Below, in pieces: positions 1-64,000 of a stretch of DNA of 64,000 nucleotides. The stretch is taken from NCBI RefSeq assembly GCF_965638725.1, contig NC_134974.1:2936143-3000142 (forward strand). The letters run 5' to 3'. Below the pieces are notes generated by a model, which was not told the origin of the DNA, searched no databases, and saw only the letters and a program-made list of their open reading frames with translations. The first letter of the stretch is position 1; each line of letters starts with the position of its first letter. The position numbers were made by a program, and so were the translations under genes. The DNA comes from Aptenodytes patagonicus. Lineage: Eukaryota > Chordata > Aves > Sphenisciformes > Spheniscidae.

Positions 1-89
1 CTTCCCGTAGGGACGGGGACAGGGATGGGGTTGGGGTGGGGATGGCAGCGGAGCTGGAGGCGGGGACTGAGGGGACGAGGGGGGAGAGG

Positions 90-3617
<3,528 letters not shown>

Positions 3618-3682
3618 GGGGGGGCAGGAAAAGGGGGGGGGTACGGCATGGCGGGGTCCCCCTGGGGCTCCCCCCCCTGCCC

Positions 3683-3688
3683 AATAAA
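3683..3688 (+). terminator. Poly(A) signal of the V-ATPase A gene
   Basis: A canonical AATAAA lies 66 bases after the stop codon, giving a very short 3' UTR. No other AATAAA is near. Confidence 0.8.
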
Positions 3689-3689
3689 G

Positions 3690-4496
3690 GGCCCGAGGCA
3701 GCACGTGGCCTCCAGGCGTGGTTTCCCTGCGGCGGGTGGGAGCGTCCGGTTCCCCCCCCCTCCCCCTGCGGGCGCTGGCACCGGACCCTCACTGGGGGGG
3801 GGGGGGGGGCCGGGGGGGGTCCCTTTCCTGCTCCAGCCAGGAAAGAAGAGGGGAGGAAAGCCAGGGGGGGTCTGGGGGGGCAGCGCCTTCGGGGCCTGGG
3901 AGGATTTTGGGGGGTTGACGTGGTGGTTTTGGTGTTCAGCTGCCCCCTGGCAAGAAGCCCCCTTTCTCCGCGCTGAGCCCCGGTGGATTTGGTGCACGTG
4001 GGGGGGACCCCGGGGGGGGCGCAGCGGGGACAAGCTGCCTGCGGTGGGGCGGCGGGGGGACGTGGGGGTGACTGCGACCCCCTGGATGGGACGTGGGGGT
4101 GACGGTGACACCCTGGGTGGGACACGGGGGTGGCGGTGACCCCCTGGGTGGGACGTGGGGGTGACGGTGACACCCTGGGTGAGACGTGGGGGTGGCGGTG
4201 ACCCCCTGGACCATCCCCGAGCATCCTCCAGTGGTGGGACACAGGGGTGACAGTAACCCCCCCCCCCGTCTGGGACACAGGGGTGACAATGACCTCCCGG
4301 GCCAGAGCTGCCCTGACGAGGGAGGTGACAACACCGGGACTCGGGAGGGGGGACACAGCCGGGTACCGCGGGTGCATTTGGGGGCGGCCAAGGCGGATAC
4401 CGGGAAGGAGCCGCCCGCCACGTGGCTGGATCCGACCCGCGGGGGGCTTTGCGTCCCTATTTGCCCCCCCCCCCCCCCCCCCCCCGGGGCTGGCGC
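3690..4496. other. Spacer between V-ATPase A and the Ig gene, with a short tandem repeat
   Basis: No gene seen. At 4062-4300 there are about six copies of a 30-34 base unit containing GGGACGTGGGGGTGACGGTGA. A run of more than 20 C follows at about 4465-4485, immediately before the large palindrome. Confidence 0.6.
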
Positions 4497-4579
4497 GGTC
4501 TACCCCGGGGGGGCCCCCCGCCCCCTCATGCCGGGGGTCCCCCGGCATGAGGGGGCGGGGGGCCCCCCCGGGGTAGACC
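4497..4579. repeat. Perfect 41-bp inverted repeat with a 1-nt spacer (hairpin/cruciform)
   Basis: Left arm 4497-4537, spacer base 4538, right arm 4539-4579. I matched the right arm to the reverse complement of the left without a mismatch. Outside the perfect core, the flanks (CCCCGGGGCT on the left, its near reverse complement on the right to about 4610) continue to pair imperfectly, so the complete palindrome may be near 70 bases per arm. It sits about 130 bases upstream of the Ig gene start, next to a long C run. Confidence 0.95.
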
Positions 4580-4705
4580 CCGGTAGCCCCGGGGTGGGGG
4601 GGTGGTCTTGGGTCCTCTGTGTGTGTGTCCGTCCCCGCCCTCGGTGCCGCCCCCGTCCGCCCCGTCCCCCGCCCCGTCCCGCCCCGCCGGAGCCACAGCC
4701 CGGAG

Positions 4706-6432
4706 ATGTGGGTCCTGCTGCTGCCCCTGGGGCTGGGCTCCGCCCTGCTGCCCCCCGGTGGGTCACGCTTGGGGGGCCGGGGGAGGGAGGGTGCAGGGGG
4801 TCCGGGGGTCTCTGGGGGGCTGCGGGGTGCGGGGGTGCAGGGGGTTGCAGGGCGCAGAGGGTGCTGGGGGGCTGCGGGGTGCGGGGTTGCAGGGGGTTGC
4901 GGAGGGTGCAGGGGGTCCGGGGGTCTCTGGGGGGCTGCGGGGTGCAGGGGGTCGCAGAGGGTGCAGGGGGTCCGGGGGTCTCTGGGGGGCTGCGGGGGTG
5001 CAGGGGGTTGCAGAGGGTGCGGAGGGTGCAGGGGGGTGCAGGGGGTCCGGGAGGTGCCGGGGCAGCGGGAGCAGCGGGGGGCTACGGGAGACAGTGGGGC
5101 TCGGGGCTGGGGGAGGAGACGTCCCCGTCCCTGTCCCCGTCCCTATCACTTCCCACGCCCCTGTCCCTGCCCCCGTGTCCCTGTCCCCATCCTGGTCCCG
5201 GTCCCGTCCCCGAGCTAAAGGTGGTGACAGTCCCCGAGTGTCCCACAGCGGTGAGTCCCTGCCATGGCCATGCCGTGGGACGGTGACAGTGCCCAGGGTC
5301 CTGCAGCAGTGTCCCCCATGGCCATGGGACTGTGACAGTGCCCCAGGGTCCTGCACCGGTGGGTACCCACGCTGGGCGGGTGCCAGTGACAGTCCCCGTT
5401 GTCCCCAGTCCCCCTGGCGCTGGCCCTCGGCCGTGACACAGCCACGTCGGCCGCGGGCAGTGGTGACCTGTCGGAGGGCTGCGGGCTGTGCCACAGCCCC
5501 CACCGCGGCTGGGCGCAGGCCAACGGCACGCTGGGTGCCAACGTCACCCTGGGGTGCCCCGCAGTGGGTGCCCCCCTGGGCCGGCTGCTGGCTGTGCACT
5601 GGCACTTCTGGGGTGGCCCCGTGGGCACCAGTGCCACCATCTGCAGCCAGAGCCGTGGCCGCCCCCGCTGTGGCCCACCCTACCGCGACCGTGCCGTGCT
5701 GTCGGTACCCGGTGGCACCCCGGGGGTGCTGGTCCTGCAGCGCCTGCAGGATGAGGACGCCGGCATCTACACCTGCCTGCTGCTGGGCGAGGACGACTGC
5801 GCCTGCGGGAACGTGACGCTGCTCCTCGGCAGTGAGTGGTGGCGGGGAGCCCCTCACCCTGGCGTCGGGGCTGCGGGGATGGCGGGTGGTGGGAGCCCCT
5901 CACCCTGGCATCAGGCCTGTGGGCACTATGGGCACGGTAGGGGGTGGGAGCCCCTCACCCTGGCGTCGGGGCTGCGGGGATGGTGGGTGGTGGGAGCCCC
6001 TCACCCTGGCGTCAGGGCTGTGAGGATGGTGGGAGCCCCTCACCCTGGCATCAGGCCTGTGGGTGCTATGGGCACGGTAGGGGGTGGGAGCCCTTCCCCC
6101 TGGCGTCAGGGCCTGTGGGCGCTATGGGCACGGTAGGGGGTGGGAGCCCCTCACCCTGGCATCGGGGCTGCGGGGATGGCGGGTGGTGGGAGCCCCTCAC
6201 CCTGGCGTCGGGGCTGTGGGGATGGCGGGAGCCCCTCACCCTGGCGTCGGGGCTGCGGAGACGTGGGCAGCCCCTGAGGTGGTTCCCCCCGTCCCCCGTC
6301 TTCCCCCCCCCCCCCGCAGGTGCCCCCTGCAGCCCCCCCTGCTCCGGGGCCTCCCCCCGTGGCGGCTTCAGCCTCGGCCTCCTCCTCCTCCTGCTGCTGC
6401 CGCCGCTGCTGCTGCCGGCCGGCGGCCTGTGA
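4706..6432 (+). CDS. Single Ig V-like domain protein, probably GPI-anchored; not recognised
   Basis: Three exons join in phase: 4706-4757, 5409-5831, 6320-6432 (195 residues). Exon 1 is a signal peptide beginning MWVLLLPLGLGSALLPP. Exon 2 is one Ig-like V domain: NVTLGCP for the B-strand cysteine, VHWHFW for the core tryptophan, and LQDEDAGIYTC for the F strand. Extra cysteines in EGCGLCHSP, ATICSQ and DDCACG suggest additional disulphides. Two N-glycosylation sites (NGTL, NVTL) are present. Exon 3 ends in a leucine-rich hydrophobic stretch running to the stop with no basic tail, the usual form of a GPI-attachment signal, although a short membrane anchor is possible. The start follows directly on a GC-rich leader. 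I could not assign an orthologue; a receptor or ligand of leukocyte or adhesion type is an inference only. Confidence 0.7.
4780..5060 (+). repeat. Tandem repeat in Ig-gene intron 1
   Basis: Units of roughly 45-70 bases built from GGTGCAGGGGGTCCGGGGGT and TCTCTGGGGGGCTGCGGGG, repeated about five times directly downstream of the first exon. Confidence 0.85.
5225..5400 (+). repeat. Short tandem repeat before Ig exon 2
   Basis: About four imperfect copies of a unit of about 45 bases with CCATGGCCATG, GGGACGGTGACAGTGCC and CCCAGGGTCCTGCA, ending near the acceptor of the Ig-domain exon. Confidence 0.7.
5835..6275 (+). repeat. Minisatellite filling Ig-gene intron 2
   Basis: About ten copies of a unit of about 45 bases, GGTGGGAGCCCCTCACCCTGG followed by a variable CGTCGGGGCTGCGGGGATGG or ATCAGGCCTGTGGGCGCTAT half. 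It occupies nearly the whole intron between the Ig-domain exon and the anchor exon. Confidence 0.9.
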
Positions 6433-6439
6433 CCCGGGG

Positions 6440-6830
6440 AGTACGTGTGCCTGCGCACGTGTGTGCACGGGCACACGTGTGTGTGAGTGTGCGCGTGCGT
6501 GTGTGTACACGTGTGTGCGTGAGCGTGCATGTGAGTGTGCATGTGCACATGTGCATGTGTGAGTGCACGTGTGCACACGTAGGTGCATGTGGGGGTGCGA
6601 GGGCAGTGTGCAAGCGGGCGTGTGTCTGCGTGTGCACGTGGGGGTGTGCGTGCGAGGGGTGAGGGCACGTGGGGGGGGTGTGCACGCGTAGGGGTGCATG
6701 TGCTCGGGGGTGTGCACACGGGTGGGCACGAGCGTGCCTGGTCCCGTGTGACAGCGTGTGCACAGGGGTTGTGCGTGCCTGCCTGCCAGGGCACACGCGT
6801 GTGCAGAATGTCATGCCCCCCCCCCCCCCC
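6440..6830 (+). repeat. Alternating purine-pyrimidine GTGTGCACGTG array after the Ig gene
   Basis: Just after the stop codon, about 370 bases of GTGTGCACGTG/GTGAGTGTGCATGTG units, followed by a run of about 20 C. This probably lies in the 3' UTR. No AATAAA was seen for this gene. Confidence 0.8.
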
Positions 6831-8490
6831 CCCCCGTGTGTGTGTGCCACCTGGGTGGTGGCACCAGGAGACGGCCCCGGCTGGCGCCTCCTTGGCCACC
6901 CCCCGGGAACTGACCCCCACCCTGGGGGGCTCCCACCCCCCGGGACTCACCCCCAGTGTCCCCAGTGTCTCTTTTGTGTCCCCCACGTTCACGGTGTCCC
7001 TGTCCCCAGTGTCCCCATTCCTGGTGTCCCTGTCCCCCCCTGAGCCCAGTGTCCCCCATGTCCCCATCGTCCCTGCCCCCCATGTCCCCAGCCCCAGTGT
7101 CCCTGTCCCTGATGTCCCCGGTGTCCCCCATGTCCCTGGTGTCCCCATGTCCCCATTGTCCCTGCCCCTCATGTCCCCATCCCGGTGTCCCCCATGTCCC
7201 TGGTGTCCCCGGTGTCCCCGGTGTCCCCCATGTCCCCGGTGTCCCTGCCACCCATGTCCCCATCCCCAGTGTCCCTGTCCCTGATGTCCCCGGTGTCCCC
7301 CCATGTCCCCGGTGTCCCGTTCACAGCCAGGTGGCCGTGGGGTCCCCAGCCCTGCCCAGGACTGATCCTGCCCGTGGTGATGGCACCTGCTGTCCCCAGG
7401 GTGCTGGTGCCCTGACAGGGGACCCAGGGCGGGACCCTGGCTGTGTCCCCTGCCCCCCGCAGTGTCACCCCGGGGGGACGCCGGCGGGGACAAGCTTTCG
7501 CTGTGTCAGCACCCGGGTGGCGGCAGCACCCAGAGCCTTCCCCGCATTGTGTCCCCGACAATGGCAATGCCACGTGCGCCAGCGGCCTTGACCCCCCCAG
7601 GGCCCCTGTCCCCATCCCGGGACGGAGGGACAGACGGCCATGGGGCACCCGGCTGGCGGGTGCTGAAGGCGGGTGCTGAAGGCGGGTGAGTGGCCGGGGG
7701 TGGGTGCCCGGGGGGGTCTGTCCCCAGTGTCCCGGAGGCGCCACCCCTGGGTCCCCCGTGGTGTCCCCTGGAGATGCCCCTGGTGTCCCCTGAAGTGCCA
7801 CCCCCCGGGTGCCCCAATGTCCCCAGCAGTGCCACCCCCTGTTACTCCAGAGACCCCCGAGATGCCACCCTGAGTAACCCCGCTGTCCCCAGAGGTGCCA
7901 CCCCTGGGTACCCCCATATCCTCGAGACGCCACCCTGGCTTCCACTGACAGCCCCTGCGGTGTCCCCATGGGTGTCCCCTGCGTCCCCCGGAGATGCCAC
8001 CCTGATGTACCCCCATGTCCCCCAGAGATGTCCTCATGGGTGTCCCCAACATCCCCTGGAGATGCCACCCCCCTGGGTACCCACCTACCCCTGGAGATGA
8101 CCCCACAGTTGTCCCCTGCATCCCCTGGAGATGCCACCCCCAGGTACCCCCATGTCCCCCAGAGATGTCCCCAGCGTCCCTTGGAGATGCCACGCCCTGG
8201 TACCCCCTATCACCCCCTACCCCTGGAGATGTCCCCACGGTTGTCCCCTGCGTCCCCTGGAGATGTCACCCCCGGGTACCCCCATGTCCCCCGGAGATGT
8301 CCCCACGGCTGTCCCCTGCGTCCCCTGGAGATGTCACCCCTGGGTACCCCCTGCGACCCCTGGAGATGCCAGCCCCCCGGGTGCCCCCCTACCCCTGGAG
8401 ATGTCCCCACGGTTGTCCCCTGGTGCTGTCACCCCCCGGTGTCCCCCCCCGGGGAGTGGCAGCAGCCCCTACAGCCCCTCCCCGGCGCAG
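6830..8490 (+). repeat. Two minisatellites between the Ig gene and the LIM2-like gene
   Basis: 6950-7320 is a C-rich array of GTGTCCCCCATGTCCCTG units. 7720-8440 is a second array with units of about 34 bases combining CCCCTGGAGATGCCACCCC, GGGTACCCCCATGTCCCC and GTCCCCACGGTTGTCCCC. The stretch between (7320-7720) shows no gene. Any upstream non-coding exon of the LIM2-like gene would lie here, but I could not place it. Confidence 0.85.
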
Positions 8491-8494
8491 GGGG

Positions 8495-9776
8495 ATGCCG
8501 GCGGGCGGGGGGCTGCTCTGTGGGGCCAGTGGCCTGGCCCTGCTCCTGGCCGCCACCGCCACCCACTTCTGGCTGCAGCGCCGGGTGCCCGGTGGCACCG
8601 CCAGCCTCGGGCTGTGGCGCGCCTGCCTCGGGGGGCACTGCCACCCCCACCCTGGCACCCCAGGTAGGCACCGGGTGAGATGAGCTGTGCCCAGCCTCTG
8701 CGGGTGGGGATGGGGGGGGGGGTGTCACTGCTGCGCTGAGCTGTGCCCGGTCTCTGCAGGCTGAGCTGGGGGGGGGGTGGTGTGGTGTGGGTGTGTCACT
8801 GCTGTGCTGAGCTGTGCCTGGTCTCTGCAGGCTGAGCTGGGGGGGGGTGTGGGGGTGTGTGTCACTGCTGCGCTGAGCTGTGCCTGGTCTCTGCAGGCTG
8901 AGCTGGGGGTGTGTGTGTGTCACTGCTGCGCTGAGCTGTGCCTGGTCTCTGCAGGCTGAGCTGGGGGGTCACTGCTGTGCTGAGCTGTGCCTGGTCTCTG
9001 CAGGCAGGGTGCGGGGGCACTGTCCTGGGCATGCACCTGCTCGGGGTCCCGTGTCCCCCAGGTGTCCCCAATGCCTGTGTCCCCCCTCCAGCCTTATGGG
9101 AGGCCACGCGGGTGCTGATGCTGCTCTCGGTGCTCACTGCTGCCGCCGGCCTCGCCCTGGGGCTCTCCGTCGTGGCCAGCACTGCCCGGCGGGCACGTGC
9201 CCGTGTGGCCGGTGTCGCCCTGCTCCTGGCTGGTACGTGGGGACGGGTGGGGGGGGTGCAGGCTGGGGCACACGGGCCTCGGGGACTGTTCTCAGGGGGG
9301 TCACTGCTGCGCTGAGCTGTGCCCGGTCTCTGCCTGCCCGGCTCGGGGCTGGCAGGCTGAGCCGGCCCGTGCCGCTGACCCGTCCCCTCTGCCAGCAGGT
9401 CTGCTGGCGCTGCTGGGGCTGGCGGTGTACACGGCCAGCACGCTGAGCCTCCTGGGGCCGGCCCGCACCGCCTGGCGCTTCTCCTGGTCCTACATCCTGG
9501 GCTGGGTCGCCGTCGTCCTCATCAGCTCGGCAGGTAGCGGCGCCCACGGGGCCTGGTCACTGCTGCACTGAGTTGTGCCCGGTCTCTGCAGGGCTGAGCT
9601 GTGCCCGGCCACGTGCCGAGGGCACCCATGGGTGGGGGGGCGGCAGCGAGGGTCTCCATGCCCACACCAAGCCGGCCCATGCCCCCCGGCCTCCTCTCTC
9701 CCCCCCAGGGCTTTTCCACCTCTGTGCCGCTGCCAAGGACCCGTCTCCGGAGAGCTCCGAAGTGGCGGGTGCCTGA
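8495..9776 (+). CDS. LIM2: LIM2-like four-transmembrane protein (lens MP20 / PMP22-claudin superfamily)
   Basis: Coding exons 8495-8663, 9092-9232, 9399-9533 and 9709-9776 join in phase (170 residues; mammalian LIM2 has 173). Segments match LIM2 feature by feature: a first membrane helix followed by TATHFWLQRR, the GLW..CLG..C signature as GLWRACLGGHC, then WEATRVLMLLSVL, and FSWSYILGWVAVVL in the fourth helix (human LIM2 has FSWSYILGWVAVLM). Four hydrophobic segments are visible at about residues 4-23, 64-87, 99-121 and 129-148. LIM2 is an abundant lens-fibre junction protein that binds calmodulin and is linked to cataract in mammals. Other family members (EMP3, NKG7, CLDND2) fit less well. 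In humans LIM2 is on chromosome 19q13, not beside NECTIN4, so the location is odd. The start is the first ATG after a putative acceptor at 8489-8490. Confidence 0.8.
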
Positions 9777-10040
9777 GGGGCCCCGGGTGCCTCGGGAGGC
9801 CCCCACGCAAGCCCTTGCCCCCACCCTCCTCCCCACAGGAGTCGGGTGGGGGCACCCCAGACTGCGGGTCACTGCTGTGCTGAGTTGTGTCCAGTCACTG
9901 CTGTGCTGAGTTGTGCCTGGTCTCTGCAGGGCTGAATTGTGCCCGGTCACTGCTGTGCTGAGTTGTGCCTGGTCTCTGCAGGGCTGAATTGTGCCCGGTC
10001 ACTGCTGTGCTGAGTTGTGCCTGGTCTCTGCAGGGCTGAG
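8675..10040 (+). repeat. Dispersed tandem repeat with acceptor-like units through the LIM2-like gene
   Basis: A unit of about 55-65 bases, TCACTGCTGTGCTGAGCTGT then GCCTGGTCTCTGCAGGCTGAG, is tandem at about 8675-9010, occurs singly at about 9300-9360 and 9555-9610, and is tandem again at 9868-10040. It is therefore present in all three introns and the 3' UTR. Each copy contains CTGGTCTCTGCAGG, which resembles a 3' splice acceptor. Confidence 0.9.
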
Positions 10041-10116
10041 CTCCCCCTGTTCTCCCACCCTGTCACCCCCACCCCTGCTTTGCCCCCCCTTCCCCCCCCC
10101 CCCCGACTCATGTGCC

Positions 10117-10122
10117 AATAAA
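10117..10122 (+). terminator. Poly(A) signal of the LIM2-like gene
   Basis: Canonical AATAAA about 340 bases after the stop codon, following the last cluster of 60-base repeats and a C run. Confidence 0.75.
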
Positions 10123-10559
10123 CTGCATTGCCCCCCCACCCCCCTGCGGGCTGCATTGTGGTGTCCGGTAGGATTTGGGGACCCCAAATTTTGGGGGGGT
10201 CGGTGCCAGACCACAGCCCTCCCCCTTCCTCTGCCCCGGGGATTGGGCAGAAACAGGGATGATTGTGGGGTCTCACCCTGGGGGGAGCATGAGGGGTCTG
10301 GGGGGGGGGGGGGCGGAACTGGGAGGCACTGGGCGGGACATGGGGGTTAATGGGAGACCGGGGGGGGGGGAATGGACTGGGAGGGACATGAGGGGCACGG
10401 GGGGGGTCACTGGGGAGCAGTGGGGGCAACGGGCCGGGGGGACATGGGAGTCACCGGCGGGCAACGGGGTTGTGGGAGACCCGGGGTGTGGTTATGGAGT
10501 GATCACCGGGGACACCCACCGAGGACACCGGAGCTGTTCCGGGGGGGTCACCGGGAGCC

Positions 10560-11082
10560 CCCCGGCAGCCGCTGTCTGACGCGGCGAGAGAGCGCCCGGG
10601 TGGGGCCCGCCGCTCCCCGGAGGTGACTATCGCCCCTTTAAGGCCGCGCCCTCGGCCCCGCCCCTGCCCCGACTTGCCAGACCGGTCCGCCCCGCCCGGC
10701 CCCGCCCTACCGACCCCACCCCCTTAGGCCCCGCCCCCCGACGACCCCGCCCCTCCCCCGCCGCCGGCTCCGCCCCCCCCCCGTCCCGTCCCGGCTCGGA
10801 GCGGCGCAGCACCGGCCCCTCCGCCGCGCTCGGCCCGGAGCCGCCCGGTTCGGCCCGGTGCAGCCCGGAGCGGCCCGGTACGGCCCGGAGCAGCCCGGTT
10901 TGGCCCGGCAAGGCTTATCCCGGTTCGGCCCGGTGCAGCCCGGTTCGGCTCGGTTCCGCCCGGTTCGGCTCGGTTCCGCCTGGTTCGGCTCAGTTCCGCC
11001 CGGTTCGGCCCGGTGCAGCCCGGTACGGCCCGGATGGTGCTGGCCGGGGGCCGAGCAGCGCCGTGAGCCCGCAGGTGTCCGC
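10560..11082 (+). promoter_or_regulatory. NECTIN4 CpG-island promoter and 5' UTR with a decamer repeat
   Basis: GC-box-rich DNA with repeated CCCCGCCC motifs is followed, from about 10820 to 11040, by more than 20 copies of a decamer-like unit, GCCCGGTTCGG or CGGTGCAGCCCGG. The repeat ends about 40 bases before the NECTIN4 ATG, so much of the 5' UTR is probably repetitive. The transcription start was not located. Before the island, 10123-10560 holds G-rich low-complexity DNA and no gene. Confidence 0.65.
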
Positions 11083-11839
11083 ATGGCCCCCCGCGGGATG
11101 CGGCCCGGGACGCCCTTCTTCTTCCTCCTCCTCCTCCTCGCCGCCGGTAAGGCACGACCGGCACCGGGACGGGGGGTGGGACCGGGACCCCGGACGGGGG
11201 AACCGGGACCGGCAGCACCGGCTGCTCCGGGCTGGGAGACGGGACCGGGGGTGGGGACTGGGGCGTGGGCACCGGCTCCCTCAGGGCGGGGGGCACGGGG
11301 GGGACCGGGGCCGGGGCCGGGACTGGGACCGGGGGCAGCGGCCCCGGCTACCCCCGGGGTGGGAAAACCGGGAGCGGGGGCAGCGGCTCCCCGGGGGCTG
11401 CGGGACCGGAGGGGGACCGAGGGCCCCGGCAGCCCCGGGACGGGGGGACCGGGGAGGGACCGAGCCCCTGGGGCGGGGGCGGGCGCTCGGGCAGGGCCCG
11501 CGGGGAGTGGGGTGCACACGCGTGTGCGCGCGGTGCGATGCGGGGTGTGTGTGTGTGTGCGCGCACACGCGCGTGTGTGTGTGTGTCCGTGTGTGCGCTC
11601 GCGTGTGCACCTGTGGCTCCGCGCACCTGTGTCCGCCCGTGTCCGCGTGTCTGTGCGTGTCCGCGTGTCTGTGCCCGTGTCCGTGTGCCCGTGCCCGTGT
11701 CCGTGTCCGTGTGCCCAGGCAGGCAGGGTCGGGCTGTGCGTGTGCGCGCCGTGACGGGGGTTGCGCCGTGGGCGCCGCAGGCGCGGGTGCGCGCATCCCG
11801 TCTGCGTGTCCCCGTGCGCGCCCCTGCGCGTCCGCGTGT

Positions 11840-11872
<33 letters not shown>

Positions 11873-14800
11873 CCCCAACCCCAGCGGGGGGACGGGGCTG
11901 GGGGGGAGCGGACCCCTCTGGGGACACGCACCGTGGGAACGGGACGCACCCCTCTGGGGACAGCCGGCAGCGGGGGGGGGGGCACGGTGCGGGGGGCACC
12001 GGGCTGCCCGGAGGGGTCCACGCCCCCTCCCATTGTCTCCTCCACGCCTGGGGGGGGGGGGGGGGCCACCCCCACCCCGAGCTGTGCCACGCTGGGTGCT
12101 GCACCCAAGGGTGCTGCAAAGCGAGGGGGGTTCAGTGCCTTGCCCCCCCCCCCGCCGTGCCTCAGTTTCCCCACTGGTGGAGGACCCGTGGGAACGGGCT
12201 GGGCGCCGCGGGGGGTGACGTCACCCCAGGGGGTGCTGCTCCCCACCCCCCCGTGACTCACAGCCCGGGGGGGGGCGGGGGGGGGTGTCGGGGGCTTCAT
12301 GCTGCGAGTGGGGGGGCGGCCCAGCCACAGCCAGGGGCATGGAGCTGCACTGAGCCCATCACCGGGCATCAGGCCTGCGGCCCCCCCCCCGCTCAGGTGG
12401 GTGCTGCCGCACTACCCACGAGTGGGGGGGATGCCTGTGTGCACGCGCGTGTGCATGCATGCGTGTGTGCGGTGTGCATGGGACGAGCACGCGTGTGTGA
12501 TCGCACACGTGTGTGGCTGCTTCGTGGAGGGGGTCTGTGTACGTGTGTGTCTGTCAGGGCTGCACACGCGTGTGTGTGTGTCCCGAGGGGCACAAGCGCA
12601 CACGCGTGTGCAGGCACACGGCCCCGGGGCACATGCCAAAGGGCGACACTGGTCTGCACACACGTTGGTGCGAAGGTGAGGCTGCGTCTGCACACACGTG
12701 TGCACCCCCCTGGGGCTCACCCCTCCATCTCCCCCCGGGACCCCCGTCTCCCCGGTCCCGCATCCCGCGGGTGCGAGCCCGGCCAGGGCGTGGGGGCCGC
12801 GGGATCCGGTCGAGCCGGTTCCCGGCTCCGTTCCCACGCGCTCGGCCCCGCTGGGTGGGGACGCCCCGCGGCGGGGGCCGCCCGCCAGCCCCGACGGCAC
12901 ACGGCACCCACCCCGGCATCGGCACCCCGACCCCGCCGGGACCCCACGGCCCGCTCGGGACTCCGTCGCTGCGCGAGGGGAAACTGAGGCAGGGCCGGGG
13001 CCGTGGGGGCAGCGCAGCCATGACTCACGGCCTGGGCAGCGCCGCAATTATTTAATTAATCTGGCGACTAATGGGGGGTAATTAGGCTGGGCACGGCGAG
13101 TGGTGCGGCGGGGGGCTCGGCGGGGAGGCCCCGGGGGCCGGCGGGGGCGGGAGCCCTCCGCAAGCCACGGCAGAGCCCGGCATGCGTGCTGGCCGGTTGG
13201 GCTGGCCGTGCCGGCCCGGCCGCTTCCCCCGGCGTCGCCGAGCGGCTGGGCGGGCCCCGCGCCCCGCCCCGACACCCGCCAGCCTCACACGCGTGCGTGC
13301 GGCTGCCAGGCAGCCGGGGATATGGGAGCGCGCGTGCGGGGGGAATATAGGAGCATATAGGAACGAGCACAAGCGTGCAAGCAGGCCTGTGTGCGTGCAG
13401 GTGTGCCTGAGCGTGCCCAAGCGTGCGTGAGCATGCCCAAGCACATGTGAGCATGGGTGGACGTGCCTGCATATGTGTGAGGGTGCCCAAGTGTGCGTAA
13501 GCATGCATGAGCATGCACAGGTGTGTGCAAATATCTGCAAGCACGCCCGAGCGTGTCTGAGTGTGCCTGCACATGTGTGAGTGTGCCCAAGTGTGCATGA
13601 GTGCGTCTATGCTGGCATAAGGATGCCCAAACGTACATGAGCATGTACAAGCGTGCAGAAGCATGCCTAAGCATGCAGGAGTGTGCACGACTGTGTCCAA
13701 GGATGTGCAAGCGTGCCCAAGCATGATGAGCGTGTGTAAGCACACCCAAGCATGCACGAGCACCTCCAAGCATGCGTGAGTGTGCATGAGCGTGTGTGAG
13801 CATGTCCAAGTACGCATGAGTGCGTCCAGGGGTGCACAAGCATGCATAAGCATCTACAAGCGTGCTTGAGCATGCTGGAGTGTGCCCAAGTGTGCATGAG
13901 CATGCCTTTGCATGTGCAAGCGTGCCTGAACACGCATGAGCGTGTGTGAGTGTGCCCAAGCATGCCTGAGTGTGTGCAAGCATGAGCACATCCAAGTGTG
14001 CACAAGTGTGTCCAACCATGCCTAAGCACATCCAAACGTGCACGAGCATGCACGAACGTGCTGAAGTGTGTGTGCACACGTGTGTGAGCACATCCAAGCA
14101 TGTGTGAGCGTGCGGAAGCTTGCCTGAGTGTTCATGAGCATGTGCGAGCGTGCCCAAGTGCGTGTGAGCGCACCCAGGTATGCATGAGCATGAGAGCGCG
14201 CCCATGAGCGTGTCCAAGCACACCCAAGCGTGCATGAGTGTGCAAGTGTGCCCAAGCCCGTATGAGTGTGCACAAGTGTGCCTGAGCACATACGAGTGCG
14301 TTCAAGCATGCCTGAGTGTGCAGCTGTGCCCAAGCGTGCCCAAGTGTGCCTGAGCATGCGTGAGTGCACCAAGGAATGCACGAGCGTGTCCAACCATGCC
14401 TGAGCCTGCACAAGCGTGCCTGAGTGTGCGCAAATGCACTCAAGTGATTGTGGGTGCACCCAAGGACACGTGAGCGTATGAGCGTGCACAAGCATACCTG
14501 AGTGTGCGCAAGCGTGCCCAAGTGTTCCTGCACGTATGTGAGTGCACCTAAGCACGCATGAGAGTGTGCAAGCACACACTTGTGCAAGCACAAGTGTGCC
14601 CAGGCATGCCTGCATGTACGTGAGCGCACCCAAGAATGCATGGGCATGTGCAAGCACCAGCGTGCACAAGCATGCCCAAACGTGCCTGCATGTATTGTGA
14701 GTACACCCAAGCGTGCAAAAGTGTGCGCAAGCGTGCCCAAATGCGCCCAAGTGTATGTGAGTGTGCCTGAAGAAATGCATGGATGTGTGCAAGCACAAGC

Positions 14801-17800
14801 GTTCCCAAGTGTGCCAGAGTGTACGCAAGCATCCCCAAGCATGCCTGCATATATATGAGTGCACCCAAGCGTACACGTGCGTGTGCAAGCACAAGCGTGC
14901 CGGAGTGTGCACAAGCGTGCCCGCATGTATGTGAGTGTACCCAAGCATGCATGGGTGTGTGCAAGCACAAGCGTGCCCAAGCGTATGTGAGCGTGCCCAA
15001 AGAAGCGCGTGGACGTGTGCAAGCACAAACGTGCCCAAGTGTGCCGGAGCATGCACAAGCGTGCCCAAGTGTTCTTGCCTGTACGTGAGTGCCGGCGCGA
15101 GCGTGTGCAAGCACAAGTGTGCCTAAGTGTGCCGGAAGGACTGTGTGAGCACGCGGCAGCACAAGCGCGCCAAGCGAGCGCACTGGTGCCAGCCTGGGTG
15201 CCCACAGGCTGCCACTCGGGGGTGGTGGAGGTGGAGCGCAGCGTGACGGTGGTGCTGGGCCAGGACGTGGTGCTGCCGTGCCGGTACCGGACACAGGAGC
15301 AGGAGCAGGTGGTGCAGGTGACCTGGCTGAAGCGGGGCCCGGCCGGGCAGAGCGCCGAGGTGGCCGTGCTCAACCGGCAGCACGGGGAGCACGTGCAGGA
15401 GCCCTACGCCGGGCGGGTGGTGCGCCGGCCGGCGGGGCGCTGGAGGACGGGGCCATCGTCCTGAGGAACGCCGTGCAGGGGGACGAGGGCGACTACGAGT
15501 GTCACCTCATCACCTTCCCCCTGGGCAGCTTCGAGGGGCACCTCACCCTCAAGGTGCTGGGTGAGTGGGGCGGTGGGCAATGGGGTGGTGGGCATGGGGC
15601 GATGGGATGGTGGGCAATGAGGTGGTGGGCAAGGGGCAATGAGGTGGTGGGCAAGGGGCAGCGGGCACGGGGCGGTGGGCACAGGGCGATGGGTGGTGGG
15701 CATGGGGCGATGGGGGCGGTGGGCACGGGGTGGTGGGCACGGGGCAACGGGCACAGGGCAGCGGGCAAGCGGCGGTGGGCATGGGGTGGTGGGCAATGGG
15801 CATGGGGCAACGGGACGGTGGGCGCAGGGCGATGGGGTACTGAGCGTGGGGTAATGGCTGTGGGGCAGCGGGCAACGCGTGAAGGGCACGGGGCAAGGGG
15901 CACGGGTCAGCGCAAAGGGGCAGGGGGCAACGGGCACAGGGTAACTGGTACTGGGCACCCAGTAAGTCGCGCTGGGGACGGGGTTGGGGCAGGCGGGTCT
16001 GGGGTCACCAGTGTGGCAGAGCCCAGCAGCGGGGGCGGCACCCACGGGTGCCAGTGCCGGTGCGGGTCTGATGGCGGTGCCGCCCGCAGTGCCGCCGCTG
16101 CCCATCCTGAACCCGGGGCCGCCGCTGGAGGAGGGGCAGGGCCGGACGCTGGCGGCCTCGTGCACGGCAGAGGGCAGCCCGGTGCCCTCGGTGCGCTGGG
16201 AGACGGAGGTGCGGGGCACCAACGCCACGCGCCGCTCGGCACACGCCCGCTCCGCCTCCGTCACCAGCGAGTTCTTCCTGGTGCCCGGGCGCAGCATGAA
16301 CGGCAAGAGCCTGACCTGCGTGGTGGCCCACCCGGCCTGAGCCACGAGAAGAGGATCACCCACCTCCTCAGCGTTGCCTGTGCGGCACCGGGGCATGGGG
16401 GACGCTGGGGATATTGGGGACATGGAGGGCCTGGGGGGCATTGAGGGTCACGGGGGGCATGGGAGGCATTGAGGGACGTGGAAGACATGGGGGCATGGGA
16501 GGCATTGAGGGACGTGGGGGGCATGGGGGCATGGGAGGCATTGAGGGACGTGGGGGCATGGAGGCATTGGGGGACGTGGAAGACATGGGGGCATGGGAGG
16601 CATTGAGGGGCATGGGGGGCACTGGGGACATGGGTGACATGGGGGGATTGAAGGACATGGGGAACATTGGGGACGTGGAGAGCATGAGGGGCATTGAGGG
16701 ATGTGGAGGCCGTGGGGGTCACTGGGGGCGTTGAGGGACATGGGGAGCGTTGAGGGACATGGGGAGCATTGAGGGACGTGGAAGGCATGGAGGGCATGGG
16801 GGACGCTGAGGGACGTGGAGGATGTTGTGGACATGGGAGGCATTGGGGGCATGGAGAGCACTGAGGGGCACGGAGGGCACTGGGGACACGGAGAGCATGG
16901 GGGGCATTGGGGACATGGAGGGCATTGAGGGATGTGGGGGCATTGGGGAGGTGGAGGGTGTTGGGGACATGAAGGACATGGGGACTGGGGCACGTGGGGG
17001 ACATGGAGGGCATTGGGGACATTGGCATGGAGGACTTTGGGGACGTGGAGGACGCTGGGGAGATGAAAGGCACGGGGGGCACGCTGGGGACGTGGGGGGC
17101 ACAGCAGGACCATGGGGACATGGGGACCGTCCCTGCTCGTCCCCTCACTGTGCCCTTGTCCCCAGACCTGTCGGACGCCTCGGTGCTGGGGCACACGGAG
17201 GAGTGGCAGGAGGGCATGGAGGGGGCCACGCTGACCTGCCTGGGGGACGGCAACCCCCCGCCCACCTACAACTGGACACGGTGAGGACACTGGCCCCGGC
17301 CCCTGCGCCTGGCCCCGGCCCTGCTGTCCCCGCCCCGCGCGTGCGTTGGTGGCCCTGCCACATCCCCGCATGCCTCCCTGTCCCTGCCGCGGTGTCCCTT
17401 GCCTGTGTCCGTGTCCCTGCTGTGTCCCCTGTGCACGTCTGTGTCCCTGCTAGGTGTCCAGAGCACGTTCGTGTCCCTACTGTGTCCCCTGCCTGTGTCC
17501 CTGCCATGTCCCATGCCTCAGCTCTGTCCCCTGCCTGCGCCCGTGTCCCTGCCACGTCCCCTGCCACATCCTCCCTGCCCATGCCGGTGTCCCCTGCCGT
17601 GCCCTCCCTGCCTGTGCCCGTGTCCTAGCCACGTCCCGTGTCCCTGCCGTGTCCCCCTGCCCGTGTCCCTGCTGTGTTCCCTGCCTGTGCCCATGTCCCT
17701 GCCATGTCCCCCCACCCGTGCCATGTCCCCTGTGCCAGTGTCCCCTGCCGTGTGTGTGTCCCCCCGTGCCCACGTCCCTGCCGTGCCCGTCCCACCCCCC

Positions 17801-20800
17801 ACCCCCCCTCCCCAGCCTGTGCCCGTCCCCGCCGTGTCCCTGCCCAGGCGTGCCCGTGCCGAGGGCCGCGGCGGCGGCGAGCGTGGCAGGTGGTGCTGTG
17901 CCCGGGCAAGCCTCGCCGAGGCCGGGGCAGGGCGTCAGCCGTGGGAACCGGCAGCCCCGGCTTTGATGGCGGCGCCGCCGCCCGCCAGCGCCCGCCCGGG
18001 CACGCCGGGGGCTGACGGTGCCGCCGCGCCGCAGGCTGAACGCCCCGCTGCCCGACGGCGTGCGGGTGAAGGGGGACACCCTCGTCTTCCAGCGGCCCCT
18101 CGCCGCCGCTGACGCCGGGGACTACGTCTGCCACGTCTCCAACCGCGTGGCCACCAAGGAGGCACGGGCCAACGTCAGCATCAAAGGCAGGGCGGCAGGT
18201 GGGTGCCATGGGGGGCCCGGGGCACCCGTGTCCCCCCCAGGGGTGCCGTGGCGGGTGGGCGTTGGGGTGGGGGTCCCAGGTGGTCGGTGGTGGTGGGAGC
18301 CTGGCTGGGGGGGCAGCGCCATTCCGTGCTGCTTGCACCCGTCCATCTTGTCCCTCCCCGGGCTCTTCTCCGTCTGCCCGCCCCTCCTGCCACCCGCCTG
18401 TCCCTTCCCAGGCACCCGTCTGCCCACCCGTCTGTCTGTCTGTCTGTGTGTCGTCCCCCCCCCCAGGCTCTTCCTACATCTGTCCATTCACCTGTCCTTC
18501 CCCAGACGCTCCTTTCTGCCTCTTCACCCGTTTGTCCGTCTGTCTGCCTGTCCATCCATCTTTCTATCTGTCCCCTTGTCTGTCCTTCCATTTGTCTGTC
18601 CATCCGTCCACCCATCCGTGTACGGTCCATCCACCGCCACCGCCTCACTCTACCCATCCACCTCTCCCTCCATTTCTTCATCCATCCACCCGTTTGTCCA
18701 TCTGTCCATCCGTCCCCCTTTCACGTCTCGCTATCCGTTTGTTCATCCATCCGTGTGCTCACCCGTACACTCATCCGTCCCTTCATCCACCTGACTGTCT
18801 ACTCATCCACCCACTCATCTACTCATCCGTCTACTCACCCACCCATCCGTCCACTCATCCATCCACCTACCTGTTCATCTGTCTACTCATCCATCTGTCC
18901 GTCCATCCTTCCATCACCCATCCCCCTGCCACCTCTCTGTCCATCCATCTCTCCACCCGTTGTTCATCTAACCACCCACTCATCCACGTACCCGTCCATC
19001 CATCAACCCGTCCGTCCATCCATCAACCCGTCCGTCCATCCATCAACCCGTCCATCCACCTGTGGATGCATTCATCCATCCATGTACTTGTCCGTCCGTC
19101 CATCCATCCGTGGATGTGTCCCTCCATCCATCCGTGGACTCGTCCATCCATCTGTCCATGGATGTTCTCACCTGTCCATCCATCCACCCATCTCTCCACC
19201 CCCCCATCTTCTCGTGCCCCCTCACCGCGCCCGCCCACCCCACCGGTGTCCCCGCAGACAATGAGGTGCGCAAGGTGGACCTGGTCTCGGCCTCGGTGGT
19301 GGTGGTGGGTGTCATCGCTGCCGTCCTGCTCTGCGTCCTCGTCGTCGTCGTCGTCGTCATGACCCTCTACCACAAGCGCAAGACCAAGCGCATCTCCGAG
19401 AAGTAGTAAGAGACGGGAAGAGGGTGGGGGGGCGGTGGGGGACGTGGGGGGCCCATGCTGAGCACGTCCCCCCGTGCCCCCAGCGAGGAGGAGCTGACGC
19501 TCACCCGGGAGAACTCCATCCGCCGCCTGCACTCCAGCCACAGCACCGACACGCGCACCCAGGTGGGGGGGGCCAGCGGGGGGCCTGGGTGGTGGGGTGC
19601 CCAAGGGAGGGGGTCTTGGGGTACCCTGGGTGATGGGTGTTGGGCTGCCTGGGTAATGGGTGGTGGGATGCCCAAGGAAACGGGTGTTGGGGTGCTCAAG
19701 GTGATTGGGTATTGGGGTGCCTGGGGTGATGGGTGTTGGGGTGCTCAAGGTGATTGGGTGTTGGGGTGCCTGGGGTGATGGGTGTTGGGGTGCTCAAGGA
19801 AGTGGATCTTGGGGTACTTAAGGTGATGAGTGTTGGGGTACCCAAGAAAGTGAGTCTTGAGATACCCTGGGTGATGGGTTGCGGGGTGCTGCCTGGATAA
19901 TGGGTTTTGGGGTGCCTGGGGTGATGGCGTACCCAAGGAAGTCAGTCTTGGGGTACCCTGAGTGATGGGTATTGGGGTGTCTGGGGTGATGGATGTTGGG
20001 GTGCCCAAAGGAGTCGGTCCTGGAGTACCCTGGGTGACGGGTGTTGGGGCGACTGGGGTGATGGGTGTTGGGGTGCCCAAGGTGATGGGTCTTGGGGTAC
20101 CCGGGGTGATGGGTATCGAGGTACCCAGGTGCTGGGTATGGGGGTGTTGAAGGAGGACCGGGGAGCAGGGTGCCCGTGGGGCTGGGCAGTGGGGTGCCCG
20201 GGGGGCTGGGTATCGGGGTGCCGGGTCTCACGGGGCTGCTTCAGCTGGAGGAGACGCTACAGCTGCGCGCGGAGAGCCGGCAGGGCAGCCTGCGCGGGGA
20301 CAGCCTGCGCGGGGACAGCCTGCGCGGCACCAGCATCTGCTCCGCCATGGTGAGAGCCGCGGCAGGGCGGGGGGCGCGGGGGGGGGGTGCAGTGGGGCGG
20401 GGGGGGCCTGGCTCAGCCCCACACCTGCACCCGGTCCGGGGCTGCGGCTGTCAGAGCGTGTCCTCCACCTCCGGCACGCTCCTGTGCGGGTGCAAACCCC
20501 CTTTTGGGGTGTGCAACCTCCTTTCCACGTGTGCAGCCCCCTTCCACGTGTGCAACCCCCTTCCACGGGTGCAACCCCGCCTCGGGCTGTTCAAACCCCT
20601 TCCGTGTGTGCAGCCCCCTCTTGCACACGTGCAAACCCCACTTTGCACATGCAACACCCCCTTGCACACTTGCGACCCCCCTTCTGGGTGTGCAAAGCCC
20701 TCCCACCTGCACGCACCTTTGCACGCCCGTGCACTGAGCCCTCGTGCACCTCCTTGTACCCGTGTCCCTGGCCGTGCCCCACAGCAGCACCCCAGCGCCA

Positions 20801-21121
20801 TGGGGGTCCCCAGGGATGTTTGTTCGTCAGCGGTGACCCCGACTGGTCCCTTGTCCCCCGCAGAGCGAAGAGCCCGAAGGTCGCAGCTACTCAACGCTCT
20901 CGACGGTGCGGGAGATCGAGACGCAGACAGAGGTGCCGGCGGCGCCGCTGCTGCCCGCCCCGGCGGGGAAGGAGCCGAAGGAGGAGGAGGAGGACGGCGG
21001 CAGCAGGGGGGACGACCCCATCAAGCAGGCCATGACCCACTTCGTGCAGGAGAACGGGATGCTGCAGGCCAAGCCCACCACCAACGGCATCTACATCAAC
21101 GGCCGCGGGCACCTGGTGTGA
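11083..21121 (+). CDS. NECTIN4: Nectin-4, cell adhesion molecule; two apparent single-base deletions
   Basis: Type I adhesion protein of adherens junctions that binds nectin-1 and, through its tail, afadin. Exons: 11083-11146 (signal peptide), 15208-15560 (V domain), 16090-16379 (first C2), 17166-17280 and 18035-18198 (second C2), 19258-19405 (membrane helix), 19484-19562, 20245-20349, 20864-21121. The tail matches human closely: [33 protein letters not shown] and the end [12 protein letters not shown]. Two exons do not stay in one frame. In the V exon the protein moves from VVRRPAG to [12 protein letters not shown] with one G lacking in the run at 15434-15437. In the first C2 exon CVVAHP moves to [10 protein letters not shown] with one G lacking at 16334-16335. 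Adding one base to each restores all downstream splice phases. Sequence error is my preferred reading; a genuine null allele is the alternative. The helix has six GTC codons and the tail an SLRGD triplication. Confidence 0.93.
11510..11880 (+). repeat. Alternating purine-pyrimidine array and (CA)n in NECTIN4 intron 1
   Basis: GTGTGCGCGCACACGCGTGTG and GTCCGTGTCTGTGC units run to about 11760, then a pure (AC) dinucleotide run of about 32 bases at 11841-11872. This is the first of three such blocks in this intron. Confidence 0.85.
12420..12715 (+). repeat. Second alternating purine-pyrimidine array in NECTIN4 intron 1
   Basis: Units such as GTGTGCACGCGTGTGCATGC and CACACGTGTGTG, with spacers. 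The non-repetitive DNA between this and the previous block (11880-12420) shows no gene. Confidence 0.8.
12716..13345. other. Non-repetitive part of NECTIN4 intron 1
   Basis: GC-rich single-copy DNA. A short less GC-rich stretch at 13018-13090 (containing ATTATTTAATTAATCTGG and GGTAATTAGGCTGGG) stands out and has homeodomain-type TAAT cores, so it may be an intronic regulatory element. No exon recognised. Confidence 0.4.
13350..15135 (+). repeat. 1.8-kb GTGCATGAGCATGCCCAAGC array in NECTIN4 intron 1
   Basis: The longest array of the window: GTGCATGAGCRTG, CCCAAGCGTGCC and TGTGTGCAAGCA modules combine into higher-order units of about 45-100 bases. It has strong purine-pyrimidine alternation. 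All six frames are long and open in places because stops are absent from the unit; this is not evidence of coding. It ends about 70 bases before the acceptor of the V-domain exon. Confidence 0.95.
15561..15930 (+). repeat. GGGCAATGGGGTGGT minisatellite in NECTIN4 intron 2
   Basis: Units of about 14-22 bases of the form GGTGGGCATGGGGCGATGGG, G-rich on the coding strand, occupying most of the intron between the V and first C2 exons. Confidence 0.9.
16390..17115 (+). repeat. GGCATTGAGGGACGTGGGGG minisatellite in NECTIN4 intron 3
   Basis: Irregular array of units of about 12-28 bases such as GGGGGCATGGGAGGCATTGA, filling the intron between the two C2 domains' exons. Confidence 0.9.
17290..17850 (+). 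repeat. GTGTCCCTGCC minisatellite in NECTIN4 intron 4
   Basis: C-rich array of TGCCACGTCCCCTGCCTG and GTGTCCCTGCCGTGTCCC units. It is the opposite strand bias to the neighbouring arrays. Confidence 0.85.
18340..19215 (+). repeat. (CCATCCGT)n-type tetranucleotide array in NECTIN4 intron 5
   Basis: About 850 bases of TCCATCCATCCGTCC-type units with interruptions, running to just before the membrane-helix exon. The same motif recurs in the KCNJ10 intron at 46740-47260. Confidence 0.92.
19565..20235 (+). repeat. GGTGATGGGTGTTGGGGTGC minisatellite in NECTIN4 intron 7
   Basis: About 20 copies of a unit of about 32 bases combining GGTGATGGGTGTTGGGGT and GCCCAAGGAAGTGGGTCTTG, filling the intron. 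Confidence 0.92.
20480..20715 (+). repeat. CCCTTCCACGTGTGCAACCC repeat in NECTIN4 intron 8
   Basis: About ten copies of an 18-22 base unit with GTGCAACCCC and CCCTTCCACGTGTGCA. Several copies hold CACGTG, an E-box of the type bound by USF1, whose gene is 10 kb downstream; this is probably incidental. Confidence 0.8.
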
Positions 21122-21914
21122 GCGGGGCGGGGCCGGGGGGGACGCCCAAGGGACCCCTGTCCCCCCCCCCCGCGGCTCTCCCGGCTCTGCCTGCCCACCG
21201 GGCTGGCTCCGGTCCCCAGGTGTCACCCTGCTGCTGGCACTGAGTCAGGGACACGCACCGTGCCCCAGGACAGGGCTCCGGTCCCCAAGTGTCACGTCAC
21301 TGCTGGCATGGGGTTGGGGACATGCACCGTGCCCCAGGATGGGCTCTGGTCCCCAGGTGTCACCTTCCTGCTGGCACAAGGCTGGGGACATTCACCGGTG
21401 GCCGGCCAGAGAGGAGGTGACAGCAGCATCCAGGACCCACGGGCGCCGGAGCTGCCGGGCACCCACGGGCGTGGGGACACCCGCCGACATGGAGACACCC
21501 CAAGGACAGGACAGGGGCAGGAGCCCCCGGCGGGGATCGTGCCCTGCCTCCCTCCCCGCCCCCCCACACCCCCCCACCCCAAAATATCCCTTCGGACTCT
21601 GGGTCAGCTCCTTCCCGCGTGGTGCTGGGGACACGCGGCCGTCCCCACTCGGGATGCGGTTTGCCGGTGGCACTTGGGACGCTTGTGTCCCCTACCCCAT
21701 CCCGGCTGCCCCCTCCCCCTCACAGCCCCCCCGAAACCCCCGTTGTCGTCTGTCCCCCCCAAACTGCCGAGGGGATCCCCCCGGGGCCGGGGCCTCCCCC
21801 CCAAGGCGCGGGGCTGGTGGCGGGGGTCCCTGGGGACAGCGTGCCCCGTGTGTACATACCTGTATAGGACGGGGGCCCCCCCGCCCCCCCTGCTGCTGCC
21901 CGGCCGCGCTTGTA

Positions 21915-21920
21915 AATAAA
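21915..21920 (+). terminator. Poly(A) signal of NECTIN4
   Basis: AATAAA within TGTAAATAAACCCC, about 800 bases after the stop. The 3' UTR (21122-21940) has GTCCCCAGGTGTCACC repeats at its start and no other feature. Confidence 0.8.
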
Positions 21921-22019
21921 CCCCCGCGCGGGACCCTGGGACCCCGTGTTGAGTTGCTTCTGGTCTCAGCTGGGGGGTACGCGGGGGGGCCCTGGGGCTC
22001 ACGGGACACTGCTCGTGCG

Positions 22020-22400
22020 TGCGTGTGCAAGGGCAGCCACACCTGCGTGCTCCACCCGTGCACCCGCGTGTCGCTGGGCGTGCAGGTGAGCTGCGTGCAA
22101 GCGTGTGCATGCACGTGGAAGCGTGCACGAGCATGCCAAAGTGCGCGCAACCTCATGCAAGCATGCACGAGCACGCGCAAGCGTCACAAGCTCGTGCACG
22201 AGCATGCGCAAGCATGCCCAAGCTCATGCAAGCATGCACGAGCAAGTATGCACGAGCGCGCGCAAGCCTTCACGAGCTCATGCAAGCATGCACGAGCGCG
22301 CGCAAGCACACCCCAGCTCACGCATGAGCACGCGCAAGCACCACGAGCTTGCGCAAGCATGCACGAGCGCACGGAAGCGCGCACGAGCGTGCGCAAGCGT
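22020..22400 (+). repeat. Alternating purine-pyrimidine GCATGCACGAGC array upstream of ARHGAP30
   Basis: Units GCAAGCATGCACGAGCGCGC and CAAGCTCATGCAAGC, clearly the same family as the NECTIN4 intron 1 array. It ends about 280 bases before the ARHGAP30 ATG and so abuts or enters its promoter. Confidence 0.88.
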
Positions 22401-22681
22401 GCCGCCCGCGCCCTGCCCTGCGGTTTCGACGCACCGAGGAGCAGGAAGCGGCCTCGAAGGCGGCCGCCGCCTTCCTGCCGCCGCCAGCGGGACGCCCCGG
22501 GCCCTCGAGGCTGCGTCAGGGCCCCCGGGGCCACGGCACTTCCTCCCCGGGGGCCGCTTCCGCTCGCCACCCGCCTCCCCCGGCCCTCGCCGCCGCCGTG
22601 CCGGGGCTCTGGGGCGCCCGCGCCCCACTCGGGCCATGGGCAGGATCTGACCCCGCCGCCGGGGGGGTCCGCGCCGCCTCC
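22400..22681 (+). promoter_or_regulatory. ARHGAP30 promoter-proximal CpG-rich region and 5' UTR
   Basis: CpG-dense single-copy DNA between the repeat and the ATG. No TATA box seen. Transcription start not determined; placement is inferred from the neighbouring coding exon. Confidence 0.45.
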
Positions 22682-25600
22682 ATGTCGCTGGCGCTGAAGG
22701 CCCGGCAGAAGGCGAGGCGCAAGGGCGGCACCAAGGAGCGGGTTTTCGGCTGCGACCTCCTGGAGCATCTCCAGCAGTCGGGGCAGGACGGTAAGCGCCC
22801 ACCAGTGAGCGCCGCCACCGCCCGCGTCCCCCAGCCGCGGGGTCCCACTGAGCCCCCCCCCTCCTTGGGAGGGGGGGGGGGGTCGCGCCCGCAAATGGCG
22901 GAAGCCGGGAGGGTGCCGCGGGGAGGGGACGGGGGGGTGACTCACGCCATGTGGTTGCATCACCGGCGGTTGAGCAAGTGTCGCAGCCAGGGCACCTCCC
23001 GGCGAGGCCCCTCCGAGATTTGGGGGGATCCCGGTGCCTCGGCACGGCTCCAATCTCGGTGCCCTGCTGCGGCCCCGAGGGGACGGGGATGGGTGGCCCC
23101 GTCCCTGGGGACTCGGTGGTCCCAGATTGCCGGGGGTTCTGGTGCTCCCAGGCCCTGGACGTGGCCGGTGCAGGGACCGGCTGCCCCGTGGGGACACTGT
23201 CACTGGGTACCCAGGGTTGGGCGGCCCCGCTCCCCCCCCCCGTCACCCCTGGCTCTTGGCAGGGAGCAGGGGCCAGGGGGAGGTGGGTGATGGCGGACCC
23301 GGGGTGCCCGTCCCGCAGTGCCCCAGGTTCTGAGGAGCTGCACCGAGTTCGTGGAGCAGCACGGGGTGGTGGATGGCATCTACCGCCTCTCGGGCGTCTC
23401 CTCCAACATCCAGCGGCTGCGGTGAGCGGGGCTGGGCGGGAGGGATGGAGACGGGATGGGGATGGAGGTGGTGGAGATGGGATGGAGACGGAGCAGATGG
23501 GATGGAGACGGGATGGGGATGGAGGTGGTGGAGATGGGATGGAGACGGGATGGGGATGGAGGTGGTGGAGATGGGATGGAGACGGGATGGGGATGGAGGT
23601 GGTGGAGATGGGATGGAGACGGAGCAGATGGGATGGAGACGGGATGGGGATGGAGGTGGTGGAGATGGGATGGAGACGGGATGGGGATGGAGGTGGTGGA
23701 GATGGGATGGAGATGGAGCAGATGGGATGGAGACGGGATGGGGATGGAGATGATGGAGAAGGGATGGAAACAGAGGCAGGAGCAGATGGGATGGAGATGA
23801 TGGAGGTGGAGACAGGAGCGGGTGGGATGGAGGTCAGAGGCAGAGGGAGCCGGGATGGAGATAGAGATGGAGCTGAAGACCGGGTGGGATCAAATGGGAG
23901 GAAAACAGGAGGGAGACAGGTGGAAGATGGGGATGGGTGGGACGGAGGTGGCAGCAGACAGGGTGGAGGTGGAGACCGGAGGAAGATGGGGCTGGGACCG
24001 GAAGGGAGGGAGACGGGGAGGGGGACAGGAGGGAGACGGGACGAGAGGGGATAGAAACAGGGATGGGGTGAGGCAGGACCAGACGGGATGGAGACAGGGA
24101 TGGGCTGAACATGAGACCAGATAGGATGGAGGTGGGACAGAGGCAGGGGTGGGATGAGGCAGGACCAGACGGGAGAGCGGTGGGAGAAGACAGGGCTGAG
24201 ACCGCACGGGAGGGAGACAGGGAGGGGATGGGGATGGGATGGGACCAGGCAGAGGGAGATGGGAAGAGGACGGGGACGGGAGGGGGACGGACGCAGCCAG
24301 CGCAGCAGCCGACCCCGGTGCTGAGTTGACCGGATCCGGCCCCGCCGCCCCCTCACACGCCCCACGGCCCCTTCCTTCCCCATCCTGCCCTCCCGCACCT
24401 CTCGGCTCCGTCCTGCTCGTCGCTGCTCCAGCTCTTCTTTCACTTGTTCCTTTTCTTCCTTTTTTTCTTGTTTATTTTCTTTTTTATTCTTTCTTTCTTT
24501 TTCTCTTTCATTCTTTCCATATTTGGTTTGTTTTTTCACTCTTCTGCTCTTTTGGTTCTTTCCTCGAGTGTTTCTTTCCTCCCCTTTTCCTGTGTCTCCT
24601 AGAACCCCAGCGCTGCCAGCGTCTCCTGTGTCTGCAGTGTCCCCAGCACCCCCATATCCCCAGCGTTCCTCAACATCCCCAGTGTCCCCAACATCCCCCT
24701 GTCCCCCCATATCCCCCGTTTTCCCACGTCCTCTCTGCCCCTGTATCACTGGCACCCGCAGCATCCCCCTGTCCCTGCCACCCTCCTGTCCCCAGCATCC
24801 CCACGACCCCAGCACCCCCATGTCCCTGCCATCCCCCCCTGTCCCCGCCATCCCCCCTGTCCCCATCATCCCCCCATCCCTGCCATCCCCCCGGCCCTGC
24901 CACCCCGCCTTGCCCCAGCATCCCGGCCATGCAGCAGAAGGACCCGGCTGACGAACCCGCCCCGTTTGCAGCCCATCGGGGCTGCATCCAGTCCCCGGGG
25001 AACCACGACGGTCCTTGTGCGTCCCCGAGCCCCGCTGGCAGGGACAGACACCCTCCCCACCTCCGCGGGCACGGGGACACCCTGGGAACACATCCCATCC
25101 CACCCTAGTGAAAACCCTCCACGGCACGGCAGCCGAGCGGGGCTGGGGAGAGGGACCGCACTGTCCCCGTCCCCGTCCCCGCCTCGCCAGCCGCCTCGCT
25201 CGCAGGCAGGAGTTCGACAGCGACCGCTGCCCCGACCTGCAGAAGGACGTCTACCTGCAGGACATCCACTGCGTCAGCTCCCTCTGCAAGGCGTACTTCC
25301 GCGAGCTCCCCAACCCCCTCCTCACCTACCAGCTCTACGACAAATTTGCTGTGAGTGTCGTGTCCCCGTCCCGTCCCCCCCCCCCCCCCGGCGCTGCCAC
25401 CCGTCCCCAACCCCGGGAGGTGGCACTTGTCACCCCATCCCTGCCCCCCGGCAGGACGCGGTGGCCATCCAGATGGAAGAGGCTCGTCTGGTGAAGATCA
25501 AGGAGGTGTTAAAGGAGCTGCCGGTGCCCCACTATAGGTAGAGGGGCACGGGGGGGGGGGGGGGAAGGAACCCCAAACCCGGTGTCCCCCGTGGGCATCG

Positions 25601-28600
25601 CTGTCCCTAACGTGCCCCGGCGCCCGCAGGACCCTGGAGTTCCTGATGAGGCACCTCCTGCACATGGCGTCCTACAGCAGCCAGACCAACATGCACGCCA
25701 GGAACCTGGCCATCGTCTGGGCGCCCAACCTGCTGCGGTGAGCACCAGGGGTGGGGGCGAGGGGGACGCGGGGGGTGATGAGCATCCCCCTTCCCCGGGG
25801 GATCCTAAGAGTCCCGTGTGTGTGTCCCCCCCGGCGTCCCCGCGGCAGGTCGAAGGACATCGAGGCGACGGGGTTCAACGGCACGGCGGCGTTCATGGAG
25901 GTGCGCGTCCAGTCCATCGTGGTGGAGTTCATCCTCACCCACGTCGAGCAGCTCTTCAGGGACGCTCCTCTCCACGGTACGTCCTGGCCGGGGAACGGGG
26001 CGGGGGGGGGGGGGGGGGAGAAATACAGACGGTGATGGGGGGGGGGGGTCCCTGGCGGGACCCTGACGCCCCATCTCGGTGGCCCGCAGGTGGCGAGTCC
26101 CCCCGGCGGTCCCTGCTGCTGGGCGGGGGGGGGCCGGGGGACGGGCAGCCCCCGCCGTACCACGTGCCGGCCGCGCTCAGCCAGGGCGACGGCCCCCCCC
26201 CCATCCGGCCCTACCACACCATCATCGAGCTCAGCGACCACAGGTAGGACCCGCTGCCACCCCCTCCCCTCCCCGGCGACCCCCCCCACCCCCCCCACCC
26301 CGGGGACCCCCCGGCCCAGGCAGCGCTGCGAGCACGTGTGTGCCACGCACGCGTAATCCCACACGCACACGTTCTTACACGCACAAGCGTGGGCACGTGC
26401 TCTCCTGCACGCGTGCTTGCAGGCGTGCACGAGCCCTTGCACGTGTCCGAAGGCACCGTGTGTGCTCACGCGCACGTACGAGCGTGCCCAAGCGTGCCCG
26501 GGCGTGTCCGGGCGTGCCCAGGCGTGTCCGGGCGTGTCCGGGCGTGCCCGCCACCCCTGACGTCCGGCGTCCCGCAGGAGGAAGGGCTCCCTCAAGGCCA
26601 AGAAGTGGAGGTCCATCTTCAACCTGGGCCGCTCCAGCCACGAGGCCAAGCGCAAGCTGGTGAAGGCGGAGGAGAAAGGTGGGGAGCCCCGGTCCCCCCG
26701 CCGGGGTTCAGAGGGAGGGACCCCATCGATCGGGGGACGACGTGTCCCCAAACCCAGCCCCGCTGCCGCCCCGTGTGTCCCCATTCCCCTTCTCCTTCCC
26801 CCTCCTCCCCCCCAGATGACAAGTGCGGCAAAATAAGCTTGCGGCCGGCCAAGAGCATGGACTCGCTCAGCTCCGTCCCCTTCGCCAGCGATGGTAAGAG
26901 GGATGCACGGTGCCGCTCCCGTGGGAACCGTCCCCGTCCCCGTCCCCGAGGCGGGATCGTCGGGAGAGGGATGGGGATGGAGAGGGCAGGGGTGGGGACG
27001 GAGAAGATGGCGTAGGGATGGAGAGGACAGGGTGGGGATGGCCGGGCATCGCCCCGGTCCTTCAGCTCGGCAGCTCCCGTGGTGCCACCCGGCCGGGTCC
27101 CCAAGTGCGGGGAGGTCTGGGGACAGGGGCCACCTCCGGGCCCTGACTCTTCCCCCCCCGCCCGGCGCAGACGACCCTCGGCTGAACAAGAAGCGGTCGG
27201 TGAAGCAGCCGCCGCAGCGCCGGGAGAGCTTCGACACCTGCCCCTCGCCGCCGGCGCCGGAGAGCTGCCCCGAGCTGGACGAGAGCCTGGAGGAGAAGCT
27301 GAAAGGGAAGGAGGAGCCGCGGGGCCCCGAGTCAGAAGGCGAAAGCAGCACCAAGTCGGAGCCCACCACCCCCAAAGCCGGCCGGGCCTTGCTGGTGGCC
27401 CCCGGCCGCTCGCCCAAGGCCGCCCGCAGCCGTGCCGAGAAGTGCGCGGGGGTCCACATCTCCGGCCCCTTCTCCGTCACCGTCCCCTTCCACATCACCT
27501 CCAACCTCTCCCGCCTGACACGGGGGCTGCCGTGCCCGGCGCTGGCCCAGGTGGCTGCGGGCAGAGCGCCTCCCGCCCAACGCCCCGCCGGGGACCCCGA
27601 GGCGCCCGAGCACCACGCTGGTGAGAGGCGGCCGCCGGGACCGGCCGGCGCGGGACCCCAGGGGTGCCGGGGGGGACACCGGGCTCAATCCCCCCCATCT
27701 CCCTCCGCAGGGGAGGGGAAGGCGGACGCGGAGGAGACCCGGCTCTCCCTGGAGCTGCGGGACTCCTTCGCCTTCCTGGACAGCCAGGAGACGTGGCTGG
27801 AAGGCGGCGGGGACGCGGAGCCGGCGGCGTGGTCCCTGCCGCCGGACACCGGCCCTGGGGACGGCGAGGGGTTCCCGGCCATGGAGGAGGGGATGGAGAG
27901 CGGGTTCATGAACGTAAGCCGACATCGCCATCCCCGAGCTTCGGGTCCGGGGCGGCAGGGCTGGGGGCAGGCAGAGGGTCACCTCCGCCGTCCCTGGTCA
28001 GAGTGGGGACAGAGGGGACAGGGTGGGGATGGAGGGGACAGGGCGGGGATGGGGATGGAGATGGAGGGGACAGGGTGGGGACGGAGGGGACAGGGTGGGG
28101 ATGGGGACGGAGATGGAGGGGACAGGGTGGGGACGGGGACGGAGATGGAGGGGATGGGGATGGAGGGGACAGGGTGGGGATGGGGATGGAGGGGATGGAG
28201 GGGACAGGGTGGGGATGGGGACAGAGGGGATGGGGATGGAGGGGACAGGGTGGGGACGGAGGGGACAGGGCGGGGATGGGGACAGAGATGGAGGGGATGG
28301 GGATGGAGGGGACAGGGCGGGGATGGGGATGGAGGGAACAGGGCGGGGATGGGGATGGAGGGGACAGGGTGGGGATGGAGGGGACAGCGCGGGGTTGGGA
28401 TTGGAGGGGACAGAGGGGACAGGGCGGGGATGGGGACGGAGGGGACAGGGCGGGGATGGAGGGGACAGGGCAGGGACAGAGGGGACAGGGTGGGGATGGG
28501 GACGGAGGGGATGGGGATGGAGGGGACAGAGCGGGGATGGAGGGGACAGGGCGGGGATGGGGATGGAGGGGACAGGGTGGCATCGACCCCTCCAGCCCTG

Positions 28601-30241
28601 GTGCTGGGCCTCGGGGCCGTGCAGTGCTCCGTGCCGGCTGGGGGTCTCCGGCGCGGCCGTCACCCTCCCGCCTGTCCCCGTCCCCAGCCGGGGGAGCCTC
28701 CCGCGGAGCAGCCGGCCAGCTACCTCTCCATTGAGGAGTGCATGGACGAGGAGATGTTCTTCATGGCTCCCAGCGGCTCCGACGCCGAGGACCGCGCCGG
28801 GGACACCGACTCGGATGACATGTTCCTCAGCGCCCACGATGACCTCAGCCCGCTGGTGGCATCGTTGGAACCCCTCGACCAGCCGCGGGGTGAGGGTACG
28901 GCCCCGGGGACCCCGGCACCGGCCCAACCCGGCACCGACGGCACTGCCGTGCCGCAGGACAGGTCTCCAACGCCGGGGCCGGCAGGGCCGTGCCCCATGG
29001 AGGAGGATGCTCCGGGTGAGGGGGAGCACCCGGGGGACCCCACCGGGGTGCTGGCAGAGGGGGGGGCACCAGGCACAGGCCAGCCCCCGGGGGAGGAGGG
29101 TGGAGGGGAGGGGGCCGCGGACGGCAGCTCCAGCCCCAGCAGAACTGACTACAGCACCGAAGCCGGCCTGGGGGACGAGGGCGGAGGAGCCGGGGGCCCC
29201 GTGGGAGCGGGGCCGGTTCTCGACCCTGATGCGTGGGACGGGGAAGCCAAAGAGGATGGAGCTGGCTCCAGTCCCCCCGCCCCGGAGGAGCCTGGGGAGG
29301 GTGAACCCCAGCCTTTACTGGGGTCCCCTCCAGCCGCCTCACCAGAGGAGGCCCCCTGGGAGCCAGCGGAGCCCCCGGTCCCCGAGGCAGTCCCCGAGCC
29401 GGTCCCCGAGGCGGTCCCCGAGGCGGTCCCCGAGGCAGTTCCCGAGCCGGTCCCCGAGGCAGTCCCCGAGGCGGTCCTGCCCTCTGCGGCCAGCGCAGAA
29501 GGGACCGGTGCCACCCCTGGGAGCAGCCCCAGATCTCCCTCGCTCTCCGCTTCGGCCCCAGAGCTGCGCAGCGCTCCCCCCGAAGCCCCGGAACCGAGCC
29601 GGGCCGAGCCCCCCGGGGAGCCGGGGCGCCCCGAGCCCGTGGCCGTGCTGCGCCGCGACGGCAGCGCCCCGGTGCGCCTGGCCGCCCGCACCATCAGGGT
29701 GCAGCAAGCCCGGTCGGTCCCCGTCGTGCCCCCCAAGCCCCAGTTCGCCAAGATCCCCCTGGCCCTGCAGCCCTGGATGCCCCCGGCCGACGGCGCGTCC
29801 CCGGTGATGGAGGGGGATGCCGCTGCACCGCCCCGGCGGCTCCCCAGCCCCACGGCGCCGGAGGGGCCTCCCCAGCAATCTGGGGGCGGCGGGGCGGCGG
29901 CGGCGGCGAGGAGAGCGGGCTGGCGGGAGGGCGGCAGCGTGTCCTTCGACGCGGCGGTGGCCATGGCCGCCGAGCAGCAGCCGGCCCAGACGCCGGTGAG
30001 GAGGATCCAGACCTACGGCGGGGGGGAGCCGGCGCCCTCCGCCATCAAGGTCCTGCCCTTCCAGAGGGCCCCCCTGAGGCCGCGGCTGCTGCGGCCCCTC
30101 AGCTGTGTGGCGGCCCCCGAGGGCGAGGCGCCGGGAAGGAGCCGGCTCAGCCTGACCCGGCCGGCGGCACAGGCCGAGGGGGCGGCGCCGCCCCCACCGC
30201 GGCGGCCGGTGGGCACCGAGGGGGCGGCGGGCGAGCGCTGA
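22682..30241 (+). CDS. ARHGAP30: Rho GTPase-activating protein 30
   Basis: Accelerates GTP hydrolysis by RhoA/Rac1-type GTPases and affects actin, adhesion and leukocyte behaviour. Exons 22682-22790, 23319-23421, 25206-25350, 25455-25537, 25630-25737, 25849-25976, 26090-26243, 26578-26678, 26816-26893, 27171-27620, 27711-27913, 28688-30241 join in phase (1071 residues). RhoGAP domain at about residues 20-220: VFGCDLLEHL, the arginine finger in GIYRLSG (Arg59), VYLQDIHCVSSLCKAYFREL, MHARNLAIVWAPNLLRS. Then KGSLKAKKWRSIFNLGRS, a nuclear-type basic stretch, LRPAKSMDSLSS, and C-terminal motifs shared with human: RSVPVVPPKPQFAK and SVSFDAAVAMA. The start is the first ATG and fits the human N terminus (KERVFGCDL). 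The last exon is acidic and proline-rich and carries a VPEA/VPEP repeat. No frame breaks. Confidence 0.96.
23430..24300 (+). repeat. Purine-rich GGGATGGAGACGG minisatellite in ARHGAP30 intron 2
   Basis: GGGATGGGGATGGAGGTGGTGGAGATGGGATGGAGAC-type units in regular copies to about 23760, then degenerate purine-rich copies to 24300. Almost pure purine on the coding strand for more than 800 bases. Confidence 0.92.
24310..24950 (+). repeat. Pyrimidine-rich and T-rich block in ARHGAP30 intron 2
   Basis: Directly after the purine block the strand becomes pyrimidine-rich. 24425-24600 is rich in T (for example TTTCTTTCTTTTTCTCTTTC), unusual for this window, and 24600-24950 is a CATCCCCCTGTCCC array. 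The purine-to-pyrimidine switch near 24300 could permit hairpin or triplex folding. No reverse-transcriptase-like reading frame or LTR was seen. Confidence 0.8.
26330..26560 (+). repeat. Purine-pyrimidine alternating repeat in ARHGAP30 intron 7
   Basis: GCACGTGTGTGCCACGCACG and GCGTGTCCGGGCGTGCCCAG units, ending just before the acceptor of the exon encoding the basic stretch. Confidence 0.75.
27990..28590 (+). repeat. GGGGACAGGGTGGGGATGGA minisatellite in ARHGAP30 intron 11
   Basis: About 30 copies of an 18-24 base unit occupying the intron before the large last exon, G-rich on the coding strand. Confidence 0.93.
29378..29480 (+). repeat. Coding VPEA/VPEP repeat in ARHGAP30
   Basis: About eight copies of a 12-base unit of the form GTCCCCGAGGCG encoding VPEA or VPEP in the disordered C-terminal region. 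Human ARHGAP30 has no such run in the sequence I recall. Confidence 0.85.
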
Positions 30242-30305
30242 GCTCCCGGGACGGGGGTCCGGGGCTGGCGGACGTTCGCGCTCCTGCGCGGGCGACAACG
30301 GGATC

Positions 30306-30311
30306 AATAAA
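30306..30311 (+). terminator. Poly(A) signal of ARHGAP30
   Basis: AATAAA 65 bases after the stop codon. The USF1 CpG island begins within 50 bases, so the two genes are packed tail to head. Confidence 0.85.
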
Positions 30312-30344
30312 GGCGCTGGGCTTTGTCTACCGCTCCGGCCTCCT

Positions 30345-30854
30345 TCGACGCAACATGGCGGCGCCCGGGGCGGCCTCAGGGCCCTGGCGAGGCAGCGGCT
30401 CTCCGCGCAGCACCCCGAGCCGGGCCCGGGGGGGGGAGCAGGGTGGGAGGTCCCTCACCCCGCGGCGGCGGCACCGGCGGGCCGGGACGGTTTTCGCGAG
30501 CGGTGTGCGAGGCACGGGGGGCGATGCCCGCCTCCAAGATGGCGCCGCCCTCACCCAAGATGGCGCCGGGCGGAAGCGCCGCGCTTCGCCGTCTAAGATG
30601 GCGCCCGTCGGGGCCGGCACGCACTGAGATGGCGCCGGCGGGGAGGGGCGGGGAGGCCGTGCCCGGCGCCAAGATGGCGGCGGCGGCGGCGCGCTGCGCT
30701 ACGCGGCGCCCCTGCCCAAGATGGCGGCGGGGGCGGAGGCGGGGCTCGCTTCCGCCCGGACCCGTCATGGCGGCGCGGCGGCGCCGTGCGCATGTGCGGG
30801 GCTCCATGGCGAGACAAGGGGCCGAGCGCGCGCAGGGCGGCCCGGCGCGGCGAG
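30345..30854 (+). promoter_or_regulatory. USF1: USF1 CpG-island promoter with a cluster of YY1-type sites and non-coding exon 1
   Basis: Six copies of an AAGATGGCG- or GAGATGGCG-type motif occur at about 30536, 30557, 30595, 30627, 30671 and 30718, plus CATGGCGGC at about 30354 and 30766. AAGATGGCGGC is the consensus of YY1, often found at the start of TATA-less housekeeping genes. ETS-like CGGAAG at about 30571 and CTTCCG at about 30750 add to the picture. A donor, CGGCGAG then GTAACG, ends a probable non-coding first exon at 30854. The first exon's 5' end is not known; about 30800 is a guess. Confidence 0.75.
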
Positions 30855-32041
30855 GTAACGGCGGGGGCGGGCGGGGGCGCGGGGCCGGGGCCGGTGCCGG
30901 TGCCGGGGGGCGCGGCGGGGCCGGGCCGGGCCGCCACCCCCCTTCCCCGGCCTGCGGGCCGCGGGTCTGGGCTCGGCCGCGGCCGCCGGTGGGTGCGGGC
31001 CCGGCCGCGGCCGCCGGGCCCATCCGCAGCTGCCACCGGCGGGGTGCGGGCCCCCACTCCCCTTCCCCGGCCCCCGGGATCCGCCGCGCCCCGCCGCTCT
31101 CGCCCGGGGCGCGGCCCGCCGGGCCTGTCACCTCCCTCCGGGCTGCGGCTGGGCCCCCCCGCCCGGCCTGTCACCCCCCGCCGCCTCCCGGCCTGTCACC
31201 CCCTCTGCCGCCGCCCCGGCCCTGTCGCCCCCTCACGGGGGATCCCCCCGCTGCTCCCTCCAAACCTGACACCCCCATTTCCCTGCCCGTCTGGGGGGGA
31301 CCGAGGCCGGGGGGGGCTGGACCCGCTCGAGCGGGGGACCCAGGGCCGTGACTGGGGGGGTAACGTGGGGCTAAACCCCCCCGGGGCGGCCCCGCGGGGG
31401 GGGGCGGCCGGTTTTTGGGGCAGTGAGGGCCGGGGTGTTGCCGAGCAGGGCCCGGTGTCGATGCCCTCCCTCGGGGTGTCCCCCCGGCTCCCTGACCGGC
31501 TGCCGCCGGGTGACAAAGAAGCAGAGGGAGCCGGGTCACCGCGGCAGGGCGGCACGGCCACGCCGGGGTCACCGGGGGTCTCCGGCACGAGCTGGACCCC
31601 AAACTGTCACCCGCCGGACCAAAACCCGGGGGAGCCGCTGGCTTTGGGGACAGCCGTGTCTCCCAGGATGTGAAAGTAAAATGGGGGACGCCTGAAAACA
31701 GCACCCGAAGCCCCAGCTGGTGTCTGGCCGCGGCAGTCGGTGCAGGGCCGGGCTGCCGCGGCGCTGCCGGCACAGCCGGGACTCAGCTTTGCTGTCTCCA
31801 CGGTGGCTTTGCTCCCGTCCTGGGGCCCTGGCACTGTCCCCGGGCGCCAATGACAGCGGGGACCTGCCACTGCCGGGGCTGGCGTCGGTCCCGCTCCGGC
31901 GCAGAGCGGCAGGTCCTGGGGAGGAGGAGGAGGAGGAAGGCTGGGCCCCATCCCTGAGCCGCCGCCTCTGCTCCCCGCAGGGCTGTGAAGGCCGGGAGGC
32001 TCATCTGCGACTGCCCCGCTGATGCCTGACGGAGTGGAGCG
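30855..32041 (+). other. USF1 intron 1 and untranslated start of exon 2
   Basis: GC-rich single-copy DNA without a recognised element. The acceptor before exon 2 is at 31979-31980 and the untranslated part of exon 2 runs from 31981 to 32041. Confidence 0.55.
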
Positions 32042-35000
32042 ATGAAGGGGTGAGTGCCGCGACCCCCGCGCCGGCACTGGGTGGGGGGACGGCGGCTGCG
32101 CCGCTCCAGGGGCCTCTCTGGCATGGATAACGGGGGGCCGGTAAACGAGGGCGGTCAGGCCGACACCGGGCTGGGGCTGTCGAGGGGGACCGGGTGACGT
32201 CCGGGTGGTCCCTGGCTCCGGGGTGAAGGGGGTCCCCAGCCCCTCCCGCACCTCACCCGCCTCCCCTCGCCCTTGCAGGCAGCAGAAAGCAGCCGAGACG
32301 GAAGAGGGAACGGTGCAAATCCAGGAAGGTGAGCGGTGACCCCACTGCAGGCCCTGGGGGGCCTTGGGGCTCCGGCTGCCCCGGGGGAAGCTTCCCTGAG
32401 GAAGCCCCAAGCCCCAGCCGTGCCCGGTTTAGCCCAGCGTCAAGCACCGTGTCCTGGAGGCACGTGCTGGGCTAACGCCAGACCCCGTCCTTGCCCCTGG
32501 GAGAGAGGGGATGGCTCTGAGCTCCCTTCCGTGGCACGGGCTCCCCTGCCCCGGCCCCTTCCCCGTCATGGGCTTTGCCCCCCCCCCCCCCCCCCCCCTC
32601 CTCCCTGCTTCTTGCCTTAAGGTGCAGTGGCCACAGGTGAGGATCCCACCAGCGTTGCCATTGCCAGCATCCAGTCTGCGGCCACCTTCCCCGACCCCAA
32701 CATCAAGTATGTCTTTCGCACAGAGAACGGCGGGACGCAGGTACGCAGACCCTCCCGGCTGGGTCCCCTCCGGGCGGGACACCCGAGGGGGGTGGTGGTG
32801 TGTGTTTTGGGGTCAGAGCGGGGTTCAGCCCTGCCGGAGTGCCCGCTTGGCTCGGTTGCAGCCAGAGGGGGAGCGGGGAGGGGAGCGCCGTGGCCTGATC
32901 CTGCGCTGGGCAGCTCTGGATGCCGGGGTTGGCCGTGGGTGGGCCGAGCCGCTGCCGAGCCGCCCGTCCCCGCAGCCGCGGCTCTCTTCGACAGGTGATG
33001 TACAGGGTGATCCAAGTGGCCGACGGACAGCTGGACGGACAGACTGAGGGCACCAGTGCCATCAGCGGCTACCCCGCCGCCCAGTCCATGACACAGGTGG
33101 GTGCCGGCTTGCCGGTGCCATGTGGGAGTGGGGCCGTCCTCGGCGCCCCGTCCCACCGTGGCACCCGCTGTCGTCCCTCCCCTCCAGGCCGTCATCCAGG
33201 GCGCCTTCACCAGCGAGGATGCGGTGGAGACGGAGGCCACGGCTACCGAGACTCACTACACCTATTTCCCCACCACGGCCGTGGCCGACACCAGCACCTC
33301 CGCCGGCGCGGGGACCACGGCCACCGCCGTCGTCACCACGCAGAACTCGGAGGCCCTCCTGGGGCAGCCCACCCCCACGGGTACGGCCGTTGCAGGAGGG
33401 GGTGTCGTGTCCCTGTCCCTCAGGACCCCCCCCAGGCGGTCGTGGTCCCCTCCGCGGGGCGTTTTGGGGGTGCTCCCCACCTGATCCCCTCTCTCATTTT
33501 GGGCCGTTCAGGGCAGTTCTTTGTGATGATGTCGCCCCAGGAGGTGCTGCAGGGCGGGGCGCAGAGGTCCATCACCCCCCGCGCCCACCCATACTCCCCG
33601 TGAGTACCGGATCCCTCCCCGGCTCCCCCCTGGGCACAGGGGTGTCGCAGCCGCCCTCAGCCGTGCCGACGCAGAGACCGGCACAAGCAAAGGGGGGGGG
33701 GACACGCTCCGGTAGTCTGGCACTTTCGGGAGCGGGCTGCGTCTCCCCCACCCGAGCGAGGCGTCCCCCGTGCCGGCGTGGGGAGGCTGGGACGCGGTCG
33801 GATCCCCGCCGGGACCAACGCCGCCGCTCTCCCCCCAGGAAGTCGGAGGCGCCGCGGGCCACCCGGGATGAGAAGCGCCGGGCGCAGCACAACGAAGGTA
33901 TCGGCAGCGGGTCGGGGGGGGGGGGGTGGGGGGTGTCATCCTGCTCTCGGCGAGGGGCGGTGGGGACCGGTGAGGGACGGTGGGGACCGTGGCGTGCAGC
34001 AGCGTGGGGAGCGGAGCCGTCCCTGGGTTAACACTGTCTATTCCCACCTCCTAGATGGAAAAGCTCTAAGGACATATCACAAAGCTCTTGTCAGTTAAGG
34101 GTAAAACCTCTTTTGGGAGAGCTGTAATTAGCAGCAGCAGGGGAAGCCAGAGCTCGGAAGATTAAGCTCAAACCTTGGGAAACCCGAGCACGCCCAGGTA
34201 AGGCACCCAGGCGGCCCCCGGCTCTGCCCGGCCCCCAGCCAGGAGGAGACGGCGGCAGGGGTGAGTGCCCGGCGCGGCACAAGCAGCCCGGCCGGGTGGA
34301 AGCGCCAGCCAGGATCCTCCTTCCCTTGGCTTCAAAACCACCGAAAACCGGGCGTTGGGCCGGTTTTGACCCGAAAATCGACTCTCCCGTCCTCGCTCCC
34401 CGGGTGCAGGCAGGGCCCCCACCCTGCCCGCGCCCCGAGGGGCCTGGGTCTGGCGTGGGCAGAGCTCGGGCCGTTTGGGTGCTTCACCTCTGCTTTCCCA
34501 GCCGCCCCGAGGGGCTGGGTGCCCGGGGCCGGGGGGGAGCTGGGCAGGATCGGTCCCTGCCCGCCGCTCCTCTCCCCTCTCCCGGGGGTGCCGGTGCTCA
34601 GCGCAGTTAGGGTTAGCGACCCACAACCCCAGCCAGGAGGGTGCTGGTTGCGGGGAGGGGGGACGACACCCCGCCGAGGGTTGCGCGGCGGGACTGGGGA
34701 CCCGGTGCAAGGCTCGGTGCCTGCCGGGGGTCTCGGCACGGTGCTGACGCCCACCGGTCTTCCCCCCCACCACCACCCCCCCCCTCACAGTGGAGCGCCG
34801 GCGCAGGGACAAGATCAACAACTGGATCGTGCAGCTCTCCAAGATCATCCCCGACTGCTCCATGGAGAACACCAAGTCGGGGCAGGTAGGAGACACCCCC
34901 CCCACACACACACACACCCCCTGCCATCTCCCCCGGGGGGGGGGGGGGGGGGCTGCGGGGTGAGGGAAAGGGCTCGGTGGGGTGCCGGGTGCCCTCCCCC

Positions 35001-35390
35001 CCCCCCCCCTCCCCGCTCACCCCCGTCCCCTCGCCCAGAGCAAGGGTGGGATCCTCTCCAAAGCCTGCGACTACATCCAGGAGCTGCGGCAGAGCAACCA
35101 CCGCCTCTCCGAGGAGCTGCAGGGCCTCGACCAGCTCCAGATGGACAACGAGGTCTTGCGGCAGCAGGTGAGGGCGGCCGGGGGGGGGGGTGGTGGTGGG
35201 GGTGTCCCTCCGGGGTGCGGGGGGGTGTGGGGGGGGTGGTCCATGCTCGCTCTCACCCCGTGTCGTCCATCCCCCCCCCCCCCCCCCGGCCCCCTGCCAG
35301 GTGGAGGATCTGAAGAACAAGAACCTGATCCTGCGGGCGCAGCTCCGCCAGCACGGGGTGGAGATCGTCATCAAGAACGACAGCCACTGA
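32042..35390 (+). CDS. USF1: Upstream stimulatory factor 1, bHLH-leucine zipper transcription factor
   Basis: Binds CACGTG E-boxes as a homodimer or with USF2 and regulates metabolic and housekeeping genes. Coding exons 32042-32049, 32279-32328, 32622-32740, 32995-33096, 33188-33380, 33512-33599, 33839-33897, 34791-34885, 35039-35167, 35301-35390 give 310 residues, the same length as human USF1. Visible: the N terminus MKGQQKAAETEEGTVQIQE, the USF-specific region ending FFVMMSPQEVLQGG, the basic region HNEVERRRRDKINNW, the helix-loop-helix through CDYIQELRQSNHRL, and the zipper to the end VIKNDSH. The start codon lies eight bases before a donor, as in mammals. No frame breaks. The DNA-binding half is virtually identical to human. 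Confidence 0.98.
34040..34180 (+). other. AT-richer island in USF1 intron 8
   Basis: About 140 bases of single-copy, moderately AT-rich DNA (for example GGACATATCACAAAGCTC, GAGCTGTAATTAGCAGCAG) in an intron otherwise extremely GC-rich. It may be a conserved non-coding element; no exon with usable splice sites was seen. Confidence 0.35.
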
Positions 35391-36050
35391 CGGGGACCAC
35401 GGGGACTGGCGGGGGGACGGGGGTGTCGTGTCCCGTCCCACCCCCCCACGCCCCGTCCCACCCCCCCCCCGTGCCTAACCACCCCACCCCCCGGCAGCGA
35501 GCACCTCCCTGGCGTGACATGAGGACCCTCCCGTTTGGTTTGTGTCCCCCATCCCAACCCTTTGCCCCCCCCCCCCCCCCCGCCCCGCGTCCGCTGGGCG
35601 CCCCGCGTCACCGCGCCCCTCCCCTCTCACATGTCGTCCCCCGTCCCCCCCCCCCCCCAGCGCTTCGTGCACATGCTCTCGGCCAGGCGGGCGCCGGCCC
35701 CGCTGCCCCCCCCCTCTGCCCCCCCCTCGCCCCAGCACTGCCTCGGTCTCCCGGCCCCCCCCCCCCCCCCCCCCCGGCCTGTGCCCGCAACACCACCCCC
35801 CCCCCCCCCCCACCCCCCCCTACGGGGCACCCCCTCCCCGGGGGACCGTCCCCTCCCCGGGGGGCTGCGGCGGCGCCTCTCGCTCCTCCCTGCTGGCCCC
35901 GGGCAGCCGCTGGGGGTGCGGGGGGTCCCGGGGTGCTGCGGCCCCCCCCCCTCCCCGCCCGCTGCGGCTGGCCCGGCCCCGCGGGGCCAGACTTTTTTTT
36001 AAAACTCTCTGAATTTAAAAAGCGAAAATAAATAAAAATAGTGATTTGTT
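35391..36050 (+). terminator. USF1: USF1 3' UTR and poly(A) signals
   Basis: Contains several C runs of 15-20 bases. Overlapping AATAAA signals are at 36027-36032 and 36031-36036, about 640 bases after the stop, preceded by an A/T-rich stretch. The C runs make the assembled length uncertain. Confidence 0.75.
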
Positions 36051-36059
36051 TTTCCAGGT

Positions 36060-36450
36060 CCTACAGTTTATTCCCCTCTTCTCCCCCCAACTTTGCAGCA
36101 CCCTCCAGCACCCCGGCGGGCCCCCAGGCACTTGGGAGGGGGCTCCCAGGGACCCCAAATCTGCCCTGACTCCCCCCACCCCTTGCAGCACCCGCGGGAC
36201 CCTCAGGCATGGTGGTGGGGGCACCCAGGGACCCCTCCTGCCCCCTTCCATCTTCCAGCACCCTGGGGACCCCCAGGCACTTGGGAGGGGGCTGCCCACG
36301 CCCTGCAGCACCCGCCAGCACCCCGTGACCCCTCCCCAGCCCCTCCTGTCCCCCCACTTCGCAGCACCCTGGGGCCTCCCGGCCACTGGGGTGGGGGGGT
36401 CACAGGGACCCCCCATTCCCTCTTGAGCCCCCACCCCAGGGAACCCCCCC
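36060..36450. repeat. TTTGCAGCACCC tandem repeat after USF1
   Basis: Five or six imperfect copies of a unit of about 70 bases containing TTGCAGCACCC, CCCCAGGCACTTGGGAGGGG and GGGACCCC. No protein was recognised on either strand; the human neighbour TSTD1 would be expected here and is not seen. Confidence 0.7.
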
Positions 36451-36594
36451 CCCCATGTTGGGGACTCTGTGTCCCTGTGCTGTCACTGCGCTGTCGCTGT
36501 GCCATGATGTCACCGTGCTGTGACATCACGGTGTGACATCGCTGTGCCATGATGGCTCCGTGGGAGCACTGGGAGTACCAGGAGCAGAGGGAGC

Positions 36595-37545
36595 GTTGGG
36601 AGTATGGGGTGTACTGGGGGGGGCACTGGGGTGTACTGGGAGGCCCTGGGGTGTACTGGGGGGGGCACTGGGCAGCACTGGGGTGTACTGGGGGTGTACT
36701 GGGGGGCACTGGGAGGCCCTGGGGTGTACTGGGGGGGGCACTGGGGGTGTACTGGGGGGGGCACTGGGCAGCACTGGGGTGTACTGGGGGTGTACTGGGG
36801 GGCACTGGGAGGCCCTGGGGTGTACTGGGGGGGGCACTGGGGTGTACTGGGGGGGCACTGCAGGGCACTGGGGTGTACTGGGGGGGGCACTGGGGTGTAC
36901 TGGGAGGTACTGGGGGTGTACTGGGGGGGCACTGGGGTGTACTGGGGGGGCACTGCAGGGCACTGAGGTGTACTGGGCGGCACTGGGGTGTACTGGGAGG
37001 CCCTGGGGTGTACTGGGGGGGGCACTGGGCGGCACTGGGGTGTACTGGGGGGGGCACTGGGCGGCACTGGGGTGTACTGGGGGGGCACTGGGAGGCCCTG
37101 GGGTGTACTGGGGGGGCACTGGGGTGTACTGGGGGGGGCACTGGGCAGCACTGGGGTGTACTGGGGGGGGCACTGGGGTGTACTGGGGGGGGCACTGGGC
37201 GGCACTGGGGTGTACTGGGGGGGCACTGGGAGGCCCTGGGGTGTACTGGGGGGGCACTGGGGTGTACTGGGGGGGGCACTGGGCGGCACTGGGGTGTACT
37301 GGGGGGGCACTGGGAGGCCCTGGGGTGTACTGGGGGGGCACTGGGGTGTACTGGGGGGGGCACTGGGCAGCACTGGGGTGTACTGGGGGGGCACTGCAGG
37401 GCACTGGGGTGTACTGGGGGGGGCACTGGGCGGCACTGGGGTGTACTGGGGGGGGCACTGGGAGGCCCTGGGGTGTACTGGGGGGGCACTGGGGTGTACT
37501 GGGGGGGCACTGCAGGGCACTGGGGGGGCACTGGGAGTCCTCTGG
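36595..37545. repeat. GGGGTGTACTGGGGGGGCACT minisatellite between USF1 and F11R
   Basis: About 45 copies of a 20-23 base unit with GTGTACTGG and GGGCACTGGG; higher-order variants carry GCAGCACTGG or AGGCCCTGG. Long frames of 300-470 codons on both strands result from the stop-free unit and are not genes. Confidence 0.96.
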
Positions 37546-37559
37546 GGCCTGGGGAGGCC

Positions 37560-37970
37560 GCAGGGCCCGTCGTTATGGCAACGCCGGGGTCCCCGCCTGA
37601 GGGCCGCCACGAGGGACGCAAAGCGCGCCCATTGGCCAGAAGTTAAAGCGCTCTCTCCGATTGGCCGGTAGGCCTCGCCCTCTCCACACCTGTCGCGCGC
37701 GCGGCCCCTTCGCCTCAGCCAATCAAGCCGGCGCTGCGGGGCCGAGCCAGCCAGTCACTGGAGCGGGGCGCGCCCCCTCCTTGAGGAGACAGGCGGCGCG
37801 GCCAATGGAGTCGGGGAAGGGGCGGGGCTCCCCAGCACCTGGCGGAGGGGCGTAGCCGGGTTGGCCCGGCCCCGGTGGGCGGTCCGGGTGGGCGGGGCCC
37901 ACCTGGGCGGGGCGGGGCGGGGTCGCACCTGGTGCGGGCGGGGGCGCTCAGTGCGGCGGCGGCGGCGGCC
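37560..37970 (+). promoter_or_regulatory. F11R: F11R promoter with four CCAAT boxes
   Basis: CpG-rich single-copy DNA with CCAAT-type boxes: two in reverse orientation (ATTGG near 37630 and 37660) and two forward (CCAAT near 37719 and 37802), spread over about 175 bases, plus GC boxes (GGGGCGGGG) near 37910. CCAAT boxes paired with GC boxes suggest NF-Y and Sp1 control. The 5' UTR is short, ending in a GGC repeat right before the ATG. Confidence 0.65.
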
Positions 37971-40900
37971 ATGGCGGGAGCGGCGCGGCGGGGCGGCCCC
38001 GGCCCCGGCCCCGGCCCCGGGCTCCGGCTCCTGCTGCTGCTCGGTGCAGCGGCTGGTGAGTGCCCGGGAGGGGAGGGGCGGGCCGGGGCGGGGGGGCGGC
38101 CGGCCGGCCACGAGGCGCCCGAACAATGGGTCGGCCGGTGCCCGGGGCGCCGCCGGTACCGGGGTGGGGCGGTGGATCCCCTGGGGGGTGGCAGAGGATC
38201 GCCCGGAGGGGTGGTCGGTAGCGGGTGGCAGCGGGGCGCCGGGGCGGTGCCGGTACCGGAGAAGTGGCGGGGTTCCCCCGGGGCGGTGCCGGTACCGGAG
38301 AAGTGGCGGGGTTCCCCCGGGGCGGTGCCGGTACCGGGGGGTCGCGATGTTGCCGCCTGGGGCGGGGCTGGTGCCCGGGGGCGGTGGTGGGTTGCCCGGG
38401 AAGGGGCCCGATACCGGGCGGCGGGTCCCCCGGTGCCAGGGCCGTGTGCCACCCACCGTCCCCGCTCACGGGATCCCGGTTTGTACCGGGGGGGGGGCCG
38501 AAGATCACGGGAGGGGCCCCGGTGCCGCCATACACCGCGATAACGGGCTATTAATAACCCGGCGGTGTCCACCCGTCTCCCGCGGGACCTCCCGCCCCGG
38601 GGGAGCCCCGTTAGTGCCCGAAACCCCGGGGACACCCCGATCCCGGGGCCGCCGCCGCCCCGTTATTTACGGTTTATGGTTGGTTTTGTGGGTGCACAAG
38701 ACCTTCGCCACCCACGTCACCCCTCCGGGGAGGGGGCGGCAGCCCCGGGACCCCCCAAAGGTCCTCGTGGCGCTGGGCCCTGACGCCCGGCTGAGCCCCG
38801 CTCCCGGGGGGGGGGCAGGAACCGGCCCCCACTTGTGTCCGGATGCCGGGGCGAGGGCTGTGCCGGTGCCGCTGACCCCGTCCCGGCAGCTCCGCTCCCG
38901 TCGAGCCCGTCATCGCCTTCTCGCCGACACCTGGTAATTTGGGGGGGGGGAGAGGGACTCAGGGTGCCGGGGGGCTCGGCGGGGCTGGCGGCGGCGGGGG
39001 GGGGGGGGTGCGGATCTGGCCGCGCTTCCTGGGGCCGGAAACCCGCCGTGGCGAAACATCCCGGCTGACGGCTTTCCTCGTGCCGCGGGCTCCGGCGGAG
39101 CCCTCGCCGGCAGCGGCGGGGGTGTCCCTGTCCCACTCCCCTCATGGCAGGCGTCGAGACGTGCCCCCGCGCCCCGGGTTAATGAGTAGCCAGTGCCGCG
39201 CCACCGGCACTCCCAAAGGCCAAAGTTACGGGTTTTGTCACCGGCGAGCGGGCTGGGCCGGCGGTGGCCTTCCTGTCCCCGTGACATCCCCTCCATTGTG
39301 CTGGAACAATCCCGGAGCGGGTTGGGATTAACCCGATCCCAGCTGATTTGGACCCGGAGCCAGCAGCGCCTGTGTCCTGGCTGGGACACCCACCCCGGGG
39401 ACCCGTCCCGCCCCGGCTCCCCCCGAGCACCCCCAAACCCACGGGGCCTGCGGGATGTCGCCTTTCTGCTGTTTCTGTCCCAAATCCACCCAAACAAACC
39501 CCAAATCCTTTTCCCCTCCTCCCTGAGCCGTGGTATGGTTCAAGACACGGCCACGATGGGGGTCCGATGGCATTCCCGGCCGGCACCGTGCCACCGCGCC
39601 AGCTCTCAGGAGCGGTGCCAGGCCCCGTGTTGGGAAGCGCTCCGTGCTTGGGGGCACCAGATGCCCCGTTTCCCTCCTGTTTCGCCCCAAAATCACCGAT
39701 TTCTGCTGCCACCTGCCCGAGTTCCGCTTGGCGGCGGTTCGGGGTGCAAAGGTGCAGGTGAGTTGGGGACGAGGCCGTGCCAGTTCCCGGTCACCTTCCC
39801 CCGTGGCGTGACTCACCGGCCCGTGTCGCTGCCTTCCCCGGGCCCAACACCGGGAGCCGGGGTGGCTGTGCCGGGAGACGCCGGCTTTGAGCGGTGTCGC
39901 GGACAAGGGACACGGCCGGCAGCCGGCACCGACCCTCTGGACCCACAGCACCAGCCCGTCCTGCCGCTGCCGTGGCCAACCGCGGCCTGGCAGCGGCGAC
40001 GGCCGTGGGGAAGGGCGGGAGACAGGCGTGTGCGGGCTGTGACGAGGCGTGTGCGCACGTGTGCGGGGGTGCGGGGGTGTCTCTGTGTGTGTGTGTGCGC
40101 GCGCGTGTGTGCGCAAAGGGCAGGGAGTTGCGAAACGCCCCGGCCAGTTTCCTGTGAAACCAGGCAGAAACCGGGCAGGGCGGGAGGTGACGTGACAGCG
40201 CGGGCAGCGCCCAGAGCAGGCAGGACAAGATTTTCCAGCTCCTGGGGCTGCGACACGCCGGGGCAGCGCAGCACAACATGCCGTCAACCCCTGCCCTGGG
40301 GACCGTCACCTCTGCCTCGGGGCTCCCGGTGACCTCCCTGGCCCGGCTGCAGCCTCCCCTGCTCCCCGTATCCCATCGCTGGGGCCCCCCCCCCCCCACC
40401 CCCCCCCCCGGATTTCTCATCCGTGTCCTTTCCCTCCCGCAGCGTCCCTGGTGGGAGCCCAGGTCACCTCCGAGACCAAAGAAGTGCCTGAAAACAAGCG
40501 TGAGTGCCCGGCTCCGGCCCCAGCACCCCCCAGCTCACCGACGGTTCCCCTCGCCCCGTTATCCTGGGGGGGCATGACCGAGCCGCGTCCCCCGGCACCT
40601 CCGGTGCTGCAAACAGGGTTCTCCCCGAGGTCCCCGGACCCCCAGAGGACGCGGCGCCCGAGGCCGAGGGTGGATTTCCCGTGTGGGGCTGGACCAGGGA
40701 GGGTTCGGGGGTTCCTGGTTTGGTTTGCCACCCACCGTGGGATGCGAGCGCGGTGCCGCTCCGGTGCGGCGGCACCTGCCCGCAGCGTCGCTCTCCCTCG
40801 GCAGCCGCCGACATCCCCTGCTTGGCGTATCGGTCCGGCTGGAAGAGCCCCCGCATCGAGTGGAAGTTCCAGAAGGGCTCCTCGCTGGTCCTCTTCTACT

Positions 40901-43021
40901 ATGGGGGAGAGCTGACAGGTACGCCCCCGGGGACCCCCCGGCTCGGGGTACCCCGCCGGTCTGTCCGTCCGTCGGAGCCGGTTCCCAGCCCCGTCTCCTC
41001 TCTCTCGGCAGAGCCGTACAAGAACCGGGTCCAGTTCTCGCCCACCACCATCCACTTCAACACGGTGACGCGGGAGGACGCGGGGAAGTACATCTGCGAG
41101 GTGGTGGGGGATGGCAGCCAGATCGCCAAGTCGGAGGTGAACCTCATCGTCCAAGGTGCGGCCGCCCCCGAGCCCCCCTCCCCGCTCGTCCCTTGCGTGG
41201 CTTTGCCGTCCCAGGACCCACTTCTTGTCCCCCGTGGCTGAGCTTATCCTTGTCCCCACCGTCGTGTGGGGGCAGCCGGCCGGGGGAGGGACGCCGGCAC
41301 CACCGTCCCACGCCCTTCGAGCACCCTGTCCCTCCCCGGCGTGAGCCGTGCCGTGCTGAGCCAGCCCCGACGCCGCGCTCTCCCGCAGTGCCCCCCTCCA
41401 AGCCGATGGCCCACGTCCCCACCTCGGCCACCATCGGCAGCAAGGCCGTGCTGCGGTGCACCGAGACGGACGGCTCGCCGCCCCCCACCTTCCGCTGGTA
41501 CAAGGACAGCATGCTGATGCCCGCCGACCCCAAAACCAGCCTGACCTTCAGAAACTCCTCCTACACCCTGGACCCCGCCACCGGGGAGCTGGTGAGCGCA
41601 GGGTGCTCCAAACTTGGGGACCCCCCGAGCCCTCCCCTGCCCTGCGCTCATCTCTCCGCTCCCATCTAGGTCTTTGAGCCCCTGAGCGGCTTCGACACCG
41701 GCGACTACTACTGCGAGGCGATGAACAACGTGGGCTCCCCCCAGAAATCGGACGTCATCCACATGGAAGCCAGTAAGGAATGGCAGCAGGGGCCGGTGCC
41801 GCGCGTGTCCCCCCTCCCCGCCCCCGGTATGGGGCTTTTCCGGGCTCTGCCCGGGCTGCGTCCGGCACAGGTCATGTTTTGGGGGACGCCGGTGTGGGGC
41901 GATGCCGTCACCCCTTTGCCGTTCCAGGTTCAAAGACGTTAATTAGCTGTGATGTTAATGACCCTGCTGTATGGTCTCCCAACAGCCCAGGCTGAAACAA
42001 GCCCCTGGCGTGATGCCGTGGAGGGGGACGGGGGAAAGCTGCCCTTGGGGATGCGTAAAACTTGACTGGGCAGCCCGATCCACCTCTGAACTGGGTCCAG
42101 CTTCGATGCCGGTCCTGCTTGGAGCTGGGTTTGGACCGGGGGCCCCCTCCGGCCTCTCTCACACCGGGATTTCTGTGGGATCCCGTGGGTGCCGAGCTGA
42201 GGGTTTCCGTGCCGGGATCCAGCTGCCCTCTGACGTCCCGGTTCCTCTCTTTCCAGGCGAAGTCAACGTGGGCGGCATCGTGGCCGCGGTCGTGGTGCTG
42301 CTGATGGTGCTGGCGCTCGTGGCCTTCGGCATCTGGTTTGCCTACAGCCGGGGCTTCTTCAGCAGTGAGTACTGCGCCGGCCGCCCCGGGACCCGCTCGC
42401 CCCGGTGCCCCACCTTCCCCCCCTAAAACCCCTCTTCTGTTTCTTTTATTTCAGAGAGAAAAGAGTAAGTGAAGCCGTAACGCTGCTGCCTCCCTCCCGG
42501 CTGCCTCCTCTTCCTCCGCCAGCGGGGACGGGAGATCTCCTCCTCCCCCAGACCCTGCCCGCGGGCTGGGAAGGTGCCTCGGGTGTCACCGGCCGCTCAG
42601 GGTGGGGACAAGGGGGGGCTCTGGGCAGCGTAAGGTCTCCTAACGCCCTTGCTTTCTGCAGCACCGCCAGCAAGAAGGTGATTTACAGCCAGCCCTCGCA
42701 CCGCAGTGAAGTGAGTACGGGACGGGATGGGTGGGGGGGGTGACGGTGCCACACGGCTGTGTCACCTCCCGGTGGGGCGCGCGAAGCCGGGGACACCCCC
42801 CCCCCCCCCGGTGTCCCCACTGGGCTCACAGGTGTCGTTGCTTGTCCCTGCCGGGCTCCTCGGGGACCGTGACGTGCTCTCCCTGGGGACGGTGGCAAAG
42901 CCAGCCTGGTGCTTCCCACCCACGGCCCTCGTCCCACCCGCTTCCCTGTCACCCGCCGCCGTTAACGTCCCCCTTGTCCCCGCAGGGAGAGTTCAAGCAG
43001 ACGTCCTCCTTCCTGGTGTGA
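37971..43021 (+). CDS. F11R: Junctional adhesion molecule A
   Basis: Two-Ig tight-junction protein of epithelia, endothelia, platelets and leukocytes. Exons 37971-38055, 40443-40499, 40805-40918, 41012-41155, 41389-41591, 41670-41772, 42257-42364, 42455-42464, 42662-42710, 42986-43021 join in phase (302 residues; human 299). A signal peptide with [10 protein letters not shown] precedes the V-type domain ([31 protein letters not shown]) and a second Ig domain ([21 protein letters not shown]). The membrane helix runs [20 protein letters not shown], followed by FAYSRG. The cytoplasmic end [18 protein letters not shown] then TSSFLV keeps the class II PDZ ligand used for ZO-1, PAR3 and afadin. A 10-base exon (42455-42464) is retained. 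No frame breaks. Confidence 0.97.
38056..40442 (+). other. F11R intron 1
   Basis: Holds three near-identical copies of a unit of about 38 bases (GCGGTGCCGGTACCGGAGAA then GTGGCGGGGTTCCCCCGG) at about 38230-38340 and a GTGTGTGCGCGCGC stretch at 40015-40115. The rest is single-copy GC-rich DNA with no exon recognised. Confidence 0.6.
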
Positions 43022-43467
43022 AGCTCCTCCCGCGCCGCCAACTCTTGTAAATGTTTCTGAATTACTGTAGCTACGCCGTGATTTTAACTATTATTTTTTT
43101 TTAAGTATCACCCGGTGCCTTTGCAGTCACGTCAGATGTTTTTTTGGGGGGGTAGGTCTCCTGTCCCCCTCCTTGTCCCCGCCCAGCAGGACCCGGGTCC
43201 TGGCCGTGCCCCCGGGCAGGGACCGCTGCCCTTTGGGGACGTCACCGCCTCCCCGGGGGGTTTCCCGGACGTGTCCTCGGAGGGGACGGGTCTGCAGTGG
43301 GGGCTGGTGTAACCCCACATCCCCCCCCCCCCCGGCTGTCCTGGGCGGCAGGAGTCCGTCTCTCCCAGTCCCAGCCGCCCACTGGTCCCAGTTGCCCCCC
43401 TGTACTGGGGGGGGGGGGGGGGCTGGACTGAGCCCGTGGGTGATGGCTGCGGGTGGCCGCTGCTGGA

Positions 43468-43477
43468 AATAAATAAA
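43468..43477 (+). terminator. F11R: Poly(A) signals of F11R
   Basis: Overlapping AATAAATAAA about 450 bases after the stop. The 3' UTR contains long C and G runs. Confidence 0.85.
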
Positions 43478-43695
43478 CCTGTGTCCTTGTACCGAGCGCC
43501 TGGTGCCCTTTCCTGGGGGGGGGGGACGGGGGACACGACGGGTCGGGGATGGCTCTGCTCCCCCCTGCCACCTGCTTTTGGGAGCTGAGGAAGATCCTGG
43601 GAACATTGGGACCCAAGGGTGACACAGAGGGTGTCCGTCCCCCCCCCCCGCCACCGGCGCAGGGGGCAGAGCCCTTCCCCACCATCAACGTAACC

Positions 43696-43701
43696 TTTAT
43701 T
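43696..43701 (-). terminator. KCNJ10: Probable KCNJ10 poly(A) signal
   Basis: TTTATT on the plus strand reads AATAAA on the minus strand, about 1.17 kb after the KCNJ10 stop. It faces the F11R signals about 220 bases away, so the two genes converge. Confidence 0.5.
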
Positions 43702-43807
43702 TAGTAACCGCTTCGCCTTTTCTTCCCCAGAAACCGAGGACGAGACCCCGGGGTGCCCCGGCAACAGCGGGGCTTCAGCGAGCCAGTCTTTGGGGGGGAA
43801 CCTTCCT

Positions 43808-43872
43808 CCCCCGTTATATATATATAGATTAGTCGCACTATATATATATATATATGTATGTATATGTATCAC
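43808..43872. repeat. (TA)n microsatellite
   Basis: TATATATATAGATTAGTCGC followed by a further TATATATA run and GTATGTATATGTATC. It lies in the probable KCNJ10 3' UTR and is the only pure AT repeat in the window. Confidence 0.9.
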
Positions 43873-43879
43873 CTGGCCT

Positions 43880-44873
43880 CAGCACAGCGAGGGGGGGCAG
43901 CCGGGGCCGCGCGTTAATAGCAGAGCTCTACGTTAGCAGCAGCGACGGGCTCGAGCGGGGCCGGCGGGGGCGCCCAGCCCGGGGGGACGCGGCGCCGCAG
44001 CCGTGTCCGATTATCGGTGACGCCCCAGTGTGTGTCCCGTCCCCCCCCCAGCCCAGAGTGGGGGGGGGGGGGGGTCAACACAGGGAGAAGGGCCCAGCTC
44101 TGGAGGCAGTGGTGGAGGAGGGGGGGGGGGTAGAGGCTTCTCCTGCCTCAGTTTCCCCCTGTTGAGTGTGCGATGACCCCGGACACGGGGATGCCCCCGT
44201 GGACCCCGGTGGTTTGGGTGCTGTGGGGCTGGGGGCCGTGGGGAGGGCGAAGGGGGTGCAGGGGAGGGGGTCCACACCCCCTGGCCTGAGCCTTCCCAGG
44301 GGTGGGGGGGGTCCCGTGAGCAAGGGGAGAGGTCCCACGAGGTCGGAGCCTCCCACTCCCCAGCCCACATGTGCAGCGAGCAGCTCAGGTCTCAGCCCCA
44401 GCTCAGCCGGGCGGGATCGGGCAGCGAGACGGCTCCCGGCTGGCAAGAAGCGGTAGCCCCCGGCTGTCCCCCGGGGGCGGGAGGTGGCCATGCCCCCCTC
44501 CCTGCCAGGACAGCATCTCCCAGCAGGATTGTGTCCTGCAGCGGAGCTGGGGGTCTCTGGCTGGTGTTAGCAGAGCATTAGGTGAGGGGGGACAAGGACA
44601 GCCCTGTCCCCAGGTGGGCAGGGACGGGGGGCAGGGACAGCCCCACCGGTGGGTGGGTGAGCACCCACAGGGGTCCCCGAGGGAGCTGCCCCGTGCCACA
44701 GGGAAAATGGCCCAGGAGGACGGAATGGGGGGAAGGGCTGGTGGCATCTCCAGGGCTGGTGGCACCTCCGGGGGCTGGTGGCATCTCCCAGGGCTGGTGG
44801 CACCTCCGGGGGCTGGTGGCATCTCCAGGGCTGGTGGCACCTCCGGCAGCATCGGCGGCGTCCCGGCGGGCGC
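43880..44873 (-). other. KCNJ10 3' UTR with a GGTGGCATCTCC repeat
   Basis: GC-rich DNA without another gene. At 44735-44855 an 18-20 base unit (GGCTGGTGGCACCTCCGGG, alternating with a TCCAGG variant) is repeated six or seven times, just downstream of the stop codon on the minus strand. Confidence 0.65.
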
Positions 44874-46016
44874 TCAGACGTTGCTGATGCGGACGCTCAG
44901 GGGTGCTCCCTCCCGCTCCCGTTCCGCCGCCTCCCGCAGGGACTCCTCCAGCTTCACCTTCTCGGGGTCCCCGAACCGGACGGTCTCGTGGAGGCAACAG
45001 GGCGCTGTCACCTTCACCACCTGGTCGAAGAGGCTGAAGTCGGCCACGTACTTGCCGCTGGCCGAGAGGGAGATGGCCGGGGTGAACTCGTAGCCCCAGA
45101 GGATCTCCTCGGGCAGGTAGGAGGTGCGCACTTGGCACGTGGCGCTGGTGGACTCCACGGTGCCGCTGAGGATGACCACCAGCTCGAAGTCGCCTTCGCC
45201 CGTCCGTAGGGCCATGTCCCGGAAGGGGCTGGCGTCGTCCACCACGTGGTAGAAGGTGAGGGGCAGGATGAGGAAGGGGCTGTCGGAGGAGGTGTCCACC
45301 TGGAAGTCCACGTTGACCTGGTTGAGGCGGACGCTCTCGCCCTCCTTGGTGAGGTGGGTCTGGAGGAGCTTGCCTGTCACCTGGCAGCCGATGAGGAGGC
45401 TCTTGCGCATGTTGGCCACGCGGATCATCAGGCAGGTCTTGCCGTTGTGTTGGGCCACCACCGCGTTTTGGCTGAACTTGATGGTCTCGGCGCGTTTCTT
45501 GGGCCGGGCGATCTTGGCCAGGAAGGTGCCGGTGATGAAGATCTCCATGATGGTGGTGAGGACCAGCTGGGTGATGAGCAGGACGATGGCGAGGGGACAC
45601 TCCTCGCTGATGTAGCGGAACCCGTAGCCGATGGTGGTCTGAGACTCCAGGGAGAAGAGGAAGGCGCCGGTGAGGGTGTGCACCTGCATGACGCACGGCG
45701 TGTGGTTGGCCGGCGGGTCGAACTCCAGCAGGTCCCCATGGACCACGGCCACCAGGTACCAGATGACGCCGAAGGCGAACCAGGTGCCGGCGAAGGTGGC
45801 AGAGAAGAGGACCAGCTTGTACCGCCATTGCATGTCGATGAAGGTGGTCCACAGGTCCTTGAGGTACAGGAAGCGCTTGTCGGCGATGTGCTCCATCCGC
45901 ACGTTGCTGCGGCCGTCCTTGGTCATCACCCGGCGCCGGCGCAGCCCCGAGCCGATGAGCGGGCGGCTGTCGGTCTGCGTGGTCTGGCTGTAGTACACCT
46001 TGGTGGCCGACGTCAT
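44874..46016 (-). CDS. KCNJ10: Inward rectifier potassium channel Kir4.1
   Basis: Glial and epithelial K+ channel that clears extracellular potassium; forms homomers or heteromers with Kir5.1. A single coding exon of 380 residues (human 379). Visible: N terminus [20 protein letters not shown], slide region [20 protein letters not shown], first membrane helix around [20 protein letters not shown], pore TTIGYGFRY with the GYG filter, second helix [20 protein letters not shown], the PIP2-binding [10 protein letters not shown], and the C terminus SVRISNV, which keeps the class I PDZ ligand. The ATG follows directly on an acceptor (CTCTTCCAG on the minus strand), which decides this start over a longer upstream open frame that is only repeat. 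The frame is intact. Codons are strongly GC-ending, like the neighbours. Confidence 0.98.
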
Positions 46017-47265
46017 CTGGAAGAGGTGATGGAGGGGTGAGGTGAGGGGGGTGCTGCGGGGGTGGGGGTGGGGAGTGCTGGGGACAGGGAGGGGAGGGAG
46101 GGTGGGTGGGGGGTGTGGAGTCAGTGGGTGGAGAAGAGGGAGGGAGGGAGGGAGAGGGATGGAGAAGATTGACAAATGGAGAGGATGGATGGAGAAGAGG
46201 GATGATGGATGGATGGATAGGTAGACCTATAGGGTGTGGTAAGAGGGTGGACGGACGGACGGACGGACGGATGTATGAGCAAAGGACCTGAGGGATGGGT
46301 GGGGGGACAGAGAGGATGGATGGGGGGCGAGGACGGAGTTTGGCGTTCGCTGAGCAGATGGGACAGAGCTGAGTGGGTGGTAGATGGAGAGGAAGGATGT
46401 GGGGTACACGGATAGATGTGGGGGCGCACTGGGGCACGGATGGGTGGGTGGAGGAGGGATGAGAGGGATGGGTGGGTGGGAGCTATGGGGGGGACACCAC
46501 CCCCCCCCCCCCCCTTTCCACCCCTCCTCAGTGCTCCCACCGGCCGTGCTCCCTCCCACCGAGGTGGCAGGCAGGGGCTGAGGCCGGGAGGATTCATCTC
46601 ACGTCGGAGGGGCTCACGCTGAGCCCCCCACACTGTCCCCAGGCAGCGTGGGGACACGGGGCACGTAGGGGACCCTGGCCTGGCCGCAGAGACCTGACGG
46701 ACTCGTGGCACCTCAGTGACGGGGGCTGCTGTCGCTCCCACCCCTCCTGTAGCCTTCGTCCATCCGTCCATCCAGCCTTCAACCAGCCATCCGGACGTCT
46801 GTCCCTCTTCCATTGATCGACCCACCCACCCACCCACATGTCCGTCTGTCCTCCTGTCTCCCCGTGCATCCATCGTCTTTCCATTCCTCTGCTCGTCCAC
46901 CCGCTGTCCGTCCGTCCCTCCAGACTCGATCCACCTGCCCGTCCATCACTCCTCCCCGGCCAGCCGTCCGTCTGTCTATCCATCGACCCCTTTATCCATC
47001 CATCATCCATCCATCCACCCATCTGTCCATCCAACCATGTATGCACGGATCCGTGCACCTGTCTGTCCATCCCTGTATGCGTCCGTCTGTCCAGCCATCC
47101 CTCTGTCCATCCTTCCATCCACGGGAGCTCTCACCTGTCCGTCCGTCCAGCCATCCCTGTAGAGGCGCATCCATACGCTTGTCCGTCCATGCATCCATCC
47201 ATCCGTTTACGTACTCGCCCACCCGCCTGTCTGTCCATCTGTGTGTCTGTCCCTCTACGAACCCA
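46017..47265 (-). repeat. GGAT/CCAT tetranucleotide arrays in the KCNJ10 intron
   Basis: 46110-46470 is rich in GGATGGATGG and ACGGACGGACGG units; 46740-47260 is rich in CCATCCATCCGTCC units on the same strand. The two blocks are complementary in sense and could pair. A C run separates them near 46500. Confidence 0.88.
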
Positions 47266-49620
47266 CCCCTGTCCCCCGGCGGCTCCCCCCGTGCCCTCCC
47301 CGTCCCGTGGAGGGGACCCAGGCGACCTGGCTGGGCAGGAGGAAGAGGAAGGCGGACGAAGGGGAGGTGACGGGGACAAACGGCTGGTGGCGGTGCCAGG
47401 CACGTTTCCGTCCCCGTCCCTGTCCCTGTCCCCTGCCAGCCCTGTCCGCCGGCGGCGGCACAGAAAAGGCCTTTCAGCCCACGCCAGCGTTTGGCCCCGC
47501 CGCGGTTTCCGCCACGGATGCGGCAGGGCAGCGTGCCGGGGATGCCGGGGACACCGGGTACGCGGTGGCACCATGGGGGGTCTCCTTGGAGCCCGGTGTC
47601 CCTGCGCTTGCCAAAGCCGGGGGATGCGGGTGGCACTGCCACCGTCCCAGCTGCGCCATGTCCCCTCCCGGTGAAAGGCCCTGCGGAGGGGACGGTGGCA
47701 CCGGGGACACAGACCCAGCCCAGCCCAGCTGAGCTGCTGGGGGTCCCCAGAGGCAGCACGTGTCCCCAGAGGCACCACGCGTCCCTGGAGCCACCACGTC
47801 CCCAGAACCGCCACGTCCCCGGAGCCACCGCACGTCCCCAGAGCTCTACCCACGCTGGGCAGCAACAGGCACCGGCACATCCCCAGCCATGTCCTCGGGG
47901 GGACACAGCGGTCCCTGCAGCCCCTCGGGGTCCCTGCACTCCCCAAAGTCCTTCTGCTCCTCTGGCGTCCCTTTGCCCTCCTCTTTGGGGTCCCTGCACC
48001 CCTCTCTGGGATCCAAGCACCCCTCTTTGGGGTCCCTGCACTCTGTTTGGGGTCCAAGCACCCCTCTTCGGGGGGTTTCCACCCCTGCAGGGTCCCTGCA
48101 CCCCTCTTTGGAGTCCCCACGCCCTGGTTTGGGGGATCTCTGCACACCCCAGGGTCCCCTGCACCCCTTCTGGGGGGTCTCCACACCCCTCTTTGGGGTC
48201 TCTGTCCCCCTCCCCCCGTTTTTGGGGTCACTGCATCCCATAAAGCCCCCGTCAGGGGCCGCGTGCCCCTGTGCCCCCTGGCCAGGCTCCCGTGCCTGGA
48301 CATGGGTTGTGACAAGCCGGCACTTGTTGCCGGCGCGGGGACGTTGCCTGCGGGCAGAGCCGCTGCCGCCACGGCCGGGCCAGTTACCCATTAACCCCCC
48401 TCACCCCTGTGCCTCGGTTTCCCCCCGGGGATGCTTGACGCTGGAGGTGAACGCAGGGGTCCAGCCCCGCCTGGGGGTTCCGGTGTGGGATGGGGGGGAC
48501 ACGGGGATATGTCCCCCCTTGCCACGTCCCGCTGGCACCACCAGCCTGGGCACCGTTCCCACGCCCGCACGGTGCCAGCTGTGGCTGGGCTCCCCGCCAG
48601 CGGCATCCCCCCACCCTGAAACTGGGGCGCTGGGCTCCACGGTGCTGGTAGCAACTGGGAATGGGGGGGATGAGACCCCATCCCCACGGCAGGGTTGGGG
48701 CGGTGGGGGGGGGGGGGCCGTGGCGTGGGGCAGGTCCCGTGGGGCTTGGGGTGTGGGGCGGCCGCGCGGGACTGGCGGGGGGGGGGGGGGGGGGAATGGG
48801 GACGGGGACAGTGGGGCCATTGTGCGCCCCGGAGGAGAGGCCTCAATGGAGCTGGCGGGGCACAAAGGCGCTTTGACGAAGCCCTTCGTTAGCATGCAGG
48901 GCTCCGCGCGCCCCGCCGCCAGCACGGCCCCCGGCGGGGGTCCCGGGGGGCCCTACGGCCTCCCGCCACCCACCCCACTGCACCGGCAGCCACCGAGCCC
49001 CGGATGCCTGGGTCCCCCCTGCCACCCCCTCCTCATCCTGTGGACACCCCCCCCCCTATCCTCCCCTGCACCCCCCTTATTGAGGCCAGACCAGTTTGAG
49101 CCCAAATTTGGGGCTGGTGATGGGGCCCCCAGGGGAGGAACGTCCCCGTGCCCTTCACGCTGCCGCCCACACCGGGAAACGCCGTCGGGGGGTAGGAGCC
49201 GCGGCCCCCTCCCCGCCCCGGCCATGGGAGCGATGGGGACCCCCATCCTCCCCCGCAGCACTGGGGGAGACCCCAAAATGATGATTTTTGTTTTTTCCCC
49301 CCCGCCGCTACCCAACCCTCGTCAGCTATCGGCAGAGGCTGCAGACCGGGGTGAAAAAAGCCTGTTTTGGCCCTTTTTTGAGCTGCCCCCACAGTGCATC
49401 CAGCAGGTCCACAGGCGTGGGGCTCCCACGGGACCCCCGCGGCGCCGGTGCTGCCGATGGGGCGGATAAGGGTGGCTGGGGGCTGGCAGCGGGGCAGGCA
49501 GCGGGACGTCCCCACCGCCACCCCACTCCCTGGGGACGGCCGGCGCCGGCGCGGCTCAGCCCTCCGTAGCCATCGGAGAAGTCATCCACAGCACCAGCAC
49601 CGGTAACCGAAGCCCCCTCC
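47266..49620 (-). other. KCNJ10 intron, low-complexity DNA
   Basis: No gene recognised. At 47930-48240 there are about nine copies of a unit of about 30-36 bases with CCCCTCTTTGGGGTCCCTGC and CCAAGCACCC. Long G runs occur at 48700-48795. The remainder is single-copy and GC-rich. Confidence 0.6.
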
Positions 49621-49624
49621 AACC

Positions 49625-50300
49625 GGCCCCATTAACCCCATTAACCCCCAGCCCGGTTAAAGCCCAGCCTGGCTATCCCAGAGCCTCGTTAACCCTCAGC
49701 TCCGTTAACCTGCAGCCCGGGTAGCTCACAGCCCGGCTAACCCACAGCCCAGTTAACCCACACCAGGGGTAACCTGCAGCCTGGTTATCCTGCAGCCCGG
49801 TCAACACACAGCTGGGTTAATCCACAGGCAGATTACCCTGCAGCTGGGTAGGTTATCACCTGCACCCCGGGTAACCCACAGCCCAGATAACCCACAGCCC
49901 AGATAAACCCACACCTGCGATAACCCACACCCGGGATAACCCACACCCGGGATAACCCACAGCCTGAGTAACCCACGCCCGGGATAACCCACAGCCCAGC
50001 TATACCAGTGTGGCTAATCCAACGTGGCTAACCCACAGCCCAGCTAATCCAGCGTAGCTAATCTGTGGCCCCACTAATCCACATTCCAGCTAATCCAGCG
50101 TGACTAACCCCCAGCCCAGCTAATCCAGCGTGGCTAATCTGTGGCCCTGCTAATCGGCAGCCCAGCTAATCCGGTGTGACTAACCCACAGCCCAGCTAAC
50201 CTGGCAGCCCGGTTAACCCACAGCCGGGTTCACCTGCAGTCCAGTTAACCCACAGCCTGGTTAACCCACAGCCTGCTTAACCCGCAGCCCAGCCGGAGCC
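49625..50300. repeat. GTTAACCCACAGCCC array
   Basis: About 40 copies of a 14-17 base unit, forms GGTTAACCCACAGCC and AGCTAATCCAGCGTGG. It is less GC-rich than the other arrays and rich in TTAA and TAAT. Confidence 0.92.
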
Positions 50301-50739
50301 ACTAACCCAGAGCCCAGCGGTTGCCCACCGTGGGGACCTGGGGGGGACACAGGGACGCTCCAGCCCCCTCCACCCAAACGCCCTTGAAACACCCCGTCCC
50401 CGGGGACCCGAGCCCACGGGGGGCTGGGGAGGATTAACCTCCCCCAGTGCCAGGCTGAGACCACCCGGCATCGTTACACCAGTGGGGGGACCCAGGAAGA
50501 GCGAGGTGCTGGGGGGTGGTCCCTATTTGGAGGTGACCTCCTGGGGTGGGGAAGGGGCCATCCCCGGGGCCTCAGGCCTCATACCCTGGGGACTGTGGGG
50601 ACATCTCGGGGCTCAGGGACCGGTGGCCCTGGAAATGCCCAGGGCAGGGGGGGGGCACGGCTGGGGGCTGCTGCGCCCCTCCATCCTCTGTCCCTCCAGG
50701 TCCCCCTGTGCTGGGGAGAGAAGGGGGACACCCACGGGG

Positions 50740-51310
50740 AGCGGGGACATGAGGACACGGGGATACGGGGACACAGGGATATGGGGACTTGGGGACATGG
50801 GGACTTGGGGTACAGGGGCAGAGGGATACAGGGACTTGGGGATGTGCAGAATGGGGATATGGGGATACAGTGACAAGGGGACGTGGGGTACAGGGGAGAG
50901 GGGGAGATGGGGACCCGGGGACATGTGGATGGAGGACACGGGAATACAGGGACATGAGGATACAGGGACACAGGGATATTGGGACACGGGGATATAAGGA
51001 CATGGGGACACAGGACACAGGGTTGTGGGGGTACATGGGGCCGTGGGGCTATGGGGACATGGGACACGGGGACATGGGACAGGGGACACGGGGACATGAG
51101 GTTCTGGGGTCATGGGACACAGGGATGCGGGGAGATGGGGACACGGGGATGCAGTGCTACAGGGGACACAAGGACATGGGGCTACAGGGGACACAGGGAC
51201 ATGGGGCTATGGGGGGACGTGGGGTACGGGGGACACAGGGACGTAGTTCTATAGGGACACAGGGATGTGGGGCTCCGGGGACATGGGGCTACGGGGTCCC
51301 GGTACCGGGG
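50740..51310. repeat. GGGGACATGGGGATAC minisatellite
   Basis: Irregular units of about 8-16 bases, GGGGACACGGGGATATGGGG type, running up to the KCNJ10 CpG island. G-rich on the plus strand and hence C-rich on the KCNJ10 coding strand. Confidence 0.92.
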
Positions 51311-51433
51311 CTCACGGGGCTGCGGGGACCCGGGGACCGATCCCAGTCCAGCGGCGCTGGCAGGCGCCCACAGCCCTCGGGGCGCCCCGGAGGGGACGGG
51401 GGACCCCCGGCCCCCCGCCCCGGCCGCCCTTAC

Positions 51434-51610
51434 CTTGCTCGGGGAGGGCCCCAGGGCGCCCGGGGTCCCGGCCTCGCTCAGCCCGGCCGCCGCCGGCTCC
51501 CCATGGGCTTTATGGCTCGGCGGGGCCGGCGGCGGCGGGACGGGACGGGCCCCCCCGCCTGTCCCCCCCCCCGGCCCGGGCCGCCTCGCCGGGCCCGGCT
51601 GGCACCGATT
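51434..51610 (-). promoter_or_regulatory. KCNJ10: Probable KCNJ10 non-coding exon 1 and CpG-island promoter
   Basis: On the minus strand the sequence CGAGCAAG then GTAAGGGCGG is a strong 5' splice donor, with the exon's last base at 51434. The DNA upstream on that strand (51440-51700) is a CpG island. It would splice over about 5.4 kb to the acceptor just before the coding exon. The exon's 5' end is not known. Confidence 0.5.
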
Positions 51611-51699
51611 GGCGGGGCCGGGGAGGGGGCCCGGGGCGGGGAGGAGCCGCCGGGGGCGGGACGGGGGTTAATGGGGTGGAAAACGAGCCGGCCCGCACC

Positions 51700-52760
51700 G
51701 GGTCACGTTACCGGCCACGGGGGGGGGGGGGACGGGGACGGGACGAGGGGACCCCGCCCGCAGGCACCGGCACCGGCACCGGGCAGGGTCGCACCGGCAC
51801 CGGGCAGAGCTCCCCCCCCGGCCACAGCAGCACCCACCCGGGTGGTCCCCAGTGATCCCCCTCCGGATCCCCGACAGTGTCCCGTCCCCCCCCCCCCCCC
51901 CCCGGAGCATCCTTGTGCGTGTGAGCGTGGGGTGACGAGGGGACCCGCCAGAGCCGGGCAGGGGCTGGTGTCACCCGTGTGCAACAGACACGCACACACA
52001 GAGCGGGACGCACACCCCCCCCCCCGTACCCCCCGTGGGGGCAACGCCAGCCCCGAGGCTGCCACTTAGGGGGGGCGTGGGGTGTGGGGCTGTGGGCCGT
52101 GAGGCCGTGGGGCGTGGAGCCGTGGGTCCGTGGGAGCGCGGGGCGTGGAGCCGTGGGTCCGGGGTCCTTGGGCGCGTGGGGCCGTGGGGTGTGGGACCGT
52201 GGTGTGCGGAGCCGTGGGTCCAGGGGGCGTGGGAGCGTGGGGTGCGGAGCCGTGGGTCCAGGGGGCGTGGGAGCGTGGGGTGCGGAGCCGTGGCTCCGTG
52301 GGAGCGTGGGGCGCGGCGCCGCGGCCGCCCCACACAAGGCCCCGCTGTTCCCGGGCCGGGGCCGGTTCCCCGGGGCCGCGGCACAAAGCGCCTTTGTCCG
52401 CCCGGGGGGGCCGGGGGGGGGGGGGGGGGGCCGGCACTGCGCGGGGGCTCCCGGAGGCGGCCTCGGGCACCGGGGGAGGGCCTGGCCACCGATGGGGGGT
52501 GGCTAGTGACCACAGAAGCCCTGGCTAGTGATGGGGGCCCTGGCCAGGGCCGGGGGGTCCTGGCTGGTGATGAGGGGTCCTGGGATGGGGGGGGGCTGGG
52601 ATAGTGATGGGGGGCCCTGGGCTAGTGGTGGGGGGCCCTGGGCTGCTGATGTGAGGGGCCCAGGCTAATGAAGGGGGGACCTGGGCTAATGATGGGGGGG
52701 CCCGGGCTAATAAAAGGGGTACCTGGGCTAATGATGGGGAACCCTGGGCTAGTGGGGGGG
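51700..52760. other. Spacer between the KCNJ10 and KCNJ9 promoters
   Basis: Contains two arrays: 52075-52310, units GGGGCGTGGAGCCGTGGGTC; and 52505-52760, units GGGGCCCTGGGCTAATGATG. No PIGM reading frame was found, although PIGM is the human gene between KCNJ9 and KCNJ10. Confidence 0.7.
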
Positions 52761-53099
52761 GGCTCTGGGCCCGCGGGGAGGGCGGGACCTCGTGTGCACC
52801 CCCACCCCCCCACCCCCCGCCGTGCTCAGTGTCACACGCGTGTGCACACACCTCCCCACCCTGCTGTGCCCTGTGTCACCCCCCCCCACTGTGCCCCACG
52901 TCACGCGCGTGTCCCCCCCGCACTGTCCCACGTACCCAGCACGCAGTGCCCGCGGCCCAAGAGTGCGCACCTGCCCCCACCCCCCCCCCCCCCGCGCCCC
53001 CGCACACGCGTGTGCGCAAACACCACACACCCCCCCCCCCCCGCCTGCCTTCCCACGCGTGTGCACCGCACCGCCGCCTTCCGGGCCCTGCCCGCCCGG

Positions 53100-53437
53100 G
53101 GCGGGGGGTCACGCGTGGGGGGCCGGGGGCGGGCGGGGCCGGCGGGGGCGGGCGCTGGTCGGTATTTTTAGCCGCGCGCTCCCGGGGCGCAGCCGTTGCC
53201 GGGCAACGGCGGGAGCGCGGCCAAGGGAACGGCGGGGGGGGGGGGGGGGGGACACGGGACGGCGGGGGGGGGGGGGGGGGGGGGGGGCGGGGGTGTGTGT
53301 GCTGCTCCGGGACCGGAACCGAGCCGGGACCGAGCGGGAGCGATCCGGTGCGGCCGGGCGCTGCGCTCGCCCTGCGCCATGCGCGCAGCGCACCGGGGCT
53401 GCGCGGCCCGGCGGGAGCGGCGGCCGCGGGGCGAGCG
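53100..53437 (+). promoter_or_regulatory. KCNJ9: Probable KCNJ9 promoter and non-coding exon 1
   Basis: A GTATTTTTAG element at about 53162 resembles a MEF2 or TATA-like site. A perfect palindrome, CCGTTGCCGGGCAACGG, at 53193-53209 fits the RFX X-box (GTTGCC-N-GGCAAC). A strong donor, GGCGAGCG then GTGAGTGC, closes a probable first exon at 53437. Two G runs of 15-20 bases interrupt the promoter. The run from here to the coding exon is one intron. Confidence 0.55.
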
Positions 53438-53839
53438 GTGAGTGCGGGGCCGGGGGGCGGGGGGGGGGGGGCACACACACGGGCCGGGGGGGGGCCTGCT
53501 ACCCCCTCCCCCCCGCCCCATCGCCCCCTGCAACCCCCCCCCCCCCCCCCTCCGCAGCACACGGGGGTGGCACCGGGGACACCCACCCACACACACACTT
53601 CCGCGGGTGGGGGGGGGTGTGCGGGGGGCACGCGGGGGCCCGGCCTGCGCAGAGGGCCCCCCCCCCGCCCCCAGCACAGACCGCGGAGGATGCACACACA
53701 CCCCCCCCCCCGCCTCCGTTCTACCCCCAGGCTGGGGGGGGTCCGTCCCCACGAACCCGGTGGGAGTGGGGTGCCCCACGGTGGGGAAGGGGGGGGGGGG
53801 CACAGCTGGGTGCCGCAGGGCCCCTCAGGCCGGGGGGGG

Positions 53840-54350
53840 GCACAGGCGGAGAGTGTACGTATGCAAGCACGCGCGCGTGTGTGTGTGTGTGTGTGCAAGA
53901 AGGAGCTGTGTGTGCATGTGCAAGGCCCAGCGCTGTGTGCACACGCGTGTGCGCACGCGTGTGCATGTGGCCCAGCTCCATGTGCACGTGTGTGCCGCCG
54001 TCGGTCCGGCTGTTGCACACCTCATCTCGGCGCATGGGAGCGTGCAAGGAGCCTCTCGGGGTGCACGCGTGGGCCTGCACCCACCGGGGCAAACGCGTGT
54101 GCGCGCGTGTCCCCGGGGGCTTGTGCACATGTGTGCACGCCTGCTCGTGTGTGTGTGTGTGTGTGCATGCGTGCGAGGTGTGCGTGCTCTGGTGCTGTGT
54201 GCACGCGTGTATGTGGGAATGCACGCGTGTGTGCATCTGCAAGCGTCTGTGTACACGCGTGTGCAGGCATGCGCATGTGTGTACACATGCGTGTGCGTGC
54301 GCGTGCATGGATGAGTGCGCACGCGTGGGCTCAGCACCCTGCGTGCTCCC
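53840..54350 (+). repeat. Alternating purine-pyrimidine array in KCNJ9 intron 1
   Basis: GTGTGCACGCGTGTGTGC and GCATGCGCATGTGTGTAC units over about 500 bases, the same family as in NECTIN4 intron 1. It ends about 160 bases before the coding exon. Confidence 0.85.
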
Positions 54351-54513
54351 GTGCCTCAGTTTACCCACCCCCCCACCCCCCCGGGACCCAGGTGTCCCTG
54401 CAGCCCCCCCCCCCACGCACCAGCTGGTGCCACCATCCCCTCCCGGTCCCCCCAGTTTGGAGGAGGCGAGTGGCACCATTAACCCCTTCCCCCCCCGCAG
54501 CCTCTGAGGGGCG

Positions 54514-56608
54514 ATGGCGCAGGACAACGCCGCCTTTTGCGGGGTCCCCGAGGGGGTCCCCGGGGAGGCGAAGCCCCCCCCAGTCCCCCCCCGACGGCGG
54601 GGGGCCGGCACCCGCAAGCGCCAGCGTTACGTGGAGAAGGACGGCAAGTGCAACGTGCAGCACGGGAACGTGCGGGAGACCTACCGCTACCTCACCGACA
54701 TCTTCACCACCTTGGTGGACCTCAAGTGGCGCTTCAGCCTCCTCGTCTTCATCCTCGCCTACGCCGTCACCTGGCTCTTCTTCGGCCTCATCTGGTGGTT
54801 CATCGCCTACTGCCGGGGGGACCTGGACCACCTGGAGGACCACGCCTGGACACCCTGCGTCAACAACCTCAACGGCTTTGTCTCCGCCTTCCTCTTCTCC
54901 ATCGAGACGGAGACCACCATCGGCTACGGACACCGCGTCATCACCGACAAGTGTCCCGAGGGCATCGTGCTGCTGCTGCTCCAGGCCATCCTGGGCTCCA
55001 TGGTCAACGCCTTCATGGTGGGCTGCATGTTCGTGAAGATCTCCCAGCCCAACAAACGAGCCGAGACCTTGGTCTTCTCCTCCCATGCCGTGGTCTCCCT
55101 GCGGGACGACCGCCTCTGCCTGATGTTTCGCGTGGGTGACCTGCGGGACTCGCACATCGTGGAGGCCTCCATCCGCGCCAAGCTCATCAAGTCCAAGCAG
55201 ACGCAGGAGGGCGAGTTCATCCCCCTGGACCAGACCGATCTGAGCGTGGGCTTCGAGACGGGCGACGACCGCCTCTTCCTCGTCTCGCCCCTCATCATCA
55301 GCCACGAGATCGATGAGCGCAGCCCCTTCTGGGACGTCTCGCGGCACCAGCTGGAGAAGGACGATTTCGAGATCGTCGTCATCCTCGAGGGGATGGTGGA
55401 GGCCACAGGTAACAGGGACACCGCCGGCGGCTGGGGGGTGGGATGCGCTTGGGGACATCTCATCTCCATGGGGACACCTCATCTCCATGGGGATACCTCA
55501 TCTCTATGGGGACACCTCATCTCTGTGGGAATATCTCCATGGGGACACATCATCTCCATGGGGACACCTCATGGGGACACTTCACCTCCATGGGGATATC
55601 TCCGTGGGGACATCTCACCTGCATGGGGACATCTCAACCCTGTGGCCCACAGTGTGTTCCTGCCTGGTCCTGGCTGGGAGGTGACCCCAAATCCACCCTC
55701 GCCCCCAAGCTCGGCCTGGATGTGGGTCCCCCCACCCAGAATAACCCCATTGCAGGACTGGGGGGCAGCCTTCCCCTGTCCCCCCTTCCCCCCCACGGGA
55801 AGCCTTTGCCTGGCCTGGCCCCACGAGGAGCTTGGGGAGGGGACCCCAATGACGGTGACAGCCCCTGACGTCCCAGCCCGTCCCCTCTTCACTGGGGTGT
55901 CCCATGCACTGGGTGCAGCACAGACCCCCCCCCAGCCGGGATTGGGATGCCCCTCATAATGGGTGCTGCACATATCGGGGTGCCCCTCGCACCGGGTGCT
56001 GTGCAGACCCCAGCCCCCAGCCAGGACCAGGGGACCCCATGCACTGGGTGCTGCAGATATTGGGGTGCTCCCTGCAGCGGGTGCAGCACAGGTTGGGGTC
56101 CTCCGTGCACCGCATGCTTCGCATATTGGGGTGCTCCCGGCAGTGGGTGCAGCACAGCCCCCCCAACCGGGGTCAGGGTGCCCTTCGCGCCTCCCCATTG
56201 CCGGGGGGGGCACCCCGCCAGCTCCCCCGGCCCCGGGCTGGGGACGGGTGCCCACCGGCTGCCCACCGGCTGCCTGGCGCAGGGATGACGTGCCAGGCTC
56301 GGAGCTCGTACCTGGCGGACGAGGTGCTGTGGGGCCACCGCTTCACCCCGCTGCTGAGCCTGGAGGAGGGCTTCTACGAGGTGGACTACGGGGGCTTCCA
56401 CCAGACCGTGCCGGTGCCCACCCCGGCCTGCAGCGCCCGGCAGCTGGCGGCGGCGGCCGCCCGCCGCGATGCCCACCTCTACTGGTCCATCCCCAGCCGC
56501 CTGGACCAGCCGCTGGAGGAGGCGGCGGCGGCGGGGGCGGCGGGAGGGGGGGACCCCGACACCCCCCGGGAGAGCAACGGCACTCTGGCCAGCCCCGAGG
56601 TGCGGTGA
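54514..56608 (+). CDS. KCNJ9: G protein-activated inward rectifier potassium channel 3 (Kir3.3/GIRK3)
   Basis: Neuronal GIRK subunit, assembling with GIRK1/2 and opened by G beta-gamma. Exons 54514-55408 and 56283-56608 join in phase (406 residues; human 393). Visible: [17 protein letters not shown], first helix [20 protein letters not shown], pore [12 protein letters not shown], second helix through [38 protein letters not shown], and after the intron [20 protein letters not shown] and [13 protein letters not shown]. The N terminus has about 13 additional residues, proline- and arginine-rich, compared with human. The C terminus is PEVR and lacks the human ESKV PDZ ligand. The intron position after EGMVEATG matches mammals. 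Poly(A) AATAAA at 56670-56675. The start ATG is 24 bases after an acceptor at 54499-54500. Confidence 0.97.
55450..55650 (+). repeat. GGGGACACCTCATCTCCATG repeat in KCNJ9 intron 2
   Basis: About nine copies of a 20-22 base unit. A second array at 55905-56165 (units of about 34 bases with GGGTGCTGCACATATTGGGGTGC) fills most of the rest of the intron. Confidence 0.88.
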
Positions 56609-56669
56609 TGGGCCATGGGTGGGTGCGGGGGTGCTGGGCGCCCCGCCGCTCCCCGCTGCGCTTTCTTTT

Positions 56670-56675
56670 AATAAA
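56670..56675 (+). terminator. KCNJ9: Poly(A) signal of KCNJ9
   Basis: AATAAA 62 bases after the stop codon. Confidence 0.85.
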
Positions 56676-56689
56676 CCCCCTTAACTCCC

Positions 56690-58320
56690 CCCCCACTTCT
56701 GACGGTGGTGGTCTTGGGGTGCGGGGTCCTGAATTTGGGTGGGTGCGCCTGGGCTCGGGGGGTGCCAATCCAGTGCCCCCACTGGGGAATTTGGGGTGAA
56801 ACAGGGGTTGGCAGAGCACCCCCACCCCCATTGCCACAGGTGATGCCAGGCAGGGATTAGTGCCCCCCCCACCTTGAGGATTAAGGGGGGGCTCCAGACT
56901 GTGGCACATTACTCCCCACCCCCATGGCATTTTTGCCCCCGGGGGCTGCTGGTTTAGCCCTGACCCTCCACTCCCTCCCAGGTTATTATTGTAGGGCCTA
57001 CAGTAATCCCAGGGTGAGGGGTACAACCAAGGGCCAAATGGGGGTGATGCCTGGGGGGGGGGGGGGGGGGGTGTCACGCAGCTTCGTTAACAAGACTCTC
57101 AACCTCCAAATGAGGGTGTTTTAATGAAGGGGGGAAACCGAGGCAGCACCTCCCCGGGCACCCATGGGTGCCCCCCCCAGCAGGTTTCAGGGGCCAAGTG
57201 GGGGCACTGCCCCGCTCCAGCGTCTCCACCACCCCACGGGTGCTCACAACGTGGTCCGAGTGTCCTGGGAGTGGGCACGGGTGGGCGCAGGGACCTGCAG
57301 GAGGGACAGAGGGGACAGCGAGGGGCGGCACTGTGCACCCTGTGCCCCCCCCCCCAATGCACTGCGAGCCCCATAGCACTGCGGGCATGAGGACCCCCAG
57401 GGTGGGCAGGGGGGGGTCTCCAAGGACACGAGGACCCCCAAGGTGAGCAAAGGGGCACCGAGACCCCCATGACACCATGGGGACACTAAGGTGGGCGGGG
57501 GCACCGAGTCCTCACGCCTCCCCTCCCGCTGCCCCCCCCCCCCCCCCCCCCGGACCCCCCAGCAGCGAGGGGGGGCGGCGCTCGGGGAAGCGGGCGGAGC
57601 CGAGCCGGGCTTGAGTGATGCGGACGCCCCGCCCACCGCCCGATCCCCGCCCACCGCCTCGCCCAGGCCCCGCCTCCGGCCCCGCCCAGCGGCCGACGCG
57701 CGCCCACGTCTCGGGTGGAGCGGGTCGGGGGGGGCAGGAGCTGCCCCCCCCCCCCCCGCCAGGACGCGTGGGTCCCCGCGTCCCCCCCACCGGGTCCGGC
57801 AGCGAGGCGCAGCCCGGGCCCCTCCCAGGACTCCCTGGTCCCCAGGGGTGTGTGCACACGCGTGTTGGCCGCGGGGGGGCGGTGTGTGTGCACACGCGTG
57901 TTGGCGTGAGCGGCGGGGGGTGACACGGCCCCCCCCCCCCCCCGTGTCCCCCCCGGCTGCCACATTCCTCCCGCCCACGGGCAGCAGCTGCGCGGGGCGG
58001 GGGCGGCGGCGGGGCACGATCCTCGCACGGGCAGGGGCACACGCGTGTGCGTGGCGCCGGCGCCGGTTCCCCCCCCCCCCTCGCCGGGGCACGCGTCACC
58101 GCTGGCACCGCCGGCAGGGAACTGGGGCAACTGGGAGGACTGGGCCGCCCCGGGCAGCGGGGCCGGGGCGGCGGGGGCCGCACGCCTGGGTCCCCCGTGG
58201 GGCCGGGGCGGGGGCCGAGCACGTGGCGCCTGCGCCCGCGTCATCTGTTTGCTCAGCTTGGGGGGCAGCGGGGGGGGGGACAGCGGGGGGCACAGCCTGG
58301 GTAAACAACCGCCCCCCAAC
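56690..58320. other. Spacer between KCNJ9 and ATP1A2
   Basis: No gene recognised; human IGSF8 would be expected here. 57600-57720 holds several CCCCGCCC GC boxes. 57848-57905 has a tandem pair of GTGTGCACACGCGTGTTGGC. G and C runs of 15-22 bases occur at about 57055, 57535 and 57935. Confidence 0.6.
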
Positions 58321-58329
58321 CGGCCTCGG

Positions 58330-59245
58330 CGTGCCTGGCCCCGACTGGGACAGGCTGGGGGCACTGGGGGGACTGGGGGGACTGGGACAGGCTGGGGGCA
58401 CTGGGGGGGACTGGGACAGACTGGGGGCACTGGGACGGACTGGGGACACTGGGGGGACTGGGACAGACTGGGGGCACTGGGGTGGACTGGGGGAACTGGG
58501 GGACTGGGATGGACTGGGGGCACTGGGGGGACTGGGACAGGCTGGGGGGACTGGGGTGGACGGGGGGGCACTGGGACAGACTGGGGGGACTGGGGTGGGC
58601 TGGGGGCGCTGGGACAGACTGGGGGAACTGGGGTGGGCTGGGCGCACTGGGACAGACTGGGGGCACTGGGACAGGCTGGGGGCACTGGGGGGGACTGGGA
58701 CGGACTGGGGACACTGGGGTGGACTGGGGGCACTGGGGCAGACTGGGGGTGCTGGGGATACTGGAGGTCACTGGGGTGGGCTGGGAGATGGTGGGGCAGA
58801 TGGGGGGGACTGGGAGAGGCCAGGGCATACTGGAGAGGCTGGGGCATATTGGGATGGACTGGGAGGTGCTGGGGAAGATGGGCAGACTAGGCAGTACTGG
58901 GACAGACTGGGGCAGGCTGGGAGGGACTGGGACAGACGGGGTGCTGGCACAGCGTGGGGGCACTGGTCCAGACTGGGGATACTGGGCTACAGCGGGGGTG
59001 CAGGGCTGGACTGGTGTGACTGGGGCGGACTGGGGATACTGGGCTACAGCGGGGGTGCAGGGCTGGACTGGTGGGACTGGGGCGGACTGGGGATACTGGG
59101 CTACAGCGGGGGTGCAGGGCTGGACTGGTGTGACTGGGGCGGACTGGGGATACTGGGCTACACTGGGAATGTGAGGCTGGACCGGGGGAACTGGTGCAGC
59201 AGGCTGGGGTGTGGGGATGCTGGGCGCACTGGTGCGGACTGGTGG
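58330..59245 (+). repeat. GGGACTGGGACAGGCTGGGG minisatellite upstream of ATP1A2
   Basis: About 45 copies of a 16-20 base unit; from 58950 the copies are organised in a higher-order unit of about 60 bases containing GGGGATACTGGGCTACAGCG, repeated four times. A 673-codon open frame through it is a repeat artefact. Confidence 0.95.
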
Positions 59246-59509
59246 CGCTGGTGCAGGGGGCTGTGGGCCCCACGGCCGTGCCCCCCCCATGCCCTTGAGC
59301 TGCCCTTGACGGTTGCTATGGCGACTAAGCCGGACCCTGGGGGGCGGCGGGGGGGAGCAGGGAAGGGGGGGTGTACTGGGAGGGGACCTCGGAGCGGGAC
59401 TGGGGGCACTGGGGCTGCGGGGCAGGACTGGAGGCGGGAGGGAAGGGGAGCAGGGAGGGTGGTCTTGGGGGGGGCACTGGGGGGGGGGGGGGTAGGGGGT
59501 GTCAGAACC

Positions 59510-59715
59510 TGACACCGGGCACCGTTCCGGCACAAACGTGTCCCCGGGCACAACCGTGTCCCTGGGCACAGCCACCCTGGGTACAGCCGGTCCCCGGGCA
59601 CAGTCGGCCATAGGCACAGTCAGTCCCCCGGGCACAACCGTGTCCCTGGACACAGCCAGCCCGGGCACAGCCGGTTCCCGGGCACAGCCGGTCCTCGGGC
59701 ACAGACCCCCCCGGA
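59510..59715 (+). repeat. CCGGGCACAGCC repeat
   Basis: About twelve copies of a 14-18 base unit, CCCGGGCACAACCGTGTCCC and CCGGGCACAGCCGGT, followed by a C run of about 20. Confidence 0.88.
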
Positions 59716-59739
59716 ACAGCCCCCCCCCCCCCCCCCCCG

Positions 59740-60482
59740 CCTGGCCTTTCCCCGGCTAATTTTAGCCGTCCCGCGTTCCCGGTTGCTGCCCGGTGGCACC
59801 AGCGTCCCCGGCCGGGGCAGGGCCGGCCGGGGCAGGAACATACTGGGAGAACCGGGGACACGCCGGAGTGGGGACCAGCCCCCCCCCCCCCCCCCCCCCG
59901 AAACTGCCCCCCTCCTGGGGTCACCCCCTGCTCTGGGGGGGCTGCAGGGAGGGACCCAGGCGTCCGGGCGGCCCCTGCCCCCCTTCCCCCCACCCCAAGC
60001 CCTGGGGTCAGCGTGGGGGGCCCGGACGCCGGGGTCCCCTGCGCCCCCCCCCAGCCTTGGGGTCAGCGGGGCGGTCAGGAGGGGGCGCCCCCCCCCGGCC
60101 CGGACACCTGCGTTCCCAGCGCTCGGCCGGGACCCGCCACCGCCCCGGCCGCCTGGGTCCCACGGCCGCCTCCGGGGGGGGTGTCTGTGTGTGCGTGACC
60201 GGGAGGGGCCCGGAGACCCCCCAGCACGGCCGGGGGGCGCGGGAGGAGCCCCCTCCATAACGTGGGGGGGGACCGGAGAGGGGGTCCGGGGCGGGGGAGG
60301 AGGGTCCGGGTCCGGCCAGGAGGGGCCGGGGGGATGGAGGGGGGGGCGGGGGGGGGGGGGGGGGGCCGGCCCGGCCGGGTGGGCGGGGGGGGCCGGGCCG
60401 GGCGGGGCCCGGGAGGGTTTTTCTCGGCCGCCGCCGCCGCCACCCCCGAGTGCCCCGGGCCGAGAGCAGCGACGGCAGCGCC
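59740..60482 (+). promoter_or_regulatory. ATP1A2: ATP1A2 CpG-island promoter and 5' UTR
   Basis: CpG-dense DNA immediately upstream of the ATP1A2 ATG with long G runs near 60350 and a GCC repeat (TCGGCCGCCGCCGCCGCCAC) at about 60424. The transcription start is not resolved. Confidence 0.55.
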
Positions 60483-63400
60483 ATGGGCAGAGGGGTGAGT
60501 AGGGGCGGCCCGGGGCACCCGCTGCCCCGCCACCCGCCCACGCGGGGCACCCACCCACGCAGGGCACCCACCTCCCTCCCCCGGAGCGCCCAGCCGTGCG
60601 GGCACCCACCAGCTGCCAGCCGGCACCCACCCACGCGGGGCACCCACATCACCCACCTGCTGCCAGCCGGCACCGACCCACGCGGGGCACCCACATCACC
60701 CACCCGCTGCCAGCCGGCACCCGGCCAGGCGGGGCACCCACCCCCGGGGCACCCACCCGTGTGGACAGCTGCCCGCTGCCAGGCGGCACCCACCCACGCA
60801 GGGCACCCACATCACCCACCCGCTGCCACCCGTGGACGCTCTCCCTGCCGGGCCATGCCCCCGGCACCCACCCACGGGCGTCCTGCAGCCCACGGCCCCC
60901 ACGCCCCCCCGCCGCTACCCCCAGGGTCCCACTGCCAACCCCGCCCCCGCCTCGATGCCACTGCCCCCCCCACCTCCCCCCCGCCACCCTGGAGTCCCAC
61001 TGCCACCCCTCCCCGGTCTCGAGTGACCCCCGACACGGGTGAGCAGCTGCCTGGACGCTTGGGTCCCCCCGTTTCGGGGAAGGAATGCGGGGGGGGGGGG
61101 GAGAAGGGTCCCCCATGGTGGGGAAACTGAGGCACGGAGCCGGGGTGCCCCCGCGGAGGAACCCCCCCCTAGTGCCCCATCCCCCACCCGTGCCCGTGGC
61201 CCCATGCCCGTGACACTGGCTGCTCAGCACCAGGGTCCCACGGTGCCGTGGCAACGGCCGCGGGGGGGCCCTGAGCCGGGGCTGGCGCTTCGCCCGGCAG
61301 CCCCCGTCCCACCGGGACCCCCCCGTCCCGCCTGGCATGGCCGGGACAACCCCCCCCACCCCCCCCCCACGCAGGAACCTCGTGGCCCCTGGGCACCCAC
61401 CCAAAGGTGGGGGGGACCCCGGAGGATGTGGGACAGGGGTCCCCCCCCCACGGGTGCCCCCCCACGGGTGTCCCCCCGTCACCTCCTGGCAGGCTGCTCT
61501 CAGGGAAATGCCGGGACACACAACACGCATGACACCCCCCACCCAGTGCCACCCTCCTGCCACCCCCCCAAAATCCCGGGGTGCCCACAGCGACTGGGAC
61601 CCCCCCACACCCGTGCAAAGCCAAAGTGTCCCCGCGTGGGGTGCTGGGGTCCCCAGTGTCCATGGGGGGGGCAGGCAGCAGACCCCCCCCACGCGTGGGG
61701 GTGCCCTGTGGGGGGTGGGTGTGGGTGCCCCCCATGTCCCCATCCCCGCGGTAACACGACCCCTCCGCTCCCGGCCGTTGTTCTTGGCACTGGGGCTGTT
61801 TTCCATGACCGCATCGGCCCCCCCGGCCCCCCCGGCCCCGTGCTGGGGCACCCGCCACCCCCCCCGGCCCCTGCCTGCTCCTGCCAACCTCCCGCCCGGC
61901 AGGCAGAGCCACCGCGGACGTGCCACCAGGCCCTGCCAGGCCTGGGGGACCCCCTGCTGCGGGCAGCAGGGGGGGTCTAGGGGGGGGGCCGTGTCACCCC
62001 CCCTCCACAAGGAGAGCGGGCAGGGCTGCCTGTCTCCTGCCTGCAGCGGCACCCCTGCCTCTCCATGATGCCCTTGGTGTTGGCGGTGTGTTCCTCTCCC
62101 CGGCTTGTGGGGACCCCCCCACGGCCGCAGTGACCCCCCCCACGGCCACAGTGACACCCCCGTGGCCCTGGGGACACCCCCATGACCACAGCGACACCCC
62201 TACAGCCCCAGGGACAGTGACTCCCCCACGGCCACAGTGCCACCCCCGTGACCACAGTGACTCCCCCCATGACCTCGGGCCCCCCCCCATGGACAAAGTG
62301 ACACCTCTGTGGCCCTGGGGACCCCCCCACGGCCACAGTGACACCCCCACCTTCGCTGCCACCCCCACCCATGGTGCCCCCCCCCCCCCCAACTTGGGAC
62401 ATCCCCCCCCCCCCACGCCTGTGGTGCCCCCCATGCCCATGCTGCCACTGGTGCCTGCAGTCCCCCCTGTGCTCACGGTGACGCCCTGTACCCTCGATGA
62501 TGCCTGTGGCCACGGTGACCCCCATGCTGGCAGTGACATCCATGCCCATGGTAATGCCCATGCCCACGGCGAGGGCCGTGCCGCCGGCGGTGCCAGCCGC
62601 GCCGGCGGTGCCAGCATGCCCACGGGGTCCCGCGCCCGCAGGCCGGCCGGGAGTACTCGCCCGCTGCCACCACCTCCGAGAACGGGGGCGGCAAGAGGAA
62701 GCAGAAGGAGAAGGAGCTGGATGAGCTGAAGAAGGAGGTCAACTTGGTGAGGAGGGGACCGGGGGGACACCGGGGATGGCTGACCGTGCCACCCCGGCTG
62801 GGGTGACGCGGGTGACGTGTGCCCGGCAGGACGATCACAGGCTGTCCCTGGATGAGCTGGGCAGGAAGTACCAGGTGGACCTGTCCCGGGTGAGATGTCC
62901 CCATGTCCCACTCTCGATGCCACCTCCAGCATCCCACATCCCTCCTGTCCCCATGGGTGACACCCAGCTGTGCCCCTTGTCCCCTCCCAGCATCCTGAAT
63001 CCCTCCTGCCCCCGTGGGTGACCCCTGGCCATGCCCTCCATCCCCTCCTGGCACCCTGCATCCCTGTCCCCGTGGGTGACACTGAGCTGTGCCCTCCGTC
63101 CCCTCCTGGCATCCCACATCCCTGTCCCTGTGGGGGACACCCAGCCATGTCCCCTGTCCCTTCCTGGTACCTTGTCCCCATGGGTGACCCCTGGTTGTGC
63201 CCTCTATCCCTTTCTGGCACCCCACATCCCTGTCCCCCATGGGTGACACCCAGCCATGTCCCCTGTCCCCTCCCGCCACCCTGTACCCATGAGTGACCCC
63301 TGGCCATACCCCCTGTCCCCTCCTGTCCCCATGAGTCCCCCGGCCATGCCCTCCGTAGCCCCACAGATCCCCAGGGTGCGCTGGCCATGGTACCCTGCCC

Positions 63401-63720
63401 TCCCAGACCCATGGGGTGTCCCCTGGCTGGCACCCCCATCGCCTCCCACCCCCCAGACTCCCCCCCCCACCCTGTCCCCAGGTGACAGCGTGTGGCCCCC
63501 CTCCCCCCCCCCCGCAGGGCCTGACCAACGCGCGGCGGCCGAGATCCTGGTGCAGGACGGCCCCAATGCCCTGACGCCCCCCCCACCACCCCCGAGTGGG
63601 TCAAGTTCTGCCGCCAGCCTCTTCGGGGGCTTCTCCATCCTGCTCTGGATCGGGGCCATCCTCTGCTTCCTGGCCTACGGCATCCAGGCTGCCATGGAGG
63701 ACGAGCCCTCCAACGACAAC
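60483..63720 (+). CDS. ATP1A2: Na+/K+-ATPase alpha-2 subunit, first four coding exons (continues past the right edge); apparent indels in exon 4
   Basis: Glial and muscle sodium pump catalytic subunit. Exons 60483-60494 (MGRG), 62642-62746, 62830-62889 and 63518-63720, with the donor at 63721. The first three read [32 protein letters not shown] and [20 protein letters not shown], matching human alpha-2 ([15 protein letters not shown]) rather than alpha-1 or alpha-3. Exon 4 encodes [34 protein letters not shown] and [20 protein letters not shown], the start of the first membrane helix, ending EDEPSNDN. It does not hold one frame: one G appears missing near 63534, one C near 63557-63564, and one C surplus near 63632. 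The net change is one base from the usual 204-base exon, and all lie in G/C runs. The encoded peptide is otherwise exact, so sequence error is the likely cause. Confidence 0.93.
60530..60850 (+). repeat. GGGGCACCCACCCACGC minisatellite in ATP1A2 intron 1
   Basis: About eight copies of a unit of about 45 bases combining CACCCACCCACGCGGGGCAC and CCACCTGCTGCCAGCCGGCA, starting shortly after the first donor. Confidence 0.9.
60850..62100 (+). other. ATP1A2 intron 1, unrepetitive part
   Basis: GC-rich DNA with no recognised exon. It contains several C or G runs of 10-16 bases (near 61090, 61350 and 61855). Confidence 0.55.
62100..62360 (+). repeat. CACGGCCACAGTGACACCCC repeat in ATP1A2 intron 1
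   Basis: About eight copies of a 24-30 base unit alternating with GTGGCCCTGGGGACACCCCC. Confidence 0.88.
62895..63400 (+). repeat. CCCCATGGGTGACACCCAGC minisatellite in ATP1A2 intron 3
   Basis: About nine copies of a unit of about 50 bases with TGTCCCCTGTCCCCTCCTGG, CACCCCACATCCCTGTCCCC and ATGGGTGACCCC, filling the intron between exons 3 and 4. Confidence 0.9.
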
Positions 63721-63724
63721 GTGA

Positions 63725-64000
63725 GGGCACCCGGGGGCACGGGCATCGCGGGGACGTGGGCATTGGGGGGGCACGAGCATTGCAGGGGGCGCAGGCACCA
63801 TGGGGGGGCACGAGCACTGCAGGGGCATGGGCATCCTCGGAGGGGGCAGAAGCACCCTTGGGGGGGCACAGGCATCACGGGGCATGGGCATTGTGGGGTT
63901 CATGAGCACCCTGGGGTGCACAGGCATCACAGGGAGCACAGACGTTGCGGGGGCATGGGCACCTTGGTGTGCGCAAGCACTGGAGGGGGCACGGGCACCC
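63725..64000 (+). repeat. GGGGGCACGAGCATTGCAGG minisatellite in ATP1A2 intron 4
   Basis: Units of about 16-30 bases with GGGGGCACGGGCATC and GCACCCTTGGGGGG, running to the edge of the window. Confidence 0.88.

Follow-up and report, generated by a model that had tools for sequence, protein, structure and literature searches.

The question raised by this locus is whether a long, perfect palindrome lying against a cytosine homopolymer in penguin DNA is a genuine part of the genome and, if so, by what process it came about. The window analyzed here is the whole stretch of 64,000 nucleotides from Aptenodytes patagonicus, which corresponds to positions 2936143-3000142 of a 3.2-Mb contig (C26) in a genome of 1.35 Gb. 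Base-by-base pairing around T4538 confirms what had been read from the sequence alone: 4497-4537 and 4539-4579 are exact reverse complements of 41 bp each, with this single T at the centre. The imperfect pairing reported to continue outwards was also recovered, with 62 of 67 pairs (67 nt, 93%) formed as far as 4471/4605 and mismatches at 4496/4580, 4493/4583, 4492/4584, 4481/4595 and 4473/4603; in the outermost 15 pairs a C homopolymer faces G-rich DNA, so that these pairs carry little information. The long C run adjoining the palindrome is a stretch of 22 cytosines, and the distance of about 130 bases given to the start of an Ig gene agrees with the 126 bases found between the right arm and the ATG at 4706. 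The features are as follows (C26 and C316 being the two contigs on which the locus was found).

4464-4485, no strand: C22 homopolymer, overlapping part of the outer left arm; C26 and C316 differ here
4471-4496, forward strand: imperfect outward extension of the left arm, with 21 of 26 pairs formed on C26
4497-4537, forward strand: left palindrome arm of 41 bp, pairing with 4539-4579 without a mismatch
4538, no strand: central unpaired T, between both arms
4539-4579, reverse strand: right arm of the palindrome, 41 bp, exact reverse complement of the left arm
4580-4605, reverse strand: outer imperfect right arm, sequence identical in C26 and C316
4706-4757, forward strand: putative exon 1 of the Ig-like gene (ATG plus signal peptide), from sequence and open-reading-frame reading
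about 5409-5831 and 6320-6432: further putative exons of the Ig-like gene, splice sites placed by eye

Perfect arms of 41 bp are far beyond chance. Simulations were based on 36 Markov-generated sequences of 64 kb (12 each at orders 1, 3 and 5), among which the longest arms measured 10-15 bp, and the next longest perfect arm in the window itself (loop 0-10) is 13 bp; the rarity claimed for the palindrome is thus upheld. A control sample was drawn from the same contig only and comprised 18 other C26 stretches, each 10 kb or just under (179,942 bp together). No arm of at least 15 bp was found in these 18 stretches, and 17 of them contain no arm of at least 12 bp; the longest control arm, 14 bp, is a G-run arm in stretch L010. 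The accompanying claim that such palindromes are unstable in most genomes proved too strong for a length of 80-100 bp: in a catalogue of the human genome, the mean number of near-perfect palindromes of this length per chromosome is 84 (PMC7680136). These fall in the same length class as the penguin palindrome; however, the catalogue counts palindromes whose central 8 bases are perfect and that have no more than 4 mismatches, whereas the penguin palindrome is very GC-rich and centred on a single base. According to a review (PMC7999016), the risk to genome stability rises with longer and more similar arms and with short or absent spacers.

Evidence that bears on the reality of the palindrome comes from a search of the genome with 4460-4620, which returned a second copy of the locus on contig C316 (46,127 bp). 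This contig aligns to C26 from its first base to its last, as two collinear blocks that meet at a small repeat difference. Between the two contigs there are 299 substitutions over 45,857 ungapped bases – a divergence of 0.65%, with transitions and transversions in the ratio 224/75 (2.99) – and 214 indels, 99 of which are pure G or C and may in part be length errors; the counts refer to the two long alignment blocks only, with a small overlap between blocks counted twice. Alignments of less than 94% identity or of up to 300 bp were set aside, as were other shorter or less similar alignments, mostly matches between repeat units. Because collinearity is end to end, divergence is 0.65% and the transition/transversion ratio is 2.99, C316 is very probably the other allele of the region and not a very recent duplicate, and the pattern of differences fits an unpurged alternate haplotype, not random errors. 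The likely haplotig, of 46 kb, covers window positions 1-28837 and C26 sequence upstream of the window. Gene copy counts taken from the assembly may therefore be inflated here: the Ig gene, for one, appears twice. A single bin at 2-3 kb of the window holds 76 of the 299 substitutions, and 2035-3033 is occupied by a minisatellite of GGGATGGGGAT-type units that lies inside a V-ATPase A gene.

The 83-bp core of the palindrome is identical in C316 (21795-21877), where it is present once and has the same flanks on both sides. Only two substitutions distinguish the copies within 4400-4700, one in the C run and one at 4496 that changes one arm only. At this position C26 has C and C316 has G, and because of this G the arms of C316 are perfect over 44 bp as against 41 bp in C26. 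Beyond the 44 pairs C316 has two adjacent mismatched pairs (4492-4493 against 4583-4584), which are common to both copies, and then 10 further perfect pairs.

The sequence-only reading had offered two possibilities, a real cruciform-forming element or a fold-back artefact of sequencing through the adjacent homopolymer, and inclined mildly to real DNA. For the latter to hold, fold-back copying at the C run, in sequencing or in assembly, would have to have become fixed in the consensus. There are grounds on which this might be suspected: a C22 run adjoins the palindrome; in mammals, non-B DNA has been measured to affect both the depth and the error rate of PacBio reads (work cited in PMC6792250, a paper that has GC-rich bird genes missing from assemblies among its subjects); and fold-back reads do exist, at about 0.55-0.6% in ONT genomic DNA (PMC12870357). 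Such reads share with the penguin locus an inverted copy adjoining itself. In that study, however, a fold-back read is defined by a second segment that starts about halfway along the read and aligns back over the locus of the first in reverse orientation, whereas the palindrome exits into new flank, is found in two assembled copies (C26 and C316, with the same flanks on either side) and carries an unmirrored substitution. Virtually no fold-back reads are reported there for PacBio HiFi, on three PacBio samples in all, and HiFi need not be the platform of the present assembly. Furthermore, an artefact would mirror the arm's own allele, yet in C26 base 4496 is unmirrored at 4580 and bases 4492-4493 are unmirrored at 4583-4584. 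Long reads usually err in homopolymer length; the arm mismatches are substitutions, not errors of this type. An artefact would also be expected at other homopolymers, but the window's 38 other G/C runs of at least 14 bases all lack a neighbouring perfect palindrome (arms above 13 bp, loop 0-10). Since C316 carries the same palindrome in the same flanks, and since C4496 is not mirrored, we consider a fold-back artefact very unlikely, and that the palindrome is real DNA is well supported. Of the two possibilities real DNA is thus favoured and the artefact unsupported, while "cruciform-forming element" stands as a hairpin prediction only. Support extends to the suggestion that the outer arms look like genuine sequence in an early stage of divergence.

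How did the palindrome arise? We think it probable that an inverted copy was made at one locus in the past, by a short-range template switch or by fold-back copying during repair, and that this copy is now slowly decaying. According to this hypothesis, DNA polymerase would stall in hairpin-prone, homopolymer-rich DNA, change over to the opposite strand (or to the nascent strand itself), copy about 44-56 bases backwards and then return, the product being a near-perfect palindrome with a one-base centre. The palindrome would then spread until both haplotypes of the sequenced individual carried it, and would decay, so far by one adjacent two-base mismatch common to both copies and one substitution that differs between them. 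The switching event, its direction, and decay in place of repeated re-perfecting are all inferred. Consistent with a single locus, the genome search returned no palindrome locus beyond the C26 and C316 copies, its counts being lower bounds.

Near-perfect inverted repeats are reported to be made perfect by template switching, and hairpin stems to be created by it in one step (PMC7954356, PMC8794818). The likeness to such template-switch mutations, and to the conversion of quasi-palindromes into palindromes, is that a local inverted copy results in a perfect inverted repeat with a short spacer or none; unlike the cases described in these papers, the penguin event is a reconstruction, and the DNA is unusually GC-rich, with a one-base centre and long arms. 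Two features sit less easily with a template switch. With a single base at the centre, one strand can fold back only if the innermost pair is opened, so that the event would call for a switch between strands or for a short centre that existed beforehand. In addition, arms of 44-56 bp are at the long end of the range; a pattern of this kind of up to 59 bp in rRNA genes is described in PMC8794818, where it failed that study's quality control. Break-induced or fold-back break repair would leave a scar similar to that of a replication switch, and for related microinversions break-induced replication has been put forward as the route (PMC8755829). Our literature search found nothing that joins template switching, quasi-palindromes and birds, and among the titles and abstract openings covered there is apparently no report of such a palindrome in a bird.

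The succession of 44 perfect, 2 mismatched and 10 perfect pairs in C316 fits a single inverted copy of some 56 bp that mutated afterwards; the original would have been at least 44 bp and perhaps about 56 bp long. In ungapped pairing, the outer 15 bases of the left arm match their mirrored place at 12 of 15 positions, a score reached or exceeded at just 47 of 127,550 places across the window. They are therefore likely to be part of the copy, although the case for 56 bp relies on CCCCGGGG, a sequence identical to its own reverse complement. Over 56 pairs the arms differ at 2 (C316) or 3 (C26), that is, by 5.5 or 8.2 times the divergence between C26 and C316; these ratios assume a uniform rate, and with the minisatellite, which inflates the divergence, left out they become approximately 7 and 11. 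For the 44 pairs with no mismatch the 95% upper limit is about 10 times the same divergence. These ratios, and the presence of the palindrome in both copies, place its origin before the two copies split, but not at an ancient date.

The pattern of mismatches also allows a different history, in which an older quasi-palindrome has been kept near-perfect by repeated template-switch correction, so that inner pairs are re-perfected and outer ones diverge. Every arm mismatch indeed lies outside the inner 41 (C26) or 44 (C316) pairs, the probability that three random mismatches in 56 pairs would all fall within the outer 15 being 0.016, and the G at 4496 in C316 could be a correction that extended the perfect arm from 41 to 44 bp. 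However, the clustering is weakened because two of the three are neighbours and may go back to a single event, and 0 mismatches in 44 pairs at the observed divergence is explained without correction. Homogenization of the inner arms is for this reason possible but not needed, and we regard such a history as unlikely, if the least unlikely of the rivals to a single switch. Far less plausible still, and least so of all the alternatives considered, is a palindromic transposable element, either fold-back or a MITE-like copy: the shape resembles a long terminal inverted repeat, but four of the six genome matches are the C26 and C316 copies themselves, each on both strands, and the other two cover only query positions 3-39 and 5-37, at the C-run end. 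Dispersed repeat copies are therefore not supported, only the C26 and C316 matches extending past the C-run end (match counts are lower bounds, simple and very common words having been skipped). No target-site duplication was seen by eye beside the arms. Two arm fragments were also scanned for exact matches, the first in viral contigs and the second in contigs of prokaryote genomes; neither gave a hit, as expected because this is animal DNA.

The GC content of 0.70, the 39 G/C runs of at least 14 bases in the window and the minisatellites suggest that the region belongs to a GC-rich, bird-like microchromosome. Runs of 14-24 G or C bases are clustered at 51886-53550 (six runs) and 59479-60365 (four runs). 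Upstream of the palindrome is a gene for V-ATPase catalytic subunit A, named from the exon at 617-778 (E 4.9e-30 to solved structures); a Pfam scan of its C-terminal exon returned no family, and an AATAAA is present at 3683. Downstream, 4706-6432 would encode a small Ig-domain protein with a signal peptide and, judged by eye, a C-terminal hydrophobic segment. The best solved match of its exon 2 is the polymeric Ig receptor, at a modest E of 9.9e-07, and Pfam Ig models match below their cut-off; the exon 2 protein is identical in C26 and C316. A paralogue of this gene was sought as a source of an outgroup promoter, but the genome search with exon 2 matched only C26 and C316. The next gene downstream is of PMP22/claudin type, on a Pfam match below cut-off; we take its sequence to resemble the lens protein LIM2. 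On this gene reading the palindrome is non-coding and lies either between genes or within the Ig gene's leader.

The DNA strand is predicted to fold to one hairpin of -63.7 kcal/mol (z -13.3, against a mean of -28.9 for shuffled sequences) with a 40-bp stem and a 3-nt loop, and RNA of 4440-4720 has a predicted fold of z -8.5; an Rfam search of the whole window at gathering thresholds gave no match. Together with the position of the palindrome 126 bp before the Ig ATG, such strong predicted folding of both DNA and RNA could be taken to indicate a functional hairpin or cruciform, maintained by selection as a cis-element of the promoter or 5' leader and acting on transcription or translation of the Ig gene. 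A long perfect palindrome nevertheless folds strongly regardless of its origin, and compensatory changes between C26 and C316 are absent: the sole arm substitution is uncompensated. Nor is there a clear CpG-island promoter (CpG observed/expected 0.53-0.60 in the two 250-base bins that surround the palindrome), and extrusion is expected to be slow where the centre is very GC-rich, which argues against function as a cruciform. The strand can form a stable hairpin by prediction, and extrusion in cells is putative. Position before the Ig gene is suggestive only, and a cis-element of this kind is quite improbable, a selected function of any sort for the palindrome being rated at about the same low level. 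Slimmer again is the chance that a young hairpin, made in one step by template switching and carried on both haplotypes, alters expression of the Ig-like gene from its leader or promoter; if true, a regulatory structure would have been gained in a single mutation.

A suspicious perfect palindrome beside a homopolymer can thus be genuine, and present on both alleles, and an unpurged haplotig in the same assembly can go far to separate a real palindrome from a fold-back artefact. In biological terms, the penguin palindrome would be a clean further case of local inverted copying, a mutation type already known, in what appears to be very GC-rich microchromosome DNA.
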